Shown: positions 1 to 24,539 of the stretch, in pieces
Layout: each line of letters begins with the position of its first letter
Numbering within the stretch: the stretch's first letter is position 1
IMG/VR virus record: IMGVR_UViG_3300049893_001474
Span: 1-24,539 of that record
DNA from: a virus
DNA: 24,539 nt
Reading direction: 5' to 3' (one strand)
Made by a program: the position numbers and the translations under genes
Notes under the pieces: model-generated
Databases searched by the model: none
Told to the model about the DNA's origin: nothing
Seen by the model: only the letters and a program-made list of their open reading frames with translations

Positions 1-87
1 GGCCCTGGCGGCCCTGGCGTCCCTGGCGGCCCTGGCGTCCCTGGCGGCCCTGGCGGCCCTGGCGTCCCTGGCGGCCCTGGCGTCGTG
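1..87. repeat. 9/15-bp GC-rich tandem repeat
   Basis: The tract alternates the triplet blocks ggc-cct-ggc and gtc-cct-ggc with a strict 3-base periodicity and runs off the left edge. On the minus strand it codes Ala/Arg/Asp triplets; on the plus strand it would code Gly-Pro-Gly and Val-Pro-Gly. Such tracts expand and contract by slippage, so copy number may vary between related phages. Confidence 0.85.
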
Positions 88-324
88 TCGTCGTCCTCCG
101 GTCCGTCGGGAGAACTCGTTCAATATGTCCATGACGCATCGTTCCAATGGCGGTTCTGTGGCGAGATCCCACCCGGCAGGGAGCCGTCGGACCTCACGCG
201 TGATGCCCAGCGCAGCGAGGTATGCCCGCAGTGAGGCCGTGACGGTATCGACGTCCAGCACGCCAGGATAGTCACACGCCGCCACGTACCGATCGAAGTC
301 GACGGATCGCTTAATCCGCGACAC
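1..324 (-). CDS. Ala-Arg-Asp repeat protein, partial at the C-terminal end
   Basis: The gene reads leftward from a GTG at 324-322 and is still open at base 1, so the C-terminus is missing. A GGGGAG ribosome-binding site lies about 8 bases before the GTG, and the start overlaps the stop of the upstream gene, so the two are probably translationally coupled. The first roughly 78 codons are non-repetitive and acidic-mixed. From about base 87 to the edge the protein becomes a three-residue periodic tract of Ala-Arg-Ala and Asp-Ala-Arg triplets. From memory, phage and bacterial hypothetical proteins often carry long alanine-arginine tracts of this kind, usually beside a homologue of the next gene; their function is unknown. 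The opposite strand is also open here and reads as collagen-like Gly-Pro triplets, but it has no start in the window. Strand choice rests on the ribosome-binding site, the coupling and the high GC3. Confidence 0.68.
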   Translation of the reverse strand, partial: MSRIKRSVDFDRYVAACDYPGVLDVDTVTASLRAYLAALGITREVRRLPAGWDLATEPPLERCVMDILNEFSRRTGGRRHDARAARDARAARAARDARAARDARAARA

Positions 325-679
325 GGGTCCACTCCCCAGGCGTGAACTGCTCGGCCTGTTGCACGTGGCGCCAGGTGCCGGGCGACGTCGGCACCAGCAG
401 CACGTCGCCTTGCCGCAGGAGCGCCGGATAGGCGACTTCCGCCGAGCCCTTACGGGCGCGGCCATCGGGCAGTAGCGTGAACGCCTCGTGTTCCTCGTGG
501 CGCAACACGCAGGGCTCGAGGACGATTAGCTCGCGCTGGCCATCGACCTCGAAGAACTGCGCGCCCTCCATCGTCGGCGGCGCCAGCGTGGCCAGCGCCA
601 CCACCTCATGATGATGAGTCGTGACCTCTCCTCGCGCCAGAACGATCCGGCCATGCTCTCTTAAGTCTCGTCGTGTCAT
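311..679 (-). CDS. conserved hypothetical protein with HxEH and QGDVLL motifs
   Basis: This 122-residue protein starts at ATG 679-677, with GGAGG 9 bases upstream (CTGGAGGCAACGCAC), which favours it over the longer in-frame start at 727. Visible landmarks are GRIVLARGEVTTHHHEV near residues 11-27, LRHEEHEAFTLLPDG in the middle, RQGDVLLVP towards the C-terminus, and a final TRVAD. From memory this resembles a widespread hypothetical family with conserved 'GEVTGHxH', 'HEEH' and C-terminal 'RVAD' motifs whose role is unknown; the histidines suggest metal binding, which is inference. In that family QGDVLL is usually N-terminal, so its C-terminal position here is odd. The stop overlaps the GTG of the next minus-strand gene. 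Confidence 0.72.
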   Translation of the reverse strand: MTRRDLREHGRIVLARGEVTTHHHEVVALATLAPPTMEGAQFFEVDGQRELIVLEPCVLRHEEHEAFTLLPDGRARKGSAEVAYPALLRQGDVLLVPTSPGTWRHVQQAEQFTPGEWTRVAD

Positions 680-709
680 GTGCGTTGCCTCCAGGCGCAC
701 AGTAGCACA

Positions 710-738
710 TTGACAGACTCCGCGCAAGCGCGTATAAT
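710..738 (+). promoter_or_regulatory. consensus sigma70 promoter, leaderless start
   Basis: A perfect TTGACA (710-715) is followed by 17 bases and a perfect TATAAT (733-738). Transcription would begin about base 745, next to the ATG at 746, so the regulator mRNA would have almost no 5' leader. The spacer contains CGCGCAAGCGCG (721-732), an inverted repeat that could be an operator. On the minus strand a weak TTGCGC-N17-TACTGT (727-699) overlaps it and could serve the leftward genes, but only half its positions match consensus. Confidence 0.85.
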
Positions 739-745
739 GCGCGCC

Positions 746-943
746 ATGCGAATAGTTGATCCGACCACTTCACTGAAAGCCGCCGTCCAAAAGCATGGCA
801 GCCAGAAGGCGGCCGCCAAGGCGCTCGGCGTCTGCGAAACGACCCTCTCCGCCATCCTGCTCGGGCGGCGCGATGTGCCGCGCACGCTGGCCGCGCGCTT
901 GGGCCTCGAAAAAAAGATCGTGTTCGTGCAAAAAGCCTCTTGA
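746..943 (+). CDS. Cro/XRE-type helix-turn-helix regulator
   Basis: This 65-residue DNA-binding protein is probably a Cro- or YdaS-like phage switch regulator. Residues 9-45 show the XRE helix-turn-helix pattern: an Ala/Lys-rich helix (QKAAAKALGV) followed by the recognition helix (ETTLSAILLGRRD), then PRTLAARLGL. The protein is basic, as expected. ATG 746 is chosen because it lies at the predicted transcription start of the 710-738 promoter; the ATG at 737 falls inside the -10 box and the longer frame back to 680 includes the promoter itself. There is no ribosome-binding site, consistent with a leaderless message. The gene ends just at the next promoter, so the two regulators are separately transcribed. 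Confidence 0.85.
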   Translation: MRIVDPTTSLKAAVQKHGSQKAAAKALGVCETTLSAILLGRRDVPRTLAARLGLEKKIVFVQKAS

Positions 944-969
944 CACGATGCGCGCAACGTGCGTATACT
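940..969 (+). promoter_or_regulatory. near-consensus sigma70 promoter, leaderless start
   Basis: TTGACA (940-945), an 18-base spacer and TATACT (964-969) make a strong promoter. The start point predicted 7 bases after the -10 is base 976, exactly the A of an ATG. The spacer holds CGCA-ACG-TGCG (953-963), an inverted repeat, and shares the heptamer CGCGCAA with the promoter at 710-738. This suggests both answer to one repressor. Confidence 0.8.
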
Positions 970-975
970 CTGTTC

Positions 976-1356
976 ATGGGAGTAGCGAGAGACATGAAAC
1001 TGACTGCTGAGCAAGTGTGCGAAATTCTCGGGGTGTCGAAAGGCACGATCGCGGGGCTGATGACACGCGGTGACCTGGTGTCGTCTGGTGGGATGGCCAG
1101 CACCGGCATTAGGCGGATCCTGCGGTTCGACGAAGCGCATGTGCGGGCGCTGGCGAGTCGTCGGGCTGAGGTGGTCGCACGTCGGAACGCGAAGAAAGAG
1201 GCGGCAGCGGCCAGACGCGCTGCGCTGGCTGGTAGGCCTGGCGTGTCGGCTATCGGGACATCGGACGTAGTCATCGCCGAGTCCGGGTTGCCGTGGTCCA
1301 GGCTCGAACGGAAGATGGACGCCATCCTGGCATCGTTCGGCATCGAGGTGGTGTGA
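976..1356 (+). CDS. excisionase/MerR-like helix-turn-helix protein
   Basis: The protein has 126 residues from ATG 976. The N-terminal 50 residues match the HTH_17 (excisionase/AlpA-like) winged-helix pattern: LTAEQVCEILGVSKGTIAGLMTRG, then a basic hairpin and RRILRF, then DEAHVRALASRR. A highly charged Ala/Arg/Lys helix follows (about residues 57-85), and the C-terminus (WSRLERKMDAILASFGIEVV) looks amphipathic. ATG 976 sits on the predicted transcription start; ATG 994 is an alternative served by GGGAG at 978-982 and would begin MKLTAEQ. Members of this family act as excisionases or phage regulators; which applies here is not decidable. The stop overlaps the next ATG (TGATG). Confidence 0.8.
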   Translation: MGVARDMKLTAEQVCEILGVSKGTIAGLMTRGDLVSSGGMASTGIRRILRFDEAHVRALASRRAEVVARRNAKKEAAAARRAALAGRPGVSAIGTSDVVIAESGLPWSRLERKMDAILASFGIEVV

Positions 1357-1550
1357 TGTATCTCACTGAACCCCCAGAGGACGGGATCCCCTGCGTGGAG
1401 TGCGGGCGGCATGAGGCTACCTGGACGGATGGCCTCTGCGACACATGCGCGCAGCATGTCGACGACGAGGCGCTGATGCCGGTCAACGAGTGGGACGCGC
1501 GACTGGCGGAAGCCGAGGATGACCGCTGTGACCGCGATCGGTGGGTGTGA
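1356..1550 (+). CDS. small zinc-ribbon protein
   Basis: This 64-residue protein carries two CxxC knuckles (CVEC near residue 14 and CDTC near residue 30), the signature of a small treble-clef or zinc-ribbon fold. The C-terminus is acidic and rich in Asp and Arg. It is coupled to the upstream regulator by a TGATG overlap and therefore shares its promoter. I do not recognise a specific family; DNA or protein binding is the generic expectation. Confidence 0.75.
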   Translation: MYLTEPPEDGIPCVECGRHEATWTDGLCDTCAQHVDDEALMPVNEWDARLAEAEDDRCDRDRWV

Positions 1551-1806
1551 CGTGGGCGACGGACATGCGCTTCAGGATCCGGTGCAGTTCTTCCGCCGCA
1601 GTGGCGATATCGACTGGTTTGGTCGGTGCTCGTGCGGGATGGTGAGCTACGACTTCGAGCACAAGGCAGGGGCGAAGGCGTGGCGGTGCCCTCTTGCTGA
1701 ACTCGACGAGGAGATCCAGGAGGAACGTCGGAAAAACGAACGCCGGAATCGTGCGTTCATCGACGCGATGGCGGAGCATCACGCGCGACTGCGCGGGGAG
1801 GCGTGA
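1519..1806 (+). CDS. hypothetical protein with CxC knuckle and coiled-coil tail
   Basis: Up to 95 residues. From ATG 1519 it overlaps the previous gene by 32 bases; GTG 1552, one base after that gene's stop and preceded by GGTGGG, is a good alternative and would fit the tight packing better. The middle contains FGRCSCGMVSYDF and WRCPL, giving three cysteines that could bind a metal ion. Residues about 58-95 (ELDEEIQEERRKNERRNR and onward) form a strongly charged helix, probably a coiled coil. No family is recognised. Confidence 0.65.
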   Translation: MTAVTAIGGCDVGDGHALQDPVQFFRRSGDIDWFGRCSCGMVSYDFEHKAGAKAWRCPLAELDEEIQEERRKNERRNRAFIDAMAEHHARLRGEA

Positions 1807-1807
1807 C

Positions 1808-2077
1808 ATGGAGCCAGACCGAGACGAGCTGCGCGCCCAGATCGCAGTGGCGCGCGCGATTGACCGCGCCCGGGCCGGCGATGACCGCGACGCGGGCGAC
1901 GAGCGCGAGGTGTTCTGTCGTCGCTGCTCGATGCGGATCGACGGCTGCGACTGCGCGGAGGGGCCGTACCTGGACCGGCCGGTGCCATGGGTCGCGGGAC
2001 TGGTCGTGGTCGGCCTTATGGGAACCTGGGCGGCGTTTGCGCTCTGGATTGGCGGGCACGTGCGGGGGTGGTGGTAA
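1808..2077 (+). CDS. small membrane-anchored zinc-knuckle protein
   Basis: The protein has 89 residues. It has a charged N-terminal helix (MEPDRDELRAQIAVARAIDRAR), a cysteine cluster FCRRCSMRIDGCDC, and one hydrophobic segment (PWVAGLVVVGLMGTWAAFAL, about residues 60-80) that should span the membrane, leaving the metal-binding part cytoplasmic. ATG 1808 follows the previous stop by one base; the stop TAA overlaps the next ATG (TAATG). The longer frame back to 1694 lies inside the previous gene and is a shadow. Confidence 0.72.
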   Translation: MEPDRDELRAQIAVARAIDRARAGDDRDAGDEREVFCRRCSMRIDGCDCAEGPYLDRPVPWVAGLVVVGLMGTWAAFALWIGGHVRGWW

Positions 2078-2157
2078 TGCGCCGCGATGATGCGCTGGCG
2101 GCCCTGTGCCTCGTGCTGAGCTTGGCGTCGCTGGCCGTGATTCTAGTGGTTCTGTGA
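2077..2157 (+). CDS. 26-residue membrane mini-protein
   Basis: After MRRDD, nearly the whole protein is one hydrophobic helix (LAALCLVLSLASLAVILVVL), so it is a single-span membrane peptide. It is joined on both sides by overlaps (TAATG upstream, TGATG downstream), which is the main support that it is translated. Phages often carry such peptides in superinfection exclusion, lysis inhibition or host takeover roles, but nothing here picks one. Confidence 0.6.
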   Translation: MRRDDALAALCLVLSLASLAVILVVL

Positions 2158-2342
2158 TGGATGAGAATGATGTGGCGGCTCTATGGAAGTGGGGCATTGT
2201 CGCCGTGGTTGTTGTCCTACTCGGGACAACGGCATGCGTCAATAACACAGAGAGACGTTGCGCTGAGTTGAAACTAGCTGCGATCGGCGCCGGTGTTGAG
2301 CCCATATTGATTGCTGGGATTTGTTCGTGGCGCGATCGCTAA
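2157..2342 (+). CDS. small membrane or lipoprotein-like protein
   Basis: The protein has 61 residues. A short acidic N-terminus (MDENDVAALWKW) precedes a hydrophobic segment GIVAVVVVLLGTTAC at about residues 13-27. The Cys after GTTA is in the place of a lipobox cysteine, but the preceding residues are only a weak match and the N-terminus lacks the usual Lys/Arg, so a plain membrane anchor is as likely. The rest is short and mixed-charge. Coupled on both sides (TGATG and TAATG). Confidence 0.6.
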   Translation: MDENDVAALWKWGIVAVVVVLLGTTACVNNTERRCAELKLAAIGAGVEPILIAGICSWRDR

Positions 2343-2476
2343 TGGCCGCCCTCGATTGCCTACTCGCCGGGTGCGCGTGGTGGCGGTGGTATCGCGGCGG
2401 GACGTGGACCTTTTACCCACTGGGTGGACCGTCGCTTGTCGAGCAATATCGGGCCGTGTGGAAGGCCCGCGAGTAG
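2342..2476 (+). CDS. 44-residue Trp-rich mini-protein
   Basis: The peptide begins MAALDCLLAGCAWWRWYRGG and is rich in Trp and Tyr, with a C-terminal amphipathic stretch (SLVEQYRAVWKARE). It is supported by the TAATG overlap with the previous gene and its short distance from it. It ends in TAG; the frame stays open past this amber codon to 2653, with codon use that looks unlike the rest of the phage. No family is recognised. Confidence 0.55.
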   Translation: MAALDCLLAGCAWWRWYRGGTWTFYPLGGPSLVEQYRAVWKARE

Positions 2477-2574
2477 CCCTCGGCGGCTGAAGTGGCACGC
2501 GAATCGAGTGGGGCGCGGCCTGCCTGGATGACCCAGGAGCGAAGAGACAGCCGTCGAGGACTTTGTGTGGTGTA

Positions 2575-2745
2575 TGGCAGCGTCGGCGTGGGTGGAGACA
2601 CGCCCATCGGCAGATGGTTAGGGTTCCTCGTTCGTGGGGTGCGCTGGCGATGACGGGCACGAAGACCGGTCCTGCCCCGAGCACTACAGCGCGTCGGGAA
2701 CGGTACACCCAGCCCTAAGGCCGGTTCGATTCCGGCACGCTGCCA
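2575..2745 (+). ncRNA. candidate tRNA-like structured RNA
   Basis: The 3' part reads GCCGG-TTCGATT-CCGGC (2720-2736), a perfect five-pair tRNA T-arm with the consensus TTCRANY loop. It is followed at once by ACGCTGCCA (2737-2745), which pairs over nine bases with TGGCAGCGT at 2575-2583, as an acceptor stem would. Between them lie a D-arm-like hairpin GGCGTG-N8-CACGCC (2585-2604), a short CATC-GGCA-GATG hairpin (2605-2616) and a long arm closed by TTAGGG/CCCTAA (2618-2623 with 2713-2718), inside which GCGCTG/CAGCGC and GGGCA/TGCCC nest. At 171 bases it is too long for a tRNA, has no usable anticodon arm or encoded CCA, and lacks the conserved 5' tmRNA sequence. Alternatives are an att site carrying a tRNA 3' end, or chance. 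The preceding bases 2477-2574 hold only a small CCTGG/CCAGG hairpin (2523-2537). Confidence 0.4.
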
Positions 2746-2762
2746 CTTATAAGGTGAAAGGG

Positions 2763-2790
2763 AGCGGCCACCGGGTGAGGGGTGGCCGCT
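2763..2790 (+). promoter_or_regulatory. 10-bp perfect hairpin ahead of the early operon
   Basis: AGCGGCCACC (2763-2772) and GGTGGCCGCT (2781-2790) form a perfect stem around an eight-base GGGTGAGG loop. No T-run follows, so it is not a standard intrinsic terminator. It lies 66 bases before the SSB-like gene and just after the tRNA-like element, and could be a processing site, an attenuator or a protein-binding site. Confidence 0.5.
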
Positions 2791-2856
2791 GAGGGACGAC
2801 CTACACCGGGCACAGGTCCGGGTCAGTCATCAACGCGGCCGAGGAGGGCCGCACGC

Positions 2857-3426
2857 ATGGGAATTATCGCAAAGGCGACAGGTGATGGGCAATCGTTCGA
2901 TCCGGCGCCAGCGGGCGTGCATCAAGCCGTGTGCGTGGATGTCATCGACAAGGGGCTTCAGGATGTGCCTGGCTTCAACGGCGGGCCTGCCAAGAAGAAG
3001 CACATGATTTCGATCGCGTGGCAGATCAACGAGCGTCGACAGGACGGGAAGCGTTTCGTGATCTACCGGCGGTACGCGTTGTCGCTGAACGAGAAAGCGT
3101 CGCTCCGCAAGGACCTGGAGAGCTGGCGCGGGCGTCCGTTTACGCACGACGAGGAGATGGGGTTCGACCTCGACAACCTCCTCGGCGTCAACTGCCTGCT
3201 CAACGTCCAGCACACGGCGCGCGATGGACGAACCTACGCGAACGTCAGTAGCGTGATGCCGCTCATGCGCGGGATGGCAAAGCTCTACCCACTGGATTAC
3301 GCCCGCGAGTCGGCGAGTGATGGTTCTCAGGCGCCGACGGTGGAGCCAGAGAACGCGACGGTCACGGCGCCGCAGACGACGGAGACCGGCTTCGAGCCGC
3401 TGACCGACGATGACATCCCCTTCTGA
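2857..3426 (+). CDS. ssb: single-stranded DNA-binding-like protein
   Basis: The protein has 190 residues. The clearest sign is the C-terminal tail LTDDDIPF after an acidic Ser/Thr-rich linker: DDDIPF is the canonical bacterial SSB tip that recruits replication and repair partners. The core (MISIAWQI, RFVIYRRYALSLNEKASLRKDLESWRG, DLDNLLGVNCLLNVQH, TYANVSSVMPL) matches a phage family often left as hypothetical and assumed to adopt an OB fold. ATG 2857 is set by GAGGAGG 9 bases upstream; the open frame back to 2782 has no such site. As first gene of the early operon it should protect single strands for the exonuclease, recombination and replication proteins that follow. Assignment to SSB rests mainly on the tail and context. 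Confidence 0.72.
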   Translation: MGIIAKATGDGQSFDPAPAGVHQAVCVDVIDKGLQDVPGFNGGPAKKKHMISIAWQINERRQDGKRFVIYRRYALSLNEKASLRKDLESWRGRPFTHDEEMGFDLDNLLGVNCLLNVQHTARDGRTYANVSSVMPLMRGMAKLYPLDYARESASDGSQAPTVEPENATVTAPQTTETGFEPLTDDDIPF

Positions 3427-4120
3427 CGCGGTGCTCATGGATCGGTACGAGGGCCTTGGCGCGTCAGATGTCGGCCCAATCGTGGTCGACATCGAGACGG
3501 CGCCATTGCCCGATGCAGAGGTCTATCTCGATCCTGTCGTGGCCGCGAAGAACCTGAAGGACCCAGAGAAAATTCGGGCCGACATCGAACAACGGACGGC
3601 TGATCGCGCCGACCGGCTGGCGTTGGACTGGAACGTCGGGCGCATCGTGGCGTTGGGTTGGTGGACGGATCGCCACGGATGCGTGGCCTCTGTGTGCCAA
3701 GATGACCACGCCGAACAGGCCGCGCTGGTCGACTTCTGGCGCGTGGCGAAACACCGTCTAGTGCTGGGGTTCAATGTGAAGAACTTCGACGGGCCCTACC
3801 TGGTCCAGCGGAGTCGGTATCTCGGCGTGGTGCCACTCCAACTCGATCTGGGCCGCTACTCTCGCAAGGGCGTGATCGACCTGATGAACGAGTTGACGTT
3901 CAACGATGCGCCGGCCGCAAATTGTATGCGCCGGTCGCTCCATGCCTTCTGTCGTCGGTTCGGTATCCCTGTTGACGATCCAGTGACTGGATCTGATGTG
4001 CCGGCCCTGGTGGCTCGTGGGGAGTGGGAGGCCGTGCGGGCGCACGTCATGTCTGACGTCATGCTGACCGTGCGATTGGCCCAACGACTCGGATTTGTGC
4101 GTGTGCGGGAGACGTCGTAG
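3410..4120 (+). CDS. DnaQ-like 3'-5' exonuclease
   Basis: The protein has 236 residues with the RNase H-like DEDD exonuclease layout. ExoI is VVDIETA (Asp27, Glu29), ExoII is LGFNVKNFDGPYL (Asp127), and ExoIII is the HVMSD segment (His212, Asp216) near the C-terminus, the DEDDh spacing. This fits the predicted polymerase-B-type exonuclease family common in phages without their own polymerase. It probably trims DNA ends for proofreading or recombination next to the SSB-like protein. The start is uncertain: ATG 3410 overlaps the SSB gene by 17 bases, ATG 3437 lies just after its stop, and neither has a clear ribosome-binding site. The next gene's ATG directly abuts its TAG. Confidence 0.75.
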   Translation: MTSPSDAVLMDRYEGLGASDVGPIVVDIETAPLPDAEVYLDPVVAAKNLKDPEKIRADIEQRTADRADRLALDWNVGRIVALGWWTDRHGCVASVCQDDHAEQAALVDFWRVAKHRLVLGFNVKNFDGPYLVQRSRYLGVVPLQLDLGRYSRKGVIDLMNELTFNDAPAANCMRRSLHAFCRRFGIPVDDPVTGSDVPALVARGEWEAVRAHVMSDVMLTVRLAQRLGFVRVRETS

Positions 4121-4555
4121 ATGGACACGACCGAACGACGTGTCGTGGCGAAGGTTATCGGAGGCCGGCTCGACCTCGACCCAGCGAATCGCGCGCTCTG
4201 GCGCAAGCGTCTCGCGGCGTTCGAGGGCGCCGAAGTCGACCTCGTCATCCGTCGCCATCAGCGCACGCGGAGTCTTGGGCAGAACGCCTGGATCTGGGGT
4301 GTGGCGTATCCGGCGATCGCGGAGGCGCTGGGCTACGAGCCGCAGGAGATCGAAGACCTGCACTACGCGCTCGTCGCCAAGTGCTTCGGCGAGCACTTCG
4401 ATGCCAGGATGCGCCAGATGGTGCCGAACAAGCGCAGCTCGCGGCTGACGACGAAGGAATTCGGGGATTACATGGACTGGCTCGTGCGCTTCGGCGCGAA
4501 GGACTGCGGCGGCATCTACATCGAGCTGCCGGACGAGATGAGGGTGGCATCATGA
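4121..4555 (+). CDS. NinB/Orf-like recombination protein
   Basis: The protein has 144 residues. The central block RSLGQNAWIWGVAYPAIAEA followed by LGYEPQEIEDLHYALVAKCF, and the C-terminal block LTTKEFGDYMDWLVRFGAKD, match the pattern of the NinB family (lambda Orf), a recombination mediator that binds single-stranded DNA and SSB. Similar phage proteins are often annotated only as hypothetical. Its position directly after the SSB-like protein and exonuclease supports a recombination role. The family call is from remembered motifs. Confidence 0.58.
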   Translation: MDTTERRVVAKVIGGRLDLDPANRALWRKRLAAFEGAEVDLVIRRHQRTRSLGQNAWIWGVAYPAIAEALGYEPQEIEDLHYALVAKCFGEHFDARMRQMVPNKRSSRLTTKEFGDYMDWLVRFGAKDCGGIYIELPDEMRVAS

Positions 4556-4782
4556 CGACGACGACGAAACGGCTGTCGAAATCGGAACAACTGGCGCGGT
4601 GGTTCGCGCGCCGCCCGGGCCAGTGGGTCTCTGTGCTGGACCTGGTGCGCGTGGTCCCGGTGGGCTGGCATCGCGAGGTCTACCGCTGCCGGCACAGCCT
4701 CGGCCTGAACATCGAGAACCGCGAGACGACGCGCGGCGGCCAGAAGATCTCGGAGTATCGCTACACGGGGCCGGCGGCATGA
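4552..4782 (+). CDS. small winged-helix DNA-binding protein
   Basis: The protein has 76 residues. After a Thr/Lys-rich start it has SEQLARWFARRPGQWVSVLDL, a WHREVYRCRHSLGLNIENRE helix and a final EYRY strand, which is the layout of small phage winged-helix proteins. The wing would be the Arg/Gly-rich turn RETTRGGQK. It overlaps the genes on both sides by ATGA and so is translated within the early operon. Transcriptional regulation is the generic inference; the target is unknown. Confidence 0.65.
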   Translation: MTTTTKRLSKSEQLARWFARRPGQWVSVLDLVRVVPVGWHREVYRCRHSLGLNIENRETTRGGQKISEYRYTGPAA

Positions 4783-4874
4783 TCGCCCGAACCGCCGTAC
4801 TGCTCGGCTATCTCGGGCTGGTCCTGGCGCTCCAGGTGCTCCCGATTGGCGCCTGCGCGGAGGTGGTGCGATGA
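4779..4874 (+). CDS. 31-residue membrane mini-protein
   Basis: A single hydrophobic segment (TAVLLGYLGLVLALQVLPIG) follows MIAR and is followed by ACAEVVR, so this is a one-span membrane peptide or a short exported peptide. ATGA overlaps on both sides are the main evidence of translation. Function unknown. Confidence 0.55.
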   Translation: MIARTAVLLGYLGLVLALQVLPIGACAEVVR

Positions 4875-4966
4875 CAGAGATGAACGATGGGTATCGTGTA
4901 CGGGGATTCGACCACCTGCTCCACTATGTGACACTGCTTGTAACAGCCGGCTGGTGGTTGCGATGA
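4871..4966 (+). CDS. 31-residue hypothetical peptide
   Basis: The peptide starts MTEMNDGYRVRGFDHLLHYV and ends TLLVTAGWWLR, the C-terminal half being weakly hydrophobic. It is recognised only because its start overlaps the previous stop and its stop overlaps the next start (both ATGA). Too short for family assignment. Confidence 0.45.
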   Translation: MTEMNDGYRVRGFDHLLHYVTLLVTAGWWLR

Positions 4967-5163
4967 GACTGAACCAACCCACAAAGTGGTATGCGACGGC
5001 CCGCGTTGATAAGAGCGGCCGTATCTCGATGCCGTGCCTCTGGGGCCCTCGCGTGAGTGACTGCATCCCAGACGATGACGAGCAGATCGTTCGCGTGGTG
5101 CTGATGGTGACCGGCACCGGCATTCGTCGCAGGCCACGAGCGCGCCGGAGTGAGACGCGATGA
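4963..5163 (+). CDS. hypothetical small basic protein
   Basis: The protein has 66 residues. The N-terminal half (TKWYATARVDKSGRISMPCLW) suggests a small beta-rich domain, followed by an acidic DDDEQ loop, a VRVVLMV strand and a very basic tail (IRRRPRARRSETR) that could bind nucleic acid. It is coupled on both sides by ATGA overlaps. No known family is recognised. Confidence 0.6.
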   Translation: MRLNQPTKWYATARVDKSGRISMPCLWGPRVSDCIPDDDEQIVRVVLMVTGTGIRRRPRARRSETR

Positions 5164-5330
5164 CCGCCCTCCTCGACATCGATCCCGGCGTGCGGCCGTC
5201 CTACGACGCGCAGCAATACCACGCCGTCTACGTGACCTGGCTCTGCTGCCGGCAGGCCGTCTACGCGACGCACCCGATGCGCGGGTGTTTGAGGTGCCTA
5301 CCGCAAACACATCCCGTGAGGAACACATGA
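5160..5330 (+). CDS. hypothetical small Cys-containing protein
   Basis: The protein has 56 residues, with the cysteine pairs WLCCRQ and GCLRCLP spaced like a zinc knuckle. It is joined by ATGA to both neighbours, and its last codons contain the GAGGA ribosome-binding site of the helicase gene. It may serve mainly to couple helicase translation. No family recognised. Confidence 0.55.
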   Translation: MTALLDIDPGVRPSYDAQQYHAVYVTWLCCRQAVYATHPMRGCLRCLPQTHPVRNT

Positions 5331-6637
5331 GCTACGCGGACTTCCTGGCGCGCAAGCGCCGTGTGTATACCGGGGCCGGCATCGAGGCGCCGGACCTGCC
5401 ATCGGCGCTCTACCCCTGGCAGGCGGCGATCGTGCGGTGGGCGCTCAAGAAGGGGCGGGCCGCGATCTTCGCGGATTGTGGGCTGGGCAAAACCTTCATG
5501 CAGATCGCGTGGGCGGATGCGTTGCGGGTGCCGACGCTCTTCCTCGCGCCGCTCTGCGTGGCCGAGCAGACTGTGGCTGAAGCCGAGAAACTCGGGATCG
5601 CGGTCCACTACGCGCAGGACGCCGACCAGGCGCGTGGTCATCGCTTGGTCATCACGAACTACGAGCGCCTCGAGAAGTTCGACCTCTCGGTGTTCAAGGC
5701 CGTCGTGCTCGACGAGTCGTCGATCCTGAAGGCGTTCGACGGTAAGATGCGGTCGGCGCTCATCGCAGGGTTCGCCAATACGCGCTATCGCCTCTGTTGC
5801 ACGGCGACACCGTCCCCGAACGACATCACAGAACTGGCCAATCATGCGGAATTTCTCGGACTCCAGACGCGCCCAGAATTCCTCGCGACGTGGTTCATCA
5901 ATATCCAGAACGACACCAACGGGAAGACGAAGGGCTGGCGCATGAAGCGCCACGCGGTCGAACCGCTTTATCGCTGGATGGCGTCATGGGCCGTGGCGCT
6001 CCGGAGCCCGGCCGATCTGGGTTACGACGAAGCGGGGTTTCGGTTGCCGCCTCTGCGGTTCCACGATGCCGTGTTGCCGGTCGTCGGTCCGATTGGGGAT
6101 GGCCTCTTTCCAGAGATGGGCGCGAAGGGGCTGTCTGGGCGTCTCGCGGCACGGCGCACGTCACTGGAGGACCGTGTGTCGACTGTCGCGAGCCTCGTCG
6201 AGCAGCCTGGACAGTGGCTGTTGTGGTGTGGGCTGAATACGGAGAGCGAGGCGCTGGCGCGGGCGATTCCTGGCGCCGTGGCGGTCGACGGCTCCGACAG
6301 CTACGCCGAGAAGGTGGTGGCGGTGCAGGGCTTCGTCGCAGGGCAGATTCGGGTGCTGATCTCGAAGTTGAAGATCCTCGGCTACGGCATGAACTTCCAG
6401 CACTGCCATCAGATGGCGTTCGTGGGGATCTCGGATTCCTATGAGCAGTATTACCAGGGTATCCGCCGCTGTTGGCGCTACGGCCAGTTGTCGCCTGTGG
6501 ACGTCCATATCGTGGTGTCAGAAGCGGAACGTCAGGTGGTCGAGAACGTGCGACGGAAGGAACTCGCGGCCTCCGCGCTCGCGGATGGGCTACTCCAACA
6601 TTTGGCGGTCTTTGAACGAGCGGAGGTGTGCGCATGA
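5327..6637 (+). CDS. SF2/SNF2-type DNA helicase
   Basis: The protein has 436 residues with both RecA-like lobes. Lobe 1 has a Q-like PWQ at residues 30-32, Walker A ADCGLGKT (49-56), motif II LDESS (128-132, a DExx box) and motif III TATP (159-162). Lobe 2 has ISKLKILGYGMNFQ (346-358) and motif VI QGIRRCWRYGQ (377-387). This is the compact SNF2-like helicase seen in many phages, acting as an ATP-driven DNA translocase in replication, recombination or with a methylase. ATG 5327 is supported by GAGGA about 5 bases upstream and overlaps the previous stop; the long open frame upstream of it lies inside the preceding gene. The stop overlaps the methyltransferase start. Confidence 0.9.
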   Translation: MSYADFLARKRRVYTGAGIEAPDLPSALYPWQAAIVRWALKKGRAAIFADCGLGKTFMQIAWADALRVPTLFLAPLCVAEQTVAEAEKLGIAVHYAQDADQARGHRLVITNYERLEKFDLSVFKAVVLDESSILKAFDGKMRSALIAGFANTRYRLCCTATPSPNDITELANHAEFLGLQTRPEFLATWFINIQNDTNGKTKGWRMKRHAVEPLYRWMASWAVALRSPADLGYDEAGFRLPPLRFHDAVLPVVGPIGDGLFPEMGAKGLSGRLAARRTSLEDRVSTVASLVEQPGQWLLWCGLNTESEALARAIPGAVAVDGSDSYAEKVVAVQGFVAGQIRVLISKLKILGYGMNFQHCHQMAFVGISDSYEQYYQGIRRCWRYGQLSPVDVHIVVSEAERQVVENVRRKELAASALADGLLQHLAVFERAEVCA

Positions 6638-7503
6638 CGGTCTCTGGCGACGGGTGGCGGCTGACGGAAGGCGACTGTATCGACGGCGTGAGTGGCCTCG
6701 CCGCCGACAGCGTGGACCTCTCTGTGTTTTCGCCGCCGTTTATCAGCCTCTACACCTACACGGCCAGCGAGCGCGACATGGGCAACTGCGCGAACGCGGC
6801 CGAGTTCTTCGAGCATTTCTCGTTCCTGATCGCTGAACTCCTTCGCGTGACCAAGCCTGGCCGGCATGCCTGTGTGCATGTGCAGCAGGTCGCGGCGATG
6901 CTTGAGCGCGACGGCTACATCGGCATCAAGGACTTCCGCGGCGATACGATCCGCGCGTTCCAGGCTGGCGGGTGGATCTATCACGGGGAGGTGTGCATCG
7001 ACAAAGACCCACAGGCGCAGGCCATTCGCACTAAGGCGAAGGGGTTACTGTTCGTCCAGATGCGAAAGGATTCCTCATGGTCGCGGCCGGCGCTCGCGGA
7101 TTACATTCTCGTGTTTCGCAAGCCTGGCGAGAACGCCGTCCCAGTCCAGCCGGACATCTCGAATGAGGACTGGATCCAGTGGGCTCGGCCGATTTGGTAT
7201 GGGATTCGCGAGAGCGATACCTTGCACGTGGCTGAAGCGCGTGGTGACGACGACGAGCGCCATATTTGCCCGCTCCAACTGGGCACCATCGAGCGGTGCG
7301 TGCGGCTGTGGTCGAATCCTGGAGAACTCGTATTGTCGCCGTTCGCGGGCATTGGGAGCGAGGGTTACGAGGCTGTCCGTCTAGGCCGTCGATTCCTCGG
7401 CTTCGAGTTGAAGCCGAGTTACGCGCGTGTTGCGGCAGAGAACCTGCGCGCGGCGGAACGGGCGAAGGCGCAGGGGTCGCTGTTCGCCGAGTCGGTGCGA
7501 TGA
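6634..7503 (+). CDS. DNA N4-cytosine/N6-adenine methyltransferase
   Basis: The protein has 289 residues of beta-class order: the catalytic motif SPPF is at residues 33-36 and the SAM-binding FAGIGSEG at 237-244, followed by RFLGFELKPSYA. SPP[YF] is typical of N4-cytosine enzymes, though some N6-adenine enzymes use related motifs; Phe in the last position is less common than Tyr. An orphan phage methylase usually guards phage DNA against host restriction or marks origins. No restriction endonuclease partner is visible. The ATG overlaps the helicase stop (ATGA), so the two are made together. Confidence 0.88.
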   Translation: MTVSGDGWRLTEGDCIDGVSGLAADSVDLSVFSPPFISLYTYTASERDMGNCANAAEFFEHFSFLIAELLRVTKPGRHACVHVQQVAAMLERDGYIGIKDFRGDTIRAFQAGGWIYHGEVCIDKDPQAQAIRTKAKGLLFVQMRKDSSWSRPALADYILVFRKPGENAVPVQPDISNEDWIQWARPIWYGIRESDTLHVAEARGDDDERHICPLQLGTIERCVRLWSNPGELVLSPFAGIGSEGYEAVRLGRRFLGFELKPSYARVAAENLRAAERAKAQGSLFAESVR

Positions 7504-7751
7504 CCGACGCCGACGTCATCGACGCGATCCGGCGGTGCCATCTAAAGGCGAATATCGACGACTTTGAGCGCGATCCGTCCTCTGATGTCCAGTGGGACCG
7601 CGCGACCATCGACGTCGGCGGGACGCCCATCTTTGGGAACGGGCCATATCTCCATGTGCCCGTCGTGACGACCGAGGATGAGTGCGTGGTCCGCGTCTAT
7701 CCGCCGGCGCGGCTGAGGCGGAGACTCGCGAAACGATGGGTTCGGCGATGA
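7500..7751 (+). CDS. hypothetical protein
   Basis: The protein has 83 residues. It begins MTDADVIDAIRRCHLKANID, has a beta-rich centre (ATIDVGGTPIFGNGPYLHVPVVTTEDECVVRVY would be three strands) and ends in a basic helix (RLRRRLAKRWVRR). It overlaps the methyltransferase by ATGA. I do not recognise a family. Confidence 0.6.
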   Translation: MTDADVIDAIRRCHLKANIDDFERDPSSDVQWDRATIDVGGTPIFGNGPYLHVPVVTTEDECVVRVYPPARLRRRLAKRWVRR

Positions 7752-7762
7752 CAGGAGGAGTG

Positions 7763-7981
7763 ATGCCCAAGCGAACACACGTCAACCGACACGACACCTA
7801 CGCCCCACGTGGACGTAGACCGCAGCCACACGCCCCGCGCCGGACGTCGAGCTGGTGGCAGGATGCGCCCCGCGACGGCTTCCTCGAGCGCGCGACGAAA
7901 GAGACGGTGATCGCGCAGAGCGAGAAGCCGCCCTCGCTCGTGATGGGCTGGCCCTCGGCCACGGAATGGGAGCCGGTGTGA
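7763..7981 (+). CDS. hypothetical basic Pro/Arg-rich protein
   Basis: The protein has 72 residues. ATG 7763 is chosen because AGGAGGAG lies immediately upstream (from 7753); an in-frame ATG at 7748 overlaps the previous stop and is the alternative. The first half is Arg/Pro/His-rich (YAPRGRRPQPHAPRRTSSWW) and probably disordered; the second is mixed (PRDGFLERATKETVIAQSEK). The end contains the GGGAG site for the next gene. No family recognised. Confidence 0.55.
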   Translation: MPKRTHVNRHDTYAPRGRRPQPHAPRRTSSWWQDAPRDGFLERATKETVIAQSEKPPSLVMGWPSATEWEPV

Positions 7982-8973
7982 GCGCGACCACCACGATCCA
8001 GTGGACGGACAGGACGTGGAATCCCGTCCGCGGCTGCTCCGTCGTCTCGCCGGGCTGCCATTCCTGTTACGCGATGAAGCAGGCGCACCGGTTCAGCGGG
8101 CCAGGCCGTCCGTTCGAGGGCTTGACGAAGCCGACGAAGTCCGGCCCGCAGTGGGCTGGCGTCGTTCGAACCGTCGAATCGGCGCTCCTGGATCCGATCT
8201 CGTGGCGGAAGCCACAACGGGTATTTGTCAACTCAATGAGCGACCTGTTTCACGAGTCCGTGCCCGACTCGTTTATCGACCGCGTGTTTGCCGTGATGGC
8301 GCTCGCACCGCAACACACATTCCAAGTGCTTACCAAGCGTGCCGACAGGATGCGGTCATATATGTCGTCGACAAAAGGGGCTGACGGCGTGATTTGTCGC
8401 GTGAATGCGGCAGCGAGAGAGATTCCCAAAGGTCGATGGTGGAAGGGGGCGCATACATCATGGCCGTGGTCGAACGTCTGGCTCGGCGTCAGCGCAGAGG
8501 ACCAGCAGCGCGCCGACGAGCGGATTCCGCTGCTCTTGCAGACGCCGGCTGCTGTTCGCTTCATCTCGGCCGAACCGTTGCTTGGGCCGCTAGATCTCCT
8601 GCTGCATCACGACTGGCTGACTGGTGAGAAGGAGTCAGTATCGGAGAAGACCCACACGCCGCGGCTCAACTGGGTCATCGTGGGCGGTGAGAGCGGACTA
8701 GGCGCGAGGCCGCTTGACGTGGCGTGGGTGCGCTCGATCGTGCAGCAGTGTCAGGCCGCTGGCGTCGCGTGCTTCGTGAAGCAGCTTGGGTCAGTGCCGA
8801 TGATGCTCGAGGCCGAGTGGAGAGCCCTGAGTTCCACGCCCATCTTGAATCACCGGAACGCTCGGCGAGTCCCTGACGGGTATGTCCCGCTACTCATGGC
8901 CGACCGTAAGGGCGGCGACATGGTCGCGTGGCCGGACGATCTCCGCGTGCGCCAATTCCCGGAGCCGGTGTGA
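7978..8973 (+). CDS. phage Gp37/Gp68 family protein
   Basis: The protein has 331 residues from GTG 7978, served by GGGAG 5 bases upstream and overlapping the previous stop. Landmarks of the Gp37/Gp68 family are all present: TIQWTDRTWNPVRGC, a three-cysteine cluster (Cys20, Cys27, Cys30), VFVNSMSDLFHE (82-93), FQVLTKRADR (115-124), WLGVSAEDQQRADERI, RFISAEPLLGPL and WVIVGGESGLGARP. The fold resembles radical-SAM barrels and the cysteines could bind an iron-sulfur cluster, but the reaction is not established. It is the last gene of the long coupled early operon. Confidence 0.88.
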   Translation: MSATTTIQWTDRTWNPVRGCSVVSPGCHSCYAMKQAHRFSGPGRPFEGLTKPTKSGPQWAGVVRTVESALLDPISWRKPQRVFVNSMSDLFHESVPDSFIDRVFAVMALAPQHTFQVLTKRADRMRSYMSSTKGADGVICRVNAAAREIPKGRWWKGAHTSWPWSNVWLGVSAEDQQRADERIPLLLQTPAAVRFISAEPLLGPLDLLLHHDWLTGEKESVSEKTHTPRLNWVIVGGESGLGARPLDVAWVRSIVQQCQAAGVACFVKQLGSVPMMLEAEWRALSSTPILNHRNARRVPDGYVPLLMADRKGGDMVAWPDDLRVRQFPEPV

Positions 8974-9037
8974 AACGATTCTCGGACCCATGAACGCAGG
9001 AATGGCGCGGGATTTATGCGAATACGTGAAACGATTC
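8970..9037 (+). repeat. 12-bp direct repeat GTGAAACGATTC
   Basis: GTGAAACGATTC occurs at 8970-8981, overlapping the stop of the Gp68-family gene, and again at 9026-9037, 56 bases apart. Both copies read Val-Lys-Arg-Phe from a possible GTG start and soon meet a TGA. They may be remnants of a duplicated small-gene start or paired binding sites. Confidence 0.5.
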
Positions 9038-9186
9038 CGCTCCGCGTGATAAACTTGATGCGCCCTAGCGTGCGGCTCGCTACCACGCGCGAAGAGCTGG
9101 CTTCCGACCGGCCTGGGCCTCTTCTTTCTTCGGAGCGACGCCAACGGAAGGCGGGCAGCATGCACGTCGTCGGTGGTCGGCCGTGA
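9016..9186 (+). CDS. possible small basic protein upstream of the replication initiator
   Basis: A 56-residue frame (MRIRETIPLRVINLMRPSVR at its start, SSERRQRKAGS later) fills most of the gap 8974-9182 and ends in a GTGA overlap with the initiator. Arg is abundant and there is no clear ribosome-binding site, so coding is uncertain. If not a gene, this stretch is the leader of the replication operon; a poor -10 like TAAACT (9050-9055) is present without a matching -35. Confidence 0.3.
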   Translation: MRIRETIPLRVINLMRPSVRLATTREELASDRPGPLLSSERRQRKAGSMHVVGGRP

Positions 9187-10016
9187 GCGGCTGGACCAAG
9201 CTCTACTCCTCGCTCGTCACCTCCTCCATTTGGATCGCGGACGACGCCACGTTGCGCGTCTGGATCGCCATGCTCGCGACGGCGGACGCGGACGGCCTCG
9301 TCGAGGGGTCTATCCCGGGCTTCGCCAACCTGGCTCGGGTCTCGGTCGAACAAATGCGGGCGGCGATCGTGACGCTCACCAGCCCCGACACAGATAGCCG
9401 CACGCCAGACCATGAAGGGCGCCGGGTCGAGCCGTTTGCGGGGGGATGGCGGATTCTCAATTACCAGCTCTACCGGGACCGGCCGCAATCGAAGGACGGC
9501 AGCAAGGCGCCGGCCATGCGAGCCTATCGTGCGCGCCGCGCGGTAACGCACGGTAACGCGTTACCTGAACCGGTAACGCACGGTAACGCGTTACCTGAAC
9601 CGGTAACGAAGGGTAACGGTCCCTCTACACGTTACCCAGAGGAGAGAAGAGAGAAGTACGTACCCCCCAACCCCCCTAACGGGGGGCTGTCTGGTTCGTT
9701 TGATCCCGTGATGGGTGCGCAGGCGGGCGCGTTCCTTCGCGGCTACCCACAGACCTACGCCAAAGTCCGTGACGGCGCGACTATCACGATGCGTGAGGCC
9801 CGCGATTTTCCAGTGGCAATGGCGCTCATGGCGGCCTATCACGACGTCGACTACCTCACGGACATGCTGGAATTGTTCCTGCGCAAAGCCGATTGGGCGC
9901 CGAAAAACGTGCCCGGGACCATTGGCCAATTCCGCCATCTCGCGCCGCAGTGCGACGCGGAACTCCGGAGGCATGGGTGGCATCGCGCGCCAAAGCGGGC
10001 ATCGTCCGCGTCCTAG
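9183..10016 (+). CDS. lambda-O-like replication initiator (winged-helix)
   Basis: The protein has 277 residues from GTG 9183. Residues 1-97 match the phage replisome-organiser winged helix: MSGWTKLYSSLVTSSIW, DDATLRVWIAMLATADADG, GSIPGFANLARVS, TSPDTDSRTPDHEGRRVE and WRILNYQLYR. A basic linker follows with two copies of VTHGNALPEP (121-140) and a third degenerate one. The C-terminal part (FLRGYPQTYAKV, DVDYLTDMLELFLRK, NVPGTIGQFRHLAP) would recruit the helicase. As in lambda O, DNA encoding the linker carries an iteron cluster. The primase-helicase gene follows. Confidence 0.83.
   Translation: MSGWTKLYSSLVTSSIWIADDATLRVWIAMLATADADGLVEGSIPGFANLARVSVEQMRAAIVTLTSPDTDSRTPDHEGRRVEPFAGGWRILNYQLYRDRPQSKDGSKAPAMRAYRARRAVTHGNALPEPVTHGNALPEPVTKGNGPSTRYPEERREKYVPPNPPNGGLSGSFDPVMGAQAGAFLRGYPQTYAKVRDGATITMREARDFPVAMALMAAYHDVDYLTDMLELFLRKADWAPKNVPGTIGQFRHLAPQCDAELRRHGWHRAPKRASSAS
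9541..9636. repeat. iteron cluster, probable replication origin
   Basis: A 30-bp unit is present twice exactly (9541-9570, 9571-9600) with a third diverged partial copy. GGTAACG occurs on the plus strand at 9542, 9552, 9572, 9582, 9602 and 9612, and inverted as CGTTACC at 9559, 9589 and 9630: nine sites within 95 bases. GGTAACGCGTTACC (9552-9565 and 9582-9595) is a perfect 14-bp palindrome. Location inside the initiator gene parallels lambda ori in O. A purine tract (9637-9656) and a C6/G6 hairpin follow. Confidence 0.78.
9671..9686 (+). other. C6-TAAC-G6 hairpin beside the iterons
   Basis: Six C, TAAC and six G form a strong short stem-loop inside the initiator coding sequence; another C6 run precedes it at 9663-9668. 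It may mark the edge of the origin's unwinding region or slow the replication or transcription machinery. The codons read Pro-Pro-Asn-Pro-Pro-Asn-Gly-Gly. Confidence 0.45.
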
Positions 10017-10021
10017 GATGC

Positions 10022-10060
10022 CTCCCTATGGCCCTTGGCCGGCCGTTAGGGAGATTATTT
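10022..10060 (+). terminator. hairpin with weak T tail after the initiator gene
   Basis: CTCCCTA (10022-10028) pairs with TAGGGAG (10047-10053), and GGCC blocks inside can extend the stem. ATTATTT follows (10054-10060). The tail is short of a proper T-run, so this may be a leaky terminator that lowers expression of the primase-helicase relative to the initiator. Confidence 0.45.
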
Positions 10061-10088
10061 CGGTGCCTGGGTGGTCGATGGTGGCGCC

Positions 10089-11744
10089 ATGCGTGATGAT
10101 GTCTTAAATCGCCTCCAGCGCGTTCGCCGGATGGGCGCCGGGTGGATGGCCCAGTGCCCGGCGCATGATGACCGGACGGCCTCGCTCGCGGTGGCCGACG
10201 GGTCTGACGGGCGCGTGCTGCTCACGTGTCACGCGGGGTGCGACCTCGGGGCCGTGCTGTCCGCGCTCGGCCTCGGCATGGATGCGCTGTTTGCGGAGGG
10301 GTCGCGCCCGTCCGCGCCTGAGCCGGTCGCGACCTATGCGTACCGCGACGAGGCGAACCGGCTGCTGTATGAGGTCGTGCGCTACGCGCCGAAGGACTTC
10401 CGGCAGCGGCGGCCCGATGGCGCGGGCGGGTGGGTCTGGAACCTGCGCGACACGCGCCGGGTGCTCTACCGGCTGCCCGAGCTCCGGGGCGAACGCGAGG
10501 TCGTGGTCGTGGAGGGGGAGAAGGACGTCGACCGGCTGTGGTCGGTCGGGATTGCGGCGACGACGAGCGCGGGCGGCGCGAGTAAGGGGTGGACGCCGGA
10601 CTACGTCGCGCAGCTCGAGACGATGGGCGTGACCTCGCTCGTGATCGTGCCTGACGCGGATGCGCCTGGTCGGGCGTATGCCGAGAAGGTGGCGGCCATA
10701 TGGGCGCCGCGCCCGAGTCGGATCGTCACGCTCCCAGATGTGCCGGACAAGGGGGACGTCTCGGACTTCTTGGCGACCCGGTCGGTAGAGGCGTTGCGCG
10801 CGGTGTTGGCGGCGCCGTCTGTCCCGGTGGGCTGGTTGGACGCGGCGGCGCAGTTGGCGGCGATAGAAGCGGAGGACACCGAAGCGGCCGTTGGCCGGCG
10901 GGTCTATCTCGGGCTTCCACGGATCGACGAAACGCTCGGGGGCGTGCGGCGTGGCGAGGTGTGCGGGGTGCTGGGGCGCCCAGGGATCGGCAAGACCGTG
11001 CTCTTGACGCATATCACGGAAGGGGTTGCGGAGGCGGGGATGTGGCACGTGTTTGTGTCCCTGGAAATGCCGGCCGCCCAGATCGTGGCGAGGCTGCAAC
11101 AACGGTTATTTGGACTCGGTCGTCATCAACGGGAAGAGGCGGCACGCGGGCAGCGACTGGATGCCGATCGCTATCAGCGTGTCTTTGAGCGACTGCTTGT
11201 GATTGATACGCCGGGGTTGTCGGTCGCGCAGATCGGCGAGCGGATCACGCAGATTATGGCGGGGCCGTGCGCAGGCGCGCCGCTGGGCCTCGTCACGATT
11301 GACCATCTGGGGCTAATCGGAGGGGATCGGAAGCTCACGACCTACGACCGCGTCAGTGTGCAGGCCCGCGAAATCAAGGAGCTCGCCAAGCGGTGGTCGT
11401 GTGCGGTGCTCCTGGCGGTGCAGGTGAATCGAGACGCGGGCGGGGATGGGTCACGGGAACTGGGCCTCGGGTCCGCGCGCGATTCTGGCGTGGTGGAGGA
11501 GGCGATGGATTACATGATCGGGTTGCGACGGCTCGACCGGAGTCTCACGCTGTCCGCGCGCGATCGGGAGCAATACCGAGACGTGATTTTCGGCAAGGTC
11601 ATCAAGAATCGACACGGGGACATCGACACACGGGAGACGGCCTATCGGTTTTCGCCGGTGGGGCTGCGACTGGTGGAAGATCCACGACTGGTCGCGGAGG
11701 AGACAGACTTAGCGCGGATCGCGTCCAGTGGGGGTCGGCGGTAA
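10089..11744 (+). CDS. bifunctional DNA primase-helicase
   Basis: The protein has 551 residues with T7 gp4-like order. There is a zinc-binding N-terminus (Cys23, His26, Cys47, Cys51), a TOPRIM primase core (VEGEKDVDRL 141-150, VPDADAPGR 187-195, DKGDVSDFL 220-228), then a DnaB-like RecA domain with Walker A GRPGIGKT (296-303) and Walker B LVTIDHLG (401-408). The first metal ligand pair is CxxH rather than CxxC, as in many phage primases. It should prime the lagging strand and unwind the fork as a hexamer. ATG 10089 is preferred; GTG 10071 in frame is the alternative, and neither has a strong ribosome-binding site. No DNA polymerase gene is in the window. Confidence 0.9.
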   Translation: MRDDVLNRLQRVRRMGAGWMAQCPAHDDRTASLAVADGSDGRVLLTCHAGCDLGAVLSALGLGMDALFAEGSRPSAPEPVATYAYRDEANRLLYEVVRYAPKDFRQRRPDGAGGWVWNLRDTRRVLYRLPELRGEREVVVVEGEKDVDRLWSVGIAATTSAGGASKGWTPDYVAQLETMGVTSLVIVPDADAPGRAYAEKVAAIWAPRPSRIVTLPDVPDKGDVSDFLATRSVEALRAVLAAPSVPVGWLDAAAQLAAIEAEDTEAAVGRRVYLGLPRIDETLGGVRRGEVCGVLGRPGIGKTVLLTHITEGVAEAGMWHVFVSLEMPAAQIVARLQQRLFGLGRHQREEAARGQRLDADRYQRVFERLLVIDTPGLSVAQIGERITQIMAGPCAGAPLGLVTIDHLGLIGGDRKLTTYDRVSVQAREIKELAKRWSCAVLLAVQVNRDAGGDGSRELGLGSARDSGVVEEAMDYMIGLRRLDRSLTLSARDREQYRDVIFGKVIKNRHGDIDTRETAYRFSPVGLRLVEDPRLVAEETDLARIASSGGRR

Positions 11745-11748
11745 CGAG

Positions 11749-11925
11749 ATGGAGAGAACCCAATATCACTGTCCGTGCGGGTGGCGCATGGCGGCGCGGT
11801 CTGACGTCAGCGCCCGTGAATCGATCCTTGAGCATGATGCGTATGTGCTGATTGGCGGACGTGACCACTTCGCCGAGCAGGACCGGAAACAGGCGCGGCG
11901 CACGGGCGAGAAGGGGGCGGCATGA
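11749..11925 (+). CDS. small CPCG protein
   Basis: The protein has 58 residues, beginning MERTQYHCPCGWRMAARSDV. The CPC motif with a flanking His is a possible half zinc site. The rest is a charged helix ending in the Lys/Gly-rich sequence that encodes the ribosome-binding site for the next gene (GAAGGGGG). It begins just after the primase-helicase stop and overlaps the next gene by ATGA. Confidence 0.6.
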   Translation: MERTQYHCPCGWRMAARSDVSARESILEHDAYVLIGGRDHFAEQDRKQARRTGEKGAA

Positions 11926-12098
11926 CGCCAGCACAGGCGCAGTTGATCCAGGCGCTCTGGGCGAACACGATCGCGATGTATCACGAGCGGTGGACGTGCC
12001 CTGCGTGCGGGTATGCGGGCAATTCGCGGTTAGATGAAGTGTGCGAGGGATGCCACGAGGAAACGTTGCCGATGCCAGAGGCGAAGGGGGCGGCATGA
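11922..12098 (+). CDS. small zinc-ribbon protein
   Basis: The protein has 58 residues: an N-terminal amphipathic helix (AQAQLIQALWANTIAMYHER) followed by a clean zinc ribbon, CPACGYAGNSRLDEVCEGC, two CxxC knuckles 12 residues apart. It is coupled on both sides by ATGA overlaps. Its last 18 bases and the start of the next gene repeat the sequence at its own start. Probable nucleic-acid or protein binding. Confidence 0.68.
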   Translation: MTPAQAQLIQALWANTIAMYHERWTCPACGYAGNSRLDEVCEGCHEETLPMPEAKGAA

Positions 12099-12313
12099 CG
12101 TCGGTGGACGACGAGATGATCCAGTGCTGGCGGGTCAATTACGGGCTGACGCAGCGGACGCCCGATGAAGCGATGCGGTGGTGGCATGACCATAACCACG
12201 GCATGGCGCCGGCGGGCGCGGTCGCGGCGCTCGGGATCTGCCTCGAGGAGATTACGCGGCTGCGGTCAGCGCGGTCTCCTCACGATCCCCTTGTGCCTGG
12301 GATCCAGTCATGA
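12095..12313 (+). CDS. hypothetical protein
   Basis: The protein has 72 residues, beginning MTSVDDEMIQCWRVNYGLTQ and continuing with PDEAMRWWHDHNHGM and LGICLEEITRLRSA. It looks helical, with a His/Asp-rich centre that might bind metal. Coupled on both sides by ATGA. No known family recognised. Confidence 0.6.
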   Translation: MTSVDDEMIQCWRVNYGLTQRTPDEAMRWWHDHNHGMAPAGAVAALGICLEEITRLRSARSPHDPLVPGIQS

Positions 12314-12606
12314 GACCGATCCGCGTCTACGAAGACGGCCGCGGCTGGGTGGACTACGCGGCGCTCGACTACACCGGCCCACGGGCCGACGTGAGCCTCC
12401 TCGGGGATCAAGACCGACACGGGTCGCTCTACCCGGTGACGCAGAGCCGGCTACAGGGGACGGGTGACGCGGGTCGTGGGCCGCTCGTGCGGGTGGCGCC
12501 ACCGGTGGCCTGCTACGTGTGCCGGGCGGTGTGTCGGCCCGGGCGCGCCCGCTGCACCCGCTGTGAGCACCGGCACCGAACGCGGGCGCGGAGGCGGTCG
12601 GCATGA
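12310..12606 (+). CDS. hypothetical protein with C-terminal zinc finger
   Basis: The protein has 98 residues. The N-terminal part (IRVYEDGRGWVDYAALDYTG) appears beta-rich. The C-terminus has CYVCRAVC and CTRCEHRHRTR, giving two CxxC pairs and a basic tail, a probable zinc finger for nucleic acid. It is coupled by ATGA to the nuclease gene and may work with it. Confidence 0.6.
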   Translation: MRPIRVYEDGRGWVDYAALDYTGPRADVSLLGDQDRHGSLYPVTQSRLQGTGDAGRGPLVRVAPPVACYVCRAVCRPGRARCTRCEHRHRTRARRRSA

Positions 12607-12920
12607 GGGCCGCCCGGACGGATGCGACCGTGCCGCTCATCTGCCTGGCCCGCGGACTGCCGGCGCCCGTGGCGGAGTATCGGTTCGCCCCGCCCCGGCG
12701 CTGGCGATTCGATTGGGCCTGGCCTGACCAGCGTGTCGCGCTCGAGGTTCAGGGCGGGATCTTTGTCGCCGGCCGTCACAGTCGCGGCGCCGGACTCCTC
12801 AAAGAGCACGAGAAAATGAACGCGGCGGCCGCCCTGGGCTGGCGGCTGCTCTACACCACGCCGCGGCAGGTGGCCGATGGGACCGTCGGCGACATCCTTG
12901 CGCGTGCGCTGACACCATGA
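12603..12920 (+). CDS. PD-(D/E)XK-like phage nuclease
   Basis: The protein has 105 residues. The core RRWRFDWAWPDQRVALEVQGG (Asp37, then Glu48-Val-Gln50) fits the PD-(D/E)XK pattern with Gln in place of the usual Lys, as in some VSR- and DUF559-like phage endonucleases. GRHSRGAG, KEHEKMNAAAALGWRLLYTTPRQV supply the following helix and strand. Such small enzymes process recombination or replication intermediates and may stand in for RusA. The last 122 bases overlap a minus-strand gene. Confidence 0.74.
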   Translation: MRAARTDATVPLICLARGLPAPVAEYRFAPPRRWRFDWAWPDQRVALEVQGGIFVAGRHSRGAGLLKEHEKMNAAAALGWRLLYTTPRQVADGTVGDILARALTP

Positions 12921-13089
12921 CGGATCTCACACACCACGACGTATGGGTGCGGGAATGCCTCCAGTGAAGGTCGCCAGAGGCGTTCACGTAGAGATAGGCG
13001 ACGGCGGACCCGTCTTTCAGTGCCACTTTTGAGGCGCCGGGTGGGACATGGCGCAGGGCGACACGCTCGGCGGCGGTCATGGTGGTCAT
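12799..13089 (-). CDS. hypothetical protein, convergent overlap with the nuclease gene
   Basis: The protein has 96 residues from ATG 13089, preceded by GGGGAGGTAGCC, a strong ribosome-binding site that also contains the stop of the upstream gene. The N-terminal half (ERVALRHVPPGASKVALKDG, AVAYLYVNASGDLHWRH) looks like a genuine small beta-rich domain. The C-terminal third, which runs antisense through the nuclease gene, is Arg/Ser/Pro-rich and may be little constrained. Second gene of a two-gene minus-strand unit. No family recognised. Confidence 0.65.
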   Translation of the reverse strand: MTTMTAAERVALRHVPPGASKVALKDGSAVAYLYVNASGDLHWRHSRTHTSWCVRSVMVSAHAQGCRRRSHRPPAAAWCRAAASPGRPPRSFSRAL

Positions 13090-13091
13090 GG

Positions 13092-13319
13092 CTACCTCCC
13101 CTCGTGGATGGGCTGTCCGGATAGATGCGCGATGCGGCAGAGGTGGTCATACTCCGGACGCGTGAGCCCGCTCACTACGCGCCCATCGTCAGCGAGGACG
13201 GCGGCGTAGCGAGAGGCACGCGTGTAGGGGTCGAGCTGTGACCATTCGGCGTCGGTGGGCGTGATCAGGCAGCGGGTGACGCGAGTGCCGTCGCTGCGGG
13301 TGTAGGCGTAGGTGCTCAT
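13092..13319 (-). CDS. hypothetical small protein
   Basis: The protein has 75 residues from ATG 13319, with GAGGGAGAGAGCAGCC upstream. It begins MSTYAYTRSDGTRVTRCLIT and continues LDPYTRASRYAAVLADDGRVV and PEYDHLCRIAHLSGQPIHEG. It is first in the minus-strand unit and ends inside the next gene's ribosome-binding site. No known family recognised. Its own promoter and orientation against all neighbours suggest separate timing or a host-interaction role. Confidence 0.65.
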   Translation of the reverse strand: MSTYAYTRSDGTRVTRCLITPTDAEWSQLDPYTRASRYAAVLADDGRVVSGLTRPEYDHLCRIAHLSGQPIHEGR

Positions 13320-13381
13320 GGCTGCTCTCTCCCTCGTATGCGTGGACCGACGCGGCCGTCAGTCCCATTACCGATAGAGAG

Positions 13382-13410
13382 AGTTTCGCAGAATCCGCGA
13401 ACGCTGTCAA
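13382..13410 (-). promoter_or_regulatory. minus-strand promoter with inverted-repeat operator
   Basis: Reading leftward, TTGACA (13410-13405), 17 bases and GAAACT (13387-13382) form a promoter with a perfect -35 and a poor -10. The inverted repeat TTCGC-N7-GCGAA (13385-13401) covers the spacer and part of the -10, a good place for a repressor or activator. It would drive the 13319 and 13089 genes. Confidence 0.55.
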
Positions 13411-13660
13411 GTAGAATGTGCGAGCCACGGGAAGAATTTTAAAGGAACAGCGAAACAGCCCGGAATTGTTCAAAAATCACCCCAAGACTGACCGTTCCCG
13501 ACGAAACTTTCTCTGGGCTCTTGACAGGCGGGCTACAATTCTTGGCGTGCGTTCTACCGTGACAGTGACATCGCGGGGCGGGACGGAACGCGAAGCGAAA
13601 GACCAAAGAAAAGAAGGGCTGACGCGGGCGTTCCACGGCGACGTCACGAGGAGGAATGAC
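13411..13660. other. noncoding leader between minus-strand unit and terminase genes
   Basis: No supported gene lies here, although the plus frame is open. It is less GC-rich than its surroundings, with AATTTTAAAGG and AATTGTTCAAAAAT segments. TTGACA (13521-13526) is followed only 7 bases later by TACAAT (13534-13539), too close for a normal sigma70 promoter; TAGAAT at 13412-13417 lacks a -35. The late promoter and any pac or cos site could lie here, but I cannot point to one. Confidence 0.4.
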
Positions 13661-14113
13661 ATGGGGCTGCGCGGACCGAAGACGGGATCGATTCATCGGT
13701 CCACGGAAACCAAGCGCCGCGTCGAGTCGGCGATCAAGCTCAGGATCGCGAAGGTCGCGCGCAAGCTTGTTTCCGCGCAGTTGTCGTGTGCGCTCGGCGT
13801 CCAATATCTGATGTGTCGGCCTGAGTCTGGCAAGGCCTACATCGTGAAGGACACGGACCTCATCACACAATTCCTGGATGGGGAGCTGCCCACGACCGGG
13901 GAGACCTACTACTACCTCACGACCGAGAAGCCTGATGCCCTGGCCGCGGATCGCATGCTCGATCGCGCCTTCGGCAAGGCCGCGCAGCCCGTCGCGAGCA
14001 CCGACGTCGATGGCCTCATGACCCCGATCCAGGTCGTCGATCGGCTCTTCCCCACGGTGGAGGCGCTCCGCCAGCAGCAGCAGGCCGATACGGAGTCGGA
14101 GACCACCCATTGA
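13661..14113 (+). CDS. terS: probable terminase small subunit
   Basis: The protein has 150 residues. ATG 13661 is set by GAGGAGGA 5 bases upstream. It begins MGLRGPKTGS, a start common among small terminases and phage DNA-packaging adaptors, then a basic helical part (KRRVESAIKLRIAKVARKLV), QLSCALGVQYLMC, a YYYLTTEKPD motif and DRMLDRAFGKAAQPV. The C-terminus (QQQQADTESETTH) is probably disordered. Adjacency to the large terminase is the main functional evidence; the family also appears as 'hypothetical' in related phages. Confidence 0.62.
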   Translation: MGLRGPKTGSIHRSTETKRRVESAIKLRIAKVARKLVSAQLSCALGVQYLMCRPESGKAYIVKDTDLITQFLDGELPTTGETYYYLTTEKPDALAADRMLDRAFGKAAQPVASTDVDGLMTPIQVVDRLFPTVEALRQQQQADTESETTH

Positions 14114-14126
14114 CGTCGTCGGCTCG

Positions 14127-15620
14127 ATGACCAACCCACCACTGCAGGCGCCACGTATCGACGAGATGTCCTGGGTGGGCCGCCAGGCGGAGGCCATTCA
14201 GGACGAGACCCGCTATCTCGACATCGAAGGCGCTATCCGCTCGTCGAAGACCACGATCGGGCTCCGCAAGGTCATCAAGTCCCTCGTGCGCTACCCAGGC
14301 ATCCGCTGGCTGGTCTGCCGGTGGGTGGAAGAGGACGCCAGCGCTCTCCTGAGACCGCTCATCGCGAAGGCCTTTGCCGATATGGGGATCCTGGCGCCAT
14401 GGATCCCGGATGAGCACCGCTACCACCTGCCCAACGGGTCGTGGCTCTACGTGCGCGGTCTTCGACCAAGCCAGGACACCTCCAGGTTTGCGAAATTCCG
14501 TGGGATGACTCTTGCGGGGGTCATGGTCGATCAGGCTGAAGAGATTCCCGAGGATTTCTTCCTCGAGCTGAAAGGGCGCTTGTCACAGCCCGGGTATCCG
14601 GCCCAGATGATCTTGACGCCGAATCCCGCCGGGGACGACCACTGGCTGTCGCTTCACTTCCCAGACGTCGAGGCGGGTGCGCCCGAGAACCCGAATCACA
14701 AGCTGATTCAACTCTCGATCTACGACAACGCGCACAACCTCGAGCCCGAATACGTCGCACAGCTCGAGCGCGACTACCCCGACGGCCACCCGATGCGGCG
14801 GCGGCTCCTGTTCGGCAAGCGCGGGCTGAGCGTGAGCGGGAAGCCGGTCTACGGCGGCTACTATCGGCGGGCCGACCATCTCCGCGACGTCGATCTCCTG
14901 ATGGACGTGCCGCTCATCGAGGCTATCGATTTCGGGCACCACCATCCGTGCGTCGTGTGGCTGCAGTTCCCGCCATGGGGCGGGCTGCACGTGCTGGGCG
15001 GGCTGATGGGTGAAGACCTGTTCATTGAGGATTTCGCGCCGCTCATCCTGCAGACGCGCGCGGAATGGTTCCAGGGGGCGATGACGGTCCATCAGTGCTG
15101 TGATCCGGCCGGGAGCCACGCGAACAGCCAGGGCACGCGACTGTCCGGGGTCGGCGTGCTGCAGGACCACGGGCTGGCGCCGACCTGGGTGCCGTCCAGT
15201 AACGCCCCGGAAGTGCGGTCGATGGCCGTGCAGACGGTGGCGGGCTACATGCGGCGTCGGACCCTGCGCGGCGGCGAGGCGTTCGCGGTCGACCGGACTC
15301 ATTGGCGGGTGGTCAGCGCACGCGATGCGCGGTATGCGGCGTTCTTCACGGATGCGCTCGAGGCGGGCTATGTGTGGGATGCCCGCACGCGGCGCACGTC
15401 GGGCGGGAAAGCCATCCAGGTGCCGTTGAAAGACGGGTATTATGAGCACGGTCAAAACTGCCTGGAGTATGGCGTGCTGAACTACGGGCCGGCGAGGCCC
15501 ACGACGGCGGCGATAGATCGGACGCAGGCGGCGGTGGACGCGTCGCGCGCACGTCGCGACGTGGATCCGTATGACGTGCGGCGGCGACCGACCACGATCG
15601 GCGGGCGGGCCGGATGGTAG
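14127..15620 (+). CDS. terL: terminase large subunit
   Basis: The protein has 497 residues. The ATPase has a Walker A-like GAIRSSKTT (35-43), Walker B GVMVDQAEE (131-139) and the coupling motif LTPNP (163-167). The nuclease half has Asp268 in EAIDFGHHHP and Asp326 in CCDPAG, as in RNase H-like terminases. It cuts concatemers and pumps DNA through the portal. The C-terminal 30 residues are Arg/Asp-rich and probably flexible. The start lies 13 bases after the small subunit without a strong ribosome-binding site, suggesting coupling or re-initiation. Confidence 0.92.
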   Translation: MTNPPLQAPRIDEMSWVGRQAEAIQDETRYLDIEGAIRSSKTTIGLRKVIKSLVRYPGIRWLVCRWVEEDASALLRPLIAKAFADMGILAPWIPDEHRYHLPNGSWLYVRGLRPSQDTSRFAKFRGMTLAGVMVDQAEEIPEDFFLELKGRLSQPGYPAQMILTPNPAGDDHWLSLHFPDVEAGAPENPNHKLIQLSIYDNAHNLEPEYVAQLERDYPDGHPMRRRLLFGKRGLSVSGKPVYGGYYRRADHLRDVDLLMDVPLIEAIDFGHHHPCVVWLQFPPWGGLHVLGGLMGEDLFIEDFAPLILQTRAEWFQGAMTVHQCCDPAGSHANSQGTRLSGVGVLQDHGLAPTWVPSSNAPEVRSMAVQTVAGYMRRRTLRGGEAFAVDRTHWRVVSARDARYAAFFTDALEAGYVWDARTRRTSGGKAIQVPLKDGYYEHGQNCLEYGVLNYGPARPTTAAIDRTQAAVDASRARRDVDPYDVRRRPTTIGGRAGW

Positions 15621-15680
15621 ATGGCCCGAGACAATCTCGTGGCGCTGATTCGGGCGCCGAAGCCGGAAGGTGAATCATGA
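15621..15680 (+). CDS. 19-residue peptide
   Basis: MARDNLVALIRAPKPEGES begins directly after the terminase TAG and its stop overlaps the next ATG (ATGA). The last codons encode GGAAGGTGA, a ribosome-binding site for the following gene, so this may be only a translational bridge. Confidence 0.35.
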   Translation: MARDNLVALIRAPKPEGES

Positions 15681-15781
15681 TGCGCCGCTGCGACGACCTC
15701 TGTTACTGGCCGGTCCCCTGGCGCCTGGAGACGGTGTGGGGCTGGCTGCTCGGCGTGCTCTGGGCGCCGGACTGGGTCTAG
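15677..15781 (+). CDS. 34-residue Trp-rich mini-protein
   Basis: MMRRCDDLCYWPVPWRLETV is followed by WGWLLGVLWAPDWV. Seven tryptophans in 34 residues and a hydrophobic C-terminal half suggest membrane association. It has GGAAGG upstream and couples to the previous peptide. A competing frame starting at 15670 is Ala/Gly/Arg-rich and looks like a shadow. Confidence 0.5.
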   Translation: MMRRCDDLCYWPVPWRLETVWGWLLGVLWAPDWV

Positions 15782-15784
15782 CGG

Positions 15785-17059
15785 GTGCCGGCACGGGTGC
15801 GCCGTATCGTGCGACCGCGCCGGCGCATTGGCGCGAGTCCGCACGCCTACTTCAACACGCTGAAGGCGCTGCCCTCCGCGTATCGGTGGGCGAGCCTGCG
15901 CACGCCAGGGGTCGCGGCCGACTGGAACTGCGGAACAGGCCTCGACTCGATCGATGGCCTGACGGGCAACCCGCCCAATCTGGACGTCACCTATGACGCG
16001 ACCGAGGACGCCGCGAAGGCCCTCTGGTCGACCGACTATAAAGACCTCCAGCAGCAGGTTAGGGTCAACCTCGATCGCGCCACCCCCCAAGACGTGATCC
16101 TGACCTGGGATGTGATGTATGACGCCGGATGGGCGCTCGATGATTACGGGGGGAATGTCCAGCACGCGAACTTGACCCACAAGTCGTATCAAATCTCTGC
16201 CGGACGGGCGGGGTCCCCTAACGCCGACAAGCTGTGGCTGGAGACACGCGCGCGGTACTGGACGGGGGCGGAAGGCTACGCCTGCACGAGTAACAACCGC
16301 TTCAACGGGTCCAATGTCATTGGCGTCGGCATCCCGGTGCCCACGATAGGGACCTCCGACCCCGTGGCCCCACGTGGACCAGGCGCAGAGGCCACCGACG
16401 ATCGGCCGATCGCGAAGAACGTCTGGCATCGGTACGTGCATCGCCTGAAGTATCAGCTCCTCGGGTCGGACAGCTGGTGGGATGGCTTCAAGGCGGCGTA
16501 CCCGACGCACACGATGGTCGATACCGACCTCTATTGGAGCTGGGAGTTTTGGATCATCACGGCGGCCGGCGGCGTGTTTAAGCGACTCGATAAGGTGCCG
16601 TGTTACGCCGTGGCCTCGGGTCAGACGTGGGACCGGATCGATCAGTGGTGGATCGAACACAACACCTCGTCGGAGATGCCTGGCGCGACCGGGACGATCC
16701 GCTTCACGGGCACGCCAGGGACGCTGATCCCGAACAACACGGCGGTGCTCCGGGGCGACGGCGGCACGCATCAAACCATCGGCGACCAGAATATCGGCGG
16801 CGGCGGGTTCGTGGATATCCCGTGCGATACCACGACGGCGGCTAATAACGGGGGCTCCAAGTCGAATAGCACGAGTGGGACCGCGTTCACACTCCAGACC
16901 CCGATCACGAATGTCGACAACGCATGCACGTCGGTAACGGACTTTACGGGCGGTCTCGATCACCTCTCGACGCCCACGCCGATCTGGCAGCGTAACTTTG
17001 TGTGTCTCACCGGGTACGGCGACCCGGACGCCACGATTCTCTCAACCCAAGGACTCTGA
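15785..17059 (+). CDS. surface-binding structural protein with baseplate-J-like domain
   Basis: The protein has 424 residues from GTG 15785, with a weak ribosome-binding site; the next Met is at 111. The N-terminus is very basic. Residues about 45-290 look like a beta jelly-roll of the carbohydrate-binding or polysaccharide-lyase type (DVILTWDVMYDAGWALDD, KNVWHRYVHRLKYQL, TDLYWSWEFWII, VPCYAVASG). Residues about 298-392 match the Ig-like domain of baseplate J proteins: GTIRFTGTPGTLIPNNTAVL, IGGGGFVDIP, LQTPITNVDNACTSV and TGGLD. I infer a tail or capsid fibre-like adhesin that binds host glycans; no catalytic residues are claimed. Confidence 0.62.
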   Translation: MPARVRRIVRPRRRIGASPHAYFNTLKALPSAYRWASLRTPGVAADWNCGTGLDSIDGLTGNPPNLDVTYDATEDAAKALWSTDYKDLQQQVRVNLDRATPQDVILTWDVMYDAGWALDDYGGNVQHANLTHKSYQISAGRAGSPNADKLWLETRARYWTGAEGYACTSNNRFNGSNVIGVGIPVPTIGTSDPVAPRGPGAEATDDRPIAKNVWHRYVHRLKYQLLGSDSWWDGFKAAYPTHTMVDTDLYWSWEFWIITAAGGVFKRLDKVPCYAVASGQTWDRIDQWWIEHNTSSEMPGATGTIRFTGTPGTLIPNNTAVLRGDGGTHQTIGDQNIGGGGFVDIPCDTTTAANNGGSKSNSTSGTAFTLQTPITNVDNACTSVTDFTGGLDHLSTPTPIWQRNFVCLTGYGDPDATILSTQGL

Positions 17060-17062
17060 CCG

Positions 17063-17371
17063 ATGGGACTCTACGCACGCATCACGGCGACGGACGGCAC
17101 GAAAATATCCGTCCACCGATTCGGGGCGGCGCTCCGCGAATATGCCGCTGGGGGCGTCACCCGCGCGCAGGTGATCGCGACCTTCGGCTTGACCGGGTCG
17201 GACGTGACCGAGCTCGATGCGCTCGCGGCGACCTATACCGCGATGCCGTCCGGGTCGACGGCGCAAGTGCTCGCGAAGGCCGCGTATCTGGACCGGATGG
17301 AAGACGTGTTTCTGCTCTGCGAGACGGGCGACTACACGGAATCCGTCGCGAAATCACGGTTGGGGTTCTAA
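17063..17371 (+). CDS. hypothetical virion-associated protein
   Basis: The protein has 102 residues, mostly helical after a beta-like start (GLYARITATDGTKISVHRFG). YAAGGVTRAQVIATFGLTG and TAQVLAKAAYLDRMEDVFLL are the main helices. AAGGA lies upstream at about 17048. Its place between two fibre-like genes suggests a structural or assembly role; I do not recognise a family. Confidence 0.65.
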   Translation: MGLYARITATDGTKISVHRFGAALREYAAGGVTRAQVIATFGLTGSDVTELDALAATYTAMPSGSTAQVLAKAAYLDRMEDVFLLCETGDYTESVAKSRLGF

Positions 17372-17374
17372 GCC

Positions 17375-18658
17375 GTGGGGCTGAGCGCCAAGGTCGGGAA
17401 TCTCACGATTGCCGCCGCGACGGCCGTCAATGGGACGCATAGCGTCACGGGGCTCAGTTTTCAGCCCAAGTGGGTGCTGCTCTGGTGGAGTGGCTTGACG
17501 GCGACCAACACGGGCACGCGGACCACGCACTACCGGGGCATCGGGATGGCCGCGTCGGCCAGTAATATGTTCGCGGTGTTCGGCTATGACGAAGACGCGG
17601 CGCCCTCGGCGAATGCGAACAGATCCTTCCGTGAGGATTGTTGCGTCGGCATCAATGCCGGGGGCACCGTCGTTGGCTATGCGGACCTGCAAAGCTTCAA
17701 CACCGATGGGTTTACCTTGGAAGTGTTGGACCAGTTTCCCGCGGATGTCTACGTGAGCTATCTCGCCGTCGGGGGGACCGATATCACGAACGTCGAATGC
17801 GGGCGGTTCACGGCCACAGGCACGGCCCCCGTCAATCAATCGGTGACGAACACTGGAAGTTTCCAGCCCACGATCACGTTTTTCGTCTCGCACGGGGGCG
17901 TCACCGATCCGCCCAACGCCGTGGCCGATAGCGGCCTGATGTTCGGGGTGGCCACCTCGTCGAGCGATGAACATGTGCATTGGTCCGGGCAGAACAACGC
18001 CGGGGGCACCGGGGCCACGGCGTCGTATAACCTCGCCGGCGAATGCGGGGCGAGCAATACGAATTCGCCCGTCCCCTCACCCGTGAACCGCTTCGAGTTC
18101 GTCTCGCATGATGCCGGGGGCTTCACGATCAACCATCTGGAACGGACGGATGCGGCCCGCGTGGCGTGGTGTTCGATCAAGGGGGGCCGATGGTCCGTCG
18201 GGGACGTGACCACGAAGACGGACACGTCGACCGCGATCACGCAGAGCGGCCTCGCGTTTCAACCCGTGGCGGGGCTCTGGGTCTCGGCCGGGAACGCGGC
18301 CACGACGGCCGATGCTGCGGGGGCCGCGCATGACACGTGGTCCGTAGGGGCCGCGACCTCGGCATCGGAACGGGAGTGTCAGTATGTCGATTCCCGTGAC
18401 GCGAATACGACCATGTTCATTCATTGCGCCGCGCGTCAGGATTGCGTCTATATCAACGCCGATCCTGCGAATACGGCGTTCACGTTGGAAGGGCTCATGG
18501 ACCTGACGTCGTTCAATATCGACGGCTATTCGGCCATCATGGACGATGCGGATCCGTCCGCGGCGTTTGTGTGGCACGTCCTGGTAGGAGCGGACGCGGC
18601 AGCCACGGTGTCGCGGCGTCCCTCGTCACTGATGGTCACTGGAATAGGACGCGCATGA
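17375..18658 (+). CDS. three-repeat fibre-like structural protein
   Basis: The protein has 427 residues from GTG 17375. It consists of three diverged beta-rich modules of about 130 residues: FQP at 29, 163 and 295, each followed by a VLLWW/ITFFV/GLWVS strand, then later [DG]GF or DGY at 111, 248 and 383 and a closing aromatic strand (VYVSYLAVGG, RVAWCSIKGG, FVWHVLVGAD). The composition (Gly, Ala, Thr, Ser, Asn) is typical of tail fibres and surface decoration proteins. From memory similar 'GFxPxxV' modules occur in phage and marine bacterial fibres. The stop overlaps the glycosyltransferase-like gene. Confidence 0.7.
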   Translation: MGLSAKVGNLTIAAATAVNGTHSVTGLSFQPKWVLLWWSGLTATNTGTRTTHYRGIGMAASASNMFAVFGYDEDAAPSANANRSFREDCCVGINAGGTVVGYADLQSFNTDGFTLEVLDQFPADVYVSYLAVGGTDITNVECGRFTATGTAPVNQSVTNTGSFQPTITFFVSHGGVTDPPNAVADSGLMFGVATSSSDEHVHWSGQNNAGGTGATASYNLAGECGASNTNSPVPSPVNRFEFVSHDAGGFTINHLERTDAARVAWCSIKGGRWSVGDVTTKTDTSTAITQSGLAFQPVAGLWVSAGNAATTADAAGAAHDTWSVGAATSASERECQYVDSRDANTTMFIHCAARQDCVYINADPANTAFTLEGLMDLTSFNIDGYSAIMDDADPSAAFVWHVLVGADAAATVSRRPSSLMVTGIGRA

Positions 18659-19713
18659 ATACATTCGACCCCGCCGCCACGCCGGCCGATCGCGTCCAGG
18701 CGGTAACGGCCATGGGCCGGACGCTGGCCGCCGATGACGCGCCCATTCTGATCGGACCCTGGCGCTCGGAGGTGGGTTTTGAGTCCCTGTATTGGACCGC
18801 CTGGCTCAAGAAACTCGCGGTCTCTGTGCCCCGCTTCCGCGAGCGCGCGGTCGTGGTGACGCGCGGCGGCATGGCGTGCATCTACAGCCACCTCGCCGAG
18901 CACGCGGTCGACCTCTATAGCCTGCGGTCGGTCGTCGACGTGCGACGACAGAACCTGCGCGACCATCGACGGACGCAACTCCAAAAGCAGTTACAGCCGA
19001 CGCCCTGGGATGCGCAGGTGATGGACGACGCCGCGCAGGCAGCCGGGGTCGGCCTGCACTACCACACCGTCCACCCGGCGTGGATGTACTGGTCCCTCTC
19101 GCCCTATTGGGACGAAGTGGCGGGACTCCAGCATCTCGCATCGCTGACCGACCATGCGCCGCTGCCGAAACCGAGCATGCAGGGGTCGCCGCTTCCCCCG
19201 CAATACGTCGCGGTCAAGTTCTATCACCGGGCCACCTTCCCGTTCTTCGATGTGCGGCATCGGAAGACGCTCGCGGATTTCGTGACCCGCACGGTGAGCA
19301 CGATTGCCGCGCAGATTCCAGTCGTATGGATCCAGTCGTCGCCCGAGCACGACGACCACGCGGACATCGGCATCGAGGGGCCGAATATCTCGACGCTGGC
19401 GATTGCCGAGCCGGCAGTGAATCTCCAGGCGCAAGCGACCGTCCTCGCGCACGCGACGGCGTTCATCGGGGTCTATGGCGGAATGGCACAGTTCGCGCTT
19501 CGGATGGGCGTGCCGAGCGCGTCCTTCTATCTCGAGTGGGGCGGCACGGCCCACGCGCATCTCGCGCTCAGTTCCGCGCTGAGTAAGCGCACGAAGACGG
19601 AGTTCCTCGTGGGGAGCGTGGACGATGTCCACCTGTGGCGGCAGCTGATCACGACTCCGCGTCCCGTCGCGCCGGCACTCCCGGCCGCGACGCCAGAGGC
19701 GCTCGTGGGGTGA
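18655..19713 (+). CDS. glycosyltransferase-like protein
   Basis: The protein has 352 residues. The C-terminal half has the donor-site look of a GT-B enzyme or a related family: ATAFIGVYGGMAQFALRMG, VPSASFYLEWGG, with PPQYVAVKFYHR as a domain-opening strand. The N-terminal half contains GPWRSEVGFESLYWTAWLKK and HTVHPAWMYWSLSPYW. No signal peptide or membrane span. It probably modifies a glycan, either on the virion or on the host surface. The exact family is uncertain. The ATG overlaps the fibre gene stop. Confidence 0.6.
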   Translation: MNTFDPAATPADRVQAVTAMGRTLAADDAPILIGPWRSEVGFESLYWTAWLKKLAVSVPRFRERAVVVTRGGMACIYSHLAEHAVDLYSLRSVVDVRRQNLRDHRRTQLQKQLQPTPWDAQVMDDAAQAAGVGLHYHTVHPAWMYWSLSPYWDEVAGLQHLASLTDHAPLPKPSMQGSPLPPQYVAVKFYHRATFPFFDVRHRKTLADFVTRTVSTIAAQIPVVWIQSSPEHDDHADIGIEGPNISTLAIAEPAVNLQAQATVLAHATAFIGVYGGMAQFALRMGVPSASFYLEWGGTAHAHLALSSALSKRTKTEFLVGSVDDVHLWRQLITTPRPVAPALPAATPEALVG

Positions 19714-19901
19714 CGCGCCGACCGTGGCGCAGTTGCGCATGGTGCGGATGTCCGTATCGTGTGGATCAGTGTCCGAATGGGTGTGAACAGGCGGCGACAG
19801 ATGGCACAGACCTCAGGGGTGTTCCCACAGTTGACGGGCGGCAGATCGACGACGAAGAAGGGCGGCCGGCGCGGCTGCTGACGCATGCAGACGATCGATA
19901 A
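19710..19901 (+). CDS. small cysteine-rich protein
   Basis: The protein has 63 residues from GTG 19710, overlapping the previous stop by GTGA. CAWCGCPYRVDQCPNGC has five cysteines in 17 residues, a compact zinc knuckle. The rest is acidic and probably disordered. It sits inside the tailoring-enzyme cassette. No family recognised. Confidence 0.6.
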   Translation: MTRRPWRSCAWCGCPYRVDQCPNGCEQAATDGTDLRGVPTVDGRQIDDEEGRPARLLTHADDR

Positions 19902-19919
19902 GTGGTGAGGAACAGGAAC

Positions 19920-20579
19920 ATGGATATGCTCATTGATCCGGCATGGGTCGCGGCGTACCACGACCGCGGCTACGGGCATATTCGCGACGTCTTTACTGCC
20001 GATGAGGTGGATCAGATGCGCCATATCGCCGATGGCGCAAAAGACGGACGCGCGTGGCGTGGACCCTGGCTCACGCCTGGGCAACAGGTCGCACTGCGAA
20101 CGGAACATGGCGTCCATGGGAGACCGCCAATGGATCGCTTGTGCGTCAACGAGCGCCTCATCGCGCATCTGACCGCGGTCATGCATGGACGCCACCCTGT
20201 GATCGATCAATCCACCGTCGTCACGAAACCGCCAACAATCGGGCAGCCGTTCCCACTCCACCAAGACGCGCACTTTTATGGTCAGAAGATTCAGGATTAC
20301 GCCATTGTGACCATCGTGCTGGATGCCTTCACGGACGACAACGGCCCGATTCGGTTCTTGCGAGGGTCACATCGTCGTGGACTCATCAAACACACGCGCG
20401 AGCATGGATCGAACAAGCCCGGGCTTCCACGGGATGAGTACAACCTCGATGACACGGACGTGGTCCTCGCCAACGCCGGCGACTGTCTCGTCTTTTCGGT
20501 TTATACCGTGCATGGCTCTGCACCTAACACCAGTCCACGCGCGCGGCGAACGATTCGTGTCGGATATCGCCCACAATAA
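19920..20579 (+). CDS. PhyH-type Fe(II)/2-oxoglutarate dioxygenase
   Basis: The protein has 219 residues. The iron-binding triad is visible: HQD (His114, Asp116) in FPLHQDAHFYG and His198 in YTVHGSAPNTS, followed by Arg209/Arg210 in RRTIRVGY for the 2-oxoglutarate carboxylate. NGPIRFLRGSHRRG is a further PhyH landmark. These enzymes hydroxylate small molecules, sugars or amino acids; the substrate here is unknown, and neighbouring transferases suggest a glycan or nucleotide-sugar. ATG 19920 is chosen for the GAGG 9 bases upstream; GTG 19902 is an alternative. Confidence 0.85.
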   Translation: MDMLIDPAWVAAYHDRGYGHIRDVFTADEVDQMRHIADGAKDGRAWRGPWLTPGQQVALRTEHGVHGRPPMDRLCVNERLIAHLTAVMHGRHPVIDQSTVVTKPPTIGQPFPLHQDAHFYGQKIQDYAIVTIVLDAFTDDNGPIRFLRGSHRRGLIKHTREHGSNKPGLPRDEYNLDDTDVVLANAGDCLVFSVYTVHGSAPNTSPRARRTIRVGYRPQ

Positions 20580-20584
20580 CCGCG

Positions 20585-21274
20585 ATGGGACGCACACTCG
20601 GGCTTGACCACTCGGCGTTTCTCGCTCTCGTGCGAGCCGGCGACAACGTGCTGGACATCGGCGCAAACGTGGGCGACTACACGCTGCGCTACCTCGAGGC
20701 CGTGGGTCCGACCGGGAGCGTGACCGCGGTGGAACCGATGCCAGAGGCCCGGGCGGAGCTCGAACGACGGACGCTGGAATACGCCCGTGGCCAGACGACG
20801 TTGCGCGGCCAGACGACGATCGTGGCAGCGGCGATTGGGGCCTGCGCGGGGCTGACGGCGCGGATGTACCGCGGCGAGGATGGCCGCCATGCCAGTCGGT
20901 GGCCGGCGAATATCCCGCGTCTCGTCGCGGGCACCGTCGATGTGCCGACGACGACGATCGACGCCCTGGTCTTGCCGACGACGCGGGCGATTAAGATGGA
21001 CGTGCAGGGCGCGGAGGTCGAAGCCCTCCGTGGCGCGCCGACCACCCTGGCCCAGCGACACGACATCGCGTGGTGGGTCGAACTCTGGCCGCATGGCCTG
21101 GAGACGGCGCAGGCGAGCCTTGACATCCTGGCGGATCTCTTCGCGTCGTCCGGATGGCGTCCGGTGTATGGGTGGGAGCCGGTGCGGCACGCGTTGCGTG
21201 GCGGCACGCAGTGGTCACACGCCGATGTGCTCGTGCAGCACGAGTCGGCGTGGATGAAGGTGAGGTCCGCATGA
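20585..21274 (+). CDS. FkbM-family methyltransferase
   Basis: The protein has 229 residues. Motif I is NVLDIGANVGDYTL (21-34), motif II VTAVEPMPEA (46-55), and IKMDVQGAEVEALRGA (136-151) is the FkbM signature. Such SAM-dependent enzymes O-methylate sugars or small molecules. It begins 5 bases after the dioxygenase stop and overlaps the next methyltransferase by ATGA, so the three act as a unit. A 12-bp repeat (20789-20800, 20807-20818) encodes a small GQTT duplication. Confidence 0.85.
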   Translation: MGRTLGLDHSAFLALVRAGDNVLDIGANVGDYTLRYLEAVGPTGSVTAVEPMPEARAELERRTLEYARGQTTLRGQTTIVAAAIGACAGLTARMYRGEDGRHASRWPANIPRLVAGTVDVPTTTIDALVLPTTRAIKMDVQGAEVEALRGAPTTLAQRHDIAWWVELWPHGLETAQASLDILADLFASSGWRPVYGWEPVRHALRGGTQWSHADVLVQHESAWMKVRSA

Positions 21275-21918
21275 AGATCGCTGCCACGTGGCCAGCGAAA
21301 ACGGGAGATAGTTGCGCGGACTTCTTTGGCACGTGCCTCCGCGCATTCGATCCGGACATCCCCTCGACCGCGTCGGTCTTGGAGATTGGGTGCGCCGAGT
21401 ACGACTGGCTCACGCCCGCGCATAGGGCCTGGCCCGAGATGACGCTGATCGGGATCGACTGGCGCGGGGTACAGAAGGCGCCAGTGGGGGCGCGCGTGGT
21501 CGAAGGCGACGCGAGGGATCCGACGCACTTTGCGCCGGAGTCGTTCGACTGGATCGTGAGCATCAGCGCGATCGAGCACATGGGACTCGGCCATTACGCC
21601 AAGGATCCGAAGGACGAGAACGGGGACGTGCGGGTCATGGCGAACGCCTGGCAGTGGCTGACGCCTGGCGGGTACATGTACGTCGATGTGCCGTGGAACG
21701 CCGGGGTCAACGCCTATCAGGTGTGCGGCACCAGCCATCGCGTCTATGACGACGCGGCGATCGCGCGGCGGTTCCTGGCCACGTCTGACACGATTCGGTG
21801 GCGCGGCGTCTGTACGCGGAAGCGCACGCAGACGCTCCTGATGGACACGCCGCGGCTGTCGGGCGGCGAGGACTTCTACTACATTGGACTCTGGCTCCAG
21901 AAGCCGAGCGGGGGCTAG
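21271..21918 (+). CDS. class I SAM-dependent methyltransferase
   Basis: The protein has 215 residues. Motif I is SVLEIGCAEYDWL (about 35-47), the acidic end of strand 2 is LIGIDWRGV, motif IV is ESFDWIVSISAIEHMGLG, and WLTPGGYMYVDVPW is the post-catalytic strand, as in Methyltransf_11 proteins. The substrate is unknown; sugar modification fits the neighbours. Coupled by ATGA to the FkbM gene and followed directly by the portal gene. Confidence 0.83.
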   Translation: MKIAATWPAKTGDSCADFFGTCLRAFDPDIPSTASVLEIGCAEYDWLTPAHRAWPEMTLIGIDWRGVQKAPVGARVVEGDARDPTHFAPESFDWIVSISAIEHMGLGHYAKDPKDENGDVRVMANAWQWLTPGGYMYVDVPWNAGVNAYQVCGTSHRVYDDAAIARRFLATSDTIRWRGVCTRKRTQTLLMDTPRLSGGEDFYYIGLWLQKPSGG

Positions 21919-21922
21919 CACG

Positions 21923-23965
21923 ATGGCATCACGACGCACGGCGACGACGGCCTACGACCTGCCGCAACGCGCGCTGAAGGGGCAGTGGCAGACCTACGAC
22001 GATATCGGCCGGTGGCTCTGCGAAGAGATCGACTTCGCGATTAGTGCGCGCGGGCAGGCCGCCGATGAGATCCGGTACGCCTGGGCGCTCTATCAGCAGG
22101 ACCGCACCCGCACGAACCGTCTCCCCTGGCCGAATGCGGCGGATCTGACGTCGCCCTTCGCGGCGGAATACGTCGATGCGCTCCACGCACGGCTCATGAC
22201 GACCATCTTCACCGAACCGGTGTGGACGGTAGAAGGGTGGGGGCCGAGCGCGGCGCGTGCGCCCTATGTCGAGGAGTTCCACCAGCGCGCCCAGGAAGAC
22301 GAGCGCATGCAGGGCTACGCCGATGAGTGGTTCATGCGCGGCCTCGTCGAAGGGGTTGGGATCCTTGAGGTGTCGGAAGCCGTCGAACTGCGTCGGGAAG
22401 TGCGCCGCATCAAGGCCGCGTTGAAGCGCGACGAGATGACGGGCGATCTGATCATGGGTCCGGATCACAAGCCGGTCTTGGAGGTCGATGCCGACGGCCG
22501 GTATCGCGAGGTCGACGATGACACCCCCGAGCCCATGGCCGAGGTCGAGATCGATGCCTGGGAGCCCGTGCGCGTGGGGCCCGCCTATGACGTCGTCCCG
22601 TATCTGGACTTCGTGACACTGCCAGGCCACGCGCGAGACAAGAGCCAAGTGTGGGCGCACGCGAAGCGATTCTGGCGTCGGGTGCCGGAATTACAGGCCC
22701 GCGCAAAGGCGGGCGTCTACGACGCGGCGGCCGTCACCGCCATCGGCACGCACAACGAGCGCACGTCGAACGCCGATGACGCACCCGCACAACCCGTGAT
22801 CGTCGACCAGCGAGACGGCACCGCGCAGAAAGAACTCTTCGAGGTCCAGGTGCTCGCCGACTTCGACGGGCAGGGCGAACGGTGGTGGCGGGTCACGCTC
22901 CACAAGGACAGCCACACCGTGCTCCGGCTCAAGCGGGACGATCGCACGACGCGGTATATCCGCGTGGTGCCGTTCCCGAAGCCGGGCGTCTACGACCGCG
23001 GCTATTCCACGGTGACCAATAAGCTCATGACGGTCATCGAGGAGGACACGGCGGCGCGGAACATGTACGTGGATCGGATGGCCTTCAAGGCGTCGCAGCC
23101 GATCCTGCGCCGCGCCGGGGCGCTGTGGGAGCCCTACGAACAGCCGATCGGCCCTGGCACGGTCCTGGACGTCAAGGACATGGACGAGCTGCGCCTGCTG
23201 CAGGGGATCGAGGACGTGCCCCCGTCGCTCATGGCATGGCGGCAGAGCGTGCGTCAGGACGCCGAGCGCGCCCTGGGGCAGAATGATGTCAGCGTCGGGC
23301 AGGAAACGCAGGAACGTCGCACGCTGGGAGAAGTGCAGCTCGTTGCGGGGTACGCCGAAGTGCGTGTCAATGTGATCCTGCGTCGCTGCCAAGAAGCGCT
23401 CGAGGAACTCTTCCAGGCGCGGCATACAATCTGGAAACGCACGCTGCAATCGCGGTCGGGCTCGCCGACGCTGCGGTCGATGGTGCTCGGCAAGGACGCG
23501 ATGGGGATCGACGTGTCGGGCCTGGCAACCGACGGCACGATTACGGCCGAGATGCTGGATGGCATCTTCTGGGGCAAGCCCAAGGGGTCGGTCGAGACGG
23601 CGGACCTGAACCGGCAACGGCAGGACTTCAATAGCTTCCTGCAGGCCTTGGCGCCCTTGCTCCAGTTGAATCCGCAGATCCGGGCGGTGTTCAGCACGAT
23701 TCCGGCGGCGCGCTCGCTGATCAAGACGGCCCTGAAGGTCAATCGCGTACAGGACGTGCAGTCGATTCTCGGGTCCGAGGCGAACGACGTGTTCGCCCAG
23801 ATCGAAGCGCAACAGCGCATGCAATCCGATCCGCGCATGCAGATGCTCACGATGCTCATGCAGGCGGCTGGAGGGCCCGGTGATGGGGCGGCCCCACCGG
23901 CGCTTGCGGCCGGCCCACCGACGCCGACGCCGGAACGGCCCCCAGCGATCGGGGCCACCGTATGA
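21923..23965 (+). CDS. portal protein
   Basis: The protein has 680 residues, in the size range of podovirus and P22-like portals. The block PWPNAADLTSP (68-78) then VDALHARLMTTIFTEPVW, together with VVPYLDFVTLPGHARDKSQV, FWRRVPELQARAKAGVYD and a long helical C-terminus (VNVILRRCQEALEELF, then Gln/Met- and Pro-rich tail), matches phage portals I know from environmental genomes. It forms the ring through which the terminase pumps DNA. ATG 21923 follows GGGGG; an open frame upstream overlaps the methyltransferase. The stop overlaps the next gene. Confidence 0.85.
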   Translation: MASRRTATTAYDLPQRALKGQWQTYDDIGRWLCEEIDFAISARGQAADEIRYAWALYQQDRTRTNRLPWPNAADLTSPFAAEYVDALHARLMTTIFTEPVWTVEGWGPSAARAPYVEEFHQRAQEDERMQGYADEWFMRGLVEGVGILEVSEAVELRREVRRIKAALKRDEMTGDLIMGPDHKPVLEVDADGRYREVDDDTPEPMAEVEIDAWEPVRVGPAYDVVPYLDFVTLPGHARDKSQVWAHAKRFWRRVPELQARAKAGVYDAAAVTAIGTHNERTSNADDAPAQPVIVDQRDGTAQKELFEVQVLADFDGQGERWWRVTLHKDSHTVLRLKRDDRTTRYIRVVPFPKPGVYDRGYSTVTNKLMTVIEEDTAARNMYVDRMAFKASQPILRRAGALWEPYEQPIGPGTVLDVKDMDELRLLQGIEDVPPSLMAWRQSVRQDAERALGQNDVSVGQETQERRTLGEVQLVAGYAEVRVNVILRRCQEALEELFQARHTIWKRTLQSRSGSPTLRSMVLGKDAMGIDVSGLATDGTITAEMLDGIFWGKPKGSVETADLNRQRQDFNSFLQALAPLLQLNPQIRAVFSTIPAARSLIKTALKVNRVQDVQSILGSEANDVFAQIEAQQRMQSDPRMQMLTMLMQAAGGPGDGAAPPALAAGPPTPTPERPPAIGATV

Positions 23966-24258
23966 CCGATTCGATGCTGCACGAAGTCGAGTCCATGCTC
24001 GCTAGTCGTGGGTGGACGTGGCTCCAAGAACAGTTCCAGGCCGAGTGGGGCGCCGTGCCGTTTCTCCGCGAACTCCGGACGATCGCCAATTCGACGGAAC
24101 CGGAGGCCCTCAAAGTGTCCAAGACCGCGCAGGCGTGGGCGGCGCATGACGCTGTCGAACGGTTCTTACGCCGTCCCGAGGACGCGGTCGCGCGGTGGCG
24201 GCAGGCAGCGCGCGCGGAGGCGGCGCCCACCGATATGAGTCGGCGGGGGTCGTTGTAA
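23962..24258 (+). CDS. hypothetical head-region protein
   Basis: The protein has 98 residues, predicted all helical: MTDSMLHEVESMLASRGWTW, LQEQFQAEWGAVPFLRELRT, then KTAQAWAAHDAVERFLRRPE and an Arg/Ala-rich end. It overlaps the portal gene by ATGA. Small helical proteins after portals are often head-completion or scaffold helpers, but that is inference from position only. Confidence 0.6.
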   Translation: MTDSMLHEVESMLASRGWTWLQEQFQAEWGAVPFLRELRTIANSTEPEALKVSKTAQAWAAHDAVERFLRRPEDAVARWRQAARAEAAPTDMSRRGSL

Positions 24259-24279
24259 CCCCACCATGAAGGAGTGTGT

Positions 24280-24539
24280 ATGAGTGTCTTGCGACCCTTG
24301 GGCCATCGGGTGCTGGTGAAACCCGACCCTGCGGAGACGGAAACCGCGAGTGGGATCGTCATGCCGGAGAATCGCGACGTGCTGCCCGTGAGCGGCACCG
24401 TCGTCGAGATGGGCCCTGGAGGCCACCGAGGTCGGTATCAGGCGCGGCAGCGGGCGATTGACGCGTGTCTCGCCGCCTATCTGGCCACGCATCCGGACCA
24501 CGCGTCGGAACGTGTCGTCATGGCCGCCCTGCAATGCCT
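24280..24539 (+). CDS. GroES-like co-chaperonin, partial at the C-terminal end
   Basis: Eighty-six codons are present before the window ends. RPLGHRVLVKPDPAETETAS then GIVMPEN and VSGTVVEMGPGG match the GroES fold and its mobile loop, which docks on GroEL. The GAAGGAG site (24268-24274) fixes the start at 24280. Phages such as T4 (gp31) encode a replacement GroES to fold their major capsid protein, and position beside the portal fits. After the GPGG turn the sequence (RYQARQRAIDACLAAYL) departs from GroES and looks helical, possibly an insertion. Confidence 0.78.
   Translation, partial: MSVLRPLGHRVLVKPDPAETETASGIVMPENRDVLPVSGTVVEMGPGGHRGRYQARQRAIDACLAAYLATHPDHASERVVMAALQC

Follow-up and report, generated by a model that had tools for sequence, protein, structure and literature searches.

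In tmRNA (RF00023) the acceptor stem and T-arm of a tRNA close a long domain that is not tRNA, and bacterial tRNA-Sec has an 8-bp acceptor stem, a 5-bp T-stem, a 6-bp D-stem and a UCA anticodon. The irregular allo-tRNA-like RNAs described from soil metatranscriptomes have anticodons and form cloverleaves of 8/4 or 9/4 composition (Mukai et al. 2017, as related in PMC7609411); in that account they have non-canonical acceptor/T lengths and an extra −1 pair, such irregular sequences occur in runs, and their role is unknown (PMC7609411). Phage T4 encodes species 1 RNA (rnaC, NC_000866 70908-71046), 139 nt long, which lies in a tRNA region and is labelled a small stable RNA in the annotation; its perfect T-arm (CCGGG-TTCGAAT-CCCGG) is followed directly by an acceptor-like strand.

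The locus described here lies in a soil-phage sequence of 24,539 nucleotides, hereafter the window (positions 1 to 24,539 of IMG/VR record IMGVR_UViG_3300049893_001474). The evidence supports the presence of a tRNA-like RNA gene that is neither a tRNA nor a tmRNA and has no usable anticodon arm (Table 1). The first-pass annotation had reported a perfect T-arm followed by nine bases which pair with the start of the element; the sequence reading agreed, and the 9-bp closing pair was recovered blind as inverted repeat I4 in an unguided inverted-repeat search. The D-arm-like and short hairpins reported between the stems are likewise present, and the element stands directly before the early operon, as had been stated, the first gene of which starts at 2857.

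Table 1. Positions of the tRNA-like element, its parts and neighbouring features in the window, and of the element of phage ATCC 8014-B2.
Feature	Position	Strand	Basis
Upstream closed RNA domain, 80 nt, 11-bp outer stem (one G-U), two inner hairpins	2479..2558	+	
Whole tRNA-like element, 171 nt	2575..2745	+	Read from sequence
Acceptor-stem 5' strand TGGCAGCGT (U-1, G1-U8)	2575..2583	+	9/9 Watson-Crick with 2737-2745
D-arm-like hairpin, 6 bp, GGCGTG 2585-2590 / CACGCC 2599-2604, loop GGTGGAGA	2585..2604	+	Sequence
Short hairpin CATC-GGCA-GATG at the anticodon-arm place, 4-nt loop, without anticodon	2605..2616	+	Sequence
Long insert, closing TTAGGG 2618-2623 / CCCTAA 2713-2718	2618..2718	+	Sequence
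Alternative closing of long insert, GGUU.GGGU/ACCC.AGCC	2618..2718 (insert)	+	MFE
T-arm: GCCGG 2720-2724, loop TTCGATT 2725-2731, CCGGC 2732-2736	2720..2736	+	Sequence
Acceptor-stem 3' strand ACGCTGCCA, A73 at 2745	2737..2745	+	Exact reverse complement of 2575-2583
Strong hairpin AGCGGCCACC/GGTGGCCGCT, no T-run	2763..2790	+	
First gene of early operon, phrog_862 (unknown function), GAGGAGG at 2841-2847	2857..3426	+	
Element of Lactobacillus phage ATCC 8014-B2	L263 1495-1708 (NC_047739 near 7413-7627)		

The element has an 8/5 composition (8-bp acceptor, 5-bp T-stem) with an additional U-1:A73 pair. The TTCRANY-type T-loop and the acceptor stem of canonical tRNA (RF00005) are both present, and in place of the anticodon arm with 5-bp stem and 7-nt loop there is a hairpin with a 4-nt loop. 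GG is present in the D-loop, U8 pairs inside the 9-bp helix, and A14 and the Levitt pair are not evident. CCA is not encoded at the 3' end, where CTT comes after 2745. Weak blastn matches to phage tRNA-Pro/Thr genes were obtained for the T-arm stretch.

Compared with tmRNA, the element gives no match to the tmRNA model, lacks G3-U70 and contains no frame with coding signal. It has the stem lengths of bacterial tRNA-Sec, but differs by the missing UCA anticodon, A73 instead of G73, a D-loop of 8 instead of 4, an arm of about 100 nt and the absence of an Rfam match. Both known RNAs have only single features in common with it. The window element resembles the allo-tRNA-like RNAs in having non-canonical acceptor/T lengths and a −1 pair, but differs from them, as they are described, by its 8/5 composition, an insert of about 115 nt and the lack of an anticodon loop. 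In T4 species 1, the 5' acceptor strand CGATTCG pairs at only 5 of 7 positions and no clear D-arm is seen; it scored 14.9 bits (E 0.21) with R1, the class model discussed below, and is at most a putative homologue.

The nine-base complement beside the T-arm had been judged unlikely to arise by chance, and the shuffling bore this out. When the whole window was shuffled 4,000 times with dinucleotide content preserved, a perfect T-arm with at least 7 paired acceptor bases occurred twice, and one with at least 8 did not occur. A D hairpin of at least 6 pairs with GG in its loop was found at the D-arm place in 0.4% of shuffled interiors (p ~0.004). The minimum free energy (MFE) fold of the element kept the acceptor stem and T-arm, with some differences in the D region and long arm. 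TTAGGG and CCCTAA are present as described for the long nested arm; the MFE fold pairs GGUU.GGGU with ACCCAGCC instead. Taken by itself, the insert has a fold at the level of shuffles (z +0.29). The whole element folds slightly better than shuffles (z −1.67), so that the tRNA-like frame alone is statistically secure. No crossing helices (pseudoknot) were found in the window insert.

Two small frames crossing the element (2528-2653 and 2650-2718) had been put forward as a caveat, to be decided by their conservation as codons. They score −0.17 and −0.11 bits per codon, like non-coding sequence, against +0.11 to +0.48 bits per codon in codon usage for the recognised genes of the window, and no gene-like codon score was found in any frame across the element region; the caveat can be dropped. 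Neither ARAGORN nor Rfam at gathering thresholds gave a match in the window, the tRNA and tmRNA models included, and relaxing E in the Rfam scan yielded only chance-level matches. Together with the missing anticodon arm, this upholds the first-pass view that the element is neither tRNA nor tmRNA. Of 1,440 variants from which pieces of the insert had been deleted, 135 received a tRNA call from ARAGORN; the identities called were inconsistent, which makes these calls uninformative.

The possibility that the 3' end merely equals a host tRNA end, as in an att site, had also been raised. The 23-nt 3' end was absent from all 84,980 species genomes searched, among which the true host may not be included, and this argues against a tRNA-derived att site. 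A 27-nt form had no exact match among the IMG/VR contigs searched, which comprised those other than the window's own. Among the cellular sequences compared, the closest match to the phage helicase, at 60% identity, is on a contig of an Acidobacteria metagenome-assembled genome, no more than a hint of an Acidobacteria host.

At loci related by phrog_862 (46-54% identity), no T-arm element was found at the corresponding place and no such paired arms occurred upstream of the related genes. Loci related by the helicase (up to 68% identity) had no T-arm element there either; for the NinB-like protein of the window, no relatives were found. The operon leader thus does not always include the element. 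No promoter-like site was found upstream on the plus strand, nor a terminator-like site near the downstream hairpin. Elsewhere in the window, GGCCCTGGCGTCCCTGGC repeats at the contig edge (1-90) read as collagen-like Gly-Pro-X on the plus strand, a DUF5131 protein (280 bits), of a family of unknown function, is encoded at 7855-8973, and adjoining genes for a PhyH-type dioxygenase, an FkbM methyltransferase and a DUF268-type methyltransferase, perhaps for glycan modification, lie at 19902-21918.

Similar frames around long inserts were found in other viruses. IMG/VR was scanned with gapped DNA patterns, the first with fixed acceptor ends and a free D-arm, the second with a fixed Leu D-arm and T-loop and a free acceptor. 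The first gave three loci with complete acceptor and T-stems, all with a tRNA-Leu D-arm. Long-insert tRNA-like genes are present in at least 110 virus loci, and the D-arm of most is that of tRNA-Leu. With the second pattern, elements of 116-148 nt were found (tRNA-Leu is about 85 nt), and among the matches listed 110 of 125 had at least 6 of 7 acceptor pairs, although the acceptor was outside the pattern. An alignment of 43 class members showed all 688 of 688 cells of the acceptor, D- and T-stems paired and 7 of 8 outer pairs changed on both sides; these rows were pre-filtered for acceptor and T-stem pairing, which makes the 110 of 125 among the matches listed the cleaner evidence. A further D-arm-free scan recovered elements with other D-arm types, namely L320 (GTAGCTCAGTGGTAGAGC), the Ser-like L334 and the Leu-like L315 and L354, and model R1, not trained on these four, recognised them at E 9e-5 to 1e-12. 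An ordinary tRNA lies within 1.5 kb in 44 of the 110 listed loci.

The class has no Rfam family of its own, though the general tRNA model recognises some members, and current annotation tools mostly miss such tRNA-framed phage RNAs. No description of it was found in the literature searched, which included few subscription journals. Two candidate properties of the class were rejected: a common pseudoknot in the inserts, crossing helices having the same mean z (−0.65) as nested pairs even if single cases such as L211 versus L146 look convincing, and a raised rate of −1:73 pairing, which is near that of ordinary tRNA-Leu in the same loci. The long-insert gene L043 8033-8179 is located directly 5' of a phage RtcB ligase gene and is preceded by queuosine-precursor-transporter-like and TGT-like genes, both recognised by eye. 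In L113, an integrase-like gene (575-1690, by eye) adjoins a long-insert tRNA-like gene and a second weak R1 match is present at 426-574; L168 1258-1669 is an Rfam tmRNA match of 78 bits in an 80-kb phage contig.

The window element resembles the Leu-type genes in that an acceptor stem, D-arm and T-arm surround an unrelated insert, and differs from them in that these have D-arms of the form GTGGCGGAAT...AGACGC and a 7/5 composition. Checked class members score about 27 to 81 bits with R1. The best match in the window has the exact ends 2575-2745 at 11.9 bits and E 0.16, its D-arm not being of the form GTGGYGGAAT..AGAC; by the class model alone it would not be accepted. The element is probably a divergent member, assigned to the class by its architecture, by similarity to one D-arm and by a single match in geometry.

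The geometry match came from a last scan of IMG/VR with the geometry of the window, in which an extra A gives the 8-bp acceptor helix plus the U-1:A73 pair; two earlier D-arm-free patterns had excluded this arrangement by the extra A before the acceptor strand. One of 13 matches was a true element, L381 3259-3409, with 9/9 outer pairs and 5/5 T-stem pairs, followed directly by a T7 run. Two acceptor pairs and one T-stem pair are changed on both sides relative to the window; acceptor pairing was used in the selection, T-stem pairing was not in the pattern. Its score with R1 is 20.2 bits (E 0.005). The recombination operon of this independent environmental phage, with genes for an Mgm101-like recombination protein, a PD-(D/E)XK nuclease and RusA, begins directly downstream of the element, a setting like that of the window. 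The same phage record has a second element, L382 1178-1316 on the minus strand, also with an 8-bp acceptor, which was found with R1 and not through similarity to the window; its D-arm is nearly identical to the window's and the most similar of all compared. The stretch after its acceptor aligns with that of the window (CGGCGTGGGTGGAGACACGCCCATCGG against CGGCGTGGTGGGTACACGCAATCGG, score 25, shuffle p 1e-4); the best D-arm score in 110 Leu-type members was 21. L381 has no similarity to the window in this stretch.

A scan of 3.5 Mb of loci for an 8-bp acceptor, D hairpin and T-arm gave nine matches, two of which were the window itself; U-1, the GTGG loop and a CTT that follows position 73 were combined in the window, L381 and L382. 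In these three, U-1 is present, C comes after the 8-bp acceptor, the D-loop has GTGG, and the T-arm and the CTT are likewise shared; on these features they are considered to form a subfamily. Lack of covariation in the closing stem among related phages had been named as an argument against the element. All paired positions stay paired in L381 and L382; both were found by searches that favour pairing, and their base-pair changes are therefore weak evidence, so that covariation receives thin support.

Other structured RNA may accompany the elements. The domain upstream of the window element has an MFE of −39.4 (z −3.03) and is also seen in the larger fold. In L381, three tandem closed RNA domains (2883-3255), each followed by a T-rich stretch, precede the element, with outer stems of 9-12 bp and z of −0.71, −3.40 and −2.60; the stretch contains four separate 9-mer arm pairs, against about 0.35 expected. 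In the early leader of the window, the element may thus belong to a small series of structured RNAs, which is an observation and not a demonstrated unit.

Cultured phages allow frame and insert to be compared within one host. An unannotated member of 214 nt is located in Lactobacillus phage ATCC 8014-B2 between the gene for the small terminase and that for the large one; the last ~33 nt of this member recur at 94-100% identity in many other L. plantarum phages. The tRNA-Leu-like frame GTGCTTGTGGCGGAATAGGTAGACGC...ATGTAGGGTGCAAATCCCTACCAAGCACA is common to nine phages (L263, L361-L368) of the Tybeckvirinae, Herelleviridae, Coetzeevirus, Sha1 and others, eight of them Lactobacillus phages and one labelled Hujiaoplasma phage zrk29-2. 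Their elements are mostly unannotated, and that of LP65 overlaps the annotated orf80. Among seven of the nine, mean identity is 94% in the frame and 41% in the insert, the level of shuffled inserts. Insert length varies from 2 to 160 nt, and in phage P1 (59 nt) the insert is almost absent. The comparison shows that phages of one host keep the frame, and unrelated inserts within one frame agree better with a tRNA frame of general use than with a single fixed fold. A group with an AGTCAGG acceptor (64 members, 53 distinct inserts) behaves like the Lactobacillus set. The tRNA region of ATCC 8014-B2 also contains a ROOL RNA (139 bits, L263 440-1012) near the tRNA-like element.

An acceptor-T helix with a D/T elbow suffices for recognition by RNase P and for CCA addition, and protects against exonucleases. 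The explanation we favour, and hold to be reasonably probable, is that of a phage non-coding RNA built on a tRNA frame and both released and protected by host tRNA-processing enzymes, in which the insert stands where the decoding half would be. The frame would have retained its acceptor stem, D-arm and T-arm, with about 115 nt of other sequence in the place of the anticodon and variable region. The RNA would be made from the leader of the early operon, cut by host RNase P at U-1/G1, trimmed at its 3' end by a host 3' tRNase or exonuclease and then supplied with CCA, and the tRNA elbow would shield it from decay. Its anatomy suggests that, once cut from the early transcript by the host, it would persist as an RNA of ~170 nt unable to decode, and it may act through the insert on a natural tRNA scaffold or through the frame occupying a tRNA-binding host protein. 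This reading is weakened by U8 lying in the helix, by A14 and a Levitt pair not being evident, by the weak R1 score, an insert fold at chance level and related phages without the element, as well as by the lack of a promoter-like site upstream on its strand.

That the RNA is a tRNA decoy or mimic, in which the top half occupies a host factor and the insert is only a spacer, is unlikely but the most serious of the alternatives. Candidate targets would be RNase P, the CCA enzyme, LeuRS, SerRS, EF-Tu or a tRNA-cutting defence enzyme. Recognition by LeuRS does not involve the anticodon, nor does that by SerRS; the mostly Leu-type D-arms of the wider class agree with such a role, as does the near-constant Lactobacillus frame across unrelated phage families with inserts unrelated or almost absent. 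The window element, however, is not of the Leu type and lacks CCA as well as a clear identity set, and a pure decoy would need no 115-nt insert. Both roles proposed in the first-pass annotation, a mimic recruiting a host tRNA-processing or charging enzyme and a decoy, are conjectural. A functionless, degenerate relic of a phage tRNA gene is less probable still. Its single copy, its divergence from the class and its absence from related phages would suit a relic, but decay would also strike the acceptor and T-stem, which are Watson-Crick at 9/9 and 5/5 positions, and long-insert members with intact frames are abundant.

An intron-interrupted tRNA gene, spliced to a decoding tRNA, is very improbable. 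When introns were allowed, ARAGORN reported a tRNA-Val for L043, where an RtcB ligase gene follows (L043/L114), but at default settings it then reported nothing in the window. Across the class, 79 of 102 members received intron-tRNA calls, against 83 with shuffled inserts, so that such calls carry no weight, and the reading was rejected on this control. The insert is shorter than known group I introns. A chance fold or an att site from a host tRNA 3' end is scarcely credible, for although blastn similarity to real tRNAs is confined to the T-arm, the shuffles never gave eight acceptor pairs with a T-arm, the 3' end was in none of the species genomes searched, and an att copy would carry no 9-bp partner 153 nt upstream.

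For the non-coding RNA on a tRNA frame, the wider pattern allows a tentative generalisation, which we regard as possible rather than probable: phages would widely encode host-tuned tRNA-framed RNAs, the constant top half being common to unrelated phages of a given host and the inserts freely exchanged, as natural scaffolds for the delivery of variable RNA cargo or against host defences that target tRNA, and the window would represent a divergent 8/5 lineage. If the RNAs are processed and stable, non-decoding RNA would be carried in phages on the tRNA fold, like on laboratory tRNA scaffolds. Some phage tRNA genes that are unannotated or oddly called would then be accounted for, and long-known stable RNAs such as T4 species 1 could be approached from their sequence. 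As cultured Lactobacillus plantarum phages carry the class, its function is directly testable.
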